Shown here: positions 1-64,000 of the stretch, piece by piece
How positions within the stretch are numbered: position 1 is the stretch's first letter
Layout of the letters: each line of letters opens with the position of its first letter
The notes under the pieces: generated by a model
Told to the model about the DNA's origin: nothing
What the model saw: only the letters and a program-made list of their open reading frames with translations
Databases searched by the model: none
Source: Dehalococcoidia bacterium
GTDB taxonomy: Bacteria > Chloroflexota > Dehalococcoidia > CAUJGQ01
DNA length: 64,000 nt
Direction: 5' to 3'
Assembly: GCA_035310145.1 (NCBI GenBank)
Contig: DATGEL010000047.1
Span: 1-64,000 of the forward strand
Made by a program: the position numbers and the translations under genes

Positions 1-130
1 ACGCCCGTGCGAAGCCGTGGGTGTGGGGACGGCCGCCGCCCACGCCACGCCTGTACCGCCCTCGCTTTGGGTACTCCCGTTGAGGAACGCAGCACTAGGG
101 TTGGACCGCGGTGCGCGGCGGCCGCAACCA

Positions 131-150
131 CCCCTACGCCCTGCGCCCTG
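131..150. repeat. Short heptanucleotide tract at VOC gene end
   Basis: Heptamers CCTACGC and CCTGCGC followed by a partial CCTG. The VOC gene's stop codon (minus strand, 134-136) lies inside the tract. The same units recur near 59673. The first 130 bases of the window show no gene. Confidence 0.5.
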
Positions 151-520
151 AAAAGCCGTCGCCTTGCTGGATCAGCTCGATGCGGTTGCCGAAGGGATCA
201 GCCGTGTAGAGGCGGCGTACGTCGGGCAACGAGTCGTCGAGCACGATCGGGGCGCCGGCCACGGCGAGGGCGCGGCGGGCGGCGGCGAGATCGGCGACGA
301 GAAAGGCCGGGTGCGCCTTGTACGCGGGCGCGAACGGCGTTTCCACACCGAGATGCACCACCGCGCCCGGCGCCTCGAACCAGCAACCGCCGCGTGCGGC
401 CAGAGCCGGGGGCTTGGCCACTTCGCCCAGGCCAAGCACGCCCGTGTAGAAGCGGCGCGCCTCGGCCTCGGCGCCGGCCGGCATCGCCAGTTGTACGTGG
501 TCGAGTCCCAGCACCTGCAT
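134..520 (-). CDS. VOC (glyoxalase/bleomycin resistance) family protein
   Basis: A 128-residue protein of vicinal oxygen chelate fold. The N-terminus LDHVQLAMPAG followed by a RRFYTGVLGL segment is the typical first beta-alpha-beta unit, and the C-terminal DPFGNRIELIQ is the usual last strand with the metal-ligand glutamate. The length matches single-domain, two-module VOC proteins, which normally dimerise to build the metal site. Substrate cannot be told from sequence; members include glyoxalases, dioxygenases and antibiotic-binding proteins. It starts at the ATG at 520 behind a GGTGG-like ribosome site. It appears monocistronic; the next gene on the strand (ricT) ends 105 bases upstream. 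Confidence 0.85.
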   Translation of the reverse strand: MQVLGLDHVQLAMPAGAEAEARRFYTGVLGLGEVAKPPALAARGGCWFEAPGAVVHLGVETPFAPAYKAHPAFLVADLAAARRALAVAGAPIVLDDSLPDVRRLYTADPFGNRIELIQQGDGFSGRRA

Positions 521-624
521 CGCCCACCACCAGGAGCGGTCAGCAGACCGCGAGCAGCAGCGGCTCGCGTCGCTTGTATGCCATCTGTCGTTGCGTTTGG
601 CGTGTACGCGGCCGCCGCGCGGCG

Positions 625-1779
625 CTAACCGCCGGACGCATGTCCGCCGCCGCGGCGGCGCCGTCGCCGGCGTTTGCGGGCGCCATCGCCGGGCGTTTCC
701 ATCGCATCGTCCGCAGGTGCCGGCGTGGCGGGCGCATCCGGCTGAACCGGCTCTGCCGCCGGCGGCGGGGTGGCTGCCGAGGCCGGCGCCCGCGCCGCGG
801 CGACGCGATTCGGCTGGCCGCGCGGGGCGCTGCGGCCGTTGACGCCCGGAACGTGCTCGTCACCGTCAGCGGGCAGGACGGGCTCGACCGCAGCATCCGC
901 TGGCGCCGCAATCCAGCTACGCCCGTCGGGCGGCGCTGTGGGCCGCGGCGGCGGCGCGATCGGCCGCGCGACGCCGAGCGAGAAGCCGAGCTGGGCGACG
1001 GTCATCTCGATGATCTGAGCGTTCTCCATCTGCAGGACGACGATCTGCTTGATCGCGTTCACCGCCATCACGCGGGCGTTGCCGGAGGGCGTGCTCAGCC
1101 AGCTCTCCGGCTTCGGCAGCTCGGTGCGCAGTTGCTTGTAGATGTCGTTCTCGTAGGAGAGGCAGCAGAGCAGCCGGCCGCACTGGCCCGAGATCTTGGA
1201 GGGGTTGAGCGGCAGGTTCTGCTCTTTCGCCATCTTGATCGAGATCGTGGGGAAGGCGGTGAGCCAGGAGGTGCAACAGAGCCGCCGGCCGCAGCGTCCG
1301 TAGCCGCCGATCAGCTTGGCCTGATCGCGCGGGCCGACCTGGCGCAGTTGCACCTGCACATGCACGTGCTGGGCCAGGTCACGCACCAGCTCACGGAAAT
1401 CGACGCGATCCTCCGCCGTGAAAAAGACGGTGAGGCGTGAGCCGTCGAGCGTGTACTGCGCCGCGACGACTTTCATCGGCAGCCCCAGCGCCGCGGCGCG
1501 GCCACGGGCGAGCTGGGTAGCTTCCCGCGCCTGCACTTTGAGCCGGTCAGCGCGGTCGATGTCCTCCGGCGTGCCCGGCCGCAGGATCGGCTTGAGCGGT
1601 TCCGTCAGTTCGGTGTTCAGCACCTGGCCGGGCGGAATCACCACGCGCCCCAACTCGATGCCGCGGCTGGTTTCGACGACGACCGACTCGCCGGCGGTCA
1701 GGTCTGGATAGCCGCCCGGCTCGAAATAGTAGATCTTGCCCGCCTCTTGAAAGCGGACGCCAACAACTGCGGTTTCCAT
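625..1779 (-). CDS. ricT: PSP1/RicT family protein (YaaT-like)
   Basis: 384 residues. The N-terminal ~265 residues match the PSP1 domain of RicT (YaaT), which in Bacillus forms the Ric complex that carries [4Fe-4S] clusters and tunes RNase Y processing. The Cys-rich stretches GRCGRRLCC and GQCGRLLCC are the conserved cluster-binding signatures. From about residue 270 there is a Pro/Ala-rich low-complexity tail ending in a run of arginines (KRRRRRRRRGGG-like), which is not part of the PSP1 domain and could bind RNA. ATG at 1779 is preceded by GGAGG, five bases away. It lies directly downstream of holB on the same strand, the order holB-ricT known from Firmicutes. The RBS sits in a hairpin (see separate entry). 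Confidence 0.9.
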   Translation of the reverse strand: METAVVGVRFQEAGKIYYFEPGGYPDLTAGESVVVETSRGIELGRVVIPPGQVLNTELTEPLKPILRPGTPEDIDRADRLKVQAREATQLARGRAAALGLPMKVVAAQYTLDGSRLTVFFTAEDRVDFRELVRDLAQHVHVQVQLRQVGPRDQAKLIGGYGRCGRRLCCTSWLTAFPTISIKMAKEQNLPLNPSKISGQCGRLLCCLSYENDIYKQLRTELPKPESWLSTPSGNARVMAVNAIKQIVVLQMENAQIIEMTVAQLGFSLGVARPIAPPPRPTAPPDGRSWIAAPADAAVEPVLPADGDEHVPGVNGRSAPRGQPNRVAAARAPASAATPPPAAEPVQPDAPATPAPADDAMETPGDGARKRRRRRRRGGGHASGG

Positions 1780-1796
1780 CCAGGCCTCCGGCCTGG
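1780..1796 (-). promoter_or_regulatory. Hairpin enclosing the ricT ribosome binding site
   Basis: On the minus strand the mRNA reads CCAGGCC-GGA-GGCCTGG directly against the ricT ATG. This is a perfect seven-bp stem with a three-base loop. The Shine-Dalgarno GGAGG spans loop and stem, so folding would hide it. Whether it is regulatory is inference. Confidence 0.45.
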
Positions 1797-1952
1797 GTCG
1801 AGGGCAGCGGGCAATTGGTCGTGAGCAATGGTGAACGGGACGGTTGCCGTAGCGCCGCGACGATCCGACGGGGCGGCGGAGCCATACAGCGGCGCCTGTT
1901 CGTCGCCCGTGCGGCGTGTGCACCGGCACCGCTACGCCATGGTGCCCATCCT

Positions 1953-3110
1953 CTATTCCCTGTTCCCTGTTCCCTGTTCCCTGCCCGCCACGCGCAGCAT
2001 CATGACTTCGAGCGCGAGGCGAGCGTTGGCATTCTCTTCCAGGTGCGTGCGGCACGCACGCACCGCCTCTGCAGCACGCGCCACTGCCATGGGCGTCGTG
2101 CCGGCGGCCAGAGCGCGTATCCGATCGAGACGGTCCACATTCAGGATACCGCGCTCGGCGCCCGCAGCGCCAAGCGCGATGTCGCGCCACCACTCCGTCC
2201 ACAGGTCCAGCTCGGCCAGCACGCCGGCGCGGTCCTTGCTCCAGCGCTGCGCCAGTTGGGCCGCCGCGGCGAAGCGATCGGCCAGCCCCGCGTCGCTGAG
2301 GGCGGCGATCGCGTCCAGCCGGCGGGCGCGCTCCTCCAGCAGCGTGCGGTTGGCCGCGGCGGCGATCGCCCAGCCGGTGCAGCCGCGCGAGAGCCGCGCC
2401 AGCAGCGCCGCTTCGCCCGGCTCCGTGCCGCGATCCACCAGGAATGCCGCCAGCGGTTCGGCCGGCACGGGCTGGACGGCCACGCGCCGCAGGCGCGAAC
2501 GCACCGTCTCCGGCAGCGCCTCTTCCCGCGCCGTGAGCAGCAGCAGCACGACGCGGGCCGGCGGCTCCTCCAGCGTCTTCAAGAAGGCGTCGGCGGCGAC
2601 GGCGTTGAGCGTGTCGGCCGGATCGACGATCTCGACGCGCCAGCGGCCCTGGAACGGACTGCGGTTGATCCGTTCCTCCAGCGCCCGCACCTGGCAGACA
2701 CGGATGTCCTTGGAACCGTCCTTGCCGTGGTCGTGCTCCGAACGGGCGCAGAGACCGCCGAGCGTCACCACCGTGACATCGGGGTGTGTGCCGGCTTCGA
2801 TCTGGCGGCACTGGCGGCAGACGCCGCAGGGCGCCGTGCCGTCCGGCGGCAGCGGCCGCGGATCGTCGCAGTTGAGCGCCTGCGCCAGCCGCTGCGCCAG
2901 CGTGCCCTTGCCCGCCTGCGCCGGCCCGGAGAACAGATAGGCGTGCGCCGGCTGCCCCTCCGCCACGCCGCGCGCCAGCGCCCGCACCTCGGCGTCCTGC
3001 CCGAGCAGGCCCCAGGACGACGGCTCCGGGTTCGGGATGGAGGGTATCGCGTGGCTGAAGCCAGGTCCGGGCATGGCGTCTTCGCCGCGGCGCTCTGCGG
3101 ATCGCGACAT
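1953..3110 (-). CDS. holB: DNA polymerase III subunit delta' (clamp loader)
   Basis: About 385 residues from the ATG at 3110. The AAA+ clamp-loader fold is visible: a degenerate Walker A (GPAQAGKGTLA) after AHAYLFSG, a zinc knuckle of four cysteines (CGVCRQCRQ with an earlier Cys), and a sensor region with the FLKTLEEPPA motif that marks HolB/DnaX. The delta' subunit is part of the complex loading the beta clamp on DNA. Start is uncertain: ATGs at 3176, 3110 and 3074 are in frame, none has a clear ribosome site, and the first would read into a heptamer repeat. The stop codon lies at the edge of another heptamer repeat (1956-1983), so the last residues (GREQGTGNRE) are repeat-encoded. The usual tmk partner is absent; lysA lies upstream. 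Confidence 0.88.
   Translation of the reverse strand: MSRSAERRGEDAMPGPGFSHAIPSIPNPEPSSWGLLGQDAEVRALARGVAEGQPAHAYLFSGPAQAGKGTLAQRLAQALNCDDPRPLPPDGTAPCGVCRQCRQIEAGTHPDVTVVTLGGLCARSEHDHGKDGSKDIRVCQVRALEERINRSPFQGRWRVEIVDPADTLNAVAADAFLKTLEEPPARVVLLLLTAREEALPETVRSRLRRVAVQPVPAEPLAAFLVDRGTEPGEAALLARLSRGCTGWAIAAAANRTLLEERARRLDAIAALSDAGLADRFAAAAQLAQRWSKDRAGVLAELDLWTEWWRDIALGAAGAERGILNVDRLDRIRALAAGTTPMAVARAAEAVRACRTHLEENANARLALEVMMLRVAGREQGTGNRE
1956..1983. repeat. Heptanucleotide tandem repeat (TTCCCTG x4)
   Basis: Four perfect copies of TTCCCTG overlapping the 3' end of holB. Related heptamers occur at 3144, 6460 and 12346. Confidence 0.9.
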
Positions 3111-3143
3111 CGCCACGGCGTGCGGTTCACGCACCGCCGCCCT

Positions 3144-3178
3144 GTTCCCCGTTCCGTGTTCCACGTTCCCTGTCACCC
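3144..3178. repeat. Degenerate heptanucleotide repeat (GTTCCNN x5)
   Basis: Five in-phase heptamers GTTCCCC, GTTCCGT, GTTCCAC, GTTCCCT, GTCACCC between lysA and holB. The period is kept while the last bases vary, as expected for an ageing tandem array. Confidence 0.75.
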
Positions 3179-3183
3179 GTCCC

Positions 3184-4518
3184 CTACCACACGTCCATCC
3201 GCATCAGGTCGTCGTACGTCTCGCGGCGGCGAATCAGGCGGGCGCTGCCGTCCTTCACCAGCACGATCGCGGGGCGCTGCGCCAGGTTGTAGTTCGAGGC
3301 CATGGAGAGGCAGTAAGCGCCCGAGGCGGGGATGGCGATCACATCGCCCGCTTCCAGCAGCGGCAGCTCGATGTCCTTGATCAGGACATCGCCCGACTCG
3401 CAGTACTTGCCGGCGATCGTCACCGTCTCCTGCGGCGCGGCTAGCGGCTTGTTCGCCACGATCGCCTCGTACTGCGAGCCGTAGATCGCGGGGCGGATGT
3501 TGTCCGCCATGCCGCCGTCGACGGAGACGTACGTGCGCACACCGGGGATCGCCTTGCGCGCCCCGGCGGTGTAGAGCGCCACGCCGGCGCGGCCGACGAT
3601 CGAGCGGCCCGGCTCGATCGAGATCGCCGGCAGCGGCAGATGGTGGTTTCGGCAGGCGGAGCGGATCGAATCGATCACCACGCGGGCGTAGTCGGCGACG
3701 CTGGGCGCCGGCTCGGCGGCGAGGTACTGCACGGCGAAGCCGCCGCCGGGGCTGAACTCCTGCGGCACGAAGCGGTGCCGCTCCACCATCTGCTCGGCGA
3801 AGGCCATCATCACGTCGGCGGCCTGCGCGTACGGCTCCAGCTCGAAGATCGGCGAGCCCAGGTGGCAGTGATAGCCGCGCAGCTCCAGGCCCGGCGCCGC
3901 CAGCGCCTGCTTCACCGCCTCGGCCGCGTCGCCGGTCTGGATCGTGAAGCCGAACTTGCTGTCCACGATGCCCGTGGTCGTGTGCTGGTGCGTGTGCGGA
4001 TCGACGCCGGGCGAGAGGCGCAGCAGCACGCTCTGGCGGCGGCCCGCGGCCTGCGCCACCCGATCAAGCAGCGTCAGCTCATGGAAATTATCGACCACCA
4101 CGTGGCCGATGCCGGCCTGCACCGCCTCGCTCAATTCCTGTTCGGACTTGTTATTGCCGTGGAAGTCGATCTCGGCCGGCGGGAAGCCGACGGAGAGTGC
4201 CACGGCCAGCTCGCCGCCGGAGACGACGTCCAGCCCCAGCCCCTCGTCCTTGACGATGGCTGCCAATGCCCTGCCCAGATACGCCTTCGAGGCGTAGCGC
4301 ACGCGTGTCTCCGGCGCCAGGGCACGGAATTCCTGCGCGTAGGCGCGGCACTGGCCGCGCAGCGTCTCCTCGTCGAAGACGTAGAGCGGCGAGCCGAACT
4401 CGCGCAGCAGGTCGAGCGTGTCGCAGCCGCCGAGGCTGAGGTTGCCGGCGGCGCTGAGGCCGGCGGAGACGGGTAGCACGGTCTGCAGCGGCAACGCCGC
4501 CGCGGAGGTCTGCGTCAC
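3184..4518 (-). CDS. lysA: Diaminopimelate decarboxylase
   Basis: 444 residues from a GTG at 4518 preceded by AGGAG, seven bases away. It decarboxylates meso-diaminopimelate to L-lysine, the last step of lysine synthesis, with pyridoxal phosphate. Visible signatures: YASKAYLGRAL with the PLP lysine, HGNNKS, the HCHLGS segment, GGGFAVQY glycine-rich phosphate loop, EPGRSIVGRAG, and CESGDVLIKD with the catalytic cysteine from the partner subunit, all in fold-type III order. Reading further upstream in frame would run into the CGGGTGT repeat, so the GTG is preferred. It lies ahead of holB and ricT on the same strand, with a repeat-filled 73-base gap. Confidence 0.95.
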   Translation of the reverse strand: MTQTSAAALPLQTVLPVSAGLSAAGNLSLGGCDTLDLLREFGSPLYVFDEETLRGQCRAYAQEFRALAPETRVRYASKAYLGRALAAIVKDEGLGLDVVSGGELAVALSVGFPPAEIDFHGNNKSEQELSEAVQAGIGHVVVDNFHELTLLDRVAQAAGRRQSVLLRLSPGVDPHTHQHTTTGIVDSKFGFTIQTGDAAEAVKQALAAPGLELRGYHCHLGSPIFELEPYAQAADVMMAFAEQMVERHRFVPQEFSPGGGFAVQYLAAEPAPSVADYARVVIDSIRSACRNHHLPLPAISIEPGRSIVGRAGVALYTAGARKAIPGVRTYVSVDGGMADNIRPAIYGSQYEAIVANKPLAAPQETVTIAGKYCESGDVLIKDIELPLLEAGDVIAIPASGAYCLSMASNYNLAQRPAIVLVKDGSARLIRRRETYDDLMRMDVW

Positions 4519-4624
4519 GGGCGGGCTCCTGCGCCGGAACGTCGGTGGCGCCGCGAGCGGGGCGCGGCATGGCACCAGTCTAGCATCTGGGCGGCCGCGG
4601 GAAGGGCGGGGGGTGGCCAGGCAC

Positions 4625-4666
4625 CGGGTGTCGGGTGTCGGGTGTCGGGTGTCGGGTGTCGGGTGT
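4625..4666. repeat. Perfect heptanucleotide tandem repeat (CGGGTGT x6)
   Basis: Six uninterrupted identical copies of CGGGTGT upstream of lysA. Perfect identity suggests recent expansion by slippage, so copy number may vary between strains. Confidence 0.95.
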
Positions 4667-4782
4667 AAGGAAGCGGTAAGGCGCATGTGAGCCGTATATC
4701 AAGCAGCCGCCCGGGCCGCGCGGCATGATGAGTTCACGAGGTCAGGGCGCGGCCTTCCCCGGACCCCTCGAACCATTAAGAC

Positions 4783-4854
4783 ATGGTTTCATAACCGGCG
4801 CGAGTTCCCGCTTGCAGGCGTGTGATCGCACGTGAACGCCGGTTTTGAAGCCAT
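4783..4854 (+). repeat. 72-bp dispersed palindromic element, copy A
   Basis: Begins ATGGTTTCATAACCGGC and ends GCCGGTTTTGAAGCCAT, imperfect terminal inverted repeats of about 17 bp. The core contains CGCTTGCAGGCGTGTGATCG. The reverse complement of 57735-57806 aligns to it over the full 72 bases without gaps. The two copies are inverted relative to each other. It carries no gene. Confidence 0.85.
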
Positions 4855-5067
4855 CGGTAACCCACCGGCGGACGGCTCGCGATGTTGCCTCCCACCGCGG
4901 CCCGCCCGCTGCCCAACGGCCCCGCCCGGCGTGCCGCCTTTCCCCAGCGGCCCGCCGGGACGGGGCCTTTTCGCGTACTGCCGCCGTCTGCCCGGACAGC
5001 CATGCTCCCAGCATCGACGAAACCCGCGGCTCGCAATGCCGGTGACCTGCTGAAACGGCCTCGGCCC

Positions 5068-6237
5068 TCAGCGCTGGCGGCCGTTGGCGAAGGTCACCAG
5101 CGTTGCGGTTGGACCGGCGACGCCGCCCGAGCAGCAGCCGTTGAACGGAAAGATCTGCCGGTTCGCGAAGTCGCCCACGAACGTCGCGGCCACCTGCGCG
5201 GTTCCTGCCGTGCCGTCGCTGAGGAGGACGGCCGAAACCGAGGTGCAGCTCGTCACGTCGAAGCTGGTGGAGCTGCCGCAGCGCCGCGTGATCGACGTCT
5301 GGCCCGGGCTGCCGAAGTTGCCGATATCGGTGGTCAGCGTCACCGTGCCCGACTCGGCGCCGGCCGTCAGCACGGGGCCGTTGAAGCTGAAGTCGAAATG
5401 GTTGAGTGTCACCGTGATCGTACTGCCCTGCCCCGCCTTCGCAGGAATGCTGACGGGCGAGGCCGTGATGCCGATCTTGTAGAGGATGAAGGGCCGCATC
5501 ACGAACATCATCGCCGTGTTCGTGGTCAGCGTTCCGGATCCCTTGTTCGGCGTAAACACCGCTTGCAGGCTGAGCACCGGCAGCGGTGCGCCGAACGGTG
5601 CGGGCGTCGCCCCCGGCAGCGCGACGATGTGGATGGCGTTCTCCGGCGTGGGAACCAGCCAACCCGTGCCGGAGCCCACACCGGTTTGCTGCACGAAGTT
5701 GGCGCCGAGACAGGAGTTGCTGGTCGCGTCGCCGCAGGAAACCTGGGCGGTCAGGCCGCCGGACTCCTGGATCACGGCATAGCTGTTCGGCGCCAACGTG
5801 TAGGTGATGGCGCCGCCGTTCAGCGTGCCCGGCGTCGCCCCACTCCCCTCAAACACCGCACCGCAGGTGACGGGCCCAGGAGTTCCGAAGTTGCCCGGCA
5901 GGATCAACGAGGCGGGAACCGGATCTGTGTCCGCGATCAGCGGCTGGCCATCGGTGTTGCTGCTCACCTGGAAGGTGCTTGTGAGCCGCGCGTTCACCGC
6001 CGGGAAGGCGATGTCCGTCAGGGGAAAGAAGCCGGGGGCGCAGCCAAGGGCGGCCTGGAAGGCGCCGGCCGGACCCGGCGCCCGCGGCGGCACGGTCGTT
6101 GGTTGCGGTGTCGGTGTCGGCGGCACCGTCTGGCCGATGGCAGGGGCCAGCCGGCCGGGGATCAGCCAGGCCGCCAGCAAGGCGAGCGAAACAAGTCCGA
6201 CGACGATCTTCTGCGGGCGCAGGCGCAGACGCTTCAT
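5068..6237 (-). CDS. Secreted protein of unknown function
   Basis: 389 residues from the ATG at 6237, with GGAG eight bases upstream. The N-terminus has a basic MKRLRLRPQK stretch, then a hydrophobic segment (VGLVSLALLAAWLIPG) that is a signal peptide or anchor, then a Thr/Pro linker (PPTPTPQPTTVPP). The rest is Gly/Thr/Ser-rich and looks like beta-sheet secreted material with several cysteines (TCGAVF, SCGDATSNSC, GCCSGG), which could form disulfides. Repeated short strands such as GTVTLTTDIGNFGSPG suggest Ig-like or beta-sandwich folds, but I recognise no named family. It is transcribed alone, away from the MBL gene; a good promoter lies at 6330-6359. Confidence 0.7.
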   Translation of the reverse strand: MKRLRLRPQKIVVGLVSLALLAAWLIPGRLAPAIGQTVPPTPTPQPTTVPPRAPGPAGAFQAALGCAPGFFPLTDIAFPAVNARLTSTFQVSSNTDGQPLIADTDPVPASLILPGNFGTPGPVTCGAVFEGSGATPGTLNGGAITYTLAPNSYAVIQESGGLTAQVSCGDATSNSCLGANFVQQTGVGSGTGWLVPTPENAIHIVALPGATPAPFGAPLPVLSLQAVFTPNKGSGTLTTNTAMMFVMRPFILYKIGITASPVSIPAKAGQGSTITVTLNHFDFSFNGPVLTAGAESGTVTLTTDIGNFGSPGQTSITRRCGSSTSFDVTSCTSVSAVLLSDGTAGTAQVAATFVGDFANRQIFPFNGCCSGGVAGPTATLVTFANGRQR

Positions 6238-6329
6238 CGACATCTCTCCATCGCACCGGCCAGGGCGGTGCGCACGGCGTGAGCCCCCGCGTCTCAATCG
6301 CAACGTTCATTGCATTCGCATTGCGCCGT

Positions 6330-6359
6330 AGTATGGGTGCGTGCTTCGGCGCCTGTCAA
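6330..6359 (-). promoter_or_regulatory. Sigma70-type promoter of the secreted protein gene
   Basis: On the minus strand, a perfect -35 TTGACA (6354-6359) and -10 CATACT (6330-6335) are 18 bp apart. Transcription would start about 85 bases before the ATG at 6237. Confidence 0.55.
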
Positions 6360-6459
6360 CGCTGGGACTGGTACAACGATTCGGACTTTTATCTCTTCTT
6401 TCTTGCAAATTCAGCCTGCCCGCCCGCCGATCACGCCGCGGCCCGGCGCCGCCCGTACG

Positions 6460-6508
6460 GTTCCCTGTTCCCCGTCGCCGGTTCCCTGTACCCTGTCACC
6501 TGTCACCC
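6460..6508. repeat. Heptanucleotide repeat, seven in-phase units
   Basis: GTTCCCT, GTTCCCC, GTCGCCG, GTTCCCT, GTACCCT, GTCACCT, GTCACCC, ending 20 bases before the ATG of the MBL gene. It therefore lies in that gene's probable 5' leader. Confidence 0.8.
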
Positions 6509-6528
6509 GCAGAGGAGGCGCAGACGCG

Positions 6529-7212
6529 ATGGAGTACTACCGCGAGGGCGCGATCACCGTCGTCAAGGTCGGGCCGCTGAAGCCGTACAACAACAACGCC
6601 TACATCGTGGCCGATACCGCCTCGAAAGACGCGCTGCTCGTCGATATGCCCGCCGATGCCGACGATGACACCGGCACCAACGCCGACCGCGGCGCCCGCG
6701 TGATCGAGGCCTTCGCCGACGCCGCGCTCAAGGGCGCGAAGGTCCGCGCGATCGTCGCCACGCACTGGCACCCCGACCACTGGATGAGCTACGACCAGAT
6801 CCGCTCCGCCACCGGCGCGCCCGTCGCCGTCTACGGCGAGGAGATCAAGGTGCCCGCCGAGCGCATCGACCGCAGGCTGCGCGACGGCGAAGAGATCAGC
6901 TGCGGCAGCGCCCGCCTGCGCGTGATCCACACGCCCGGCCACACGCCCGGCAGTATCAGCCTGCTGCTGGGCAAGCTGCTGCTCACCGGCGACACGCTGT
7001 TCAACGGTGGTCCCGGCCGCACCGCCCAGCATAACGACCTGCTGCAGGAACTGGAGTCGATCGTCAACCGCCTGCACGTGCTGCCGGAAGACGTCACCGT
7101 CTGGCCCGGCCACGGCGACGCCACGCAGATCGGCGCGTCGAAGCGCGAGTACGCCGTGTTCAAGAGCAAGCCGATGCCGCCCGACCTGGCCGGCGACGTG
7201 ACCTGGCTCTGA
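6529..7212 (+). CDS. MBL-fold metallohydrolase
   Basis: 227 residues. Metallo-beta-lactamase fold with the THWHPDH metal motif (HxHxDH), the HTPGHTPGS segment carrying the third histidine, GDTLF with the bridging aspartate, and WPGHGD with the last histidine. It is a compact single-domain member of the glyoxalase II-like subgroup; a hydrolase on thioesters or related bonds is likely but the substrate is unknown. ATG at 6529 has GAGGAGG 10-15 bases upstream. It stands alone between divergent and convergent neighbours, with a heptamer repeat in its leader. Confidence 0.88.
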   Translation: MEYYREGAITVVKVGPLKPYNNNAYIVADTASKDALLVDMPADADDDTGTNADRGARVIEAFADAALKGAKVRAIVATHWHPDHWMSYDQIRSATGAPVAVYGEEIKVPAERIDRRLRDGEEISCGSARLRVIHTPGHTPGSISLLLGKLLLTGDTLFNGGPGRTAQHNDLLQELESIVNRLHVLPEDVTVWPGHGDATQIGASKREYAVFKSKPMPPDLAGDVTWL

Positions 7213-7295
7213 GTCAGCGCGGCGAGCGGGCGTGCTGGCCGCGGGCGGCGGTACCTCGCGGCGCCGCCTGCCCGTGCCGGCGTTCGTCGCGCCGC

Positions 7296-8501
7296 TTAGG
7301 CTGGAGTGGGGAGCAGCGGCGCCGCGGCCGCCAGCTCGCGCTCCAGCGCGATGGGTGAGGCACGCAGCGCCTGGGCGCGGGCCATGACCTCTGCGAATTC
7401 AACCTGGAAGCGCTCGCGCGAGAAGCGCTCCGCGTTGGCGCGCAGCGCCTCCGGCTCAAGCCGCGGGCCACGCTCAAACGCCTCGATCGCGGCGCTCACG
7501 GCGGCGGGCGCCTGCTCGGCGAAGAAGCTGCCCGTCACGCCCTCGACCACTGTCTCCAGGGCGCCGCCGCGCGCGTAGGCGATCACCGGGCAGCCGGCGG
7601 CCTGCGCTTCGACCGGCACGATGCCGAAGTCCTCTTCGCCGGGGAAGATCAGCGCCCGTGCCCGCTGCAGGTGCCGGCGCACCGCGCTGTCGGGCTGCCA
7701 GCCGAGGAAGCGCACGTTCGGCCCGGCCAGCCGCTCCAGGCGGGCACGCTCCGGCCCGTCGCCGATCACGACTAACGGCCGGCGCAGCGCGCTCAGCGCC
7801 TCGACCGCGAGGTCGATGCGCTTGTACGGCACCAGGCGGGAGAAGGCGAGATAGTACTCCTCGCGCGGCTGGCAGGGGTCGAAGACGGCCACATCCACCG
7901 GCGGATAGAGCACCCGCGCCCGCCGGCGGTAGGCACGCCAGATGCGCCGCGCCGCGTTCTGGCTGTTGGCCAGAAAGAGGTCCACGCGGTTCGCCGCCGT
8001 CACGTCCCATTGGCGCAGCCGGTGCAAGGTGAAGCGTACGAGCAGGCCACGCGGTGAGCCGAGTCCGTCCACGTAGCCCTGATAGAGATCCCAGGCGTAG
8101 CGCATCGGCGACTGCACATACGAGACGTGCAGCTGATCGGCGCGCGTCAACGCCCCTTTGGCGACGGCGTGATGAATGGAGATGATCGTGTCGGCGTCGC
8201 CGAGGTCGAGCTGCTCCACGGCCAGCGGCATCAGCGGCAGGTAGCTCTGATACCGCCGCGTGGCGCCGGGCAGCCGCTGCAGGAACGAGCTGGAGACCTG
8301 CGCCCGCGCGATCGCGCTGCCGCGGAAGGGCCGCGGGTCGTAGACGAGCGCCGAGACCGGCATGCCGGGCTGCATGTCGAGCAGCGCGTCGAGGATGCGC
8401 TCCGAGCCGGCCACGCGCACCAGCCACTCGTGCACGATACGCACGCGCTCGCCCAGGGGGCGGATCGCCGCCGCGCGGCCGTTTCTGCTTGCGCCGTTCA
8501 C
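7296..8501 (-). CDS. Glycosyltransferase family 4-type protein
   Basis: 401 residues from GTG at 8501 (AGGAG four bases upstream). A GT-B fold retaining glycosyltransferase. The N-terminal half contains VRIVHEWLVRVAGSERILDALL; the C-terminal nucleotide-sugar domain contains AFSRLVPYKRIDLAVEA, VVIGDGPERARLERLAG and the PGEEDFGIVPVEAQAAGCPVIAYARGG motif with the EX7E signature of GT4/GT1 enzymes. HVSYVQSPMRYAWD is typical of mannosyltransferases of the WbaZ type. It likely adds a sugar to a cell-surface glycan or lipid at the inner face of the membrane. No other envelope genes adjoin it, though nucleotide-sugar synthesis genes lie at 12.4-15.9 kb. Confidence 0.88.
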   Translation of the reverse strand: MNGASRNGRAAAIRPLGERVRIVHEWLVRVAGSERILDALLDMQPGMPVSALVYDPRPFRGSAIARAQVSSSFLQRLPGATRRYQSYLPLMPLAVEQLDLGDADTIISIHHAVAKGALTRADQLHVSYVQSPMRYAWDLYQGYVDGLGSPRGLLVRFTLHRLRQWDVTAANRVDLFLANSQNAARRIWRAYRRRARVLYPPVDVAVFDPCQPREEYYLAFSRLVPYKRIDLAVEALSALRRPLVVIGDGPERARLERLAGPNVRFLGWQPDSAVRRHLQRARALIFPGEEDFGIVPVEAQAAGCPVIAYARGGALETVVEGVTGSFFAEQAPAAVSAAIEAFERGPRLEPEALRANAERFSRERFQVEFAEVMARAQALRASPIALERELAAAAPLLPTPA

Positions 8502-8622
8502 GCCGCTCCTTCCGCCCGGATCGCCGGCGTCCGTTCCGTTGGTCGCATCGTACCTGCCGCTGCCGCCGGGTTCATCCGCTCGTGCGCCGCCAGGACGCGG
8601 ACGGCCGCGGTGCGCCTGCTGC

Positions 8623-9675
8623 TCAGGCGCCGCGGACGACGGCGGCCGGCGCCGCCAGCTCCTGCCGCACCAGCGCCGCGCCGGCCGCCAGCGCCTGCAT
8701 CTTGCCGCGGGAGGCGGCACGGCTGCGCGGCACCAGGCCGCAGTCGGTGCAGGGGAAGAGCCGTTCGGCCGGCACATAGGGCAGCACCCGGCGGATGCGC
8801 GCCGCCACCGCCTCCGCTGTCTCGACCTCCTCCATGCCCACGTCGATCACGCCGACCAGCACATCCTTGCCAGGCAGCTCGGCCAGCACGGCCGGATCGA
8901 CGCCGGAAGCCGCGCACTCCACGGAAACCGCGTCGATTCCGGACTTCGCCAGCAGCGGCAGGGTCACACCGTACTGGCCCCACTCGGTGTTCTTCGTCTT
9001 CCAGGCCAGCACGCCGGGCACACCGTAGCCGTAGCAGATGTGCACGGCGGTCTTCGCGGCGACGCTGTCGATGCAGCGTTCCAGCGCGGCGATGCCCCAG
9101 TCCGCGACCTTCTCCAGGTAGATATTGAAGCAGGGCTCGTCGAACTGCACGATCGCGGCGCCGGCCTCGGCCAACTCGCGCGCCTCGGCGTTGAGCAGCG
9201 CGGCGAAGCGCAACGCCAGCGCCTCTTCACTGGCGCCGTAGTGCTCGTCCAGCAGGCTGTCCACGCTCGTCATCGGTCCGGGCAGCGTGACCTTGATCGG
9301 GCGGTCGCTGTGCGCCCGAGCGAAGCGCACGGCGTCGACCAGCACCGGGCGCGGCCGCGTCACCTCGCCGACGATGCGGGCCACGCGCGTCTGCCGCGCG
9401 TAGCGGCCGCCGCGCGCCAGCTTCGTGCCCAGTTGCTCGGTGTCGATGCCCGTGAGGCCGTCGAGAAAGCCCCAGATGTAGTGGCGGCGGCGTTGCTCGC
9501 CGTCGGTAACGATGTCGATGCCCGCCTCGTGCTGGTCCGCCAGCGCCAGGCGCACGGCGTCGTCCTGTGCCTCGGCCAGCAACGCCGCATCGATTCGCCA
9601 GGGGGCGAAGAGCACGTTCGGCTCGGCGAGCCAGGACGGCTTCGGCAGGCTGCCCGTGATCATCGTCTCCAGCAT
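8623..9675 (-). CDS. Cobalamin-independent methionine synthase-like (MetE C-terminal domain) protein
   Basis: 350 residues, the size of MetE's catalytic C-terminal barrel alone. Zinc ligands are visible: HICYG (His and Cys), SVECA (Glu) and CTDCGL (Cys). DIVTDGEQRRRHYIW and the VQFDEPCF segment also match the family. Full MetE is about 750 residues and binds folate with both halves; single-domain forms such as archaeal MetE or methyltransferases using other methyl donors are known. The methyl donor here is therefore unresolved. ATG at 9675 has GGGAG five bases upstream; a GTG at 9681 is also possible. A short gap separates it from the glycosyltransferase downstream. Confidence 0.85.
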   Translation of the reverse strand: MLETMITGSLPKPSWLAEPNVLFAPWRIDAALLAEAQDDAVRLALADQHEAGIDIVTDGEQRRRHYIWGFLDGLTGIDTEQLGTKLARGGRYARQTRVARIVGEVTRPRPVLVDAVRFARAHSDRPIKVTLPGPMTSVDSLLDEHYGASEEALALRFAALLNAEARELAEAGAAIVQFDEPCFNIYLEKVADWGIAALERCIDSVAAKTAVHICYGYGVPGVLAWKTKNTEWGQYGVTLPLLAKSGIDAVSVECAASGVDPAVLAELPGKDVLVGVIDVGMEEVETAEAVAARIRRVLPYVPAERLFPCTDCGLVPRSRAASRGKMQALAAGAALVRQELAAPAAVVRGA

Positions 9676-9738
9676 GGACACTCCCTCTCTCCCGCCGCAC
9701 GCGCGGCAGGCAGCGGCTGCGAGGGGCAGGGCACGGCG

Positions 9739-12156
9739 TCAGCGCGGACGCACGATCACGGTCTTGTCGAAATCGTCGTCCGGCGGGTCGTCGTTGCGGG
9801 GCGGCGCCGGCGGCGGTACAGGCGGCGGCGTGTGCTGCTGGCCGAGGGGCGAGGCGCCGCGGTTGCCCAATGGTGAAACGCCCCGGTTGCCCAGCGGCGA
9901 GGCGCCGGGACGCGGCGCGGGCGGCGCGGCAGGCGGCGAGGGCGGCGGCACGGGAGCAGGCACGGGGCCGGCCTGTGGCGGCGGTGCAGGCGACGGGGCA
10001 GGGCCGGGCGGCGGCGCGGCGCCGACCTGTATCGTCGCCGGTGGCTGCACGGCGCCGCCCATGCCGAAGGCGCGGCGCAGATCGGCGACGAAGGCGGCGC
10101 CGCCGACCGGCCGCTCGTTCGGCCGCTTCGCCAGGGCGCGGGCCAGCACGGCCGAGGCCGCGGGCGGCGCCCCGGGCAGCAGGCTGTCCAGCGGCGGCGG
10201 CGGCTCCTCCGCGTGCGCCGTGAAGATCTGTCCGGGATCGTTCTCGAAGAGGAAGGGCGGCCGGCCCGCCAGCAGGGCGTAGGTGAGCGTGGCCAGCGCG
10301 TAGATGTCGGACGGCGCACTCTGCGCATCGCCGCGGGCGCGTTCGGGCGTGAGGTAGGCGAGGTCGCCGTAGACGGTGCCGCGCGCGTGCTCCAACGCGA
10401 AGTCGCAGGCGACGCTCGGCTCGAGCAGCACCACCCGCCCGCCGGGCTCGATCAGCACGTTTTGCGGACGCAGATCGCCATGCACCACCCCCGCCTGGTG
10501 CACGGCATCCACGGCGGCGGCGATCTGGCCCGCGATCTCCAACGCCTGGGGCGCCGGCACGGCCATGCGGCCGAAGCGGGCGCTCATGCTCTCGCCTTCG
10601 ACGAACTCCATGTCAATGTACGGTGTCGGGCCGTCGTGGCCGGCGCCGAGGATGCGCACGAAGCCGGGCTGTTGCACCGCCTGAAAGCGCCGGCCGATGT
10701 TGAGGAACGTCTCCACGACATCCGGCCGCGCCGCGTCATCCGGCTGCAGCTCCTTGCGGGCGATGGGGCCATCGGGGCCGCTGTGCCGGTAGAGCATGGT
10801 CATGCCGCCGGACCCGCGCCGCCCAGGCCCCGTCACCACGGCCGCGGGCGCCGCGGGCGCGCTCTCCGCGCCTGGCGGCGTCGCGGAAGGCGGGGCGGCC
10901 GCTGGAGGCAGCGGCGGCGTCGCGTCCTCAGCCGCGCGGCCCTGCGTGGCGATGATCGTGCGGTCGTCGTAGGGGCCGGCGGGGGGCGCCACGGGCGGGG
11001 CGACGGGCTGCGGCAACGGCGACACCGGCTGCGCCGGACGCTGGCCCGGCGTGGCGATCACGAGCGTGTTGCCCCCCTCCGCTTCGGGCTCGGGCGGATG
11101 CGGCAGGTTGGGCGCGGGGATGATGATCGTGCCTTGCTCTTCCTGCATCGCGGGCGGCGCGGCAGGCGGCACGGGCACGGGCACGGGCTGTTCCGCGTGG
11201 ACCGGCGGCGCTGGAGGCGTCGGCGGTGTTGGCGGTGCGGCTTGCGGCTGGCCCGCGGGCGGCGCCGGCTGCGGGGTCTCGGCGACCGACGGCGGGGCCG
11301 GTTCAAAGGCGGGCTCGGCGGCAGGGGGCGCGACCGGCGGAGCAACGTGCGCCGCGGCGGCAGGGGCCGCGACGAGCTGCTCGCGCCGCGGCCAGCGCGC
11401 CGCGGGCAGCGTCCCCTCGGGCAGGCCGCACCACTGCTGCAGATCGTCGCAGGCGTTGTGCCAGCGCTGCGCGGCCTGCTCGGCCCGATCGAGCAGCGCC
11501 GCATCGCCGGCCGCGAGCGCGGCCGTGCCGCTGGCCAGCAGCGCGCCGAGCGTGGCATCGCGCAGGCGGCTGGCGGGCGTGCCCCAGTAGGGCAGCCAGG
11601 CGCCGCGCAATCGGGCGGCCAGCGCCAGCGCCCGCGAGGCGTAGGCCGGGTCGAGCGGGGCGGCGCCCGGCTCGCCTTCCGGTACCAGCCGTCCAAGCTC
11701 GGCCAGCGCGGGCGCCAGCAGCGCGGTCAGATCGGCCAGGGCGCGGCGGTCGCGCTCGGCCGGCGCGGCCGTGCGCGCCGCCTTGATCGCCGCGGCCAGG
11801 TCACGCTCCGGCTCGACGCCGCCGGCCAGCGCCAGGGTGATCGCCCGGCCGTGGTCGGCGGTGTGCAGGCGGATCTCCGTCAGGCCGGCGAGGTCCGTTT
11901 CGGGGTCGGCCAGCCAGTTGAGCGGCACACTCCAGGTCTCGTGTCGGCCGGCGAAGCAGAGCGCGTCGCCGGCGATCCACAGCTCACCCTCGTCGCCGGG
12001 CATGGCGGCGGCGCCCGCTCGTCTCCCCGGCGCGTTGAACGATTCCCCGTGCGCATCGCCGAACTGGGAGGGGCCGCCGCGGCGTGCGCCGGGACCGCGC
12101 ACCTGGTAGGCGGCCGCGTGCCAGCCGCTCTGCGAGGACTGTTGCTCCTCAGCCAT
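9739..12156 (-). CDS. Protein kinase-like protein with degenerate DFG and Pro-rich regions
   Basis: 805 residues. Residues ~55-130 form a small beta-rich domain (ELWIAGDALCFAG), perhaps PH-like; ~130-250 are helical; ~265-440 are Pro/Ala-rich; ~440-700 match the Ser/Thr kinase fold; a Pro-rich tail follows. In the kinase part the VAIK lysine (IARKEL), catalytic loop HGDLRPQN and the APE-equivalent YLTPERARG are present, but DFG reads EPS (VVLLEPSVA), so the Mg-binding aspartate is missing and the loop lysine is Arg. It may be a pseudokinase or weak enzyme. The linker carries GTIIIP, NTLVIA and RTIIAT, and the C-terminus DKTVIV, a repeated threonine motif. The tail also has three SPLGNRG-like repeats. 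ATG at 12156 follows GGAGG. No transmembrane segment is seen. Confidence 0.8.
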   Translation of the reverse strand: MAEEQQSSQSGWHAAAYQVRGPGARRGGPSQFGDAHGESFNAPGRRAGAAAMPGDEGELWIAGDALCFAGRHETWSVPLNWLADPETDLAGLTEIRLHTADHGRAITLALAGGVEPERDLAAAIKAARTAAPAERDRRALADLTALLAPALAELGRLVPEGEPGAAPLDPAYASRALALAARLRGAWLPYWGTPASRLRDATLGALLASGTAALAAGDAALLDRAEQAAQRWHNACDDLQQWCGLPEGTLPAARWPRREQLVAAPAAAAHVAPPVAPPAAEPAFEPAPPSVAETPQPAPPAGQPQAAPPTPPTPPAPPVHAEQPVPVPVPPAAPPAMQEEQGTIIIPAPNLPHPPEPEAEGGNTLVIATPGQRPAQPVSPLPQPVAPPVAPPAGPYDDRTIIATQGRAAEDATPPLPPAAAPPSATPPGAESAPAAPAAVVTGPGRRGSGGMTMLYRHSGPDGPIARKELQPDDAARPDVVETFLNIGRRFQAVQQPGFVRILGAGHDGPTPYIDMEFVEGESMSARFGRMAVPAPQALEIAGQIAAAVDAVHQAGVVHGDLRPQNVLIEPGGRVVLLEPSVACDFALEHARGTVYGDLAYLTPERARGDAQSAPSDIYALATLTYALLAGRPPFLFENDPGQIFTAHAEEPPPPLDSLLPGAPPAASAVLARALAKRPNERPVGGAAFVADLRRAFGMGGAVQPPATIQVGAAPPPGPAPSPAPPPQAGPVPAPVPPPSPPAAPPAPRPGASPLGNRGVSPLGNRGASPLGQQHTPPPVPPPAPPRNDDPPDDDFDKTVIVRPR

Positions 12157-12220
12157 GGAACGCCTCCCACGCGCCCGCGGCGCACGCCGTGTTGCCGTTC
12201 ATGGTAGCACCTTCAGCTGG

Positions 12221-12244
12221 GGCCTCACCCCTGGACCCCTCTCC
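12221..12244 (-). repeat. Dispersed GGAGAGGGG...GGTGAGGCC repeat, minus orientation
   Basis: Read on the minus strand this is GGAGAGGGG-tcca-GGGGTGAGGCC, nearly identical to the 3' part of the element at 59726-59785. It lies between the kinase-like gene and the nucleotidyltransferase operon. Confidence 0.6.
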
Positions 12245-12345
12245 GGGGCAGCCGTCGCGCGGCGCGCGATTTTGCATCAGGAGGGGGTTGCGGAGGACGG
12301 TTTTGCATCGCAGCTACGCCCTGGGCCCCCGCCCTACGTCCGCTC

Positions 12346-12359
12346 TTCCCTGTTCCCTA
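12346..12359. repeat. Short heptanucleotide tract (TTCCCTG, TTCCCTA)
   Basis: Two units of the TTCCCTG heptamer about 50 bases ahead of the 12410 start codon. Confidence 0.6.
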
Positions 12360-12409
12360 CTCTCCGCCCCCTACTATGATGGGCGCAGCACTCTGTCCGG
12401 GGAGCCGTT

Positions 12410-13414
12410 ATGCAGATCCTGCTGCCGATCGCCGGCGCGGGCACGCGCGTGCGCCCGCACACGCACGCCCGCCCCAAGCCGATGCTCTCGCTCGCCGGCA
12501 AGCCCGTGCTCGGGCACCTGCTCGACTATCTGCGCCCGCTGGGACCAAGCAGCACGATCATCATCGTGGGTGAGCGCGGCGATCAGGTCGAGGAGTACGT
12601 CCACGCCAACTACGCCGCGATGCATCCCTGTTTTCGTACGCAAACCGAGCTGAAGGGGCAGTCGCACGCGATCAAGATGGCGGCGGACCTGATTCACGAA
12701 CCGTTACTGATCGTTTTCGGCGACACGCTGTTCGAAGCGCCGCTGGAACTGGTGACCGACAGCAGCGTCGACGGCGCCGTGGTGGTGCAGCCGGTGCCCG
12801 ATCCGGCGCGCTTCGGCGTGGTGGAGCTGAACGCGGACGGCTTCATTACCCGCTTCATCGAAAAGCCGCAACATCCGCCGAGCAACCTCGCCTCGATCGG
12901 CGTCTGGATGTTCAACGATCACCAGGGTCTGCTCCACGCGATCGACGCGCAGATCGCCGAAGCGGACGCGCTCAAGGGCGAATTCTATCTTGCCGGCGCC
13001 CTGCAGCGCCTGCTCGATGCCGGCGGCCGCTTCCGCCCGGTGCGAGCGGACGGCTGGCACGATACCGGCACGATCGACGCTGTGCTGGAGACGCACCGTT
13101 ACCTGGTGGAGCAGCACCGGCGCCGGCCGCAGTTCACACCCGTGGCCGCGATCGTCGAGCCATGCTGGATCGATCCGACGGCGAAGCTGGAGCGCTGCGT
13201 GGTCGGGCCGTACGTCTCGATCGGCCCGCGGGTCGAGATCGTCGACAGCGTGCTCAGCGACGCGATCATCGGCGAGGGGACGCGCATCGAGGGCGCGGTG
13301 CTGCGGCGCAGCATCGTCGGCAACGAGGCGGTGATCGAACTGCCGCGGCGCTCGTTCAACATCTCCGACCATTCATCGCTGACGGCGGCGCCCCCGGCGG
13401 GAACGGGCCACTGA
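12410..13414 (+). CDS. Sugar-1-phosphate nucleotidyltransferase (RmlA-like)
   Basis: 334 residues. N-terminal nucleotidyltransferase: LLPIAGAGTRVRPHTHARPKPML is the GxGTRxxPxT...KPM signature, with FGDTLF as the metal-binding GD. C-terminal left-handed beta-helix repeats begin near residue 250 (AIVEPCWIDPTAKLERCVVGPYVSIG). It makes an NDP-sugar (dTDP- or UDP-glucose class) from NTP and sugar-1-phosphate in the cytoplasm. First gene of a three-gene operon; its TGA overlaps the ATG of the phosphofructokinase gene by one base (TGATG), indicating coupled translation. ATG at 12410 follows GGGGAG. Confidence 0.9.
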   Translation: MQILLPIAGAGTRVRPHTHARPKPMLSLAGKPVLGHLLDYLRPLGPSSTIIIVGERGDQVEEYVHANYAAMHPCFRTQTELKGQSHAIKMAADLIHEPLLIVFGDTLFEAPLELVTDSSVDGAVVVQPVPDPARFGVVELNADGFITRFIEKPQHPPSNLASIGVWMFNDHQGLLHAIDAQIAEADALKGEFYLAGALQRLLDAGGRFRPVRADGWHDTGTIDAVLETHRYLVEQHRRRPQFTPVAAIVEPCWIDPTAKLERCVVGPYVSIGPRVEIVDSVLSDAIIGEGTRIEGAVLRRSIVGNEAVIELPRRSFNISDHSSLTAAPPAGTGH

Positions 13415-14595
13415 TGGCGAGCGGGCTCGTCGTCGGGCAGTCGGGCGGCGTGACGCCCGTGATCAACGCCAGCCTGGCGGGGGTGATCGCCCAGGCCCTC
13501 GCCGAAACCGCGATCGGCCCGGTCTACGGCATGCGCCACGGCGTGCGCGGCCTGCTCGAACGCGACCTGATCCGGCTCGACGGCCTGGACGAGGCGTTCT
13601 TGCAACGGCTGCGCGGCACGCCGGGCGCCTGGCTCGGCTCCTGCCGCTATGCGCCGGAAGAGGCCGAGCTGCAGCCGCTGCTCGACACGCTGGCCGAGCT
13701 GGACGTGCGCTATTACATCTATATCGGCGGCAACGATTCGGCCGACACCAGCGCCCGGCTGGCACGGCTGGCCCGGTATCGAGGGCGCGGGCTGCACGTG
13801 CTGAACGTGCCCAAGACGATCGACAACGACCTGCCGGAGATGGACCACTGCCCCGGCTACGCCACGGCCGCCGCCTACGTGGCGCTTTGCACGCGGCTCT
13901 TGCTGCTGGATACGCGGGCGATGCGGCGCGAAGAGCCGCTGCGCGTGGTCGAGGTGAAGGGCCGGCACAGCGGCTGGCTCACCGCCGCCGCCGCCGCGTT
14001 CGCGGAGCCGGGCAGCGCGTGGCCGCTGCTGATCTACGCACCGGAGCAGCCGCTGGAGAGCGAGCGCGTTCTGCGCGAGGTCGACACCGCGCTCTCGCGC
14101 TGTGGCCACGCGCTGCTGGTGGTCTCCGAGCACGCGGAAGACGCGGCCGGCCGGCCGGTGGGCGAAGGCCGCAACGTGCAGCGCGACGCGTTCGGCCACG
14201 ACGACTCGCACGGCCCCGGCGCCTTCCTGCAAAGCCTGCTGCAAACCGACCTGAAGACGCGCTGCCGGCTGGAGGTGCTGGGGGCGATGCAGAAGGTTGC
14301 GCTGCTGCCGCAGATCGCGCTGGACCGCGATGAGGCGTTCGCCTGCGGCCGCCATGCCGTTGAACTGGCGCTGGCCGGCGAGAGCGGCGCCTGCGTGACG
14401 CTCAACCGCGAGCCGGACGCGCCCTACCGCATCACGCTCAGCAGCGCCCCACTGGAGCGCATCGCCCGCAGCGAGCGGCCGCTGCCCGCGGCGTTCCTCA
14501 ACGGCAGCACGCCGGCACAGGCGTTCCGCGACTGGATCGCGCCGCTGGTGGCCGAGGCGCGGCCCCTGGCCGAACGGCTGGTGGAGACGGCGTAG
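13414..14595 (+). CDS. Phosphofructokinase, probably PPi-dependent
   Basis: 393 residues. PFK-A family: GQSGGVTPVINAS at the N-terminus, YIGGNDSADT and PKTIDNDL at the active site. The Lys in PKTIDND (ATP enzymes have Gly) and the Asp of GGND mark the pyrophosphate-dependent class by established family rules. The enzyme interconverts fructose 6-phosphate and fructose 1,6-bisphosphate reversibly, so it can serve glycolysis and gluconeogenesis. Start codon overlaps the stop of the upstream nucleotidyltransferase. An operon with two sugar-nucleotide enzymes, which themselves release PPi, is suggestive: PPi made next door could feed this enzyme. That link is inference. Confidence 0.9.
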   Translation: MASGLVVGQSGGVTPVINASLAGVIAQALAETAIGPVYGMRHGVRGLLERDLIRLDGLDEAFLQRLRGTPGAWLGSCRYAPEEAELQPLLDTLAELDVRYYIYIGGNDSADTSARLARLARYRGRGLHVLNVPKTIDNDLPEMDHCPGYATAAAYVALCTRLLLLDTRAMRREEPLRVVEVKGRHSGWLTAAAAAFAEPGSAWPLLIYAPEQPLESERVLREVDTALSRCGHALLVVSEHAEDAAGRPVGEGRNVQRDAFGHDDSHGPGAFLQSLLQTDLKTRCRLEVLGAMQKVALLPQIALDRDEAFACGRHAVELALAGESGACVTLNREPDAPYRITLSSAPLERIARSERPLPAAFLNGSTPAQAFRDWIAPLVAEARPLAERLVETA

Positions 14596-14630
14596 GGCCA
14601 CGCCGCCCCGCGCCCGCAGAAGGAGCCACG

Positions 14631-15920
14631 GTGGATTCTTCCACGCCGCCCGCCAATACGCTCGTCGTCGTGCTGGCCGGCGGCAGCAACAGCCGCTTCC
14701 AGCCGCTGCGCGACAAGACGCTGCTCTCGATGCTCGGCCGTCCGCTGCTGGCGCATCACCTGGACGCACTGGCCGCTGCCGGCTTCCGTGATGTCGTGGT
14801 CGTCGCCAATGCGCGCACGGAAGACCGCATCCGCGAGCTGCTGGCGCCGTACGCGGCCGGCGGACTGGCCGAGTGCGTGGTGCAGGAGCGCGCCGCCGGC
14901 ATGGGCGACGCGGTGCAGACCGTGGCGCGGCGGCTTGGCGGGGCGGCGCAACGGCCGCTGCTGATTACCCAGGCGCACGACGTGGTCGAGCCAGCGCTGT
15001 TCGGGCACGTGGCGGAGCAGGTGATGGCGGCGCCGGCAGGAATCGACGGCTTCATCACCGGCCGGCAGGTGAGCGAGTACCAGCCGATGGGCTATCTCTC
15101 GGTTGCGAAGGGCGGGCGGTTGCGCGGCATCGTGGAGAAGCCGGGCGCCGGCAACGAGCCGAGCGATCTGATCAACTTCGTGCTGCACTGGCACCGTAAC
15201 GCCGCCGCCTTGTTCGCCGCGCTGCGCGAGCAGTACGCGGGCGAAGCCGCCACCGACGACCACTACGAGCGGGCGCTGGCCGCGCTCTTCGGCGCAAAGC
15301 GCTACGAGCTGCTGCGCTACGACGGCGACTGGTTTCCGATCAAGTACCCCTGGCAGGTGCTGGACGTGATGCAGTTCTACCTGCGCGGCACCGGCGCGGG
15401 CGGCCAGGTCACGCCTGACGTGCGCCTCTTCCCCGGCGCGAAGATCGTCGGGCCGGCGTATGTGGGGCCGGGCTGCGTGATCGGCAACAACAGCCTGGTG
15501 CGCGAGAGCATGATTGGCGCCGGCACGGAGATCGGCTACGGCTGCGAGATCGCCCGCTCCTGGGTGGGCAGCGGCGTGCACCTGCACCACACCTATCTCG
15601 GCGACAGCGTGGTCGATGACGGCGGCAACTTCGGCTTCGGCACGGTGACCGGCAACTTTCCCTTCTACCCGGCGCCCGTGCGCTCCACGGTCGGCGGCGA
15701 GCGGCTGCGGACAGGGCGGGAGAAGTTCGGCGCGATCATCGGCGCCCGCGTGCGCACGGGCATCGGCGCCCTGCTCTATCCCGGCGTCAAGATCGGCTAC
15801 GGCGCCTACATCGGGCCGGGGGTGGTGGTCACCGCGGACGTGGAGCCACGCCGGCTGATCGTGGTGAAGCAGGAGCTGGACGTGCGTGAAAACCCGTTCG
15901 TGCCGCCGGAAGAGGCCTGA
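14631..15920 (+). CDS. Nucleotidyltransferase with beta-helix domain (GlmU/GalU-like)
   Basis: 429 residues from GTG at 14631, AAGGAG five bases upstream. N-terminal NTP-transferase with VVLAGGSNSRFQPLRDKTLL (a variant GG...R..PL..K loop) and an AHDVV segment in place of the usual GD motif. From about residue 265 hexapeptide repeats (IVGPAYVGPGCVIGNNSLV, IGAGTEIGYGCEI) form a left-handed beta-helix, as in GlmU or archaeal bifunctional sugar-1-P nucleotidyltransferases. The helix may carry acetyltransferase activity or be purely structural. Third gene of the operon after phosphofructokinase, 35 bases on. Confidence 0.85.
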   Translation: MDSSTPPANTLVVVLAGGSNSRFQPLRDKTLLSMLGRPLLAHHLDALAAAGFRDVVVVANARTEDRIRELLAPYAAGGLAECVVQERAAGMGDAVQTVARRLGGAAQRPLLITQAHDVVEPALFGHVAEQVMAAPAGIDGFITGRQVSEYQPMGYLSVAKGGRLRGIVEKPGAGNEPSDLINFVLHWHRNAAALFAALREQYAGEAATDDHYERALAALFGAKRYELLRYDGDWFPIKYPWQVLDVMQFYLRGTGAGGQVTPDVRLFPGAKIVGPAYVGPGCVIGNNSLVRESMIGAGTEIGYGCEIARSWVGSGVHLHHTYLGDSVVDDGGNFGFGTVTGNFPFYPAPVRSTVGGERLRTGREKFGAIIGARVRTGIGALLYPGVKIGYGAYIGPGVVVTADVEPRRLIVVKQELDVRENPFVPPEEA

Positions 15921-15950
15921 GCGGCGAAGAGCCGCCGCCCGCGCTCGTCG

Positions 15951-16637
15951 CTACGCCATGCCCCGGTTCGGCTGGGCCTCCAGGCTGAAGGGCGGATACT
16001 CGTCCACGAACAGCAGCGTGTAGGCCCGCACGCGCGCCGACCAGCGCGACACGCCCACGCTGAAGGTGAACATGCCCTCGGGATACTGGCCGGTGAAGAG
16101 GATGGCAAACCAGGCGATGACGGTGACGATCGCCTGCGCGATGCCGAGGAAGAACAGCACGATGAAATGCGGGATCGCCAGGATCAGGCGGAAGCCGACC
16201 GTAAGACGGTTGTGCCGCGCGATCGGCTCCACGCCGAGCCGCAGCGGGTAGGGCTCGTCGCCGCTGAAGGGCGGGTAGGGATCGGTCTGCAGCGCCATGT
16301 AGGCGTGCACGTTCTGCTCCCAGCGGAACAGCTTCAGGCAGAAGCCCTGCATGCCGGCCGGGAAGACCGCCGTAAAGACGATCGCCCACCAGGCGAGGAA
16401 GACCAGGATGCCCAGCACCGCGGAGAGGACGCCGCCGCCGAAGAAGTAGCCGCCGAACGTGCCGCTGCGCCCGCCGAAGCGCGTGAAGAAGTAACTGAAG
16501 CCGGTGCCGCCGAAGAGGATGAGCTGCGGGATGGCGAGGATCCAGCGGAAGCCCACCGTCCAGCGGTTGTAGCGCTGCGGGCGCGGCACGTCGTAGGAAA
16601 CCGGGTATCTCGCAGAAGCCCAGGCGCCTGCCGTCAT
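15951..16637 (-). CDS. DUF4389 membrane protein
   Basis: 228 residues with two tandem copies of the DUF4389 unit. Each begins with a YNRWTVGFRWILAIPQLI / HNRLTVGFRLILAIPHFI helix, has a second helix (FLAWWAIVFTAVFPAGM / IAWFAILFTGQYPEGM) and ends in a soluble DPYPPFS / DEYPPFS loop. Four transmembrane helices result. Function unknown; family members are common in Chloroflexota and Actinobacteria. ATG at 16637 follows AAGGAG. It ends tail-to-tail with the nucleotidyltransferase operon. Confidence 0.88.
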   Translation of the reverse strand: MTAGAWASARYPVSYDVPRPQRYNRWTVGFRWILAIPQLILFGGTGFSYFFTRFGGRSGTFGGYFFGGGVLSAVLGILVFLAWWAIVFTAVFPAGMQGFCLKLFRWEQNVHAYMALQTDPYPPFSGDEPYPLRLGVEPIARHNRLTVGFRLILAIPHFIVLFFLGIAQAIVTVIAWFAILFTGQYPEGMFTFSVGVSRWSARVRAYTLLFVDEYPPFSLEAQPNRGMA

Positions 16638-16821
16638 GGCGTTGCTCCTTCACATTGCCGCACTGCCGCACCGTGCGCACACTATACCCCGGCAGACACC
16701 AGCCGGGGGCAGCGACGACCGCGATCGGTTGCGTTATTTTGCCGCGCCCCGTGGCCGCGCTCGCCGGCGAGGCCCGGCGAAGACGCGTCGCATCCATCCA
16801 TCGATTGCTCGCCAAAGAGGG

Positions 16822-16859
16822 TTGCCTAACTCGTGAAGTTAGGGCATACTCACTTCACG
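16822..16859 (+). promoter_or_regulatory. Promoter with two overlapping palindromes ahead of the iron permease gene
   Basis: A -35 TTGCCT (16822-16827) and -10 CATACT (16845-16850) are 17 bp apart. Palindrome 1, CCTAACT-cgtga-AGTTAGG (16825-16843), fills the spacer. Palindrome 2, CGTGAAGT (16832-16839) and ACTTCACG (16852-16859), spans the -10. A repressor bound to either would block polymerase; given the iron permease downstream, an iron- or metal-sensing regulator is likely. No matching regulator gene is in the window. Confidence 0.6.
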
Positions 16860-16891
16860 TAAGGCAGACCGGGCGTGCGGCGGAGCGAGCG

Positions 16892-17749
16892 ATGCTGTTC
16901 TCCTTCCTTGTCACCTTGCGCGAAGGCGTCGAGATCGCGCTGGTGATCACGATCCTGCTCGGGTACTTGCGCTCCACCGGGCAGCGTCGCCACTTCCGCG
17001 AGATCTGGCTGGGCGCCGGCGTGGCCGCGGCGGTCTGCCTCGCGGTCGGCGCGGGGCTGGAGCTTGCCTCGCGCGAGCTGGATTCGCAGCTCGTTGAGGG
17101 CTTCGAAGGCTTCACCATGCTCTTCGCCGTGGCGCTGCTCACGGCGATGGCCTTCTGGATGAAGCGCCAGGCGAGCGGCATCTCCAGCGAGCTGCGGGCG
17201 CACGTGGACCAGGCGTTGGGCGCGGGCTCGATGGCGACGCTGGTGCTGCTCGCTGCCTCGTCCGTGGGCCGCGAGGGGCTGGAGACCACGCTCTTTCTCT
17301 TCGCCGGCTCGGCCACGGCCGGCGCGGGCCTGAGCTTCGTGATCGGCGGGCTGCTCGGCTTCGTCCTGGCGGCGTTCATCGGCGTGGGCCTCTATCACGG
17401 CAGCTCGCGCATGCCGCTCAAGCCGTTCTTCACCATCTCCGGTGTGGTGGTGATCGTGCTGGCGGCGGGGCTCGTCTCCAACGGCGTCGCCCACCTGCAC
17501 GAATCGGGGCTGTTGTCCAACATCGGCGTGCGGCCCTGGGACACGGATGCGCTGATCGCCAGCACCTCCACGCTGGGCCAGTTCCTCAACACGTTGCTGG
17601 GCTACGACTCGGCGCCGGCGCTCTCGCAGATCGTGCTCTACTGGCTCTACCTGCTCGGCGTGGCGGCGGCGTTCCTCTGGTTGCCCGCGGCGGCGCGGCC
17701 GCCGCAGCGTGCGGTCCAGCCGGCGATCTCTTCACCGGGTCGGTCCTGA
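16892..17749 (+). CDS. efeU: FTR1/EfeU-family iron permease
   Basis: 285 residues, seven predicted transmembrane helices. Two REXXE iron-binding motifs characteristic of the FTR1/EfeU oxidase-dependent iron transporters are present: REGVE near the N-terminus and REGLE near residue 130. The protein imports iron across the cytoplasmic membrane. The next gene encodes a cupredoxin lipoprotein 50 bases on, a reduced version of the EfeUO arrangement; no EfeB-type peroxidase or M75 peptidase domain is seen nearby. ATG at 16892 has a GGAGCGAGCG site. Its promoter carries two overlapping palindromes, so metal-dependent control is likely. Confidence 0.9.
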   Translation: MLFSFLVTLREGVEIALVITILLGYLRSTGQRRHFREIWLGAGVAAAVCLAVGAGLELASRELDSQLVEGFEGFTMLFAVALLTAMAFWMKRQASGISSELRAHVDQALGAGSMATLVLLAASSVGREGLETTLFLFAGSATAGAGLSFVIGGLLGFVLAAFIGVGLYHGSSRMPLKPFFTISGVVVIVLAAGLVSNGVAHLHESGLLSNIGVRPWDTDALIASTSTLGQFLNTLLGYDSAPALSQIVLYWLYLLGVAAAFLWLPAAARPPQRAVQPAISSPGRS

Positions 17750-17799
17750 AGGATCGCAAGGATTCCTCGATACTCATGCTGAGCCAGAGGTAGAAACGT

Positions 17800-18159
17800 A
17801 TGAGCCGTGTCATCGCGGGAGTCTTGTTCCTTGTCGCCGTTTTCATGCTGCTGGGGACCGCCTGCGGCGGCGGCGGCAAAGGCCGGCAGGTCGCCATTGC
17901 CCAGACGGACGAGGGCTGCACGCCGCAGACGGTGCAGGCCGCCAGGGGCGAGAAGCTGACGTTCAAGATCCAGAACCAGGGCAAGAAGGACCACGAGTTC
18001 GAGGGCGTCAACGGCGCCAAGGTGCCGGAGGTTGAAGTGCCCGCGGGCCGCACGCGTAGCGTCGACTACACCGCGCCGAAACAGAACGGCACGCAGCAGA
18101 TCAAGTGCTACATCCCCAACGGCAGCACCACGATGATCAGCGTGACGGTCGGCGGCTGA
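17800..18159 (+). CDS. Cupredoxin-domain lipoprotein
   Basis: 119 residues. Signal peptide with lipobox LGTAC (lipidated Cys22), then a single small beta-barrel resembling the N-terminal cupredoxin of EfeO. Possible metal ligands include His and Glu in KDHEFEG and the Cys in IKCYIP, a non-classical set as in EfeO. It is probably anchored outside the membrane and binds or oxidises iron or copper before EfeU transport. Same operon as efeU. The M75 peptidase-like domain of full EfeO is missing. Confidence 0.82.
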   Translation: MSRVIAGVLFLVAVFMLLGTACGGGGKGRQVAIAQTDEGCTPQTVQAARGEKLTFKIQNQGKKDHEFEGVNGAKVPEVEVPAGRTRSVDYTAPKQNGTQQIKCYIPNGSTTMISVTVGG

Positions 18160-18246
18160 GCCGCCCGGCGCTCCCATGCGCTCGTCGCACGCCGCGGCTC
18201 GCCGGCATGTCCGCCTCCGGGTGAGCGGGACCGAGAGTTCCGCGGG

Positions 18247-19281
18247 TCACTCCCGCCGATACCAGCGCACCAGCAACGGCGCCGTGACGAGGATGACGAT
18301 GCCGTAGACCGCGACGACGGCGCCGGCCGCGGGCAGCACGGCGGCCGCCAGCGCCGCCGCCACCCCGAACTCGCGCATGCCCAGGCCGAAGACGGCGGCG
18401 CGCACCGCCAGCTCCGGCTCACGCAGCAGGCGAAACAGCGCCAGGCCGGCGAGGTAGCCGGCGAGGTTCAGCCCCAGGCTGAAGGCAGCCGCGGCGAAGA
18501 TGTCTGCGCCGAGCAGTACCGGCCGCGCGGCCCCCGCGACGAGGAAGAGCAGGCCCAGCACGGCCAGCGCGGCAACGGCCGGCGCGACCGCATCGACCAG
18601 CTCCAGCGCCGGAGCGATGTCAGCGCGCGGGAGCGGCATGGGCAGGGACGGTGGCTCACCGAACAGGGTCAACGCCTCCTCCGTCCGCTGCCGCACCAGC
18701 AAGCCGGCGAACAGCCAGCGCAGCAGCAGCGCCGCGGCCAACGGCGCGCCGACGGACAGCGCCAGCTCCTGCCCCAGCGCCGCCCGGTCTACTGGCACCG
18801 CATTGCCCGCGTAACCGGCCAGCAGGCCGGGTGTGACGATCGTGGCGCAGAACAACGATGCCGCCATCAGCGCCGTGCCCAGCGCCGCGTCGCCACCAGC
18901 AAGCAGCGTGATCGCACCGGCGCTGATCTCCGACGGCGCTACGCCGATACAAAGAATGCCGACGCTCAGCGGCGTGCTCAGGGGCAGGCGTGAGAGCACG
19001 TAGGCGAGCAGCGAGAGCGGGCCGAACTGCACGATGAGCGCGAGTAGCAGCCGTCCCGGCCGGCGCAGCGCCGCGGCGAGCCGCGCCGGCGGCACGGTGA
19101 CGCCCGTGGCGAAGACGATTGCGCCCAGCAGCCATGGCAGCAACCCGGCGCCCGCGCTGCCGGCCCGCGGCCAGGCAATGCCCGCGGCGGCGGTGAGCAA
19201 CGCCCAGAGCAGCAGCGGTTCCGTGATCGCCCTGGCCGCTCGGCTCGCTCGGTGCTGCCTGCGCGGCGCCCAGGCGGCCAT
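18247..19281 (-). CDS. BASS (bile acid:sodium symporter) family transporter
   Basis: 344 residues with about nine to ten hydrophobic helices. The pattern IVFATGVTVPPARLAAALRRP, then CIGVAPSEISAGAITLLAGGDAALGTALMAAS, is typical of the BASS/SBF superfamily, including the crossing-helix region that binds sodium and substrate. The family carries organic anions or, in ACR3 relatives, arsenite. No arsenic genes adjoin, so an organic anion is more likely, but this is open. ATG at 19281 follows GGAGGGGAG. Confidence 0.8.
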   Translation of the reverse strand: MAAWAPRRQHRASRAARAITEPLLLWALLTAAAGIAWPRAGSAGAGLLPWLLGAIVFATGVTVPPARLAAALRRPGRLLLALIVQFGPLSLLAYVLSRLPLSTPLSVGILCIGVAPSEISAGAITLLAGGDAALGTALMAASLFCATIVTPGLLAGYAGNAVPVDRAALGQELALSVGAPLAAALLLRWLFAGLLVRQRTEEALTLFGEPPSLPMPLPRADIAPALELVDAVAPAVAALAVLGLLFLVAGAARPVLLGADIFAAAAFSLGLNLAGYLAGLALFRLLREPELAVRAAVFGLGMREFGVAAALAAAVLPAAGAVVAVYGIVILVTAPLLVRWYRRE

Positions 19282-19399
19282 CGTTCTCCCCTCCGGCGGC
19301 GCAGGACTCGCCGGTCAATTCTAGCCGGAGCGCCCGGCGCGTGGATGCTACGATGGCGGCTGGGCGGAGCCGGCAGGCCGCCGCCGACTGGAGCCGGCA

Positions 19400-19957
19400 G
19401 TGGAGGGCGTCGTTTCCCTGCTGGACGAGCGCCACACCGCGCTGGCCGAGGCGCTCTGGGCCGAGCTGGAGCGTGCGTGCGGCCTGCACGGGGTTGCCGC
19501 CACACCCTTCCCGCACTTCTCGTACCAGGTGGCGGAGCGGTACGATCGCACGGCCCTGGGCGCCGCGCTAAACGGCTTCGCCAGCGAGCAACCGCCGTTC
19601 GTGGTAACCACCACGGGGCTGGGCCTATTCACCGGTCCGCGCCCCGTCGTCTACCTGCCGGTGGTGCGCACGGCGGCGCTGAGCCGCTTCCACCAGGCGC
19701 TCTGGCAGGCGATCGCCGGCGCCGGCTTCGCTGTGCAGGCCTACTACCACCCGGATAGCTGGGTGCCGCACATCACGATCGGCTTCGACGATGTCGGGGC
19801 CGAAGGCGCGGCGGCGATTGTGCGGCGCCTCGCGGAGCGGCCGCTCAACTGGGAGATCGCGGTCGAGAGCATCGCCTTCATCGGCGAGACCGAGGGCCGG
19901 CAGGAGATCGTGAGCCGCCACCCGCTGGGCGGCCCCGCGGCAGAGCCGAACGCGTGA
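19400..19957 (+). CDS. 2'-5' RNA ligase/2H phosphoesterase family protein
   Basis: 185 residues. Two H-x-[T/S] motifs (PHFSYQ near residue 38 and PHITIGF near residue 120) define the 2H phosphoesterase superfamily, which hydrolyses 2',3'-cyclic or other cyclic phosphodiesters in RNA or nucleotides. The role in bacteria is rarely clear. GTG at 19400 follows GGAG. The gene stands alone, in a divergent position to the BASS transporter. Confidence 0.82.
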   Translation: MEGVVSLLDERHTALAEALWAELERACGLHGVAATPFPHFSYQVAERYDRTALGAALNGFASEQPPFVVTTTGLGLFTGPRPVVYLPVVRTAALSRFHQALWQAIAGAGFAVQAYYHPDSWVPHITIGFDDVGAEGAAAIVRRLAERPLNWEIAVESIAFIGETEGRQEIVSRHPLGGPAAEPNA

Positions 19958-20000
19958 TTGCGCTCGGCTCGCCGCGAGATCGTCCCACCGCCGGCCGCCG

Positions 20001-20753
20001 TCACAGCTGCGAGCGCACGAAGCGGTCCCACAGCCGCCCGGCGAGGCGCACCGGGTCGGCCTGCACGCCGCAGCGGCGGAAGTAGCGGTACAGGTTCTCC
20101 ACGTCGCGCTGCAACAGGCTGTAGGCGCCGTTGTTGAAGCGTGGGTCGATCGCCTGCGGGAAGTCGATCATCGTCAGCCGTCCCTGCCAGTAGAGCAGGT
20201 TGTAGGCCGACAGGTCGCCGTGGATCAGGTTGCAGCCGAGCATCAGCTCGACGTTGCGCATCGCTACCGTGAAGAGCTGCTCGGCCTCGTTCGGCAGGAG
20301 CACGACACTCTGCAGCGGCGGCGCCGCGCTTTCAACATCGCCGACGTACTCCATCAGGATCGCGTTCTCGCCCGCGGTGATCGGACGAGGCACGTTGGCG
20401 CCGGCCGCGTGCAGCGTGCGCATGGTCTCATACTCGTGGCCGAGCCAGGCGCCGAACTGGAACTCGCGGCCCTTCGCCGTCTTCTTGCGCATGGCGCGCA
20501 GCTCGTGCGTCTCGCGCCGGAAGCGGCCCTCGGTGTAGACCGCGTCGTTGCGGAAGCTGCGCGAACGCAGCTCGCGGTAGACCTTGAGCGCGAGCAGCCG
20601 CTGACCCGTGCGCGGGTGTGCCCGGCAGCAGTAGACCGTCGCCTCCTTGCCGCTCTTCACGGGATAGAGCACGTCGGTAATCCAGCCGTTGTCGTAGAAC
20701 GTGGCTACGTGTTCGTCGGGAAGCAGTTCCCTGGACATTTCTGTCGTCTCCAT
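20001..20753 (-). CDS. RIO-type serine kinase
   Basis: 250 residues from ATG at 20753. RIO-family kinase: Gly-rich loop region VKSGKEATVYCCRA, LALKVY with the ATP lysine, catalytic loop HGDLSAYNLLYW, and MIDFPQ as the metal-binding aspartate motif. RIO kinases act in ribosome maturation in eukaryotes and archaea; the bacterial role is unknown. The kinase has no Shine-Dalgarno of its own; a small upstream frame (20705-20821) with a perfect one overlaps its start. Further upstream are a leader peptide frame and an intrinsic terminator, suggesting conditional expression. Confidence 0.9.
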   Translation of the reverse strand: METTEMSRELLPDEHVATFYDNGWITDVLYPVKSGKEATVYCCRAHPRTGQRLLALKVYRELRSRSFRNDAVYTEGRFRRETHELRAMRKKTAKGREFQFGAWLGHEYETMRTLHAAGANVPRPITAGENAILMEYVGDVESAAPPLQSVVLLPNEAEQLFTVAMRNVELMLGCNLIHGDLSAYNLLYWQGRLTMIDFPQAIDPRFNNGAYSLLQRDVENLYRYFRRCGVQADPVRLAGRLWDRFVRSQL

Positions 20754-20821
20754 CGCCGGTTGTGGTTGTAGTCCATGGGTAGTGCAGTGCCCTCGTGGCG
20801 GGCAGTGACGTGCTGTTGCAC
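20705..20821 (-). CDS. Small upstream ORF overlapping the RIO kinase start
   Basis: 38 codons from GTG at 20821, preceded by AGGAGG at an ideal six-base spacing, ending at TAG 20705-20707 inside the RIO kinase gene. The product starts VQQHVTARHEGTALP. Its stop is 46-49 bases past the kinase ATG, which could couple translation of the two. It may equally be a by-product; conservation in relatives would decide. Confidence 0.3.
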   Translation of the reverse strand: MQQHVTARHEGTALPMDYNHNRRWRRQKCPGNCFPTNT

Positions 20822-20888
20822 AGAACGCCTCCTTCTTCGTTGCCGCCGGCGCGGTCATGGGCGCGGGCGGCGCTGTCTTGCGGGCATG

Positions 20889-20917
20889 AAAAAACCGCGG
20901 ACGGTGTGCGTCCGCGG
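20889..20917 (-). terminator. Intrinsic terminator between leader peptide and RIO kinase
   Basis: On the minus strand, a nine-bp perfect stem (CCGCGGACG / CGTCCGCGG) with a five-base loop is followed by six U residues (A-run at 20889-20894 on the plus strand). It lies 37 bases past the leader ORF and 136 bases before the kinase ATG. Confidence 0.8.
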
Positions 20918-20953
20918 CGGAAAGACAGGCATGCGGCCGAAGCCGGCGGCCGG

Positions 20954-21025
20954 CTACTCCCGTTGCCTCCGAGAACGCGATCGATCGGCGCGCAGGCACG
21001 CGCTGGCTCCCACAACGGGTGTCAT
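20954..21025 (-). CDS. Putative leader peptide upstream of RIO kinase
   Basis: 23 codons from ATG at 21025, with AAGGAG eight bases upstream. The product is MTPVVGASACLRADRSRSRR followed by QRE. Six of the last 12 codons are arginine (CGC, CGA, CGT, CGG, AGG, CGG). It is preceded by a promoter (21095-21124) and followed by an intrinsic terminator, the layout of a transcription attenuator. The signal sensed is unknown; the mixed Arg codons argue against a simple single-tRNA mechanism. Confidence 0.5.
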   Translation of the reverse strand: MTPVVGASACLRADRSRSRRQRE

Positions 21026-21094
21026 CGTGAACGCTCCTTTCGATCCGCCGCCCGGGGCCGGACCGCGGCGTTTGCCGCCGAACCGGCCGCGTCC

Positions 21095-21124
21095 AGTATC
21101 CGGGGCGCGGCGCCGGGCCGTCAA
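21095..21124 (-). promoter_or_regulatory. Promoter for leader peptide and RIO kinase
   Basis: On the minus strand, -35 TTGACG (21119-21124) and -10 GATACT (21095-21100) are 18 bp apart, with an AT-rich stretch upstream (21121-21155). Transcription would begin about 60 bases before the leader ATG. Confidence 0.5.
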
Positions 21125-21219
21125 CCGTTCAACATTCATCAACATTCAAATGGATCAACGGGGAAGCAGCCACTTTTGGGGGATGGCGGCGTCGAGCCAC
21201 CGGTGGGGATCGCTGGCGT

Positions 21220-21867
21220 TCAGCCCGGAGGCAGCCGCTGCGTAAGCCGGCCCTGCGGATCGAGCGCCTCCAGGAAGGCCGAGCCGCCCGGTAGCAGACG
21301 GTCGGTGAAGATTGCCAGCCCGGCGCCGGTCGCCGGGTTTTTGGCCGAGACGTAGCGCAGCGCTGCAATCACGCCACTCTCGTGCGCCAGCCGCCCGAGC
21401 CGCTGCGTCGGCGGCTCCTGGCCAAGCGACTGCATGTATCGCCAATCACCGGTCAACTCCTGCAACGTCGTTTCAAGCTGTTCGAGTATTGCTTCGCTCG
21501 TGACATCCAATACGTCCGTTAGCACGCCATTGATGGAGATTAGCACCCAGGGTTCGCTCGCCAGCGGTACGGACCGTCCTCCCGGCTCGTGAAAAACGGC
21601 GCCCACCTCTGCGAGAGCCGTCTCCGGATGCGAAGCAAGATACAAAGCATCAAAGCGATGCTGCGGAGTATACCTGCCGCCAACAATACGGGGTCCGCCC
21701 GGCCATAGGGGCTGTGCCCAACCGCTTGCTGACTTTTCCGGAGGGGGGCCTTGCAAATGGCGGAACGCGACGGCTCGCCACCAGGGGCCAGCAAGGCTGA
21801 TCCGAGGAAGCTCGGGCAAGAGAGCACGGAGGGCGGGCTCCGGCAGCATTACGTCGGAATCCCCCAC
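21220..21867 (-). CDS. RES-domain toxin
   Basis: 215 residues. RES domain: the Arg-Glu-Ser signature residues are recognisable in WWRAVAF, GGRYTPQHRFDALYLASHPETALAEVGAVF. RES proteins such as MbcT/Res degrade NAD+ and halt growth. The upstream gene encodes an Xre/MbcA-type antitoxin and overlaps it by 19 bases, the standard order for this type II toxin-antitoxin family. The stop at 21220 is about 95 bases before the AT-rich promoter patch of the RIO kinase locus. Confidence 0.87.
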   Translation of the reverse strand: MGDSDVMLPEPALRALLPELPRISLAGPWWRAVAFRHLQGPPPEKSASGWAQPLWPGGPRIVGGRYTPQHRFDALYLASHPETALAEVGAVFHEPGGRSVPLASEPWVLISINGVLTDVLDVTSEAILEQLETTLQELTGDWRYMQSLGQEPPTQRLGRLAHESGVIAALRYVSAKNPATGAGLAIFTDRLLPGGSAFLEALDPQGRLTQRLPPG

Positions 21868-22214
21868 AAGGCGGCTTGCAACATCCCTTCAACGGCGTTG
21901 GTCAGCCCCATCTCGATCACGGCGAGCGGGGTGCGGCCGCCGAGGTCAGGGTGAGGCGCGTTCATCCAGGCAAGCACGGCAGCGCGGTCGTCGAGCACTT
22001 CAAGCAGCATCTCGATGCTGTGCGCGATCGGCGCCAGCTGCTCCTGCACGGCCGGCGCATCGGGGGCCTTGTGCAGCGTGCCGTACTTGCGGCCGAGCGC
22101 GGGCGCCAGCCGCGACAGCGGGATCGCCAGGTAGCCTGCGATACGCCGCGCATCCAGGCGGCCGGTATCGGGGTTGCGCAGCTCGAGCATGGGCGCGGTA
22201 ATCGGCGTCGCCAT
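21849..22214 (-). CDS. Xre/MbcA/ParS-type antitoxin
   Basis: 121 residues from ATG at 22214, GGAGG seven bases upstream. An N-terminal helical DNA-binding part (DARRIAGYLAIPLSRLAPALG) is followed by the toxin-binding MbcA/ParS region, including MNAPHPDLGGRTPLAVIEMG near the C-terminus, which is highly typical. It neutralises the RES toxin encoded next. A small palindrome ATCGA-N7-TCGAT about 20 bases upstream of the start (near 22225-22241) may be its own operator, as these antitoxins autoregulate. Confidence 0.87.
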   Translation of the reverse strand: MATPITAPMLELRNPDTGRLDARRIAGYLAIPLSRLAPALGRKYGTLHKAPDAPAVQEQLAPIAHSIEMLLEVLDDRAAVLAWMNAPHPDLGGRTPLAVIEMGLTNAVEGMLQAALWGIPT

Positions 22215-22300
22215 CGTCGGACCTCCAGCAGGAATCGACCAAAAATCGATGCGGACTCTACTCACAGTCTACCATGCGCGCCACGCTTGTGCCGCGCCGC

Positions 22301-23347
22301 TCATGGCGCCAGCAGCACCGCCGAGCCGCCCTGAATCTGGTCGTGCTTGAGCGCCAGCAGCGCCTCGCCGGCGGCGGCCAGCGGGAAGGTCTGCACGCGC
22401 GAGCGCACCGGCGCGCGCGCCGCCTCCGCCAGGAAGGCGCGGCCGTCCTCGCGCGTGTTGTTCGCCACGCTGAGGATCTGCCGTTCCCAGTAGAGGTCGT
22501 CGTACGAGAACGAGGGGATCGGGCTCATGTGGATGCCGGCGCAGACCACGCGCCCGCCGCGGTCCACGGCCTTCAGCGCCGCCGGCACGATCTCCCCCGC
22601 CGGCGCGAAGATGATCGCCGCGTCCAGCAGCGCCGGCGGCCGGTCGAAGGTGTTGCCCGCCCAGCGGGCGCCCAGCTCTTCTGCCAGCGCCCGATGCGGC
22701 GCGTCGCGCGTGCAGACGTAGACCTCCAGCCCGCGCGCCACGGCGACCTGGATGATCACGTGCGCGGCGCTGCCGAAGCCGTACAGGCCCAGCCGCCCGC
22801 CACGCTCCACCCCCGCCAGGCGCAGCGAGCGGTAGCCGATGATGCCCGCGCAGAGCAGCGGCGCCGCCTGCTCGTCGGAGAAGCCCGGCGGCAGCGGATA
22901 GATGAACGCCGCCGGCGCGACGACGTACTCGGCGAAGCCGCCGTCCACGTCCCAACCGGTGAACAGCGGGTGTTCGCAGAGGTTCTCGCGCCCGCCGCGG
23001 CAGAAGCGGCAGGCGCCGTCCGTGCGGTGCAGCCAGGCGACGCCGACGCGTTCGCCGAGGGCGATCTGGGCTTGAGGCGCAGGGTGTGCGCCTCCGGGTG
23101 CGGCCGAAGCAGGTGGCGGCACGGCGCCGAAGGCTTCCACGATGCCGACGATTTGGTGGCCGGGCACGACGGGGCGCTTGTGCGGCGGCAGGTCGCCCTC
23201 GGCCACGTGCAGGTCGGTGCGGCAGACGCCGCAGGCGCGCACGCGGATCAGCAGCTCGCCGGGGCCGGGCACGGGCCGCGGCAGTGCGCGCTGCCGCAGC
23301 GGCTGCGACTCGGCGGGCGCGGGCGACTCGATCACCTGGGCAAACAT
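22301..23347 (-). CDS. Zinc-dependent alcohol dehydrogenase family protein
   Basis: 348 residues from ATG at 23347. Medium-chain dehydrogenase: CGVCRTDLH and GHQIVGIVEAFG carry catalytic zinc ligands; RFCRGGRENLC is the structural-zinc loop, but the first of its four usual cysteines appears to be replaced (TDGACRFC reads Asp at that place). The Rossmann segment is LGLYGFGSAAHVIIQVA, close to the AdhA-type subfamily. It has a Pro/Ala/Gly-rich insertion (~residues 78-93) in the catalytic domain. Oxidises alcohols or reduces aldehydes with NAD(P). Divergent from the persulfide dioxygenase gene. Confidence 0.88.
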   Translation of the reverse strand: MFAQVIESPAPAESQPLRQRALPRPVPGPGELLIRVRACGVCRTDLHVAEGDLPPHKRPVVPGHQIVGIVEAFGAVPPPASAAPGGAHPAPQAQIALGERVGVAWLHRTDGACRFCRGGRENLCEHPLFTGWDVDGGFAEYVVAPAAFIYPLPPGFSDEQAAPLLCAGIIGYRSLRLAGVERGGRLGLYGFGSAAHVIIQVAVARGLEVYVCTRDAPHRALAEELGARWAGNTFDRPPALLDAAIIFAPAGEIVPAALKAVDRGGRVVCAGIHMSPIPSFSYDDLYWERQILSVANNTREDGRAFLAEAARAPVRSRVQTFPLAAAGEALLALKHDQIQGGSAVLLAP

Positions 23348-23464
23348 CGCCGGCTCCTCGGCGGGCGGGTTCAGCAGGCGCCCGCGCCCCCGATCATGGC
23401 ACGCTGCACGGCGGCCGGCGCTCACACGGGCGGTGCGGAGGGGGGAATTTTTCTGCCGATCCGA

Positions 23465-23493
23465 TTGGCGCGGCCGTCGCAGCGCATTACAGT
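23465..23493 (+). promoter_or_regulatory. Possible promoter of the persulfide dioxygenase gene
   Basis: TTGGCG and TACAGT are spaced 17 bp, about 60 bases ahead of the ATG at 23557. Both hexamers are imperfect. Confidence 0.35.
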
Positions 23494-23556
23494 GTATGAA
23501 AGAATTGCGTACATTCCCGCCGCGCCGGACCAATTCGCACGCTGAAGGAGTGCACC

Positions 23557-24660
23557 ATGCCGGACATGTACTTCCACCAGGAGTTGCACGAAGACTGCGG
23601 GTGCTCCGCCTACATCGTCGGCTCGCGCCCGGCGCGCGAGGTGATGGTGGTGGATCCGGCGGTGGAGATCGAGCCCTATTTGGAGCTGACGCGCCAGCAC
23701 GGCTTCCGCATTCTCTCGGTGATCGACACGCACATCCACGCCGATCACGTCTCCGGCGCACGGGCGCTGGCGGCCGCCACCGGCGCCGAGCTCTGCCTGC
23801 ACCGCTCGGCCGAGGTCGGCTTTCCCTTCCGCCCGCTGGACGACGGCGACGAGCTGCACGCCGGCCAGGTGCGGCTGCGTGTGCTGCACACGCCCGGCCA
23901 CCGGCCCGAGGCGATCTCGCTGCTGGTGATCAACGACGCGCGCAGCCACGAGCCCTCGATGGTGCTCACCGGCGACACGCTGCTGGTGGGCGACGTGGGC
24001 CGGCCCGACTTCGGCGGTGAAGCGGGCGCCCGCTCGCTCTTCCAGAGTGTGAACCGCCTGCTGGAGCTGCCGGACTGGGTGGAGGTCTTCCCCGGCCACT
24101 TCGACGGCCCCTGCGGCAAGGGCATGTGCGGCCGGCCGAGCACGACGATCGGTTTCGAGCGGCGCTACAATCCCGTGCTGGAGCCGTTGCGCGAGCAGCC
24201 GGATGGCGCGGAGCAGGCGTTTGTGCAGCTGATCTCCGGCACGGTGCCGGCGAAGCCGCTGAACATGGACGCGATCATCGCCACGAATGTCGGCCAGATG
24301 GCGGCCGGCTGGGCCTCGCCGCACGGCATGGATCCTGTGCCGGAGCTGGCGCTGGAGGCGGCGCCCGCCTTCATCGCCGAAAAACGGCCGTTCATCGTCG
24401 ACGTGCGCGAGCCCCACGAGTACGCGGCGTTCCACCTTCCCGGCGCCGTTTCGATCCCGCAGTGCGAGCTTGCCGACCGCCTGGCCGAGCTGCCGCGCGA
24501 CGGCGAGTTACTGATCGTCTGCCAGAGCGGCGCGCGCTCCGAACGGGCCACGCGCTTCCTGCGCCAGCAGGGCTTCGCCAATGCCGTCAACCTCGTCGGC
24601 GGCTCCGGCGGCTGGAAGGAGCGCGGCTATCCGCTGGAGGAGGGCCAACCGGTCGCCTAG
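23557..24660 (+). CDS. Persulfide dioxygenase-rhodanese fusion
   Basis: 367 residues. Residues 1-~250: MBL fold of the ETHE1/persulfide dioxygenase type, with THIHADH, HTPGHRPEAIS, GDTLLVGDVGRPDF and FPGHFDGPCGKGMCG (the last characteristic of this group). Residues ~265-367: a rhodanese domain with active-site loop CQSGARS. The dioxygenase oxidises glutathione or other persulfide to sulfite and the rhodanese transfers the sulfane sulfur, so the fusion is a sulfide/persulfide detoxification module. ATG follows AAGGAG. It is divergent from the alcohol dehydrogenase gene. Confidence 0.92.
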   Translation: MPDMYFHQELHEDCGCSAYIVGSRPAREVMVVDPAVEIEPYLELTRQHGFRILSVIDTHIHADHVSGARALAAATGAELCLHRSAEVGFPFRPLDDGDELHAGQVRLRVLHTPGHRPEAISLLVINDARSHEPSMVLTGDTLLVGDVGRPDFGGEAGARSLFQSVNRLLELPDWVEVFPGHFDGPCGKGMCGRPSTTIGFERRYNPVLEPLREQPDGAEQAFVQLISGTVPAKPLNMDAIIATNVGQMAAGWASPHGMDPVPELALEAAPAFIAEKRPFIVDVREPHEYAAFHLPGAVSIPQCELADRLAELPRDGELLIVCQSGARSERATRFLRQQGFANAVNLVGGSGGWKERGYPLEEGQPVA

Positions 24661-24751
24661 GGACGCGGTCCCCAGCCGGATCATCCACCTCTCAGGTCCG
24701 TTGCTGTTCTGCAGGCGCCGCGCCGCGCCGTCTCCCTTGGCTGCTGGATGT

Positions 24752-24784
24752 TCCGATGTGTCTCCGATGTTCCTCCGATGTTCC
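24752..24784. repeat. 11-mer tandem repeat (three units)
   Basis: TCCGATGTGTC, TCCGATGTTCC, TCCGATGTTCC in the interval after the persulfide dioxygenase gene. The rest of 24661-24941 shows nothing I can name. Confidence 0.6.
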
Positions 24785-24941
24785 TATGAATGCGGTGACG
24801 TTCGACACCAGGCGTTCACTGCGCGGAGGCCGGAGCCGGTGCCGCGTAGCCACGAGATGGCATGTCGATCAGGCGGCTCTGCGCGGGTGACATTGGCTTG
24901 CGGGAGCGCCTCGGCCGATGCACGTTACGGCCGCCGCGCCT

Positions 24942-25583
24942 TCACTCGCGGCTGATTTGCCGCATGATGTCGGCCGCGGCGGCGCCCGGCGCCGGCGCCG
25001 GGATCTCGGCGACGCGCTCGGGCACGTCGTCGTACTCCAGGCGCAGGGCGCGGCACATCGTCGCGTGCAGGCGGTAGGTGCAGACGATGAAGGTCAGCTC
25101 CAGGATCGCTTCGTCGGAGAGCAGCGCCTTGAGCCGGGCGAAGGTTGCGTCCTGCACGCGGCCGTCGGCCAGCACCAGCTCGTCGGTGTAAGCGAGCACG
25201 GCGCGGTCGGCCGCGTCGAACTGCGCGGAGGACGCCCAGACCGGCAGGTCCGCGATCTGTTCCTCCGTGATGCCGACCGAGCGGCAGGCCTTACAGTGCT
25301 GGGAGAAGACGAAGCGGCTGCCGGCGGCGAAGCCGGTGCGTGTGATGCCCAGCTCGCGGAAGCGCGGCGGCAGCACCCGGCTCTTGCTGCCGATCAGCCC
25401 GAACTGGCCGACGAACGACTGGAAGATCTCCGGCGACTGCGCCATCACCGTCCACCAGTTGCCGGGCGTGCCGGTGGCCGTGCCGGGCTCGGCCACCGGG
25501 TCGCGCTGACCGAAGAGGCGGTCGTACATGGGCAGCACCGCGGGCGTGGCCTCGGCGCGGGGCACCTGGCGGAGACGCGGCAT
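24942..25583 (-). CDS. Carboxymuconolactone decarboxylase/AhpD-like protein
   Basis: 213 residues from ATG at 25583 (GAGGAG eight bases upstream). The all-helical AhpD-like fold is indicated by ITRTGFAAGSRFVFSQHCKACRSVG, where CKAC is the redox CxxC pair, and by a C-terminal helix with CTYRLHATMCRALRLEYD. Such proteins act as peroxidase partners or as gamma-carboxymuconolactone decarboxylase-like enzymes; the CxxC favours a redox role. No peroxiredoxin gene adjoins. Confidence 0.8.
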   Translation of the reverse strand: MPRLRQVPRAEATPAVLPMYDRLFGQRDPVAEPGTATGTPGNWWTVMAQSPEIFQSFVGQFGLIGSKSRVLPPRFRELGITRTGFAAGSRFVFSQHCKACRSVGITEEQIADLPVWASSAQFDAADRAVLAYTDELVLADGRVQDATFARLKALLSDEAILELTFIVCTYRLHATMCRALRLEYDDVPERVAEIPAPAPGAAAADIMRQISRE

Positions 25584-25973
25584 CGTCATTGCTCCTCTGG
25601 CATGTCTCATAGCTCTGGCGCCGCGCCGGCGGGCGGCCTGCGCCGCGGGCCTCTGCAGCATAGAGCCGTGCGCGTGTGAGCGGGAACAGCAGAGCGTCGC
25701 CACGCTGCGGCCGCCACGTCGCGCGCTCATGGCTGGCCTGCCGCCTGCAGCACGCGCGGTGCCGCCGGCGCTGCCCCGCTTCGCCGCCGTGCCGATCACT
25801 GCTCGAACGCGCCGCCCCGTCCGCCGATGGCATGCCCTGGTTGTCGCGCTGCCGCGCCTGGTGTATTACGAAGGAGTCCGGCGAGGGCCACGCGGGCAGC
25901 GCCGCGGCTATCTGCCTCGCCGCCTGCCATCGCCTGCGATCACGAAGGCAACAACCGATCTGAGGAGGGAATC
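25584..25973. other. Divergent intergenic region without gene
   Basis: 390 bases between the AhpD-like gene and the DUF1800 gene. Promoters for both must lie here but no clear -35/-10 pair stands out. Frames across it lack ribosome sites. Confidence 0.5.
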
Positions 25974-27377
25974 GTGGCCGAGAGCGATGTGGCCTTGCTC
26001 GCCCATCTCATGCGCCGCGCCGGCTTCGGCGCCAGCCGCGCCGAGCTCGATGCCTACGCCGGGCGCAGCTACGAGTCCGTGGTCGAAGAGCTGCTGCACC
26101 CCGAAGATCAGCCCGACGTCGACGACGACATCCTGCGCCGCTACTTTCCCGGTCTCGTGCACCAGGATTCGCCGGGCACGTGGAACGCCCGCTGGATCTA
26201 CCGCATGGTCAACTCCCGCCGGCCACTGGAAGAGAAGCTGGCGCTGTTCTGGCACGGCCTCTTCGCCACCGGCTGGGATAAGAGCGAGCACACACCGTCG
26301 TCGCTCAGCCAGATCGAGCTGTTTCGCCGCGTCGGCCTGCAGCCGTTGCAAACCATCCTGCTCGAGCTCTCGCGCGACCCGGCGATGATCTACTGGCTGG
26401 ACAACTCCGAGAACCACCGCGACGCGCCCAACGAGAACTACGGCCGCGAGCTGATGGAGCTGTTCTCCATGGGCCTGGGAAACTACTCCGAGCAGGACGT
26501 GAAGATGGCGGCGCGGGCCTTCACCGGCTGGACGGTCACGCAGCCGATCCCCATCTACCCTTACGGCTACTATCCCTCGCACTTCGTCTACCGGGCCGAG
26601 GACCACGACGACAGCGAGAAGACCTTTTTGGGCGAGACGGGCCGCTTCAACGGCGAAGACATCGTCGCGATCATCGTCAAGCAGCCGGCCACCGCCCGCT
26701 TCATCGCCCGCCACCTCTATAATTTCTTCGTGGCCGACGAGCCGCAGGTGCCCGCCTGGCAGCAGACGCCGCCCGCCGACCCGGAGGCGATCGAGGCGCT
26801 GATCGCGGCGTACAACGCCACCGGCGGCGACATCCGCTCGATCCTGCGCGTGCTGTTCAACTCCGACTTCTTCAAAGAGGCGCGCTTCCGCCGCGTGAAG
26901 AGCCCAATCGAGCTGGTGGTGGGTACCGTCAAGCTCTCCGGCGCGCATCGCCAGCCTGAGCCTGGCCTCTTGGCGCTGCCCGGCGCCGCGGGGCTGATGG
27001 GCCAGCGGCTGATGAATCCACCCACGGTCGAGGGCTGGCACACGGGCAAGGAGTGGATCGACGGCGGCACGCTGAACGAGCGCGTCAACTTCGCCGCCAA
27101 CGAAATCGGCGACGTGCGCAAGCCCGGCGTGCAGGCGATCGCCGCGGAGCTGAAGAGCAGCGGCGCGCCGCTCACCCCCGCGGCCTTCGTCGATCGCTGC
27201 CTGGAGCTGGCTGGGCCGCTGGACGCCAGCTCGACCACGCGCGCGGCGCTCTTGCGCTTCGCCGAGTCCGGCGGCGAGCTGCGCTTCGGCTCCGAGGCGG
27301 AGCAGGAAGAGAGCCGCGGCCGCGTGGCGCGGATGCTGCAGCTGATCGTGGCCTCGCCCGAGTACCAGTTCGCCTAG
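25974..27377 (+). CDS. DUF1800 domain protein
   Basis: 467 residues from GTG at 25974 after GAGGAGGGA. DUF1800 is recognised by HLMRRAGFGASRAELD near the N-terminus, the LFWHGLFATGWDK segment, NENYGRELMELFSMGLGNYSEQDV and the CTGW-like FTGWTV. This large family is found beside DUF1501 proteins in many environmental bacteria; function is unknown, though export and sulfatase-like partners have been suggested. There is no clear signal peptide. It is followed after 47 bases by a DUF1501 gene, the conserved pair. Confidence 0.9.
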   Translation: MAESDVALLAHLMRRAGFGASRAELDAYAGRSYESVVEELLHPEDQPDVDDDILRRYFPGLVHQDSPGTWNARWIYRMVNSRRPLEEKLALFWHGLFATGWDKSEHTPSSLSQIELFRRVGLQPLQTILLELSRDPAMIYWLDNSENHRDAPNENYGRELMELFSMGLGNYSEQDVKMAARAFTGWTVTQPIPIYPYGYYPSHFVYRAEDHDDSEKTFLGETGRFNGEDIVAIIVKQPATARFIARHLYNFFVADEPQVPAWQQTPPADPEAIEALIAAYNATGGDIRSILRVLFNSDFFKEARFRRVKSPIELVVGTVKLSGAHRQPEPGLLALPGAAGLMGQRLMNPPTVEGWHTGKEWIDGGTLNERVNFAANEIGDVRKPGVQAIAAELKSSGAPLTPAAFVDRCLELAGPLDASSTTRAALLRFAESGGELRFGSEAEQEESRGRVARMLQLIVASPEYQFA

Positions 27378-27424
27378 CGCCGTGCGGGGCGGGGCGCAGA
27401 TTCAGACAAGAGAGGGAATTCGAG

Positions 27425-28561
27425 ATGGCGGCTGCCGAACGTGAACCGGTGCTGGTGGTGCTGCAGCTCAGCGGCGGCAACGACTTCCTCAACACTGTCA
27501 TTCCCTACGAAGACGGCATCTACCACGACTCGCGGCCGACGGTGCGCGTGGCCGAGGAGCAGGTGATCCCGATCGACAAGACGCTGGCCTTCCACCCGCA
27601 GCTCGCGCGCTTCAACGAGTTGTACAACCAGGGCACGGTGGCCGTGGTCCAGGGCATCGGCTATCCGAACCACAACCGCTCGCACTTCCGCGGCATGGAT
27701 ATCTGGCACACCTGCGAGCCGGAGAAGGTGGCGACGGAGGGCTGGCTGGGCAAGGCGATCCGCGACCTGGACCCGCGCCACGAGAACGTGCTCACCGGCA
27801 TCAGCTTCGGGCGCGGGCTGCCGCGGGCGCTGGCGGCGCCGGAGGTGCCGGTGACGTCCGTCGGCGATCTCGACTCCTACGGCCTGATGAGCGGGATCAA
27901 GGCGCAAGCGCAGCGCGACGAGGCGCTGGACATCTTCCGCGAGATGTACACGCCCGCCGTCGGCGCCGGCATCGTCAAGGACTACTTGAGCCACACGGGT
28001 GTCGACGTGCTCACCGGCGCCGACCTGCTCAAGCAGGCGCCGGAGAAGTATCAATCGACGGTGCAGTACGCCGACAACCCGCTGGCGAAGAGCCTGCGCG
28101 ACGTGGCGCGCGTGCACCTGGCCGGCCTGGGCACGCGCGTCTTCTACACGCAGCACGGTGGCTACGACAGCCACGCCACGCAGTTGGCCACGCACCCGAA
28201 GTTGCTGGGCGAGCTGTCCGGCGCCGTCGCCGACTTCTTCCAGGACCTCGACGAGCACAACGCCGCGGACAATGTGGTGATGCTGGTCTTCACCGAGTTC
28301 GGCCGGCGCATCAAGGACAACGGCAGCGGCACCGACCACGGCTCCGGTGGCGGCGCCTACCTGATCGGCAAGCCGGTGCAGGGCGGCCTCTACGGCCAGT
28401 ACCCCTCGCTGGAGCCGAGCCAGCAGCTCAATGGCGAAGACCTGCGCCACCACATCGACTTCCGCGGCGTCTACGCCACGGTGCTCGAGCAGTGGCTGGG
28501 GCTGGACGCCAACCCGATCGTCGGCGGCAGCTACGAGCAGATCCGGCCGTTCCGCAATTAG
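27425..28561 (+). CDS. DUF1501 domain protein
   Basis: 378 residues. Alkaline-phosphatase-like DUF1501 family: LVVLQLSGGNDFLNTVIPY at the N-terminus, YPNHNRSHFRGMDIWHT, a TQHGGYDSHATQ segment with likely metal ligands, and FTEFGRRIKDNGSGTDHGSGG near the C-terminus. Members are usually Tat-exported; this one has no visible twin-arginine leader, starting at MAAAEREP. Encoded right after its usual DUF1800 partner, so a joint complex is likely. ATG at 27425 follows GAGAGGG. Confidence 0.9.
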   Translation: MAAAEREPVLVVLQLSGGNDFLNTVIPYEDGIYHDSRPTVRVAEEQVIPIDKTLAFHPQLARFNELYNQGTVAVVQGIGYPNHNRSHFRGMDIWHTCEPEKVATEGWLGKAIRDLDPRHENVLTGISFGRGLPRALAAPEVPVTSVGDLDSYGLMSGIKAQAQRDEALDIFREMYTPAVGAGIVKDYLSHTGVDVLTGADLLKQAPEKYQSTVQYADNPLAKSLRDVARVHLAGLGTRVFYTQHGGYDSHATQLATHPKLLGELSGAVADFFQDLDEHNAADNVVMLVFTEFGRRIKDNGSGTDHGSGGGAYLIGKPVQGGLYGQYPSLEPSQQLNGEDLRHHIDFRGVYATVLEQWLGLDANPIVGGSYEQIRPFRN

Positions 28562-28645
28562 GGCGCGTGGCCCTCATCACCCGGTTCATGCCTGTTGCCG
28601 CCAATGCCAGGGGAAGGGGAGTCTTCTTCTCAGTTCGTGCCGAAG

Positions 28646-28693
28646 CTCCCCTCTCCCAGGATTGGGACCGTGAGATCGACCGGGGGTGAGGGC
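28646..28693 (+). repeat. Dispersed CTCTCCC-GGATTGGG repeat
   Basis: CTCCCCTCTCCCAGGATTGGG followed after about 13 bases by CGGGGGTGAGGGCC. The right arm is shortened relative to the copy at 61100-61150. Confidence 0.6.
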
Positions 28694-28763
28694 CGAACGC
28701 GGCGTGCGGGCCGATCAACGGCCGGTGCAGTGCAGGGACCAAGTACAGGGAGGCAAACCACCA

Positions 28764-29792
28764 ATGCCACGAGCACACGCCCTGCTGCGGGCGGGCTTCC
28801 CCTACATCAAGACGCTGGGCATGCGCCGCCTGACCACCAACCCGGTGGACATCGCCCTGGGCGAGGAGGGCCGCATCTACGTGCTCTGCCGCGGCGAGCT
28901 GGGCACGGAGATCCGCCGCTACAGCTGGGACGACGACGACCGCGACACGATCGGCGGTGCCGGCACGGCCGAGGGCAAGTTCATCTGGCCCGCGGCGCTG
29001 ATCCGCGATCGCGAGGAGCGGCTCTTCATCTCCGATGAGGCGCTGAACCGTATCACGATCATGGACGGCGAGGGCAAATGCCTCGGCACGTGGGGCGAGG
29101 CGGGCAGCGGCGAGGGCCAGCTCAACCGCCCTTCCGGCATCGCCTTCGAGAATTCAGATGGAGGCAGCGATGAAAACCTGCTCGTGGTGGACACGATGAA
29201 CCACCGCGTGCAGAGGTTTTCCCGCGATGGGCGCTTTATCTCCGCGTTCGGCCGCTTCGGCACTGGCCCCGGCGAGTTCAACATGCCCTGGGGCATCGCC
29301 GTGGACGATGAGGGCCGCATCTACGTCAGCGACTGGCGCAACGACCGCGTGCAGATCTTCGACGCCGGCGGCGAGTTTGTGAGCGCCTTCGGCAGCTCTG
29401 GCGCGGAGGAGGGCCAGTTCAACCGCCCGGCTGGTCTTGCGGTCGACCGCGACGGCGACATCTACGTGGCCGATTGGGGCAACAACCGCGTGCAGCTCTT
29501 CAGCCCGGAGGGCCGCTACGTCGAGCAGTTCGTGGGCGACGCCACCCTCTCGCGCGTGGCCCGCGACTACCTGCTGGCCAACCCGAAGCCGCTGCGCCTG
29601 CGCGAGATGGCGCGGCTGGAGCCGCAGAAACGGCTCAAAGGCCCCGGCTCGGTGCGCGTGGACACCGAGGGCCGCCTCTTCATCTGCGACCACGGCTGCC
29701 ACCGCATCCAGGTCTACCAGAAGGAAGCGTACGTGCTCGGCCCCGACGCGATCGCGCCCGAGCGCCGCTCGCCCACGCTGATGACGACGTAG
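28764..29792 (+). CDS. NHL-repeat protein
   Basis: 342 residues built of about six NHL repeats forming a beta-propeller. Units include NPVDIALGEEGRIYVLCRG, RPSGIAFENSD...LLVVDTMNHRVQRFS, MPWGIAVDDEGRIYVSDWRNDRVQIF and RPAGLAVDRDGDIYVADWGNNRVQLF. These domains bind proteins or ligands; no enzymatic motif is visible. There is no signal peptide at MPRAHALLRAG. GGGAGG lies before ATG 28764. It follows the DUF1800-DUF1501 pair on the same strand after a repeat-bearing gap, possibly in one transcription unit. Confidence 0.88.
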   Translation: MPRAHALLRAGFPYIKTLGMRRLTTNPVDIALGEEGRIYVLCRGELGTEIRRYSWDDDDRDTIGGAGTAEGKFIWPAALIRDREERLFISDEALNRITIMDGEGKCLGTWGEAGSGEGQLNRPSGIAFENSDGGSDENLLVVDTMNHRVQRFSRDGRFISAFGRFGTGPGEFNMPWGIAVDDEGRIYVSDWRNDRVQIFDAGGEFVSAFGSSGAEEGQFNRPAGLAVDRDGDIYVADWGNNRVQLFSPEGRYVEQFVGDATLSRVARDYLLANPKPLRLREMARLEPQKRLKGPGSVRVDTEGRLFICDHGCHRIQVYQKEAYVLGPDAIAPERRSPTLMTT

Positions 29793-29818
29793 CGCCGGCA
29801 ACCGCCCGCGACCGCCGG

Positions 29819-31375
29819 TTACCGTCGCAGCGCCATGCCGGCCCAGACCAGCCGCTCTTCGCGGCGCGGGTCCTCTTCGACGCGGCAGGGCACGTCGCAG
29901 AGCATGGTGGCGCGCCGCTCCGCGGAATAGGCCGGCCAGTGCGGCAGGCCCGCGCCGTTTGGGTCGCCGTTGCGGGCGAAGGCCGCCCAGGCGTCGCTCA
30001 TCGAGGCGGCCAGCTCGGCGCGGTTGGGCTTGCTGCCCGTGAACGGCGCGGCGGCCGGCTGGTTGAAGACGAACGGGATCTCCAGCGCGTGGCAGGACTT
30101 GAACAGCCCGCCCAGCGCGTCGCTCTCCCAGGTGAAGAGATACATGAAGACCGGCGCCGGGCCGCCCGCGGCCTTGCGCTCCGCGAGCTGGATCGAGGAG
30201 AGGCGCGTGGGCTCGCTGGAGATGCCGATCAGCAGATCCCAGGGGGTGGCCTCTGGCCGGGTGCGGCGGTAGACGGCGAGGATCTCGTCGCGCCGATCGC
30301 CCAGTAGTCGCGTCAGCCGCTCCAGCAGCTCGTGCTCTTCGAGCCGCCGCCGGCGCGGGTCGCCGGCAAGGAAGAGCGCGGCCTCATCCTTGTTCGTGCC
30401 GATCAGCAGCGGCACCGGCACCGCCGTCGGCGCGGCCACCGGATCGAAGGGATGCTGCGGCAGATAGGCGCCATCGACGACCGGCCGCAGCCAGAGCGCG
30501 GCGCGGCGCGGGGCGCCGGCCATGTTCATGCCGCCGTCGCTGGGCGCCGGCAGGCTCGCCAGCGCCGCGGTCAGCTGCGCGTGCGGCAGGGTCTGCAGCT
30601 TTGCCGCCTCGTTCGCTCTGAGGCCGAGATGCGCGAGCAAGCGCTCGGCGAAGGCGGTGCCCTCGGCCGCCTCGGTGCCGCGCAGGCTGGGGCCGCTCTG
30701 CACGATCGCGCGGTGAAACAGCCCTTCCGCCGCGGGCATGGCGAGCAGCGTGCTGACCTTGGCGCCGCCGCCCGACTCGCCGAAGATCGTGACGTTGCTG
30801 GCGTCGCCGCCGAAGGCCGCGATGTTCTCGCGCAGCCATTGGAGGGCCAGTACCACGTCGAGCAACCCGGCCACGCCGGAGCCGGCAAAGGCGGGGTCGA
30901 GATCCGCGAGGTGCAGGTAGCCGAAGACGTTGAGGCGGTGGTTGATCGTGACGACGACGACATCGCCGCGGCGGGCCAGCGCGGCGCCGTTGTACCAGCC
31001 TTCACTGCCGGCGCCCTCGGCGTAGCCGCGGCCGTGCAGCCAGAGCATTACCGGCCGGCGGGCCGCGGTATCCGTGCCCGGCGTCCAGACGTTGAGCACC
31101 AGGCAGTCCTCGCTCTGCGGCAGGTCGGGCAGGAAGCCGATCGTGCGCTGGTCGGCGAGCGAGCCCGTGGCCACGGCGCCGCCCTGCGGGCAGATCGGGC
31201 CGAAGGCCGTGGCGTCGCGCACGCCGCGCCATGGCTCCGCCGGCAGCGGCGGCAGGAAGCGGCGGGCGCCGCCCGTCGGCGCGCCGTAGGGCACGCCACG
31301 GAAGACGAGCACGCCGTTCGCCTCGCTATCGCCCTGCAGGGCGCCCGCCGCGGTTTGCACGATTGGACCGGCCAT
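29819..31375 (-). CDS. Type B carboxylesterase
   Basis: 518 residues. Alpha/beta hydrolase of the carboxylesterase/cholinesterase family: [12 protein letters not shown], oxyanion hole WLHGRGY, nucleophile elbow GESGGGAKV with catalytic Ser, TNKDEAALF with the acid Glu, and [11 protein letters not shown] with the catalytic His. Hydrolyses carboxylic esters. ATG at 31375 follows AAGGAG and there is no signal peptide, so it is cytoplasmic. A near-perfect 22-bp palindrome 45 bases upstream suggests repressor control. Confidence 0.92.
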
Positions 31376-31806
31376 CACGCAGCTCCTTCCCGTCAGGGCA
31401 CTGCCGGCAGCGTAGACCGACATTAACGTGCGCGTCAATGTTGAAGGCGGCATGCGCCGAACGATCGGGCGGCGGACGCCGCCCAGCCGAAGCGGGAACG
31501 AGTGTGCGGGCCGGGCAGTTCGGCACAACACCGGGTTCCCCCGTCCGTGGACCAATTTGCCCCGCCACACCGTTCATACGAGTAGGAGACACGATCGGCG
31601 GCCGCGCCGCTACATGGCCGGCGCCGTGCCGGGCGCTGATGCCGCCGCGTGGTTAAGCGCGGGCCGTCTTCTCACGAATTCAGATAGAGAGACGCCTCGA
31701 CAGAGGGGAAGGGAAGAGTCTGAGGAAGGAACTGGCCGTGCCGTCTTCGCGACCGAGAAACCGGCGTATCTGGGCTGCGACGCGTCGCAGTCTGACGGAG
31801 GATGAG
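31376..31806. other. Divergent intergenic region
   Basis: 431 bases between the esterase and a small zinc-knuckle gene. Apart from the TetR-like palindrome at 31420-31441 I see no feature. Frames across it lack ribosome sites. Confidence 0.5.
31420..31441. promoter_or_regulatory. TetR-type operator-like palindrome upstream of the esterase
   Basis: ACATTAACG-TGCG-CGTCAATGT, nine-base arms with one mismatch, 45 bases before the esterase ATG. Size and symmetry fit TetR-family operators. No TetR gene is present in the window. Confidence 0.45.
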
Positions 31807-31998
31807 ATGCAACCGACCTGCGCTGGCTGCAACCAGGTGATCGCCCCGATCGACGAAGCGTTGATGGTGCGGACGGAGGGATCGCTCCCCGGAGAGCGGC
31901 AGGCGTTCCATGCCCGCTGCTGGGTGTGGTGGAGCGAGGCTCGGCGCCGGCAGGAGCGCCTGCAGGCGATCTTCGCGCACACCGCCGTCGCCGGCTGA
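31807..31998 (+). CDS. Small zinc-knuckle protein
   Basis: 63 residues from ATG at 31807, GGAGG upstream. Contains CAGC near residue 5 and a HARC pair near residue 38, a plausible four-ligand zinc site. Ends in a basic helix (SEARRRQERLQAIFA). Function unknown; another small Cys-rich gene follows 156 bases on. Confidence 0.6.
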   Translation: MQPTCAGCNQVIAPIDEALMVRTEGSLPGERQAFHARCWVWWSEARRRQERLQAIFAHTAVAG

Positions 31999-32154
31999 GC
32001 CGGTTCAGATCGCAGCCGGAGCCTTTGTGCGGGGTATGCTGCCAGTTTCCTGACAGTGGACCATAACCGCGCGGGGGGACTCGTCAGCCCGAGATCGGCC
32101 CTCTATGGTGGGAATGCACCGTGTGTGCCCGCATAGAGGAAAGGTTTCGGCCGG

Positions 32155-32499
32155 ATGCCAGCCGCCTACCTGGGCCGTGAAGCCGATCGCCTGGCGTATT
32201 TGCTTCACCGCCTGAAGTACCCCGAGGCGCCGCCGCTGCTGCTGACCGACTGGCCGGAAGATCTGCAGCTGATCTCGTTTGCTACCGATTTGCGCCGCCT
32301 GTTGCCGCGGAGCAGCGTGAGCGCGATCGTCGCCGACCTGGAACGCCAGCTCGCCTTCTACCGCGAGCACGGTTCCATGCCGCGCTGCTGCGCCCACTGC
32401 CACAGCACGCTTGCCGATCTGCGCGCCCACTTCTGCGGCCCGGCCTGCCAGACGGCGTTTTACGGCAACGGCGTCGAGCCAGCCCGGCCGCGCGCCTGA
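32155..32499 (+). CDS. Small Cys-rich protein of unknown function
   Basis: 114 residues. An N-terminal helical part (LAYLLHRLKYPEAPPLLLTDWPEDL) precedes a C-terminal CCAHCHS...HFCGPAC zinc-binding segment resembling a treble-clef or MYND-like knuckle. It overlaps, on the opposite strand, the 3' extension of the nucleotidyltransferase ORF; coding quality here looks better on this strand. Confidence 0.55.
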   Translation: MPAAYLGREADRLAYLLHRLKYPEAPPLLLTDWPEDLQLISFATDLRRLLPRSSVSAIVADLERQLAFYREHGSMPRCCAHCHSTLADLRAHFCGPACQTAFYGNGVEPARPRA

Positions 32500-33412
32500 G
32501 CGGGGCGGCCGCGTCGCCTCCGCCCAACCCGATCAGTGGTCCGGGAGCTGGCCGGCATCCTCCAGCGGCCAGGCGCGCGTAGAAGGCGTGGATCGCCGCA
32601 TCGCCCGCTTCGCTGCCGGGATAGGTCAGGTCGAGTGCGGCGTAGGCGGCGCGGCCCTCGCGCACGATCGCCGCATTGATGCGCAGGTGCACGTCGCGGA
32701 TCGCCCCGAGATCGCGGCGGACAACCGCTGCCAGCAGCGCCTGCGTCAGGCGGTCCAGTTTGTCCCGTTGCTCCGGCCGCAGCAGGCGCGGATACGAGAG
32801 CCGGTTGTGAAAGAGCAGCGCCGGGTCGGTCTGCACCGCCATGAGCAGCGCCAGGTTGTCGTTGATCACCTCCAGCTCGACCATCGTGAAGACGCACCAT
32901 TGCCCGCGCAGCAAGAGGCGCACCGGCCAGGTGCAGCCCTGCCGTGTACCGCTGAAGACCGCCTGCAGGCGCTGCGCCGCGCTCTGCACCGACGGCCGCC
33001 AGCCGCGCTTCAGCCGTGGCTCCAGCCCGGTCTTGTCCACCAGCAGGCGCACGGCGGGCCGATCGACGTTCGGCGCCTGGCTCGCCCGCTCGAAGAACAG
33101 GTTCAGTTTCACCGGCCCTTCGACCACGCAGTGGAGCGCGAGCAATCCCGGAATCAGCGAGTCGACGCTGAACAGCAGCGCACCCAGCGACTCGGCGAGT
33201 TCTCTGCGGGCCCCGTAGACGGCATCGAACTGCTCGTCGACGACGGCGAGGTAGGCATCGACATCGGAGAGCGCGTCGGCCGTGCCGGCGGCAAGGCTGC
33301 CCTGCAACCAGAGCGCGGCGATGCGCTCGTCCTCCCGCGTCAGCCGTTCGAGCCGGGCGACCAGCGCCTCGCGGCGCTGCTCAAAGGCAGCGGTGAGCGG
33401 CGATGAGGACAT
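32282..33412 (-). CDS. Nucleotidyltransferase-domain protein, C-terminus possibly frameshifted
   Basis: 376 residues as read. The pol-beta-type nucleotidyltransferase signature WLQGSLAAGTADALSDVD (GS...SDxD) is near residue 35, as in aminoglycoside nucleotidyltransferases and related proteins; a helical C-terminal part follows. After about residue 280 (FYARLAA) the reading becomes Arg/Ala-rich and antisense to the small gene at 32155-32499. In another frame the text continues LEDAGQLPDH and stops at 32533-32535, a far more natural end placing the two genes tail-to-tail. A +1 shift near 32560-32600 is likely. Target of the transferase is unknown. Confidence 0.75.
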   Translation of the reverse strand: MSSSPLTAAFEQRREALVARLERLTREDERIAALWLQGSLAAGTADALSDVDAYLAVVDEQFDAVYGARRELAESLGALLFSVDSLIPGLLALHCVVEGPVKLNLFFERASQAPNVDRPAVRLLVDKTGLEPRLKRGWRPSVQSAAQRLQAVFSGTRQGCTWPVRLLLRGQWCVFTMVELEVINDNLALLMAVQTDPALLFHNRLSYPRLLRPEQRDKLDRLTQALLAAVVRRDLGAIRDVHLRINAAIVREGRAAYAALDLTYPGSEAGDAAIHAFYARLAAGGCRPAPGPLIGLGGGDAAAPLRRAAGLARRRCRKTPSGRPGRRSGRADRQACCGSGRSSAAWNRARGRRRAGVPGRRRSRSRCSAATGGANR

Positions 33413-33427
33413 GGGATCGTGCTCCGT

Positions 33428-34714
33428 TCACGCCTGGCCGGCGAGGTCGCGTTTGCCCTGGGCACTGGCCAGCGCGGCGTGGTTGAGGATGTTGCGGGCC
33501 ATGCTGGAGGGCTCTCCGGCGGCGCGCTGCGCATAGATCTCGCGGCGCAGCTCGTGCGCCTCGCGCGAGGCCGGCTCCGCGATCACGGCGACCTCGACCA
33601 GATGGCAGGCGAGGCGCAGGTTGCCCGCTGCTTTCAGCACTGCCGCCCGCGCCAGCACATTCGCCAGGCCGTCGGCCAGTTGCAGCCACTCGCGCGCCTG
33701 TTCGGCGCGGGGCGCGGGCAGCAGGTTGTCCGGCTCCCCGTCCCACCAGCCGCCGTAAAGCCGCCAGATGTTGCGCAGCAGGAACTGCGGGTCGTCGTAC
33801 ACCGGCCGCAGATACGGCTTCTCCAGCAGGTGCGCGGGCGCTTTGACCTCGTGCAGCACGCGGTCCAGCGTGGCGCCCACGTTCATCAGCGACAGCACCT
33901 GCGCTTCGAGCGAGTCGAGCAGCTCGGCCGTGTCCAGCAGCGCCTGGCGGATGCGGACGGCGCCGAAGATCGGCAGGCCGTGGCCGGGCAGCATGATCTC
34001 GGCGCCCAGCGCCGCCATCTCGCGCAGCGCCGCCGCCCACTCGCCCGCGTAGCGCTGCACCTTCTGCGGGTTGCCCGCGTTCGGCACCGCCCAGATGAAC
34101 AGGTCGCCGGGCGCCAGCAGTCTCCGCTCTGGCACCCAGGTCCAGGTGGCGTCTTCGGTTTCGCCGCGGGCATGATGCAGGGCGAAGGTCAGGTTGGCGG
34201 TGGTGAAGGTGAGCGCCTGCTGATAGGTCACGTCGGGGTAGCGGTACTCGGCCGGCCAGCGGAAGCGGTCGGGCGGCAGCTCGAACTGGCGCAGGTTGAT
34301 CGCCGTGTTCCAGCCCTGCGTCTTGCGGTAGCGGTCGAAGTTGGCGGGAATCAGCGCGTGGGCGTAGACGCGCGGCGCCGCCCAGCCGCGCGCCTGCGCC
34401 TCCTCTTCGAACGGCCCGACGCCGAAGATGTGGTCCACGTGATGGTGCGAGAAGACGGCGGCGACGAGCGGCGCCGCCGGCCGCCAGGCGCGCACCGCTT
34501 CGTGCAGGCGGCGGCGATCGTTGACGGCGCCGGTATCGAGCATCACCAGGCCGTCGCCCGTGTCCAGCGTGTTGGCGCTGGCGACGCCTTTGTAGTAGAG
34601 CAGCCCCTCGGCCAGCTCCTGGCCCTCCGGCACGCGGCCGTGCACCGGGTGCATCTCCGCCGTGCTCAGCGTGCCGTTCCAGAGCTGCTCGGACAGGTCG
34701 CGGATGTCGGGCAT
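33428..34714 (-). CDS. Alkylsulfatase-like MBL hydrolase
   Basis: 428 residues from ATG at 34714 (GAGGAGG nine bases upstream). An N-terminal metallo-beta-lactamase domain with SHHHVDHIFG (HxHxDH), HHARGETED, PGDLFIW and LPGHG. The C-terminal part YLRPVYDDPQFLLRNIWRLYGGWWDGEPDNLLPAP is the dimerisation domain of the SdsA1/BDS1 alkylsulfatases. It probably cleaves a sulfate ester or related bond using two zinc ions. There is no signal peptide. The nucleotidyltransferase gene follows closely on the same strand, 15 bases on. Confidence 0.87.
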   Translation of the reverse strand: MPDIRDLSEQLWNGTLSTAEMHPVHGRVPEGQELAEGLLYYKGVASANTLDTGDGLVMLDTGAVNDRRRLHEAVRAWRPAAPLVAAVFSHHHVDHIFGVGPFEEEAQARGWAAPRVYAHALIPANFDRYRKTQGWNTAINLRQFELPPDRFRWPAEYRYPDVTYQQALTFTTANLTFALHHARGETEDATWTWVPERRLLAPGDLFIWAVPNAGNPQKVQRYAGEWAAALREMAALGAEIMLPGHGLPIFGAVRIRQALLDTAELLDSLEAQVLSLMNVGATLDRVLHEVKAPAHLLEKPYLRPVYDDPQFLLRNIWRLYGGWWDGEPDNLLPAPRAEQAREWLQLADGLANVLARAAVLKAAGNLRLACHLVEVAVIAEPASREAHELRREIYAQRAAGEPSSMARNILNHAALASAQGKRDLAGQA

Positions 34715-34850
34715 GGCGCATCGCCTCCTCGGGCAGACAGACGAGCAGATGGAATCGCCGCCGGTTTGCATGGTAGCGCCATCGCGGGCGCCGCGCCTCG
34801 TGTATCCTGCTCTGGCGGAAGCGAACGAGGCAATTGGGAGTGAAGCGGCG

Positions 34851-35693
34851 ATGGCGCTGACGCCGGAACTGGCCGAGGTCGTCGCCTATTACACGCGCGA
34901 GCCGGAGACGGTGCGGCTGTCGAAGGACGCCGGCGGTGCGCTGGAGTTCGCACGCACGCAGGAGCTGCTGCGGCGCCACCTGCCGCGGCCGCCTGCAACG
35001 GTGCTGGATATCGGCGGCGGCACGGGGCTGTACGCCCGCTGGCTGGCGGCTGCCGGCTACAGGGTGATTCTGCTCGACCTGGTATCCGCGCACACCCGGC
35101 TCGTACGTGCGGCGGCCGACCAGCCGCCGGAAGCGCCGCTGGACGGCATCATCCAGGGCGATGCGCGCTCGCTGCCGCTCGCGGAGGCGCGCGCCGACGT
35201 GGCGCTGCTGCTCGGTCCGCTCTATCACCTGACCGAACGAGAAGACCGCGTACGGGCGCTGCGGGAGGCCCGCCGCGTGCTGCGGCCGGGCGGGCGCGTC
35301 TTCGCCGTCGGCGTCTCGCGCTTTGCCGGTCTGCTCACCGGCCTCTACTTCGAGTCGATGGACGATCCGGAGTTTCTGACGCTGATGTGGGGCGGCCTGC
35401 GCGACGGCCAGCACCGCAATCCCACCGAGAAACAATATTGGACCACGGCCTACTTCCACCATCCGGACGATCTGCGCGACGAGGTCGCGGAGGCCGGCTT
35501 TGTTATCGTCGATCGCGTCGCCGTCGAAGGACCGCAGTTCGTCGTGCGCGATCTGGCCGCCTGGTGGGACGATGCACGCCGGCGCGAGCTGCTGCTGGAA
35601 GCGATCCGCGCCGTGGAGCGCGAGCCGACGCTGATGGGCCTCAGCTCGCACGTGCTGGTGGTGGGCGAGCGCGTTGGCCCTCACTCATCCTGA
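34851..35693 (+). CDS. Class I SAM-dependent methyltransferase
   Basis: 280 residues from ATG at 34851. SAM-binding motif VLDIGGGTGLYARWLAAAGY near residue 45, followed by the acidic VILLDLV, DARSLPLAEARADVALLLGPLYHL and LRPGGRVFAVGVS. The methyl acceptor cannot be inferred. It is divergent from the alkylsulfatase-like gene, with the promoter overlapping that gene's start region. Confidence 0.88.
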   Translation: MALTPELAEVVAYYTREPETVRLSKDAGGALEFARTQELLRRHLPRPPATVLDIGGGTGLYARWLAAAGYRVILLDLVSAHTRLVRAAADQPPEAPLDGIIQGDARSLPLAEARADVALLLGPLYHLTEREDRVRALREARRVLRPGGRVFAVGVSRFAGLLTGLYFESMDDPEFLTLMWGGLRDGQHRNPTEKQYWTTAYFHHPDDLRDEVAEAGFVIVDRVAVEGPQFVVRDLAAWWDDARRRELLLEAIRAVEREPTLMGLSSHVLVVGERVGPHSS

Positions 35694-35854
35694 CCACCTC
35701 TCTCCCGTACTCAGGCGGCGCGAGATCCGCCACGCGCTGCGAGCGTATGGAAGAGAGGGGCGATCCGTCGTAGAGCGAAGCGGGCCGCGAAGAGGCGCAC
35801 CGCGTGCCCCGGCAGCGCTCCGCTAACCTGGGAACTTTCGCCACTGGATCGCTC

Positions 35855-35918
35855 CGCTCCTTCTCTCCAGTATTGGGAGAAGGAGCGGGGCCACAGAAAC
35901 GAAGTGAGGATGAGGGCC
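35855..35918 (+). repeat. Dispersed CTCTCC-GGGAGA repeat before HipA-like gene
   Basis: Arms CGCTCCTTCTC and GAGAAGGAGCG around TCCAGTATTGGGA, then a tail GTGAGGATGAGGGCC. The tail contains the start codon assigned to the HipA-like gene. Confidence 0.55.
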
Positions 35919-36710
35919 ACGCTGCCCGTCGTGCGCACGGTCACAGTCACGCGCTACGTCACGCCGTTGCGCGAGGGCGGCTCGCTACCCGCCGTGGTCG
36001 AGGCGGACGACCTGGGCACCTATGTGCTCAAGTTCCGCGGCGCCGGCCAGGGGCCGAAGGTGCTGATCGCCGAGCTGCTGGCCGCCGAGCTTGGGCGCGC
36101 CCTCGCGCTGCCCGTGCCCGAAGTCGTCTTCGCCGAGCTGGACCCCGTGTTGGGCCGCTCCGAGCGCGACCCGGAGATCAAGGCGCTGATCGAGGCGAGT
36201 GCCGGCCTCAACCTGGCAATGGACTTTTTGCCCGGCGCGTTCGCCTTTGATCCGGCCGTGCCGCCGCGGCCCACTGCGGAGCTGGCCTCGGCCGTCGTCT
36301 GGTTCGACGCGTTGGTCAGCAACGTCGATCGCACGCCGCGCAATCCCAACCTGCTCGTCTGGCACAAGCAGGTATATCTGATCGACAACGGCGCCTCCTT
36401 CTTCTTCCACTACGACTGGCCCGGCTACCTTGAGCGGGCGCGGCGGCCGTTTCCGCAGATCCGCGAGCATGTGCTGCTGCGCTTCGCCACGGCGCTGGCC
36501 GAGGCCGACATGCGGCTCGGCGAACTGCTCACCCCCGCCCTGTTGCAGGGCATCGTCGAGCAGATCCCCGACGCCTGGCTGGAAGAGGATGAAGCGTTCA
36601 CCGACGCAGCGGCGCAGCGACGGGCCTACGCCGAGTACCTGATCGAGCGCTTGCGCGCGCCGCGCGCGTTCGCGGAAGAGGCGATGCGTGCCCGCAGCGA
36701 GCGTTTTTGA
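35910..36710 (+). CDS. HipA-like kinase-domain protein
   Basis: 266 residues. Matches the HipA-related kinase family: YVLKFRGAGQGPKVLIAELLAAELG with the ATP-binding Lys, SNVDRTPRNPNLL as catalytic loop (Asp and Asn), and LIDNGASFFF as the metal-binding Asp. These stand-alone members are regularly found with a DUF3037 gene, here downstream with a 23-base overlap. HipA phosphorylates a tRNA synthetase, but targets of this subgroup are unknown and no HipB-type antitoxin is present. The ATG at 35910 lies in a dispersed repeat; a GTG at 35931 is an alternative. Confidence 0.82.
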   Translation: MRATLPVVRTVTVTRYVTPLREGGSLPAVVEADDLGTYVLKFRGAGQGPKVLIAELLAAELGRALALPVPEVVFAELDPVLGRSERDPEIKALIEASAGLNLAMDFLPGAFAFDPAVPPRPTAELASAVVWFDALVSNVDRTPRNPNLLVWHKQVYLIDNGASFFFHYDWPGYLERARRPFPQIREHVLLRFATALAEADMRLGELLTPALLQGIVEQIPDAWLEEDEAFTDAAAQRRAYAEYLIERLRAPRAFAEEAMRARSERF

Positions 36711-37155
36711 GTACGCCGTCGTGCGCGTGGTGCCCCGCGTCGAGCGTGAGGAGTTCCTCAACGCGGGCGTCGTGCTCTGCTGCCTGGAACAGCGCTTCCT
36801 CGCCGCGCGCCTCGCGCTCGAGCGGGCACGGCTGGCCGTGTTCGCGCCCTGGCTCAGCGCGGATGACCTCGATGCGGTGCAGCAGCACCTGGACCTGATC
36901 GCGCTGGTCTGCGCGGGCGCGGCGGAAGCCGGCGAGATCGGCGGCCTGCCCCTTGCCCGGCGTTTCGACTGGCTGGTGACGCCGCGCAGCACGCTGGTGC
37001 AGACCTCACCCGTGCACGCCGGTCTCTGCCGCGACCCGCGGGCGGAGCTTGAGCGCCTGTTCGACTTGAGCGTGCGCCTGCCGCCGGAGGACGGCCGCTG
37101 CGCCCCGCCGAGCCACCCGCGCGACGCAGATGCCCGACCACCGCGATCGGCGTGA
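36688..37155 (+). CDS. DUF3037 protein
   Basis: 155 residues from GTG at 36688, which overlaps the end of the HipA-like gene. The DUF3037 core is FEYAVVRVVPRVEREEFLNAGVVLCCLEQRF followed by helical segments and RRFDWLVTPRSTLVQTSPVHAGLCRDP, the typical end. The family occurs mainly next to HipA-like genes; it may be a regulator or substrate of that kinase (inference). Confidence 0.85.
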   Translation: MPAASVFEYAVVRVVPRVEREEFLNAGVVLCCLEQRFLAARLALERARLAVFAPWLSADDLDAVQQHLDLIALVCAGAAEAGEIGGLPLARRFDWLVTPRSTLVQTSPVHAGLCRDPRAELERLFDLSVRLPPEDGRCAPPSHPRDADARPPRSA

Positions 37156-37156
37156 A

Positions 37157-37203
37157 GCAACGTCAGTGGGCCGAAGCGCACGGCTCCGGCCCACTGACGT
37201 TGC
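37157..37203. terminator. Strong stem-loop between convergent genes
   Basis: Perfect 17-bp arms GCAACGTCAGTGGGCCG and CGGCCCACTGACGTTGC with a 13-base loop, starting two bases after the DUF3037 stop. No U-tract, but it would block read-through on both strands. Confidence 0.6.
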
Positions 37204-37218
37204 CGCTCCGGACAGACG

Positions 37219-37357
37219 CTACGCGATCCGCAGCATCTGGCCGGCGTTGAGCGCGAAGAGTTGCGTTCCACATGGCGCCGTTGCCGTAGACGCGCTGCGC
37301 GATCGACCAGAGGCTGTCGTCGGGCAGTATCGTGACATCTCCAGGGCCTCCACACAT
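37219..37357 (-). pseudogene. Short LysM-domain gene with one-base frameshift
   Basis: ATG at 37357 follows AAGGAGGAGG. The product starts MCGGPGDVTILPDDSLWSIA and continues QRVYGNGAMWNA, a LysM fold that binds peptidoglycan or chitin. Immediately after, the frame shifts: dropping one A near 37260 gives LFALNAGQMLRIA and a stop at 37219-37221, which completes the domain. Without the change the frame runs on with unrelated residues to 37163. It is a real mutation or a sequencing error. A single free-standing LysM of about 45 residues is the likely original product. Confidence 0.6.
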
Positions 37358-37575
37358 CGGTACACCTCCTCCTTCGGATTGCCTGGGCTCAGCACATGCG
37401 CTTGCCGCTCTCCTCAAAGTGCAGCCCGCGGCATGGAGGCGCAGATGAAGCGGTGCCTGCGGCGGCGGCAAAGCGGAGCACAACGCCCGGATTCCGGGCT
37501 GCTGGGGCCGCCGGCAGCGAACCCGGCTCAAGCGTGGCGCGGGCGCCGCGGGGCCGGGTGAGCGGCGGGCGCCGG

Positions 37576-38313
37576 CTACGGCGCGCCCGGAGCGGGGTCC
37601 GCGACGGCCAGATCGCCCGGCGTTTCGGCGAGGCGGTTGAAGCTGTCGGGACGGCCGCCGCGCGCGACCAGCAGGCGCACAACGGCGTCGGCATGTTCAC
37701 GCGCGGCATGGTGCAGGGGCGTGCTGCCGTCGGCGTCTCTCGCCCCGGCGTCGGCGCCGGCGGCGAGCAGGGACTGTGCGGCCGCGGCATGCCCGGCGCT
37801 CGCGGCAAGTTGCAGGGGGGTGCAGCCGGAGGCGTCGCGCGCGTTGGGAGGGGCGCCCGCCTTCAGCAGCCGGCGCACGCAGCCGGCTCGGCCCGCCGCC
37901 GACGCCAGGTGCAGGGGCGTTCCCTCCCAGCTCGCGAGCGCCGCCGGGTCCGCGCCCGCGTCCAGCAGTTGCTGCAGCACGGCCGCATGGCCGCGCAGCG
38001 CCGCATGGTGCAGCGGCGTGTAGCCGGCGGCGTCGCGGGCGTCCGGCCGCGCGCCGGCGGCCAGCAGCGCCGTGAGCAGTGCCGTATCGCCGGCGCGGGC
38101 GGCGGCGTGCATGGGCGCGAGCCGCTCCGACTGCGGCCGGGCAGGATCGCGGGGATCGGGCAGCAGCGCGGCGGCCAGCGCCGGATCGCGCCGCAGCAGC
38201 GCGGCCACGCGCGCCGCATCGCCCGCGGCCAGCGCCTGTGCAAACGCGGGTGTGGCGAGCGCGGTGGTGCGGGAGGGGGCCAGCGGCCGGGAGCGGCCCG
38301 GTGGGAAGGACAT
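37576..38313 (-). CDS. Ankyrin-repeat protein
   Basis: 245 residues from ATG at 38313. About five ankyrin repeats follow residue 65: APMHAAARAGDTALLTALLAAGA, TPLHHAALRGHAAVLQQLLDAGA, TPLHLASAAGRAGCVRRLLKAGA, TPLQLAASAGHAAAAQSLLAAGA and TPLHHAAREHADAVVRLLVARGG-type units. The fold mediates protein-protein contacts; there is no signal peptide or enzyme domain. An alanine-rich N-terminal helix precedes the repeats. Confidence 0.87.
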   Translation of the reverse strand: MSFPPGRSRPLAPSRTTALATPAFAQALAAGDAARVAALLRRDPALAAALLPDPRDPARPQSERLAPMHAAARAGDTALLTALLAAGARPDARDAAGYTPLHHAALRGHAAVLQQLLDAGADPAALASWEGTPLHLASAAGRAGCVRRLLKAGAPPNARDASGCTPLQLAASAGHAAAAQSLLAAGADAGARDADGSTPLHHAAREHADAVVRLLVARGGRPDSFNRLAETPGDLAVADPAPGAP

Positions 38314-38628
38314 GGTCGAGCCCTTGGTCGCCTGCCGGCCGGCGCACGCGGGTGGCAAACCGGCACGCTGCCATTGCCCGCGGCAGACGACACGATTTTG
38401 AACGTGTTATCCGTGTGTGTACTGCGTGATCATAGCCGATCGGCTCTCTGTCTATGCGGTGCTGGTTCTGGTTATGCGCGCGGCGACCGGCGCAGTAGGG
38501 GAAACCCCTATCGTTGGCGGCCGCGTGACGGATCCAGCCGGGCCATCGGCGGCGTCCGGCGGCCCGCTATACTAAGCGCGGGCCTGCGCCGCGCCGTTGC
38601 GGCGGCCGCGCCCGCGGGGAGCGTGACG
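38314..38628. other. Divergent intergenic region with a palindrome
   Basis: 315 bases between the ankyrin gene and the HdrB-like gene. It contains the palindrome at 38496-38510 and a TATACT hexamer at 38568-38573 that could be a -10 box of the HdrB-like gene, without a clear -35. Confidence 0.5.
38496..38510. promoter_or_regulatory. Perfect palindrome TAGGGG-aaa-CCCCTA
   Basis: Six-base arms about 60 bases before the TATACT hexamer of the HdrB-like gene. Symmetry and position fit an activator or repressor site; the binding protein is unknown. Confidence 0.4.
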
Positions 38629-39618
38629 ATGGCCGGCAAGACGAACATCCGCAGCGGATTTGACTACGCCGGCTACTTCGGCGATGGCCTGCTGCTCAAC
38701 AAATTGCAGATGCTGCCATCCGAGCAGACCTGGCACAGCCGCCCGCCGCGGGCGCCGCGGCGCGTGCCCGTGCTGCTGTATCTCGGTTGCAACATCCTGC
38801 GCACCGGCCACCTGGTGCGCACGGTCAGCGACGTGTTCGGCCTGGTGAGCCGGGCCACGGGGCAGCCATTCGAGATGGTGGGCGGCCCGGCCTACTGTTG
38901 CGGCATCGTGCATCACCGCGAGGGCGACGCCGACCTGGCCGGCAACATCAGCGCCAACACACTGCGCTACTTCGAGCAGTTTCAGCCGGAGCGCGTGGTG
39001 ATGTGGTGCCCCTCCTGCATCTACTTCTACGACGAAGTGGTGCAGGCCGATGTGCCCTACAAGGTCCAGCACGTCTCCGAGTACCTGCTGGAGCACCTTG
39101 AGCTGCTGCCGGAGCGCCGGCCACGGGCGGGCCGCGTGGCGCTGCACTATCACAACGACAGCGAGCCACGCCGCCGCGAGCGCGACGCCGTACGCGGCCT
39201 GCTCGCGGCCGTGCCCGGCATCGAGCTGTTGGACCCCGGCTGCGAAGACGGCTGGGGGCGCAGTTGCACCTGGCCGGCCACACCCGCGGCCCAGGCGGTC
39301 TGGCGGGCGCGGGTGGCGCGGCAGCTCGAGGCGGCGGTGACGCAGGGCGCGCAGACGCTGGCGACGCTGTATCACGGCTGCCAGCGGTTGCTCTGCGGCT
39401 ACGAGGCCGACTCTCCGCTGACGATCGAGCACTACCTCACCGTCTTCGGCCGCGCCCTCGGCATCGAGCACGAGGACCAGTACAAGCGCTACCTCAAGCT
39501 GGGCGACACGGACGCGGTATTGGCCGAGATGGCGCCCTGCATGGCCGCCCACGATCTCGACGAGCGGCGGGTGCGCGACGTGGTGCAGCGGCACTTCGCC
39601 GGCGGCAAGGGCATCTAG
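38629..39618 (+). CDS. HdrB-like CCG-domain Fe-S protein
   Basis: 329 residues from ATG at 38629 (GGGGAG seven bases upstream). Two copies of the cysteine-rich CCG-type domain: LGCN ... YCCG ... WCPSC in the first half, and a second, more degenerate set with DPGCEDG and HGCQRLLC. In heterodisulfide reductase HdrB the CX(n)CCGX(m)CXXC motifs bind noncubane [4Fe-4S] clusters for disulfide reduction. Without HdrA/C nearby it probably serves another electron-transfer or disulfide/lactate-type oxidoreduction. Cytosolic. Confidence 0.8.
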   Translation: MAGKTNIRSGFDYAGYFGDGLLLNKLQMLPSEQTWHSRPPRAPRRVPVLLYLGCNILRTGHLVRTVSDVFGLVSRATGQPFEMVGGPAYCCGIVHHREGDADLAGNISANTLRYFEQFQPERVVMWCPSCIYFYDEVVQADVPYKVQHVSEYLLEHLELLPERRPRAGRVALHYHNDSEPRRRERDAVRGLLAAVPGIELLDPGCEDGWGRSCTWPATPAAQAVWRARVARQLEAAVTQGAQTLATLYHGCQRLLCGYEADSPLTIEHYLTVFGRALGIEHEDQYKRYLKLGDTDAVLAEMAPCMAAHDLDERRVRDVVQRHFAGGKGI

Positions 39619-40044
39619 CGCCGCGGCGCTGGCCCCGCCGTCACTCCTCTCACGCCTGCCCGATCTGGCGGCGCCGCGTGCGCACGCGGCCGTTTCTGTG
39701 CATGAGGCCGGCCGGCGCGTTCGCGCGGTCGGGCACTCCCGCAGATTCGCAAAATTGTCCGATTCCGTTCACAAAAGTGGTTCGCGAGAAGCGCGACAGG
39801 CGGACCGGGGGCACGGTAACGTTGTTGGGATTCCCTGAACGATTTGTCCTAAACCGTATTTGGTGTCCCGCCCGCACCACCACAGGAGGTCTATCGTCCG
39901 CAGGCGTACGCCGGAGATGGCCCGTGGCCATCGCGCTGCCCGATGCCACAGCCGGGAGCGTCGCCGCGGTGCGACTCGGTTCGCCGGCCACCCGCGCCGG
40001 TGAGCCGTGCAGCGGCAGGCGCCCCGCCAGCAGGAGGACGCATC
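39619..40044. other. Long leader region of the large secreted protein gene
   Basis: 426 bases with no gene. AT-richer stretches near 39750-39870 probably hold the promoter, but no hexamer pair is convincing. Confidence 0.45.
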
Positions 40045-43000
40045 GTGAACCCGCACCCGCACCGTCTCCTCCACCCGGCTCGGCCCCGATCGCTCCCTCG
40101 TCTGATCTGGCTTGCAGCGCTGCTGCTGGCGCTGGCGCTCGGTTCGGCGGCGCGGCCCGCGACTCTCGGCCACGCGCAGATCTCGCCGCCAAGCCCCGGC
40201 GACTTCAATCTGCTGGACGTGCTGAACAAGCTCTCGGCGAGCAGCATTCAGCAGGCCTTGGCGCAGTACCCGGTGCCCTTCGCGATCATCACGCGCTCCA
40301 GCAATCCCAGCGCACCCGGCGGCGTGGTGGAGCAGATCACGGCGTTTAAAGCCGGCTCGCCCAAGCAGATCGATGTCGACAACAACGGCGCCACCGGCCA
40401 GGGCGGCCACGACATCCAGGTGCTGGTCGAGCAACTGCTCGGCCCGCCCTTCCAGCTCCGCCTGACGATCACCGCCCTGCCGGACTCGAAGGGGAACATC
40501 GCCCCCGACCTGACGGCGATCATCGCCTTCCCCATGGACCCCTTCAACAGCGAGAGCCTGGCGGCGCCGCCCTACCTGTTCTGGGGCTACGACACGCGCG
40601 CCAACCCGGCGCCGGAGTCGAAGTTCATCCCCGCCAGCGAGCAACTGGTCTTCACGCCGAACGTCTTCGGCGGCACCGTGCACAGCCTGGGCATGGCGCT
40701 CACCTCCAGCGGCACGCCGGATTCGGTGAAGTTCCTGGGCGGGCTGTACCAGAACCAGCTCGCCTTGAACCCGCCGCCGCCCGGCGCCTCGATCCTCGAC
40801 CTCAACGACAGCGGGCTGCGGCTGACGCCCGTGCCGGCGACGGCCAGCCTGACCCTCGATACCTCCGAGCTGCTGGGCGCGCCGGCGAACGCCTCGCAGG
40901 TCGCGCTGACCTGGGCAGCCAGCAGCCCGACGAAGGCGGAGCTGACCTTCGACGAGGGGGTCGGGGCGAGCGGCTCGCCCTCGGCGACGTTCACCGACAC
41001 GATCACGGTGGACCAGATGCCGACGTCGGAGGCGCTGAGCATCAACCTCAACCTCGGCGCCTCGCCGCCCACCTTCAGCGTGCATCACGCCGGCAACAGC
41101 GTGATCAACAGCGTGGTGGTGGATCGTACGGAATCCACCGGCACGCGCGAGCAGAAGTTCACCTTCACCGGCGTGCCGCTGACGGCCGACCTGGCGCTGC
41201 AGGCGAACAAGCTCAGCGCCACCTTCGGCCCGGCCTCCGGCGCGCAGAACACGCCCACGCTCGGCTCCGCCGTGATCGATCTGATCGACGGCAGCCCGGG
41301 CGGCCTCTTCGGTCTGAACATGAAGCGGGCCGAGGCGAAGCTGCTCAGCGTGCCGGACTTCTCGATCAACTGGAACAACTCGACCACGCTGCCGACCGTG
41401 TCGGCGGGCGTGACCAAGCCCGGCGACTTCATCGGCTTCGTCGGCGTGGCGATGGCCGCGAAGGACACCTTCCCGGCGATCTGGACGGCGAATCCGATGT
41501 CCGACGGGCCGACCACGCTCGACCACGTCGTGGCCTTCGAGGACGACACCGCCGGCTTCCGCTGGGCGCTCGGCTTCGCGAAGCTGCAGAGCGTCACCTT
41601 GAACCTGAACACCGCCGACCCGACCACGGCGTTCCAGATCGGCCTGGCGGCGGCGAACCACATGACACTGCGGCTGGCGATCAACGCGGGCGCCACGGTG
41701 CTGCCGCACAGCATGGGCGACGTGAACATCAACTGCCAGATCCACGACGTACCGCGCTCCATGAACCTGACCGGCACGAACTTCCGCGATCAGTGGCAGT
41801 ACACGGCCAGCGACCCGATCGCCTCGATCACCTGCAGCATCCAGATCGGCACGCTGACCTGCAGTCTCGCCATCGGCAGCCTGCCGAAGGCGATGAAGAT
41901 CGACTACGCGGCGGCCGGGCACTTCAACCTCACGATCACCGACCCGGTGGGCGGCAAGCTCGGCCTCTATCAGTTGATCTGCGACGACACGACGAACGGC
42001 CTGGCCGGCACCGACGGCTTCTTCGGCGTGAGGTTGAAGCACGCCAGGGTGCGCGTCGAACAGGCGCCGAGCCTGACCAGCAGTTGGTCGTACGGCTCCG
42101 CCTACGCGATCAACGTCGACGCGCTGGGCAGCACGATCGGCTCGATCGAGGCGGCCGGCGCCCTGGTGGACATCTCGCCGCCGGCGATCGCCACGGCGGG
42201 CAGCGACTACGCCAACCTGGTGGACCAGGGCACCAGCGGGCCGGAGAAGAAGTTCGGCTTCCGCGTGCTGGACCTGGGCAAGCTGAGCTTCAGCGACGGC
42301 AACAGCGGCGGCGTCAGCTTCAACTACCAGACGGCCGCGGCGCACCCGCTCTACGCCGTCTGGAACACCGACATCACCTCGACGCTCACCGGCCCGAACC
42401 TCGGCCTGAACGCCACGTTGTCGCTGCTGAACCTGCCGGCTTCGGTGAACTTCTCCAGCGACTTCAGCACGCAGCTCAGCCTCACGGCCAGCGGCGGGCT
42501 GAACGAGATCGACGTAACGGCCGACATCACCCAGACCGGCGGCTTTGTGACGCACGTGGTCGGACAGATCACCGGCGTGCCGACCAGCGTGACCTACAGC
42601 TTCACGCCCGCGGTGGAAGGCTCGGCCTCGCTCACGCTCAGCAACCCGATCACGCACGTGATGGTGGAGCTGACGAGCAACCAGGGCATCCTTAAGGGCG
42701 AGTACAAGCACATCCTGCTGGACGTGCAGAACATCCCGGCCAACTGGAACGCGGCCTGGGGCATCGCGCCCAGCCCGCACGCCACGCTGACGGCCGGGGC
42801 GGCGCTGGGCACGGTCGCGATCATCGTCTCGCGCGATGTGAAGAGCAACACGCCGTCCAACTACAGCCCGTTCACGGCCGCGGGCGGCAGCATCCAGTAC
42901 AGCGCCTTCGCCCGCACGATCGACCAGCGCTACTTCGACCAGGGCGTCGGCGGCGCGGCGGTGCGCGATCCGATCTTCATGGGCCGGCTGGACAACCTGT

Positions 43001-44019
43001 ACAACAGCACGACGCAGCTCGCGCCCAACGAGGACCACCTGATCTACCGCCGCAACGGCGCGGGGCAGCTCGACTTCCTCAGCGTGCGCTTCACCGGCTT
43101 CAAGGCCGCGTCGCTGAGCGTGGACCCCGTCAACCTCAAGGCGCTGGCGCACGTGGAGATCCCGTCGGCGGCGGCGCACCCGTTCTACCTGGCGCTGGAG
43201 AACACGGCGGGCACCTTCCTGACGGTGAACGTGCCCAACATCCCCTCGACGATGGACGCCGACGTGGACCTCGGTAGCACCAGCAGCGGCCATGCGAACG
43301 TCGACTTCAGCGCCAGCCCCGGCACGATCACCATCTACCAGGGGCCGCTGCCGGGCGCGAGCGACGGCCAGAAGGCACTGAAGGTCATCCTCACCAACAC
43401 GCCGACCTCGGTGCACGCCAGCTACAACATCGGCTTCCCGGGCAACATCGCGCTCACAACCTCGAACCCGGTGGAGATCGCGCTGCTCACGCAGGACAAC
43501 GGCGGCCGCTTCGTCGCCGACTTCGTGGCGCCGTCCATGTCGGCCAACTGGGGCTTCAGCACGGGCGACACCGACACGAAGTGCCAGGGGATCCCGCCGG
43601 AGTGCGGCGTCTTCTACATCGTCGCCACGGCGTTCTTCGACTTCGAGGCGGCCTCGCCGATCGACGGGTTCCTGACCAGCTACGACTTCATCGGCAGCCC
43701 GGCGAGTCTCAATCCGGCCGGCCCGGCGCCCAACGCCAACGAGTACGTGCCGCGCGTATCGGTCATCGCCAACGATTTCACCCACTTCAAGGCCTCGGCC
43801 GGCGTCGAAATCTGCCTGGTGGGCATCTGCCCGACGTTGGTGCCGCAACCGTTCATCAACATCGACACCGACCTGCTCGGCAGCTTCGACTTCGACTACT
43901 GGGATCTGGGAGGGGGCTTCCTCAACTTCCTCGGCCACGCGGACTATATCGACAACAACCCGTGGCACTTCTGGCCGTTGCTGCACGACCCCAACGACCA
44001 TTACTTGCCGTTCAACTGA
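40045..44019 (+). CDS. Large secreted repeat protein of unknown function
   Basis: 1,324 residues from GTG at 40045, with AGGAGG ten bases upstream. A basic start and a hydrophobic stretch (LIWLAALLLALALGSAA, residues ~20-36) form a signal peptide. The rest is Ser/Thr/Asn/Gly-rich and predicted all-beta. A short motif, hydrophobic-x-x-[VIL]-P-x-[ST]-hydrophobic, recurs at least nine times: near 41163 (GVPLT), 41346 (SVPDFS), 41742 (DVPRS), 41872 (SLPKA), 42426 (NLPAS), 42570 (GVPTS), 42725 (NIPAN), 43231 (NIPST) and 43392 (NTPTS), so the protein is probably built of roughly 90-150-residue modules. No named family is recognised; cell-surface or extracellular role is likely. No anchor is visible at the C-terminus. 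A terminator follows. Confidence 0.8.
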   Translation: MNPHPHRLLHPARPRSLPRLIWLAALLLALALGSAARPATLGHAQISPPSPGDFNLLDVLNKLSASSIQQALAQYPVPFAIITRSSNPSAPGGVVEQITAFKAGSPKQIDVDNNGATGQGGHDIQVLVEQLLGPPFQLRLTITALPDSKGNIAPDLTAIIAFPMDPFNSESLAAPPYLFWGYDTRANPAPESKFIPASEQLVFTPNVFGGTVHSLGMALTSSGTPDSVKFLGGLYQNQLALNPPPPGASILDLNDSGLRLTPVPATASLTLDTSELLGAPANASQVALTWAASSPTKAELTFDEGVGASGSPSATFTDTITVDQMPTSEALSINLNLGASPPTFSVHHAGNSVINSVVVDRTESTGTREQKFTFTGVPLTADLALQANKLSATFGPASGAQNTPTLGSAVIDLIDGSPGGLFGLNMKRAEAKLLSVPDFSINWNNSTTLPTVSAGVTKPGDFIGFVGVAMAAKDTFPAIWTANPMSDGPTTLDHVVAFEDDTAGFRWALGFAKLQSVTLNLNTADPTTAFQIGLAAANHMTLRLAINAGATVLPHSMGDVNINCQIHDVPRSMNLTGTNFRDQWQYTASDPIASITCSIQIGTLTCSLAIGSLPKAMKIDYAAAGHFNLTITDPVGGKLGLYQLICDDTTNGLAGTDGFFGVRLKHARVRVEQAPSLTSSWSYGSAYAINVDALGSTIGSIEAAGALVDISPPAIATAGSDYANLVDQGTSGPEKKFGFRVLDLGKLSFSDGNSGGVSFNYQTAAAHPLYAVWNTDITSTLTGPNLGLNATLSLLNLPASVNFSSDFSTQLSLTASGGLNEIDVTADITQTGGFVTHVVGQITGVPTSVTYSFTPAVEGSASLTLSNPITHVMVELTSNQGILKGEYKHILLDVQNIPANWNAAWGIAPSPHATLTAGAALGTVAIIVSRDVKSNTPSNYSPFTAAGGSIQYSAFARTIDQRYFDQGVGGAAVRDPIFMGRLDNLYNSTTQLAPNEDHLIYRRNGAGQLDFLSVRFTGFKAASLSVDPVNLKALAHVEIPSAAAHPFYLALENTAGTFLTVNVPNIPSTMDADVDLGSTSSGHANVDFSASPGTITIYQGPLPGASDGQKALKVILTNTPTSVHASYNIGFPGNIALTTSNPVEIALLTQDNGGRFVADFVAPSMSANWGFSTGDTDTKCQGIPPECGVFYIVATAFFDFEAASPIDGFLTSYDFIGSPASLNPAGPAPNANEYVPRVSVIANDFTHFKASAGVEICLVGICPTLVPQPFINIDTDLLGSFDFDYWDLGGGFLNFLGHADYIDNNPWHFWPLLHDPNDHYLPFN

Positions 44020-44047
44020 GGAGCGAACGGCGGCAGCGCAGCCTGAG

Positions 44048-44099
44048 CACGCCGCGGGCGGGACCATGCGGTCCCGCCCGCGGCGTGTGACTTTCGTTT
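44048..44099 (+). terminator. Terminator of the large secreted protein gene
   Basis: An 18-bp perfect stem (left arm starts CACGCCGCGGGCGGGACC, 44048-44065; right arm 44070-44087) with a four-base loop, followed by TGACTTTCGTTTC, a weak T-rich tract. Confidence 0.75.
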
Positions 44100-44129
44100 C
44101 AATCCGCTGAGCGGTGCCGCGCGACGCGC

Positions 44130-44784
44130 CTAGAGGCTGCGCAGCGTGGTGCGGTTGATGCCCTCGATCTCCTGCAAGCGCCCGACCCTGCGGCGCATCC
44201 AGCTCGAGCAGCAAGCGGGCGCCCCGCTTCTCGTCACCGCTGATGCGCAGCGTGCGCACCGTGGCGCCCGCCGCCTCCGCGTACGCGTACACCGCGCTCA
44301 CCAATCCCTCGGCATGGTCGACGCGGATGTCGAGCAGCACATGGGCGCGCTGGAAGACGCGGCGTTCGAGGATCTTGAAGGGCACCAGCACCAGCAGCGC
44401 GATCACGGTGCCCGCCAGCGCCAGCGAGAAGAGGCCGGCGCCGCAGGCAAGCCCGATCGCGGCCACGAACCAGATGCCGGCAGCGCTGGTGAGACCGTGC
44501 ACGGTGCCCCGCTGCACGATGATCGCGCCGCCGCCGAGGAAGCCGATACCGGTTACCACCTGCGCGGCCACGCGCGAGGGGTCGAGCGCGACGCCCTGGC
44601 TGCCGAGGATGTCGTCGAAGCCGTAGGTCGAGACGAGGATGAACAGCGCGGCGCCGACGGAGACGAGGGCATGAGTGCGGAAGCCGGCCGCGTAGTCGCG
44701 CCGCTCGCGCTCAAAGCCGATCGCGGCGCCGAGCACCAGCGCCAGCGCCAGCCGGGCGACCTGATCTCCAAACGGCAGATTCAT
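44130..44784 (-). pseudogene. MgtC/SapB family membrane protein, frameshifted near the 3' end
   Basis: From ATG at 44784 the frame encodes about 195 residues of MgtC family protein: LALALVLGAAIGFERERRDYAAGFRTHALVSVGAALF, then GFLGGGAIIVQRGTVHGLTSAAGIWFVAAIGLACG and further helices. The C-terminal soluble part (VRTLRISGDEKRGARLLLEL) then loses frame near 44200: a one-base change restores RRRVGRLQEIEGINRTTLRS and a stop at 44130-44132. Without it, the frame runs on antisense through the neighbouring gene. MgtC proteins act in magnesium homeostasis and stress. Assembly error or true mutation cannot be told apart. Confidence 0.65.
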
Positions 44785-44997
44785 CGGCAACCGCGCCGCA
44801 CGATCCGGCGAGACGGGCGACCAGCGGCGAACATCGCGGCCGGCCGGGTTGCGGGAACGTACGGGCCACGCCGCCGCGCCTGCCTGCATGCGGAGGAATG
44901 AGACCGCAAGCGTACGGCGCGGCGGGCCAGAGTGCAAATGCGCCGGAGCGGGGCAACCTGCGCTCGGCGCGAGCAAACGCCTGTTGCCCTGGCCGGC

Positions 44998-45945
44998 CTA
45001 CTGCGAGGTGCGGCGCGGGTCGAGCGCGTCGCGCAGGCCGTCGCCGATGAAATTGATCGAGAGGATGGCTAAAAAGATGCAGATGCCGGGGGCCATCGCC
45101 CAGTAGGGCGCCGTGTCCAGCCGGTCCTTGGCGTCGTAGAGGATGCGGCCCCAGGTCGGCAGGTCGGGCGGGAAGCCCAGGCCGAGGAAGGAGAGCGCCG
45201 ACTCGGTGAGGATGGCGGCGGCCACGCCGAGCGAGGCGGCCACGATCACGGGGCTGAGCGCGTTGGGCAGCATGTGCACGATCATCAGCCGGCCCGAAGG
45301 CACGCCCACCGAGCGCGCCGCCTCGATGTACTCCTTCTCCTTGATGCTGAGGAAGGAGGCGCGCACCAGGCGCGCCACGCGCATCCAGGCCAGGGCGCCG
45401 ATGATCACGACGATCATGGTGAACGTACCCAGCTCGGGGCCGATGGCGTGGCGCAGCTTGTCGCGGAAGAGGTAGATCACCAGCAGCAGCAGCGGCAGTT
45501 GCGGCAGGCTGAGCATCACCTCCGTGATCCGCATGATCACCACGTCGGTGAAGCCGCCGAAGAAGCCGGCCAGGGCGCCGAGCAGCGTGCCGATCGTGAC
45601 CGAGATCAGCATCGCCACCAGCCCCACCGCGATCGAGACGCGGCCGCCGAAGAGCACGCGCGCAAGGATGTCCTGGCCGAGGTCATCCGTGCCGAAGGGA
45701 TGCGAGAGGCTCGGCCCGTGCAGCTTCTGCGCGAGGTCGATGTCGTTGATCGGCTTCGGATAGATCGCCGGGCCGATCAGGGTTGCCACCACCAGGAAGC
45801 TGAAGACGATCAGGCCGAGCATGGCCATGCGGTGGCGGCGAAACTGGCGGAAGGCGTCGCCCCAGAGCGTGCGCTGCCGCCGGCCTTGAAAGAGCGGCTC
45901 CGCGCGCGCGGCCAGTTCGGCTGTAGTGCCCGTTCCGGCGGCCAT
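44998..45945 (-). CDS. Peptide/nickel-type ABC transporter permease (DppC-like)
   Basis: 315 residues. Typical DppC/OppC: N-terminal LFQGRRQRTLWGDAFRQFRRHRMAMLGL leading into the first helix, PFGTDDLGQDILARVLFGGRVS, and the EAA-loop EYIEAARSVGVPSGRLMIVHMLPNALSPV that contacts the ATPase. Five to six transmembrane helices. Forms the transport channel with the DppB-like protein encoded just upstream (14 bases apart). ATPase genes are not in the window. Confidence 0.92.
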   Translation of the reverse strand: MAAGTGTTAELAARAEPLFQGRRQRTLWGDAFRQFRRHRMAMLGLIVFSFLVVATLIGPAIYPKPINDIDLAQKLHGPSLSHPFGTDDLGQDILARVLFGGRVSIAVGLVAMLISVTIGTLLGALAGFFGGFTDVVIMRITEVMLSLPQLPLLLLVIYLFRDKLRHAIGPELGTFTMIVVIIGALAWMRVARLVRASFLSIKEKEYIEAARSVGVPSGRLMIVHMLPNALSPVIVAASLGVAAAILTESALSFLGLGFPPDLPTWGRILYDAKDRLDTAPYWAMAPGICIFLAILSINFIGDGLRDALDPRRTSQ

Positions 45946-45959
45946 TCGCCCTCCTCCGC

Positions 45960-46919
45960 CTAGGCGAGCTTAATGCGTGGATCGAGAAAGCCGTAGAGGA
46001 TGTCGGCGATCAGCGTGAACAGCACGACCAGGATCGCGTAGGTGAAGACGATGAACATCACCACCGGCGTGTCCTTGGCCTCCAGCGAGTTGATCAGCAG
46101 CGAGCCCATGCCGGGCACGCGGAAGATCTGCTCGGTGATCAGCGCGCCGGTGATGATCGCCGGCAGATCGAGCGCCAGGATCGTGACCACGGGAATCAGG
46201 GCGTTGCGGAAGGCGTGCTTCATCACCACGCTCAGCTCTGCCAGCCCCTTGGCCCGCGCCGTGCGCACGTAGTCCTGGCCGATCACATCCAGCATCGCGC
46301 CGCGCACGTAGCGCGTGAGCGAGGCCATCTGGATCAGCGCCAGCACCGTGATCGGCATGACCGCGTGTTTAAACAGCTCCCAGAGGTAGGTCAGACCGCT
46401 GCCGGGTAAGTGCGTGGAGTAGATGAAGGGCAGCCAGCGCAGCCAGATGCTGAAAATGAGAATGAAAACCAGTCCCGTGAAGAAGCTGGGCAACGAGATG
46501 CCCAGAAAGGCGAACGTCGTCGCCACGTTGTCGATCCAGGAGTACTGTTTGACGGCGGAAACCACGCCGATCAGGATGGCGAACGGAATCGCGACCAGGT
46601 AGGCCGTGCCCACGATGAACAGCGTCGTCGGCAGGCGCTGCCGGATCAGCGTCAACACGTTCACGCGGCTGACAAACGAGTAGCCCCAGTTGCCCTTGAC
46701 CACCTGTGTTGCCCAGCGCACGTACTGCACCGGCAGCGGGTCGTCGATGCCGAGCTGCTTGCGCAGGTTGAGGCGCACCTCCGGCGGAATGTCGGGGTTG
46801 AGGGCGAGCTCGGCGAAGGGGTCGCCCGGGGCGAGGTGCAGGATCGTGAAGAGGATGACGCTGATCGCGATCAGCGTGGGGATCGCGATCAGCACGCGCC
46901 GGAAGATGAACGTCGTCAC
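45960..46919 (-). CDS. Peptide/nickel-type ABC transporter permease (DppB-like)
   Basis: 319 residues from GTG at 46919 (GGGGAG six bases upstream). DppB features: TFIFRRVLIAIPTLIAISVILFTILHLAPGDP at the N-terminus, the PPEVRLNLRKQLGIDDPLPVQYVRW soluble loop, and the EAA-loop region DYVRTARAKGLAELSVVMKHAFRNALIPV. Six transmembrane helices. Partner of the DppC-like permease and of the substrate-binding protein encoded upstream; a stem-loop separates it from the latter. Confidence 0.92.
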   Translation of the reverse strand: MTTFIFRRVLIAIPTLIAISVILFTILHLAPGDPFAELALNPDIPPEVRLNLRKQLGIDDPLPVQYVRWATQVVKGNWGYSFVSRVNVLTLIRQRLPTTLFIVGTAYLVAIPFAILIGVVSAVKQYSWIDNVATTFAFLGISLPSFFTGLVFILIFSIWLRWLPFIYSTHLPGSGLTYLWELFKHAVMPITVLALIQMASLTRYVRGAMLDVIGQDYVRTARAKGLAELSVVMKHAFRNALIPVVTILALDLPAIITGALITEQIFRVPGMGSLLINSLEAKDTPVVMFIVFTYAILVVLFTLIADILYGFLDPRIKLA

Positions 46920-46984
46920 CTGCAGCTCCCCCGGGCGGCGCGCCGGCGCCGCCTCCCGCCCCGGTCTGCACATTGCTGCGAAAG

Positions 46985-47030
46985 CGGCCGGTTGGCGGTG
47001 CTCCCCGGCAGAAAGACCGCCAACCGGCCG
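46985..47030 (-). terminator. Stem-loop between substrate-binding protein and permease genes
   Basis: 15-bp perfect arms CGGCCGGTTGGCGGT and ACCGCCAACCGGCCG with a 16-base loop. It lies in the operon 3' of the binding-protein gene, where such hairpins commonly stabilise upstream mRNA and lower permease expression. Confidence 0.55.
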
Positions 47031-47062
47031 GCTCTACCGCCGTGCCGAGCACTACCCCCCGG

Positions 47063-48994
47063 CTACGTCTTGCGGTACCAGTAGGCGAGGCGCCAGAGGT
47101 CGGACGACGCCCAGGGCTGCAAGTCCATGCCCTGCAGGTTGCCCTTGGCGACGGAGACGCCGTTGCGGGCGGCGAGCGGCAGCTTGGGCGCGTCGGCGGC
47201 GATCATCTCGTTCATCTTCTTGAACAGGTCGGCGCGCTTGATCGCGTCGAGCTCCGTGGCGGCCTGCTCCCAGATCTGGTCGAACGCCGGGTTGATGTAG
47301 CGCATCACGTTGGTGCCCGACCAGTTGTTCGACTTCTGCGCGATGTTGTCGTTGGGCTGGCCGTGCGTCTGGCTGACGAAGGCGCGGAAATAGTTCTGCG
47401 GATCGATGCCGGGGCTGTTCGTCCACATGCCGAGGTCAAAATGCATTTGTGCCAGGTTGTCGGGGTTGGTGGCGTCGCCGAAGAAGATGTTGGCGTCGAC
47501 CGACTTCAGCTCGACCTGGATGCCCTGCGATTCCAGCGTCTTCTTGATGATCGCCTGCTCGTTCTGGCGCAGACTGTTGATCGACGTGGCGTAGACGATC
47601 TTCATCTTCACGCCATTGTTGGCGCGCACGCCGTCGGAACCCTTCTTCCAGCCGGCGTCATCCAGCATCTGCCCGGCCTTCGCCGGGTCGAAAGTGAGCT
47701 GGGTCTGTTGCGTCGGGGCGAACTTGCTCGGGTTGTAGACCAGGTAGTTGACGATCTGCCCTTCCTTGCCGTAGAGCTGATCGACGACCGTCTTGCGGTC
47801 GAACATCAGGTTAAACGCCTGGCGGACCTTGACGTCCGCGAAGAAAGGATGCTTGGTCTGCAGGCTGGAGGCTTCGCCGCCGACCTCCTTGTTCGGGTCG
47901 GTGAAGTTGAAGTACATCGACTCGGCGCCGGAACCGGGAAAGATCACGATCTGACCGGTGCCGCCCTTCTGAATGCCCTGCAGCTCGTCGTAGGTGACCT
48001 GCATGTTCCAGGCGTAGTCGTAGTCGCCGGTTTGCAGCACGGCGCGGGCGGCCGAGGGCGCGTCGCCGCCGCCCTTCAGCGAGATGTGATCGAAGAAGGG
48101 CCGGTTGGCGACGTGGTAGTTCGGGTTAATGTCGGCCTCGAGACTGTCGCCGGGGCGGAAATCGACGTACTTGTAGGGGCCGGTGCCCAGCGGCTTCAGG
48201 TTGTTGGGCGCGTTGTGCGACTCCTTGCCGATATAGGGGCCGAAGATGTGCTTGGGGATGATCATGCCGTTGGCGCCGACAAACGCCGTCTGCCAGTAGG
48301 GCACCGGGCTCTTGAAGGTGACCTTGACCGTCTGCGGATCGACGGCCTCGACCGACTTGACCGTCACGTACTGACCGGCGGTGTTCGCCGCCGTGGCCGG
48401 GTCGGCAATGAACTGGTAGGTGAAGGCGACGTCGTCGGCCGTGAAGGGCTGGCCGTCGTGCCAGGTGACGCCCTGCTTCAGCTTCCAGGTGACCGAGGTG
48501 CCGTCCTTGGCTACGGCGCCGTTTTCGACGGTCGGGATCTCGGCCGCGAGCACGGGCACGAGGTTGGCGTCCGCGTCGAACTCGGCCAGCGGCTCATAGA
48601 AGATGCGCGAGGCGTCGAAGTCCTTGGTGCCGTTGTTGATGTGCGGTTGCGGCAGCGTCGGCCCCTGCCACCACAGGAGCTTGAGCGTGCCGCCGCCGCC
48701 GCGCTTGGTCGGGGTGAAGGCGTTCGCGGCGGCACTGGCCGCAGCAGTCGCGGCGTTGGCCGCGGCAGAGCCGCCGCCCGCCGCCTGCGTCGCGGCGCTG
48801 GCCGCCTGCGTAGCGGCGCCGGCGCCGGTTTTTGCGGCACTCTTGCCGTTGTTGCTCGAACCGCACGCGGCGAGCACACTTGCGATCACCGGCATGGTCA
48901 GGCCGGCGGCGAACATCTTCGCGATGAAGTGTCGTCGCGAGATATGGCCCGCCTTGAACTGCTCGGCGAGTTCGGCCACGGTCCAATCAGACAT
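47063..48994 (-). CDS. ABC transporter substrate-binding lipoprotein (family 5)
   Basis: 643 residues. Export signal with twin-arginine motif SRRHFIAK (residues 19-26) and lipobox LAAC with Cys44, so a Tat-type lipoprotein. Then an Ala/Thr/Ser linker of ~45 residues, and the family-5 solute-binding fold: ASRIFYEPLAEFDADANLVPVLAAEIP, WKLKQGVTWHDGQPFTADDVAFTYQ, GTGPYKYVDFRPGDS and RQAFNLMFDRKTVVDQL. Binds peptides or other substrates outside the membrane and delivers them to the DppBC-like channel. Promoter at 49048-49076. Confidence 0.93.
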   Translation of the reverse strand: MSDWTVAELAEQFKAGHISRRHFIAKMFAAGLTMPVIASVLAACGSSNNGKSAAKTGAGAATQAASAATQAAGGGSAAANAATAAASAAANAFTPTKRGGGGTLKLLWWQGPTLPQPHINNGTKDFDASRIFYEPLAEFDADANLVPVLAAEIPTVENGAVAKDGTSVTWKLKQGVTWHDGQPFTADDVAFTYQFIADPATAANTAGQYVTVKSVEAVDPQTVKVTFKSPVPYWQTAFVGANGMIIPKHIFGPYIGKESHNAPNNLKPLGTGPYKYVDFRPGDSLEADINPNYHVANRPFFDHISLKGGGDAPSAARAVLQTGDYDYAWNMQVTYDELQGIQKGGTGQIVIFPGSGAESMYFNFTDPNKEVGGEASSLQTKHPFFADVKVRQAFNLMFDRKTVVDQLYGKEGQIVNYLVYNPSKFAPTQQTQLTFDPAKAGQMLDDAGWKKGSDGVRANNGVKMKIVYATSINSLRQNEQAIIKKTLESQGIQVELKSVDANIFFGDATNPDNLAQMHFDLGMWTNSPGIDPQNYFRAFVSQTHGQPNDNIAQKSNNWSGTNVMRYINPAFDQIWEQAATELDAIKRADLFKKMNEMIAADAPKLPLAARNGVSVAKGNLQGMDLQPWASSDLWRLAYWYRKT

Positions 48995-49047
48995 CGGTCA
49001 GTGCCTCCTCCGCTAGTCCTCCACCGTACTTGTCCCAGCGTGCGCCG

Positions 49048-49076
49048 AGTCTAGTTCGCGTCCCTTGGGGCGTCAA
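49048..49076 (-). promoter_or_regulatory. Promoter of the ABC transporter operon
   Basis: On the minus strand TTGACG (49071-49076) and TAGACT (49048-49053) are 17 bp apart. Expected transcription start lies about 45-50 bases before the binding-protein ATG. Confidence 0.6.
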
Positions 49077-49238
49077 GTAGCCCGCGCGTCGTGCGGATTT
49101 CCGCCCCGTTACGTTCTCGCGTACGCCGATTCGGACGGCACTGGTCTGACCGGCGATCGCGGGTCTGCCGCGGGCGCCAGCACGTGTGCGCTACACTGGA
49201 ACGGCAATCGGGGGTGGCTACCTCGTGAAGAGGCACGC

Positions 49239-49556
49239 ATGACACTGGAGACGGACACCGAGGCCGAGAAGATGCGCCGCGTGCCGGGGATCGTCTTTGC
49301 CGACGGGCCGACGGGGCGTCGCGCCCGGATCGCCGGTACGGGGATCGAGGTCTTCGAGGTGATCGGCCCACACCGTCAGATGGGCGAGAGCTGGGATGCG
49401 CTGCGTGAGGCGTTTCACTGGCTCACCGAAGCGCAGCTGCGGGCGGCGCTGGCGTATGCGGCGGCGTATCCCGAGGAGATCGGGGCGCGCCTCGCGCGGC
49501 AGGCGGCGATCACGCCGGAGTACATCGCGACGCGGTACTCGCAACGCCTCGATTAG
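49239..49556 (+). CDS. DUF433-family protein (antitoxin-like)
   Basis: 105 residues from ATG at 49239. DUF433 is recognised from RRARIAGTGIEVFEVIGPHRQMGESWDALREAFHWLTEAQLRAALAYAAAYPEEI, a winged-helix-like fold found mostly beside DUF5615 PIN-like genes, where it is presumed an antitoxin. Here it is unusually convergent with a DUF5615 gene: the two stop codons overlap in the four bases TTAG (49553-49556). GTGAAGAGGCACGC upstream gives a weak ribosome site. Confidence 0.8.
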   Translation: MTLETDTEAEKMRRVPGIVFADGPTGRRARIAGTGIEVFEVIGPHRQMGESWDALREAFHWLTEAQLRAALAYAAAYPEEIGARLARQAAITPEYIATRYSQRLD

Positions 49557-49933
49557 CTCCTTGCCGTTCGCAAGTAGTCGATCATGTACGGCGGCATTCC
49601 GTCGGAATGTTCCCGCGCGTATTGCCCGATCGCCGCGGCGATGCCGGCGAAGTCCGACAGCATCAGCGACGGCGGCACGAGTAAAACGCCCGCGTGCGGT
49701 CGTCCTTCAGCGGCGAAGCGCCTGGTCAGGTCGTCGAAATCGTCATAGTTGCGGGTGACGAAGCAGCGCCCATCCTCGGCCGCAAGCAGCAGTTGCTGCT
49801 CGTCGCTCATGCCCAACCGGCCGAACTGCTGCGATGTCGTGATATCGACGTGTTGCCTCCGCCCAATCGTGGCGATGCGTGGTGAGAGATGCTCGTCAAG
49901 GTGAAAGCGGATGCCCGGCTGCGGCGACGCCAC
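49553..49933 (-). CDS. DUF5615 PIN-like protein
   Basis: 126 residues from GTG at 49933. DUF5615 core: RFHLDEHLSPRIA at the N-terminus (first Asp), GMSDEQQLLLAAEDGRCFVTRNYDDFDDL with a second acidic cluster, and HAGVLLVPPSL. Predicted PIN-like nuclease, usually the toxin of a DUF433/DUF5615 pair. It follows a nuclease and a Dam methylase gene with a gap of only four bases, so it belongs to that operon. Its presumed antitoxin gene is in opposite orientation. Weak ribosome site TAAGG. Confidence 0.82.
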   Translation of the reverse strand: MASPQPGIRFHLDEHLSPRIATIGRRQHVDITTSQQFGRLGMSDEQQLLLAAEDGRCFVTRNYDDFDDLTRRFAAEGRPHAGVLLVPPSLMLSDFAGIAAAIGQYAREHSDGMPPYMIDYLRTARS

Positions 49934-49937
49934 GCCC

Positions 49938-50363
49938 TTACAGTTGGCCGCGGTTGGCGCGGGCGACGAAGCTCTCGAAGGAGAGAATGGTGACCAGGTC
50001 GCCGTGGCGCAGGTGCTCGTGCAGGCCGCCGCCGGTGTAAAACTCGCGCAGCTTCCAGCCGTCGCCACCCAGCACCAGGTACGCCTTCGCGTACTCGCCG
50101 CGGCTGGCCAGCACCGCCTCGGCCAGGCACATCGCCTCGTACGGCACCTTCTGCTCGGCCGTGCCCGCGACCTGCTGCCACTTCACCGAGACGAGGTACG
50201 AAACGCCGGCGCGATCGGTCGCCACGAAGTCGACCAGGTGCTTGCCGCCGCCCAGCCGCGGACCGACGTGCACCTGCTGGCTGCAGAGATAGCCGCCGCC
50301 GCGCAGCGCCGGCACGATCATCTGCTCCAGCACGGACCCGGTGCGCGTGTCGCGCGGCTGCAC
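49938..50363 (-). CDS. Putative PD-(D/E)XK nuclease, partner of Dam methylase
   Basis: 141 residues from GTG at 50363, four bases after the Dam stop. Motifs GGKHLVDFVATD (catalytic Asp) followed by YLVSVKWQQVAGTAEQKVPYEAM, with Ser-x-Lys in place of the usual Glu-x-Lys, fit a PD-(D/E)XK-type nuclease fold. The order, a methylase gene followed directly by a small nuclease-like gene, suggests a type II restriction enzyme recognising the methylase's site, but no recognition domain can be seen. Confidence 0.65.
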   Translation of the reverse strand: MQPRDTRTGSVLEQMIVPALRGGGYLCSQQVHVGPRLGGGKHLVDFVATDRAGVSYLVSVKWQQVAGTAEQKVPYEAMCLAEAVLASRGEYAKAYLVLGGDGWKLREFYTGGGLHEHLRHGDLVTILSFESFVARANRGQL

Positions 50364-50367
50364 GGCG

Positions 50368-51204
50368 TCAGACCCCTTTCAACGCCAGCACCTCGCGCGC
50401 GGGCGTGCGGTCGCCGGTGCAGCTGATCTTGCGCGGCGCTTCAAGGAACTCGAGCGTGAAGCCGAGCCGCAGGTAGAGCCGCTCAATGCGCCGCGTCGCC
50501 TGGTTGGAGAGGATCACCGGCCCCGTGTGCTCGGCAAGCCAGTGCGCCAGCCGCTCCTGGTCTGTCCAGCCGAAGCCCTCTTTTGAGTAGCGCGTGAACT
50601 CGACGTCGTAGGGCGGATCGGCGTAGATCAGGTCGCCCGGTTCGATGGGCACGGCGGCGAAATCGCCGTGCGAGAATTCCCAGCCGGCGAAGGCGGTGCG
50701 GTAGGCGCCGAAGTCGCGCGTGTAGGCGATGCGCTTGTAGCGGCCGAAGGGCACATTGAACTCGCCCTGGCGGTTGAAGCGGCAGAGGCCGTTGTAGCCG
50801 GTGCGGTTCAGGTAATAGAAGATCTCGGCGGCCTCGGCGCTCTCCGCCTGGCCGCCGGCGATCAGCGCGTTGAAGCGATCGCGCTGGGTGTAATACAGCG
50901 CCTCATCGTTCGCCATCGGCGTCGTGGCGAGCAGGCCGCGCTTCAGCCAGCGGTAGAAGTTGACCGCGTGCGGGTTGATGTCGTTGAGCAGCGCTCGCTC
51001 GGGCAAGAGGCCGAGCGTGACGGCCAGTCCGCCGCAGAGCGGCTCGACCAGCCGCCGCTGCCGGTGCGCCTGCCACAGTGGGCGCAGGTGCGGCACCAGC
51101 CAGCGCTTGCCGCCGGCCCACTTCAGCGGCGGGCGCGGTCCCGCCGGGGCGCCGCCGGCGCCGTCGCGATCGATTGCCAGCGGCTGCCGCTTGATCGCGA
51201 CCAC
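50368..51204 (-). CDS. D12-class DNA adenine methyltransferase (Dam-like)
   Basis: 278 residues from GTG at 51204 (GGGAGG upstream). D12 class N6-adenine methyltransferase: PPLKWAGGKRWLVPHL at the N-terminus (SAM-binding motif X), LVEPLCGGLAVTLGLLP (motif I), YYLNRTGYNGLCRFNRQGEFNVPFGRYK, and catalytic IYADPPYDVEF (motif IV). Members commonly methylate GATC or related sites. First gene of a three-gene operon with the nuclease and DUF5615 genes. An in-frame upstream extension lacks a ribosome site. Confidence 0.92.
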   Translation of the reverse strand: MVAIKRQPLAIDRDGAGGAPAGPRPPLKWAGGKRWLVPHLRPLWQAHRQRRLVEPLCGGLAVTLGLLPERALLNDINPHAVNFYRWLKRGLLATTPMANDEALYYTQRDRFNALIAGGQAESAEAAEIFYYLNRTGYNGLCRFNRQGEFNVPFGRYKRIAYTRDFGAYRTAFAGWEFSHGDFAAVPIEPGDLIYADPPYDVEFTRYSKEGFGWTDQERLAHWLAEHTGPVILSNQATRRIERLYLRLGFTLEFLEAPRKISCTGDRTPAREVLALKGV

Positions 51205-51349
51205 GCGCCCTCCCGCGCCGCGCCCCGCCGAGCGCGGCGGGCGAGCGCGCGACCCTGTCAAATCTGCCGAAGCTACTCATGAGTCTGCGGCTTCGCCGCG
51301 CCGGGCGCAACGCACGGCCGTGCCGGCGGCGACATGCTACGCTGCGCCA

Positions 51350-52327
51350 ATGACTGTTCCGGATCGTCGCCCCTGGCCGCTGCCGCGAGCGGCGTTGCAG
51401 CGCTTCGCCGATCGCGTGGCGCCGGACAGCCGCGCGGTCAGTGTGCGCCGGCTCGGCGGCGGCCTCGATGCCGCCATGCACGCGCTCGATCTGCTGCTGC
51501 CCTCCGGCGAGCGGCTGCGGCTGGTGCTGCGTCGCTACGTGGCGGAGCTGGAAGCAGACCACGCGGGCATGCCGGAGCGGGGCTGGCACGCCCTGCGCCT
51601 GCTGGGACAGGTGAGCTACCCGGCGCCGCGCCCCGTCTGGTTCGACCCCGCGGGCGAGCTGTTCGGCACGCCCGCGCTGGCGATGACGCGATTGCCGGGC
51701 CGCACGCAGCTGCACCCGCGCGATTATGCCGCCTGGCTGCGCGAGCTGGCCGGGGCGCTGGCCGCGCTGCACCGGGCGCCGCTCGCCGGCCTGAACCTCG
51801 ACGGCCTGCCCGGCCCCGGCCACCACCGCGCGATGGCGCTGAAGCACAGCCGGCAGCCGGATGTGCTGGCCACGCCGTACGTCGACGGCCCCGCCCTGGC
51901 CGCGGCGCTGGCGCAGGGCACCCCGCCCGCGGCGCCGGCCGCGCTCGTGCACGGCGATTACTGGGCCGGCAACACGCTCTGGCGCCGCGGCCGGCTCTGC
52001 GGCGTGGTGGACTGGGACCATGCCGGCGTGGACGACCCGGCCCTCGACGTGGCTACCTGCCGGCTGGACCTGGCGCTGCTCGAAGGCCCGGCCGCGGCCG
52101 ATGCCTTTCTCGCCGCCTATGAAGCCGCCGCGGGTCGGCGCGTGTCCGGGCTGGACTGGTGGGATCTCGCGGCAATCACGGCGCCGCTGCCGGACCCCGC
52201 CCGCTGGCTGCCGGGCTACCACGATTTCGCCCGCCACGATGTCACGGCAGACGCGATGCGCGCCCGCCTGCGCGCCTTCGCCGATACCGCGCTGCGCCGC
52301 GCAGCCGCCATCCCCCCGACTGTCTGA
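51350..52327 (+). CDS. Aminoglycoside phosphotransferase (APH)-family kinase
   Basis: 325 residues. APH/ChoK-like small-molecule kinase: catalytic loop LVHGDYWAGNTLW and the metal motif VVDWDHAGVDDPALDVA are clear, with an N-terminal lobe RLGGGLDAAMHALDLLLPSGERL. Phosphorylates a small molecule; the true substrate is unknown and antibiotic resistance need not be involved. ATG at 51350. Divergent from the Dam operon. Confidence 0.87.
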   Translation: MTVPDRRPWPLPRAALQRFADRVAPDSRAVSVRRLGGGLDAAMHALDLLLPSGERLRLVLRRYVAELEADHAGMPERGWHALRLLGQVSYPAPRPVWFDPAGELFGTPALAMTRLPGRTQLHPRDYAAWLRELAGALAALHRAPLAGLNLDGLPGPGHHRAMALKHSRQPDVLATPYVDGPALAAALAQGTPPAAPAALVHGDYWAGNTLWRRGRLCGVVDWDHAGVDDPALDVATCRLDLALLEGPAAADAFLAAYEAAAGRRVSGLDWWDLAAITAPLPDPARWLPGYHDFARHDVTADAMRARLRAFADTALRRAAAIPPTV

Positions 52328-52591
52328 TCGCCGCGCCATCGGTGGCAGCTCACGTCACGGCGCGCGCGGGTGCCATGCCATGGCCGCTTCGCGCCGGCCG
52401 AACTCGCCCCACAAGGCCGTGTTTCGCTGGCTCCCGACGGATTGCTCGACGCCGGAAGGGTCCTCTCCTGCCTCTGATGCTCCGTATCACGCGGAACGCG
52501 GGGTGCTCTCGGGAGAAGGAGAGGGGCGGGGCCGAGACGCCGTGCGTTCAACTCGCGCGTCGGATGGCGTGATTCTTCGTGAAGCCGCCAG

Positions 52592-52816
52592 CTACACGGG
52601 CAAGGCGGGCGTTTTCGTGGCTCGCGCCCGCCGCGTCCGCAGCGCGGCAAGCAGCCGCGCCGGCCAGCTCCGCGGCCGGCCGGCGCCTGGCTCGGGCGGG
52701 CCCAGCCGTTCCAGCTCGTCCGCAAGGCGCTGGCGGCGTTCTGCCGCCGGCAAGATCACATCGTTGCGAATGCGGTGCAGGTACGCTGCCTCGAAGTCCT
52801 GGGCTGCGCTGATCAT
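52592..52816 (-). CDS. Small hypothetical protein
   Basis: 74 residues from ATG at 52816, AGGAG six bases upstream. Helical, with an N-terminal MISAAQDFEAAYLHRIRNDV and a basic C-terminus. No family recognised. The intervals on either side (52328-52591 and 52817-52982) hold no further gene; 52440-52530 shows CCTCTCC...GGAGAGGGGCGGGGCC, a possible relic of the dispersed repeat. Confidence 0.45.
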   Translation of the reverse strand: MISAAQDFEAAYLHRIRNDVILPAAERRQRLADELERLGPPEPGAGRPRSWPARLLAALRTRRARATKTPALPV

Positions 52817-52982
52817 GTCTGGCTCCTGCGCGCGGCGGTCGTCGCGCGGCTGAACTCCACCGTTCCTGTCTGCAGTCTGCCGCTGCGGCAGCAGGCTGCC
52901 ATCGAAGGAACTGGGGATTCTTGCCGCGGCCGTCGCGGCGGTGTCGATAGCAAGGAATGATCACAGGGGGTCGGCGGGCGCT

Positions 52983-55919
52983 TTACGCGAGGGCGTGACG
53001 CAGGGCGAAGGCGGTGGCCTCGGCGCGGTTCTGGGCGCCGGTCTTCTCGAAGATGTGGCTGACGTGCCGGTTCACGGTGTTGATGCTCAGCACCAGCGTC
53101 TCACCGATCTCGCGGTTGCTCTTGCCCGCGGCGACCAGGCGCAGCACCTCGATCTCCCGCTCGCTGAGGCCGGCGGGCAGAGCAGGCCGGCGAGCACGTT
53201 CTTGCTCGCCTTCCGCCGCCGCGAGCACGGCGGCGGCCTGCTCCGCCAGCCGCGCCATGCCCAGCTCTGCCGCGATTTGCTGCGCCGCCGCGGCGAGCTC
53301 CCGCGCACGGGCCTGGTCGTCGCGCCGGCCGCGACGGATCAGCATGGCCGCGAAGTCGTGGAGCGTCGCGGCCTCCCCGGGCCGGCCGCCCATCCGCCGG
53401 TTCAGCGCCAGGGCCTGCTCGAAGTGCTGCTCGGCCGCCTCCCAGCGAGCGAGCGTCGCGGCAAGCAGGGCAAGATAGCGCTGCACGGAGCCAAGCCAGG
53501 CGTGTGAAAGACCGACGAGGGCGTTGCTGTCGCCATGCGGCAGCAGGTACTCGTACAGCACCTCGGCGCGCTGCCGATCGCCGACGAACGCGCACACCTC
53601 GGCCGCCATTGCCAGCGAGCCGCAGGCGGCCGGTGTGCGGGCGATGCTGCTGAAGCGATCGGCGGCCAACTGCTCGAACGAAAGCCGCGCCTCGGTCTCG
53701 TGGCCGAGGTCGCTGTGCATCACGGCGATCGGCAGGTGAATGGGCAGATGCGGATAGCGCGCGACCATCGCGCCGAGGGCGGCGAGCGCTGCTTCCTGCT
53801 GGCCCAGCGCCCGCACCAGCACGATCTGGTGGGCGGCCGCGGTGATCACGGCGTCAGCGGAGATCTCGGTGCCGATGGCGCTCACCTCCTGCATGAGGCG
53901 GCCGGCATCGGCGAAGCGGCCCGCGAACAAGGCACTCGCCGTCTCCACGCAGCGGGCGTACCAGCGGTACTGTGGCTGGCGCAGCGCCTCCGCCCGCCGC
54001 GTGTACTCGTCGACCGCGGCGAGCGCGGCCGGAATGTCGCCGATCGCGACGAGGTCTTCGGCGTAGTTTGAGCGGGCCTGCATCTCCAGCGCCGCGTTGT
54101 TCTGCCTGCGGGCGATCGCCAGCATCTCGCTCGCGATCGCCAGGCGCTCGGCGAGGGCCGGCGCCGGGTAGAGCGAGAGCTTCAGCCCGTCGAGCGCGAT
54201 GCCAAGCGCCGCCGCGTCGCCAAGCTGCCGTGCCTCCTGCACCGCGTCGCGGCTCAGTGTTTCGGCCTGCGCCCAACCCGGCCGGAAGATCTGCACGCGG
54301 GCCAGGCGCGCCCGGGCACGCACGCGCAGCGAGGCTGCCTCCGGCGGCAGCGCCGCGGCGGCCTCCTGCAACAGGGCGAGCCGCGCGTCGTCGAGGAAGC
54401 TCATGTTGGCGCCACTCGTCAGCCCCAGCGCCGCGGCCGCGAACTCGACGGCGCCGCGGAACTCACGGGCCCTCACCGCCGCCTCCATGAACCGGGTATC
54501 GGCGGCCGTGAAGTCGCCGGACTGGCGCAGCGCCTCGCCCAGCGCGAGCAGCCGCTCGCAGCGCTGGCGACCGGTCGGCGTGCCCGTGGCCGGCAGCGTC
54601 TGCAGCGCCTGCTCGTAGCAGGCGGCGGCCTCTTCGTACGCCAGGTTCTGCATCGCCTGGTCGCCGGCCCGCCGCAGGTAGGCGACGGCGCGCGGCGCGG
54701 CGGCGCTGATGCCCGCGTGGTGGAAGTGCGCGGCCAGCTCCGCCAGGTGCGCGTCCACTTCCAGCCGCCAGAGGCCCTCCAGGGCATCACCGACGGCGTG
54801 GTGCAGCCGCGCCCGCTGCGCCGCCGGGGTGCCGTAGTAGATGGTGTCGCGGATCAGCACGTGCGCGAAGCGCATCCGCCCCGGCGTGCCGGCGGCGCCC
54901 GCGACGATGCCGGCGCGTTCCGCCTCCTCCAGTGCGGTGAGCAGCGCGTCGCCGGCGAGCGGTCCAACCGCCTCCAGCGCCGCGATCGTGAAGTCGCGAC
55001 CGAGTACGGCGGCATGCAGCAACGTCTCGTTGGAGGCAGCGGAGAGGCGGCCGAGCCGGAAACGGATGGTGTCCCGCACCGTGGCCGGCACGGGAAGCGG
55101 TCCGGCGCCTGCCACAGGCCCCTGATCGAGCAGCACGCGCGCGAGCTCGCTCAGGAAGAACGGGTTGCCTTCCGACCGCTGGAACAGCTCGGCGCGTACG
55201 CGGTCTGACAACGGCTGCGGCATGAGCCTGGCGGTGAACGTATCGACGTCCGTCTCACTCAACCCACCCAGACGGACGACCGTGCCGGCGCTGTGGCGCG
55301 GGAGATCGGCGATGACGTGCAGGAGTGGATGCCCCGGCGCAAGCTCCGAGCCGCGGTAGGCGCCCGCGAGCATGATCCGGCTCTCCGCGATCGAGGCGAG
55401 CAGGAACTGCAGCAGCTGCAGTGAAGCCATGTCGGCCCGGTGCAGATCGTCAAGCAGGATGCAGAGCGGATGCTCCGTGGCCGCGGCCCTCAGTAGCAGG
55501 GCCACGCCGTCGAACAGGCGGAAGCGCTCCTGCGCCGGCTCAAGCACCGGCAATGCCGGCGGCTCGGGACACGCTGCAAGGACCTCCGGGCAGGCCGGGG
55601 CCACCGCTGCCAGCAGCTCGCGCAGTCCGGGCAGCGCCTCGGTCCGCGCGGCATCGAGCCAGCCCCGCAGCACCTGCCGCCAGGGCCAGTACGGCGGTGC
55701 GCCGCCGTCCTCCGAGCAGCGTCCCCAGAGAACGGCGACCTCCTGGCCCAGCGCATCTGCCGCGGCGGCTTCCAGCAAGCGCGACTTGCCCATGCCGGCG
55801 TCGCCGTCGATCAGCACGACGCGTCCTTCGCCGCGCCGCACGCCCTGCAGCGCCTCCCGCAGCAGCGTGCGCTCCAGCCGGCGGCCGACAAACGGTGTGG
55901 CCAGAAGCGTGTTTGCCAC
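52983..55919 (-). CDS. LuxR-type AAA ATPase transcriptional regulator (LAL/MalT-like)
   Basis: 978 residues. Residues ~10-190: AAA/NACHT-like ATPase with Walker A GDAGMGKSRL and Walker B CILLDDLHRAD. Residues ~400-880: TPR-like helical repeats. C-terminus ~905-978: LuxR DNA-binding domain GLSEREIEVLRLVAAGKSNREIGETLVLSINTVNRHVSHIF. A signal-dependent transcriptional activator of the LAL type. GTG at 55919; the ribosome site is weak. The targets are not evident; no metabolic operon is adjacent. Confidence 0.92.
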   Translation of the reverse strand: MANTLLATPFVGRRLERTLLREALQGVRRGEGRVVLIDGDAGMGKSRLLEAAAADALGQEVAVLWGRCSEDGGAPPYWPWRQVLRGWLDAARTEALPGLRELLAAVAPACPEVLAACPEPPALPVLEPAQERFRLFDGVALLLRAAATEHPLCILLDDLHRADMASLQLLQFLLASIAESRIMLAGAYRGSELAPGHPLLHVIADLPRHSAGTVVRLGGLSETDVDTFTARLMPQPLSDRVRAELFQRSEGNPFFLSELARVLLDQGPVAGAGPLPVPATVRDTIRFRLGRLSAASNETLLHAAVLGRDFTIAALEAVGPLAGDALLTALEEAERAGIVAGAAGTPGRMRFAHVLIRDTIYYGTPAAQRARLHHAVGDALEGLWRLEVDAHLAELAAHFHHAGISAAAPRAVAYLRRAGDQAMQNLAYEEAAACYEQALQTLPATGTPTGRQRCERLLALGEALRQSGDFTAADTRFMEAAVRAREFRGAVEFAAAALGLTSGANMSFLDDARLALLQEAAAALPPEAASLRVRARARLARVQIFRPGWAQAETLSRDAVQEARQLGDAAALGIALDGLKLSLYPAPALAERLAIASEMLAIARRQNNAALEMQARSNYAEDLVAIGDIPAALAAVDEYTRRAEALRQPQYRWYARCVETASALFAGRFADAGRLMQEVSAIGTEISADAVITAAAHQIVLVRALGQQEAALAALGAMVARYPHLPIHLPIAVMHSDLGHETEARLSFEQLAADRFSSIARTPAACGSLAMAAEVCAFVGDRQRAEVLYEYLLPHGDSNALVGLSHAWLGSVQRYLALLAATLARWEAAEQHFEQALALNRRMGGRPGEAATLHDFAAMLIRRGRRDDQARARELAAAAQQIAAELGMARLAEQAAAVLAAAEGEQERARRPALPAGLSEREIEVLRLVAAGKSNREIGETLVLSINTVNRHVSHIFEKTGAQNRAEATAFALRHALA

Positions 55920-56121
55920 CCCGGACGCCTCGTAACCGGTTCAGTCCGCGTGCAGATTCGTCCTAATCACCATAAACGGCGCCTGGCGGCCGAATCGTCC
56001 GAGGAAGGAGGCGCAAATTCGTTGCAAGTTCGCAGGGCAGGGCCGCGCCGACGGGTGCGCGCATCCGACAGCCGAGGTTCCGGCGCTGCCGCATTTCGAC
56101 CAACTCCGTGCGCCGGCCGCG

Positions 56122-56652
56122 TTACCCTCCCCGCGCGCCGATCAATGCCACGGCCAGCACGCACGGGTCCGATGACTTGTTGCGCCAGGCGTGGCGGGTG
56201 CCGTTCTGCACCACGCAGTCGCCTGCCCGCAGCAGCCGCTCGGCGCCGTCGTCCAGCTCCAGCCAGACCTCGCCGGAGATGACGAGGTCGATATCGATCG
56301 TGTCCGTGGTGTGCATGCCGGGATGCTCCGGCTCTATCACCTCGGCCAGACCGGGCAGCTTCTGGTTCAGCTCGGCGAAGGCCGCGGCCATGTCCAGGTC
56401 CGCCGGCATGGTGATGGTCGCCGGACCAAGAGTGACGAAGGCGAAGCGGAAGCCGCCGGCGAGCGGAAACCAGCCCTGCATCGGTGGGGCGCTGCCGTCG
56501 CTGGGTAGTTGCACCGTCTGGTCGGCGCCCCAGATGATGTGGAACTCGCCGCCGGGCACGAGGCCGACGGTGACCGGCGGCAGCGGCTCGTCGCTGACGA
56601 ACACGGATTTGCCCTCCGCCGTCCGCCTGGTCACCACGCGCCGCACGTTCAT
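56122..56652 (-). CDS. Cupin-domain protein
   Basis: 176 residues from ATG at 56652 (GAGGAGG five bases upstream). Cupin fold with HPGMHTTDTIDIDLVISGEVWLELDDG (motif 1, one His-type ligand set) and CVVQNGTRHAWRNKSSDPCVL (motif 2). The metal set is a variant. Enzymatic or ligand-binding role unknown. Divergent from the Lrp-type regulator gene, 155 bases away, so that regulator may control it. Confidence 0.82.
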   Translation of the reverse strand: MNVRRVVTRRTAEGKSVFVSDEPLPPVTVGLVPGGEFHIIWGADQTVQLPSDGSAPPMQGWFPLAGGFRFAFVTLGPATITMPADLDMAAAFAELNQKLPGLAEVIEPEHPGMHTTDTIDIDLVISGEVWLELDDGAERLLRAGDCVVQNGTRHAWRNKSSDPCVLAVALIGARGG

Positions 56653-56807
56653 CGCGTCCTCCTCGCCGCTCGTCTGGCGCGTACGCTGCGCCGTGGCTGT
56701 GCGGGATGTCAAGAAGCAAGGCGGCAGGCTGGCGATCGACGGCCCATGCTAGACTTTTTTCGCGGCCACGCTCAGATTCACCAGCCGGCAGGCCGCCAGG
56801 GTTGCGA

Positions 56808-57731
56808 ATGGACGATCTCGACCGGCGCATTATCGAGGAATTGCAGCTCGACCCGCGGGTGTCCTACGCCGCGCTGGGCAAGCAGCTCGGCGTCTCCGGC
56901 ATGACCGCGGCCACGCGGCTCAACCGCCTGCGCGACACGGAGCTGCTGCGCTGCCGGGCGCTGCCCAACCTGGCGCAGCTCGGCCTCACAACCGAGGTCT
57001 TCGGCTTCGTGCAGACCGAGCTTGGGGCGCTGCCCGAGATCCTGGCGATCCTGCGCACCTCGCCGTATGTGCTGCGGGCCGACCGCGTGACGGGCGAGTT
57101 CGAGCTGGGCTTCCAGGCGGCGCTGCCCTCAGAGACGGCGCTCGGCAGCCTGATGCGCGAGCTGCAGGGCGTGCGCGGCCTGCGCCGGCTGGTGATCCAC
57201 CACGTGCTCGAAACCGTGAAGCAGGACGACGGCTGGGCGGCCGTGTTCGCCGACGACGCGCCCAAAGCGGAGGCGCCGTACGAGCTGGCGCCCGGCGCCA
57301 CGCTGCCGAAGGCGCTGGAGCCGAAGGTGGCGCTGGCCGCCGCCTGGGTCGACGCGCTCGTGCGCGCCGACGGCGAGCGGCTGCGCCAGCTGTCGGCGCC
57401 GGAGATTGTCTACACGCTCAGCGAGCCGCACCCCGCCGCCGGCACCTGGCAGGGCATCGCTGCGATCGAAGAACAGGCGCAGCGCACGCGGCAAGCCTAC
57501 CGGCGGCTGTGGTACCGCATCGTGCACGTGGCCGAGGCGCAGGAGCCGTACGCGATCGTGATCGACGCGCTCAGCCCGGTGGAGACGCGCCGCGGCAACG
57601 TGGGCACGGCCTTCTCACGCCTGGCCTTCGCCTTCGCCAACAACCGCGTCGAGCGCGTCACCAACCTCGGCCAGATGACGATCCCCGACGTCTCGCTGGG
57701 CGGGCCGTTCTACCCCAAGCTGCCGGGCTAA
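56808..57731 (+). CDS. Lrp/AsnC-type regulator fused to a SnoaL-like domain
   Basis: 307 residues. N-terminal winged HTH (LDRRIIEELQLDPRVSYAALGKQLGVSGMTAATRLNRLRD, residues 3-42), then a RAM-like ligand domain (LGLTTEVFGFVQTELGALPEIL ... VLRADRVTGEFELGFQAAL). From ~residue 180 a second domain (KVALAAAWVDALVRADGERLRQLSAPEIVYTL) fits the SnoaL/NTF2-like fold. This fusion would couple DNA binding to a small ligand. It probably controls the divergent cupin gene and/or itself. A 72-bp element copy begins three bases after the stop. Confidence 0.82.
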   Translation: MDDLDRRIIEELQLDPRVSYAALGKQLGVSGMTAATRLNRLRDTELLRCRALPNLAQLGLTTEVFGFVQTELGALPEILAILRTSPYVLRADRVTGEFELGFQAALPSETALGSLMRELQGVRGLRRLVIHHVLETVKQDDGWAAVFADDAPKAEAPYELAPGATLPKALEPKVALAAAWVDALVRADGERLRQLSAPEIVYTLSEPHPAAGTWQGIAAIEEQAQRTRQAYRRLWYRIVHVAEAQEPYAIVIDALSPVETRRGNVGTAFSRLAFAFANNRVERVTNLGQMTIPDVSLGGPFYPKLPG

Positions 57732-57734
57732 GAC

Positions 57735-57806
57735 ATGGGTTCAAAACCGGCGTTCACATGCGATCGCACACCTGCAAGCGGAAACCCGAGCCGGTTTTGA
57801 ACCCAT
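57735..57806 (-). repeat. 72-bp dispersed palindromic element, copy B
   Basis: Perfect 17-bp terminal inverted repeats ATGGGTTCAAAACCGGC / GCCGGTTTTGAACCCAT. Core TGCGATCGCA is itself palindromic. In reverse complement it aligns to 4783-4854 without gaps. It lies between two convergent genes, where it could also act as a bidirectional terminator. Confidence 0.88.
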
Positions 57807-57829
57807 CCGTAAGACGGGAAGCGCCCGCG

Positions 57830-58228
57830 CTACTGTACGCCCATCGCCGTCACCGTCTCGGGGCGGATGCGTACGATCGTGCGCGGATTGTTCGTGTCGT
57901 GCGCCGGGTAGAGGCGGCCGCCGTACTTCATCGAGAGCTTGTCGATGCTCTCCTCGCCGCCCTGCGTCGTGATCTCGATCGCCTTGCCGATCACGGTCAC
58001 GCGGCGGTAGGGCCGCTCGTGGTCGTAGATCGTGAGGGCGACGCCGGGGTTGCGCTTCAGGTTCTTGATCCAGGCGCGGCTCTGCGCGCCGTTGATCAGC
58101 ACGTTGTCGCCGTCCATGTCCACCCAGACGATCGTGTTGCGCGGCGTGCCGTCCTTGCCCACCGTCGCCACCGCGACGAAGTTCTTCTCCTCAAACAGCT
58201 TGCGCTGCTCCGGCGAAAGCGTTGCCAT
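57830..58228 (-). CDS. PPOX-class (F420/FMN-type) protein
   Basis: 132 residues from ATG at 58228 (GGGGAG four bases upstream). Split-barrel fold of pyridoxamine-5'-phosphate oxidase type: LFEEKNFVAVATVGKDGTPRNTIVWVDMDGDNVLINGA, then AWIKNLKRNPGVALTIYDHERPYRRVTVIGKA, a pattern common to F420-dependent reductases of the PPOX family. Substrate unknown; flavin or F420 cannot be distinguished by eye. Confidence 0.87.
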   Translation of the reverse strand: MATLSPEQRKLFEEKNFVAVATVGKDGTPRNTIVWVDMDGDNVLINGAQSRAWIKNLKRNPGVALTIYDHERPYRRVTVIGKAIEITTQGGEESIDKLSMKYGGRLYPAHDTNNPRTIVRIRPETVTAMGVQ

Positions 58229-58446
58229 GCCTCTCCCCTCGGCCTGTACTCTCTGCGGGGTCAACGGTCACGCGTTGCGAGTGTTCACCCCCATCTTACG
58301 GCGGCCGCGCCAATGGGCGAGCCCCGCGTGCGGCCGCCCGTTTCCGGGCCGCATGCGCCGCGCTTGACCGTGCGCCGGTTTTCCACAGAATAGGGATACC
58401 CCGGCGCGGCCGACTGCCGATCGCCGCCTGTCCAGCGGAGGCGCCC

Positions 58447-59658
58447 ATGCTAAAACACCTGCGCGTACTGGAGGTCGCCGGCTTCGGCACCGCGATCTGC
58501 GGCCAGATCCTCGGCGACCTCGGCGCCGACGTGGTCGTGGTCGAGCCGCCGGAGGGTGCGGCGCTGCGCCGCCGCCCACCCTTCTACCAGGACACGCCGC
58601 ACCCCGACCGCAGCCTGCCCTGGTGGGCGTACAACCGCAACAAGCGCGGCGTCACGCTCGATTTGACCACGACGGACGGCCAGGAGCGCTTCCGCCGCCT
58701 CGCCGCCGGGGCGGACTTCGTGCTGGAGGGCATGGGGCCGGGGAATGCCGCCGGCGCGCCAAGCATGGAGGCGCTGGGGCTGGGCTACGAGCGGCTTTCG
58801 GCCGAAAATCCCAGGCTGATCATGGTCTCGACCTCGCCCTTCGGGCTGGACGGGCCGAAGGCACACTGGCTCGCCTCCGATATCGTGATCATGGCCTCGT
58901 CCACCGTGCTCTCGTTCACCGGCGACGCCGACCGGGCGCCGCTGCGCATCAGCGTGCCGCAGGCGCACCTGCACGCCGGCGCCGAGGCGGCGGCCACGGC
59001 GTTGATCGCCCATCAGGGCCGTGTGAAGACGAGTCGCGGCCAGCGCCTGGACGTCTCCGCGCAGCAGGCGGTGACGATGGCGACGCAGTGCAACATCCTC
59101 GCCACCGCCTGGCAGGATCCGCGCTCCTATCTCTCGCGCGTGGCCGGCGGCGTGGCGGCGGGGCCGATGACGCTGAAGCTCGTCTTCCCCTGCAAAGACG
59201 GCTACGTCTCCTGCACCTTCTTCTTCGGCACGGCGATCGGCCCCGCCACGAACCGGCTGATGCAGGTGCTGCACGAGGCGGGCTTCGCCGACGACTCGCT
59301 GGCGGCGAAGGACTACGTGAACTACGCCAACCTGCTCTTTTCCGGCCAGGAGCCGCCCTCCGAGCTGCTGCGCGCTTACGACGCGGTGATCGCCTACTTC
59401 ATGACCAAGACGAAGCTGGAGCTGTTCGAGCTGGCGCGCGAGCGCGGCCTGCTGCTCGGCCCGTGCAGCACGATCGAGGACGTGGTCGAATCGCCGCAGT
59501 GGCGCGACCGCGGCTACTGGGTGGAAGTCGAGCACCCGGAGCTGGGCAAGAGCTTCCTCTATCCCGGCCCCTTCGTGAAGCTCAGCGCCACGCCGATCCA
59601 GTACCGCCGCCGCGCCCCCCTGCTCGGCGAACACAACGCCGAGCTGTTGGGGCAGTGA
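58447..59658 (+). CDS. Class III CoA-transferase (CaiB/BaiF family)
   Basis: 403 residues. CaiB/BaiF fold: LRVLEVAGFGTAICGQILGDLGADVVVVEPPEG at the N-terminus, NRNKRGVTLDLTTTDGQE, and LASDIVIMASS with Asp145 at the position of the covalent-adduct aspartate. Moves CoA between carboxylic acids. ATG at 58447. A second member follows at 59790 that lacks the aspartate, suggesting a two-subunit enzyme of the BbsEF kind. Confidence 0.87.
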   Translation: MLKHLRVLEVAGFGTAICGQILGDLGADVVVVEPPEGAALRRRPPFYQDTPHPDRSLPWWAYNRNKRGVTLDLTTTDGQERFRRLAAGADFVLEGMGPGNAAGAPSMEALGLGYERLSAENPRLIMVSTSPFGLDGPKAHWLASDIVIMASSTVLSFTGDADRAPLRISVPQAHLHAGAEAAATALIAHQGRVKTSRGQRLDVSAQQAVTMATQCNILATAWQDPRSYLSRVAGGVAAGPMTLKLVFPCKDGYVSCTFFFGTAIGPATNRLMQVLHEAGFADDSLAAKDYVNYANLLFSGQEPPSELLRAYDAVIAYFMTKTKLELFELARERGLLLGPCSTIEDVVESPQWRDRGYWVEVEHPELGKSFLYPGPFVKLSATPIQYRRRAPLLGEHNAELLGQ

Positions 59659-59672
59659 ACAGGGAATAGCAG

Positions 59673-59689
59673 GCGTAGGGCGCAGGGCG
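59673..59689. repeat. Short heptanucleotide tract after CoA-transferase gene
   Basis: GCGTAGG, GCGCAGG, GCG, the complement of the units seen at 131-150. It follows the stop codon by about 15 bases. Confidence 0.45.
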
Positions 59690-59725
59690 AAGCGGATTTT
59701 CAAACCCTTCCACAGCTTCCCCCTC

Positions 59726-59785
59726 TCTATCGAAGATCGCGCTCCGCGCGATGGAAAGCCCTGGAGAGGGGGTTAGGGGGTGAGG
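59726..59785 (+). repeat. Dispersed CCCTCTC...GAGAGGG repeat
   Basis: Arms CCCCCTCTC and GGAGAGGGGG around an inner hairpin (ATCGCGCTCCGCGCGAT), then GGGGGTGAGGCC. It ends four bases before the second CoA-transferase start and resembles 12221-12244 inverted. Confidence 0.6.
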
Positions 59786-59789
59786 CCAC

Positions 59790-61004
59790 ATGACCGATGA
59801 TCTGCCGCTGGCCGGCTTGAAAGTTCTCGACTTCACCTGGGTGATGGCCGGGCCGGCGGCCACGCGGTATCTAGCCGACTACGGCGCCACGGTGGTCAAG
59901 GTCGAGAGCGCCACCAAGATCGAGACGGGGCGCACGCTCGGCCCGGCCTGGCAGGGCAATCCCGACCCAGAAACCTCGGCCTTCATGGCCGACAACAACG
60001 CCGGCAAGCTCGGCGTCACGCTCAACATCCGCACCGAGTCAGGACAGGCGCTGGCGCGGAAGTTGGTACAGTGGGCCGACGTGGTGTGCGAGGCGTTTAC
60101 GCCGAAGGTCATGCGCTCCTGCGGGCTGGATTACGCCGCGCTGCAGCGCATCAGCCCCGGCCTGATCATGCTCAGCACCTCGCTCAACGGCCTGACGGGG
60201 CCCTACGCGCAGGTGGCGGGCTACGGCACACTGGGGGCGGCGCTGGCCGGCTTCGCGCCCTTCGTCGAGTGGCCCGACCGCGCCCCCGCCGGCCCCTTCA
60301 GCGCCTACACCGATTACGTGGCGCCGAAATTCGCCGTGGCCGCGCTGCTGGCCGCGCTGGAGCACCGCCGCCTCACCGGCGAGGGCCAGCACCTCGACAT
60401 GGCCCAGTCGGAGGCCTCGATCCACTTCCTCGGCGAGGCAGTACTGGAGTTCACGGCAAACGGCCGCGTCTGGCCGCCCGCCGGCAACAGCGACCGCCTG
60501 CTCTGCCCCAACGGCGGCTATCCCGCCGCGGGCGATGATCGCTGGGTCGCGCTCTCGGTTGGCTCGGAGCAGCAGTGGCAGGCACTGGCGCGGCTGGCCG
60601 GACCGGCGCTTGCCGGCGACGCGCGCTTCGCCACGGCGGAGGGACGGCGGCGTAACGAGGCGGCGCTGGACGCGGCGATCGCGGCCTGGACCGCGTCGCA
60701 GCCGCCGCGCGAGCTGGAGGCGGCGTTGCAGGCGGCGGGCGTGCCCGCAAGCGAGGTCGTGACGATCGCCGGCGCCTTCGAGGAGCCGCAGCTCGAGGCG
60801 CGACAGCACTTCATCAAGGTCGCCCATCCTGTGCTGGGCGAGTGCTTCGTTGAAAACTCGCGCACGAAGATGCTGGGCACGCCGGCGCAGATTACGCGGG
60901 CCAACGCCACCCTGGGCGAGCACACCGACTACGTGCTGCGCGAGCTGCTCGGCCTGGGCGACGACGAGATCATCGAGGCCGTGGCCAGCGGCGCGGTGGA
61001 GTGA
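59790..61004 (+). CDS. Class III CoA-transferase-like protein lacking catalytic Asp
   Basis: 404 residues. CaiB/BaiF fold: LAGLKVLDFTWVMAGPAATRYLADYGATVVKVES, DNNAGKLGVTLNIRTESGQ, LNGLTGPYAQVAGYGTLGAALAG and EGQHLDMAQSEASIHFLGEAVL. At the position of the adduct aspartate the sequence is GYGT (Gly146), so it is probably the non-catalytic subunit of a heteromeric CoA-transferase with the 58447 product. ATG at 59790 lies at the edge of a dispersed repeat. Confidence 0.85.
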   Translation: MTDDLPLAGLKVLDFTWVMAGPAATRYLADYGATVVKVESATKIETGRTLGPAWQGNPDPETSAFMADNNAGKLGVTLNIRTESGQALARKLVQWADVVCEAFTPKVMRSCGLDYAALQRISPGLIMLSTSLNGLTGPYAQVAGYGTLGAALAGFAPFVEWPDRAPAGPFSAYTDYVAPKFAVAALLAALEHRRLTGEGQHLDMAQSEASIHFLGEAVLEFTANGRVWPPAGNSDRLLCPNGGYPAAGDDRWVALSVGSEQQWQALARLAGPALAGDARFATAEGRRRNEAALDAAIAAWTASQPPRELEAALQAAGVPASEVVTIAGAFEEPQLEARQHFIKVAHPVLGECFVENSRTKMLGTPAQITRANATLGEHTDYVLRELLGLGDDEIIEAVASGAVE

Positions 61005-61010
61005 GGACGC

Positions 61011-61080
61011 GGCCCCCCCATCCCCCAGTTCATCTCTGGTGCCCCCAATCCTGGGGGAAGGGGCTGGGGGATGGGGGGCC
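61011..61080 (+). terminator. Nested inverted repeats after CoA-transferase gene
   Basis: Outer arms GGCCCCCCCATCCCCCAG and CTGGGGGATGGGGGGCC (one bulged C) enclose CCCCCAATCCTGGGGG, a minus-strand form of the CTCTCCC repeat. It starts six bases after the CoA-transferase stop and could end its transcript. Confidence 0.55.
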
Positions 61081-61099
61081 GCAGGCGAAGCCGAACAGC

Positions 61100-61150
61100 G
61101 TCTCCCCTCGCCCAGGATTGGGAGAGGGGTACCTCAGATGAGGTGAGGGC
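61100..61150 (+). repeat. Dispersed CTCTCCC-like repeat, most complete copy
   Basis: CTCCCCTCGCCCAGGATTGGG then AGAGGGG, then a tail ATGAGGTGAGGGCC. Compare 28646 and 35855. Confidence 0.6.
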
Positions 61151-61202
61151 CGACGGCCGGCGGAGAGGCCACGTGCCCGCCGCAACTGAGAGGAGCCGCT
61201 CC

Positions 61203-61559
61203 GTGGCCGAGGCACGTGAAGACCGCTTCTGGGACCTGCTGGCCGAGGTGGCGCGGCTGCAGGAGCGCATGGGCAAAGATACGGTCGCCTGGGCGCGCGT
61301 GTACGAGGCGGCGGGTGAAGCGCTGCAGCAGAACGCCGAGACCACGGCGCTGATGGCCGACCTGGGCCGGCGCAGCGAGCAGTTCATGCGTACGGGACCG
61401 CCCGCCGCGGCGCGCCAGGCGATGCAGTTCTTCCTGAATCCATTGCAGGCCTTCGGCGCCGCCGGGCCGGGTGCGCCCATGCCGCCCGGTCCGTTCAGCC
61501 GCTTCTGGGAGGCGTGGCTCGCCGAGCGCGAGCGCGGCGCCGGCGGCGAGACGGGCTGA
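61203..61559 (+). CDS. Helical protein of unknown function
   Basis: 118 residues from GTG at 61203 with GAGAGGAG upstream. Amphipathic helices (FWDLLAEVARLQERMGKDTVAWARVYEAAGEALQQNAETTALMADLGRRSEQFM) and Pro/Gly spacers, then PFSRFWEAWLAERER. Its shape recalls small phasin- or PhaE-like proteins but no motif supports that. It follows the CoA-transferase pair across a repeat-filled gap. Confidence 0.6.
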   Translation: MAEAREDRFWDLLAEVARLQERMGKDTVAWARVYEAAGEALQQNAETTALMADLGRRSEQFMRTGPPAAARQAMQFFLNPLQAFGAAGPGAPMPPGPFSRFWEAWLAERERGAGGETG

Positions 61560-61604
61560 GCGCGCTCTGCTCCGCGCTGCTGGGCGGCCGTCGAATCGCG
61601 CGCC

Positions 61605-63092
61605 TCATGGCCCGACGGCCTCTTGTTGCAGCAGGCGAATCGCGGCGAGCAGTTGTGGATCGTTCGCGGCCGCGTCGTCCGGCGCGACGGCCACGTCGGG
61701 CATGACGCCGCTGCCGGCGATATTGCGCTGCTGCGGCCCGATCAGCACGCGGGCGATCGAGAATTCGAGCCAGGAGCCGTCCAGCAGCCCTTCGATCTTC
61801 GCCTCGCCCACGCAGCCGCTCGTCTGCTCGCCCACGACCTTCGCCCGCCCGAACGTCTGCAACACGGCGGCCAGGATCTCGGCGCTGGAGAGGCTGCCGC
61901 GGCCGGTGAGCACAACGAGTGGCCGCTGAACGGGCAGGGTGTTGCCCGCGGCGCTGTGCGCTTCCGGCGCACCGTCGCGCGTCACCATCGTCCACAGCAG
62001 ACCGCTTTGCAGGAAGAGGCCGGCGATCTTGTCGGGCGGCTGGCCGCCGCCGTTGAAGCGCAGGTCGAGGATCCAGCCGCGCACGCCCTCGGACTCGAAC
62101 CGCGCCAGGTCTTGCCGCAGCTCCTGGTACTGCGCGTCGCCCAGCGCAAACGTGTCGAAGCGTAGCAGGCCGAGATTGCCCGGCTCGCGCACCGCCATGG
62201 CCAGCGGAATCGGCTGCGGTGTGAGCGTCACGTCGAACGGCGCGCCGCCCGGCTCGGCCACGCCGAAGCTGCTGGGCTGGCCGTCCTGGTTGTGCCGCGC
62301 GACGGAGGCCAGCGCCTGCGCCGGCGTCTGCTGGCCGACCGGCTCGCCGTTGACCGCGATCACCAGCAGACCGCGACGCAACCCGGCCCGCTCGGCGTCG
62401 CTGCCGGGCGTGACGGCGACGATGCGCAGCGGCGCCTGCGTGCTGAACTGCACGCCGACGAGCTGCTTCGCCTGGCCGCGCAGATTGGCCGCGGCCTGCG
62501 GCGCCAGGTCCGGCGGCAGGTACTGCGTGTGGCAGTCGTTGCGCCGCGCGCCTAGCTGCTTCAGCGCCGCGTCGATGATCTGCCGGTCGGAGAGACGGCC
62601 CTGCGCCAGCCGTTCCAGCGCGGGGAAGGCGGCCGTGTGCAGCGCGGCCGCCGCGTCGAAGTCGTGCGGAAAGACGGGCGGCGGCGGCAGGTTCTGCACG
62701 CCGGCCTGCTGCAAGGCGTTCGCCGCGCCCTGCCAGGCGTCGCCGAAGAGCTGCGCCGGGTCCAGCGGCGTGACGTACTCCTCGTAGAGCACGCGCACGG
62801 CGAAGCGCACGCGCACGGCCGGCTCGCCCGCCGTGCGCGTGTCGGTTGGCGTACTCGTCGCCTGGACAGGCGCCGGGGTTGGGACGGCAAGCGAGCCCGT
62901 GTCCGGGACGGGCGCTGCCGGCGCTGCTGCGGATGGCCCTGCTGTCGTCGCCGCCGGCGGCAGGGTGGCTATGCCGGCGTTCCGGGCGACCTCATGGCCA
63001 CGTCCGGTACAGGCGAGGAGGGCGCAGGCGATAGTGACCAGCAGGGCGAAGCCGGAGGAGGCTCGACGCCGGCCAGGGCGATGTTCGATCAT
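61605..63092 (-). CDS. S41-family C-terminal processing protease, lipoprotein
   Basis: 495 residues. Lipobox LLAC with Cys28 after a basic start and hydrophobic stretch; a Pro/Ala/Thr linker to residue ~90. A PDZ-like segment (PGSDAERAGLRRGLLVIAVNGEPV) precedes the S41 protease domain with RFNGGGQPPDKIAG, GRGSLSSAEILAAVL (catalytic Ser in the Ser-Lys dyad) and RAKVVGEQTSG (Lys region). It degrades or processes periplasmic or surface proteins. ATG at 63092 is used; the ribosome site is weak. Confidence 0.9.
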   Translation of the reverse strand: MIEHRPGRRRASSGFALLVTIACALLACTGRGHEVARNAGIATLPPAATTAGPSAAAPAAPVPDTGSLAVPTPAPVQATSTPTDTRTAGEPAVRVRFAVRVLYEEYVTPLDPAQLFGDAWQGAANALQQAGVQNLPPPPVFPHDFDAAAALHTAAFPALERLAQGRLSDRQIIDAALKQLGARRNDCHTQYLPPDLAPQAAANLRGQAKQLVGVQFSTQAPLRIVAVTPGSDAERAGLRRGLLVIAVNGEPVGQQTPAQALASVARHNQDGQPSSFGVAEPGGAPFDVTLTPQPIPLAMAVREPGNLGLLRFDTFALGDAQYQELRQDLARFESEGVRGWILDLRFNGGGQPPDKIAGLFLQSGLLWTMVTRDGAPEAHSAAGNTLPVQRPLVVLTGRGSLSSAEILAAVLQTFGRAKVVGEQTSGCVGEAKIEGLLDGSWLEFSIARVLIGPQQRNIAGSGVMPDVAVAPDDAAANDPQLLAAIRLLQQEAVGP

Positions 63093-63326
63093 CTGACGGC
63101 CCAGGCGGGAGGCATCCGCCGGCTCAGGCCCGCCACCATGGCGCTCATCCGTTGTTTCGCTGTCTCTTCAGTGTAGAGGAGCGGCCGGGTGGAATTGATG
63201 AGTTTTCCGAAGGCGCACGGGCCACCATGTCCGTCGGCGTGATCTGTGCGGCTGCCGTAAGATGGGGCGCGGGCCAGGGTTGCGGCGCGGGGCGGCGCAA
63301 CGAACCGGCGCGGGTGAGGGTGAGGA

Positions 63327-64000
63327 GTGAACGTTGCGGTCGGCGTGCGCGAGCGCTGGGAGTCGGCCTCGGCCACGGAGCGGCGGCGGGCGATGGGCCT
63401 GCTCGGCGTCAGCGCGGCGCACGCCACCAACCACATGTACGGCGCCCTGCTGCCGCTGATCTACCCGCTCGTGCAGGACCAGTTCCACTTCAACTTCAGC
63501 ACGCTGGGCATCATCATCGCCCTCTCGAACCTCTGCAGCGGCGTCCTGCAGGCCCTGTTCAGTTACATCAACCGCCGCGTCTCGGCGCGCACGCTGATCG
63601 GCTGGGAGAACGTCGCGCTCAGTCTCTGCGTGGCGCTGATGGCGGCCAGCGGCAACGTCGTGCAGTTCGGCGCCCTGAAAATGGCGGGCAGCGTCGCCGG
63701 CAGCCCGCAGCACCCGGTGGGCAGCGCCTACTGCGCCGAGGAGTTTCCGCCGGAGCGGCGCGGCTTCGCCCTGGCCGCGCACGTAGGCGGCGGCAATGTC
63801 GGCACGCTGATCGTACCCCTGCTCGGCGCGGTGATGATCAGCGCCTTCGGCTGGCGGCTGACGCTGCTGCTCTGGGCGATTCCCATCGGCCTGATGGGCG
63901 TGCTCACCTTCTTTCTGCTGCGGGAAGACCCGGAGCGCGCGGCCCGCGCCGCGGCCGAGCCGCCCGACGCCGGCGTCTGGCCGGAGCTGAAGGCGATGCT
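63327..64000 (+). CDS. MFS transporter, Fsr-like, 5' part only
   Basis: Reads open from GTG at 63327 to the window's end, about 224 residues. Major facilitator helices: GLLGVSAAHATNHMYGALLPLIYPLVQ, then FSTLGIIIALSNLCSGVLQALFSY; QHPVGSAYCAEEFPPERRGFALAAHVGGGNVGTLIVPLLGA matches the fosmidomycin-resistance (Fsr) subfamily pattern. An efflux or uptake permease; substrate unknown. Possible alternative starts exist downstream. The rest of the gene lies outside the window. Confidence 0.85.
   Translation, partial: MNVAVGVRERWESASATERRRAMGLLGVSAAHATNHMYGALLPLIYPLVQDQFHFNFSTLGIIIALSNLCSGVLQALFSYINRRVSARTLIGWENVALSLCVALMAASGNVVQFGALKMAGSVAGSPQHPVGSAYCAEEFPPERRGFALAAHVGGGNVGTLIVPLLGAVMISAFGWRLTLLLWAIPIGLMGVLTFFLLREDPERAARAAAEPPDAGVWPELKAM

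Follow-up and report, generated by a model that had tools for sequence, protein, structure and literature searches.

A repeat that occurs twice in the window, the whole 64,000-nucleotide stretch analysed here, belongs to a family dispersed through its host genome, and we consider it very likely that this 78-bp repeat is a non-autonomous transposon, a MITE. The preliminary description had suggested a MITE-like mobile unit, and terminal inverted repeats, a 3-bp target-site duplication (TSD), dispersed near-identical copies and empty sites restored in genes all bear this out. The family is new and ordinary in its class; it is unusual in its tiny, near-constant size, in the full turnover of its spacer and in the frequent inversion of that spacer.

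Two copies of a 78-bp element in the window

Positions 4783-4854 and 57735-57806 form the window's longest inverted repeat, 72 nt aligned without gaps at 88% identity, far above chance. This had been read as a 72-bp element present twice in opposite orientation. The inverted pair is real, but the unit is 78 bp and only its 38-bp spacer is inverted: the left end is GAC in both copies and the right end is CTG-derived (CGG in copy A, CCG in copy B), and because these asymmetric ends agree, A and B lie in the same orientation. Other parts of the preliminary description stood as given. Copy B has 17-bp arms that match one another perfectly and a central palindrome, TGCGATCGCA (the equivalent in copy A is TGTGATCGCA), the ends of copy A have diverged so that its arms mismatch one another at two positions, and both copies are intergenic relative to the predicted genes. 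Folded as single-stranded DNA, both performed much better than their dinucleotide shuffles (z = -3.75 for copy A and -5.72 for copy B) in the folding check that had been suggested. The features of the two copies are as follows.

4777-4779, no strand: left TSD of copy A, TAA (sequence and TSD statistics)
4780-4857, + strand: copy A, full 78-bp element with GAC...CGG ends (sequence, BLAST and covariance model)
4783-4799, + strand: left arm of copy A, 17 bp, one change from the consensus
4800-4837, - strand: spacer of copy A, 38 bp, type A, inverted relative to the copy B spacer
4838-4854, - strand: right arm of copy A, 17 bp, one change from the consensus
4858-4860, no strand: right TSD of copy A, TAA
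57729-57731, no strand: left TSD of copy B, TAA, which doubles as the stop codon of the + strand predicted gene at 56808-57731
57732-57809, + strand: copy B, full 78-bp element with GAC...CCG ends (sequence, BLAST and covariance model)
57735-57751, + strand: left arm of copy B, 17 bp, ATGGGTTC..., with its change mirrored in the opposite arm
57752-57789, + strand: spacer of copy B, 38 bp, type A
57790-57806, - strand: right arm of copy B, 17 bp
57810-57812, no strand: right TSD of copy B, TAA

Several intergenic gaps of the window (4625-4666, 1956-1983, 3140-3173 and 6458-6497) also contain heptamer-type tandem repeats (CGGGTGT six times, TTCCCTG four times, and relatives).

A family of at least 66 copies in one genome

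Searching the host genome (a 5.32-Mb draft in 148 contigs) with the repeat by BLAST returned about 40 places. The 17-bp arm, with up to three mismatches allowed, occurred 136 times genome-wide versus 3 times for a reversed control pattern, and a covariance model of the arms with a free spacer gave 137 hits over both strands. After locus retrieval, the catalogue contained 66 distinct elements on many contigs, so that the genome holds at least that number. Two copies had been taken to imply a genome family, the opposite case being that only these two exist; at least 66 are present, though none was found in relatives.

Alignment of the copies gave a 78-bp consensus, GAC-ATGGTTTCAAAACCGGC-N38-GCCGGTTTTGAAACCAT-CTG, with 17-bp arms and a 38-nt spacer. 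Among the 53 copies that we class as well preserved (no more than four arm changes), the end triplets GAC/CTG are kept in 43, and the arms mismatch one another at zero to four positions, such that terminal inverted repeats are present at both ends. Young copies have near-identical arms, with the whole unit identical at separate loci. The 78-bp element is short and encodes no transposase.

Two spacerless perfect palindromes with element-like flanks and arms, at L171 2001-2056 (C120:92189-92244; GTTAGACATGCTTTCAGAACCGGCGGG/CCCGCCGG...) and L173 2001-2050 (C42:78936-78985; CAGATGGTTTCATCGCCGGCG/CGCCGGCG...), are perhaps collapsed relatives that have lost the spacer. Single orphan arms at L182 around 1899-1915 (C31:49910-49926), where the arm abuts a complete element, and at L118 2001 (C84:3960) are remnants of broken copies.

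We found no copies in 59 relatives, in plasmids, or in the sister genus with fuller scoring, where the sole hit was a chance one (E = 0.58). None was seen among 392 relatives of the same class (393 genomes including the host) in a coarse, weak scan that scored 11 candidates per genome, and GTDB contigs and IMG/VR viral contigs together yielded 12 matches, all single, unpaired and attributable to chance. Within these collections, from which entries for this genome or very close ones may be missing, the family was found only in the genome of this bacterium.

Insertion into CTWAG duplicates three base pairs

Identical 3-bp flanks border 29 of the 53 well-preserved copies (TAA/TAA in 19, TTA/TTA in 10), and the outer bases around the duplication are C...G in 31 of 53. 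The reconstructed target logo reads C-T-W-A-G and shows no clear preference beyond these five positions; copies with mismatching TSDs also occur. The proposed search for target duplications thus returned a 3-bp TWA duplication inside C-TWA-G.

The duplication also bears on the idea that the family is of the REP/REPIN kind, in which inverted palindromes are moved by a RAYT (Y1 transposase) via single-stranded DNA. Such repeats are likewise palindromic, dispersed, mostly intergenic and of similar size, around 70-80 bp, with a strong hairpin. To our knowledge, however, Y1 transposition makes no target duplication, whereas this family has one; its spacers are unrelated to each other; and PF01797 (Y1_Tnp) was not found in the host genome, although 6 of 14 control genomes were positive. 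The REP/RAYT reading offered in the preliminary description is accordingly highly improbable, by a small margin the least credible of those considered.

Copies inside genes and the restoration of empty sites

Three of the 53 well-preserved copies, all with perfect arms, lie within open reading frames, which encode a short-chain dehydrogenase (SDR), a tandem UspA protein and a Uma2-type protein. All three are in frame, the 78 bp plus 3 bp adding 81 bp or 27 codons, and their shared frame translates as (W)FQNR...AGFET. When the element and one TSD (81 bp) were excised in silico from the SDR gene, the adh_short score rose from 160.3 to 176.1 bits and two matching stretches became one; the same removal from the Uma2 protein raised its Pfam match from 42.9 to 56.6 bits, with the match now reaching the end of the profile. 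Since removing 81 bp restores single Pfam matches, the pre-insertion sequence was an intact gene. A fourth candidate in-gene copy (L090) was rejected, as it sits at a stop codon.

At the SDR locus (L140 1505-1582, contig C50), a young copy splits the catalytic YxxxK between T and K (YTTT, then K) while the reading frame stays open; the gene carrying this insertion is probably inactive.

The in-frame copies invite a comparison with Rickettsia palindromic elements (RPE; PMC10969869), palindromes able to sit in frame within protein genes and add a peptide, and raise the question of whether the 81-bp insertion is selected to stay translatable. The three in-gene copies share one open frame, and by our own count about 11 of 13 unrelated 38-nt spacers keep that frame open whichever way they face. 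Yet just 3 of the 53 well-preserved copies are genic (3 of about 66 overall, unlike RPE, from which the family also differs in being shorter and in having clear TSDs), 8 of 20 genic target sites are already in that frame so that three out of three is not significant (approximately 0.06), a 79-bp subfamily of five copies with intact arms would shift the frame, and one copy splits a catalytic motif. Selection as a protein-inserting element is therefore improbable.

Target choice accounts for the intergenic position

For one-third of the genome, gene calls came from a simple script, with codon usage learned from the window, rather than from a full gene finder; 83% of this third was coding. The host genome is 69% G+C, and CTWAG is rare in it, falling mostly outside coding sequence or at stop codons: in the gene-called third, empty CTWAG sites were non-coding in 103 of 123 cases by a stricter count, and 22 of 130 were at stop codons. 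Elements were not significantly rarer in genes than their target sites (3/53 versus 20/123, Fisher p = 0.085). Copies thus collect between genes because the sites that they can enter are rare and mostly lie there or at stop codons, and as location follows target choice, the intergenic position is no evidence of regulation. The preliminary description had taken it to support a regulatory role, an argument undercut by the distribution of the empty sites.

A related proposal was a conserved structured RNA, terminator or regulatory hairpin under host selection. The arms do covary and fold far better than shuffles, and many copies lie 3' of genes. That position, however, follows the TAA target, given that empty CTWAG sites are also found at stop codons; TSDs and in-gene copies show insertion; the family was not found in the sister genus; an Rfam search of the window gave no match above the gathering score; the spacers are unrelated in sequence and fold like shuffles (mean z = -0.10); and the conserved arm sequence lacks a T-run. 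We regard this proposal as highly improbable.

Spacer turnover at constant length

Searching for arm ends without imposed spacing gave pairing at 72 nt, with a few pairs at 68-73. The catalogue admitted spacings of 62-81 nt, and its arm-to-arm lengths were 72 (51 copies), 73 (6), 71 (4), 70 (2), 69 (2) and 68 (1), with the spacer at 38 ± 1 nt in 61 of 66 copies. Across 45 well-preserved 72-nt units, mean identity was 93% in the arms and 68% in the spacers, with a minimum of 21%. Spacer type A accounts for 36 copies in 24 versions connected by around 70 substitutions in a minimum spanning tree; the other spacers fall into types B and C, plus about ten singletons in which no relation could be recognised. 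Folding of the spacers, equal to that of shuffles, revealed no hidden structure. Given unrelated spacers of equal length, we favour a transposase requirement over a low indel rate as the reason for the constant 38 ± 1 nt.

Spacer inversion and mirrored arms

Relative to the GAC/CTG ends, type A spacers face one way in 19 copies and the other way in 17, and the commonest exact spacer occurs in its two orientations in 3 and 5 copies. The arms showed 8 double changes, compared to 1.2 in shuffles, indicating covariation. In L112, L141 (copy B), L149 and L169, the two arms together carry 2-4 changes relative to the consensus, with zero mismatch between them. Polymerase template switching at short inverted repeats has been described as producing arm homogenisation and spacer inversion together (PMC8604942; also PMC8794818). 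Judging by this known signature, template switching is the likely source of both the flips and the mirrored arms.

Inversion might instead be coupled to transposition, with a symmetric 72-bp hairpin moving, GAC/CTG being set at insertion and spacer orientation falling at random in each insertion. The roughly 1:1 orientation even among identical spacers and the near invariance of GAC/CTG (43/53) are consistent with this. Template switching, however, yields the same picture and additionally explains the mirrored arm changes, whereas coupling needs three end bases to be set at insertion, for which we know of no DDE mechanism; we consider coupling unlikely. Slightly less likely still is its fullest form, a MITE that keeps only its ends and length as a hairpin-capable symmetric unit, with the spacer flipping at or near every transposition and the trinucleotide ends rebuilt in each insertion. 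If true, a flip at every transposition would be a route undescribed for DDE-type MITEs.

A probable IS5/PHIS-type mobiliser

A 3-bp TNA duplication within C-TNA-G has a documented precedent in NuwaII, a member of the PHIS superfamily, to which bacterial IS5 is related (PMC4482050). From the target and the 3-bp duplication, we infer that the mobiliser is more probably than otherwise an IS5/PHIS (Harbinger)-type DDE transposase. The likeness to IS5/PHIS elements, including NuwaII, extends to the host genome, which contains IS5-type transposase genes and two IS ends, truncated by contig ends, that follow CTAA; the differences are that the family's end sequences do not match the IS ends seen, that an autonomous GACATGG-ended copy was not found and that, compared to the NuwaII target, the 78-bp family has A or T at the N position in almost every case.

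The 17-bp arm, with up to three mismatches, identified no autonomous partner in the whole draft genome, a draft that may lack multi-copy ISs. Looser end pairs (TWA[CG]A[CG]ATG[GC]) revealed no coding element with matching ends in 1.7 Mb, about one-third of the genome, and the ISs found via PF01609, PF13359 and PF13340 had no ends matching the 78-bp element. An autonomous partner with matching ends is typical of MITEs and is not required for the class. Because the ends of the host's IS5-type elements, GAGCCTAACCC / GAACCTATCCC at contig ends, are unlike GACATGG, we do not trace the element to any of the ISs encountered in this genome.

One IS5-type element starts after CTAA and runs off the ends of contigs C39 (L137 1452-1675) and C79 (L138 1457-1675); it is probably an IS present in multiple copies that the assembly lacks.

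Model and comparison with other MITEs

In our model, a transposase acting in trans would bind the two ends of around 20 bp and excise the element, and a 3-bp staggered insertion into C-TWA-G would duplicate TWA, producing the structure and duplication seen in the copies. Only the ends and their rough distance (78 bp) would need to be retained, leaving the spacer free to change, the pattern found among the copies. The hairpin-forming arms may then provoke template switching during replication, which would copy arm onto arm and flip the spacer.

The family resembles other bacterial MITEs (Correia, ERIC, RUP, Nezha and Chunjie; PMC10969869) in being short and non-autonomous, with terminal inverted repeats, a direct TSD, many mostly intergenic copies and a strong hairpin. 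It differs in being far shorter and near-constant in length (Chunjie and QMITE vary strongly), in its CTWAG target and in spacers that are many unrelated sequences in both orientations.

The family shows that an intergenic bias of repeats can be a by-product of CTWAG target choice rather than of regulation. It further documents how, at short inverted repeats in a bacterium, one arm is copied onto the other and the spacer flips, a mutation process usually inferred from few events; its 66 copies amount to many replicates, and how often flips separate copies that are otherwise identical could serve to measure that process. As a natural record, the family shows what an inverted-repeat transposon must keep: its ends and their spacing, and nothing else.
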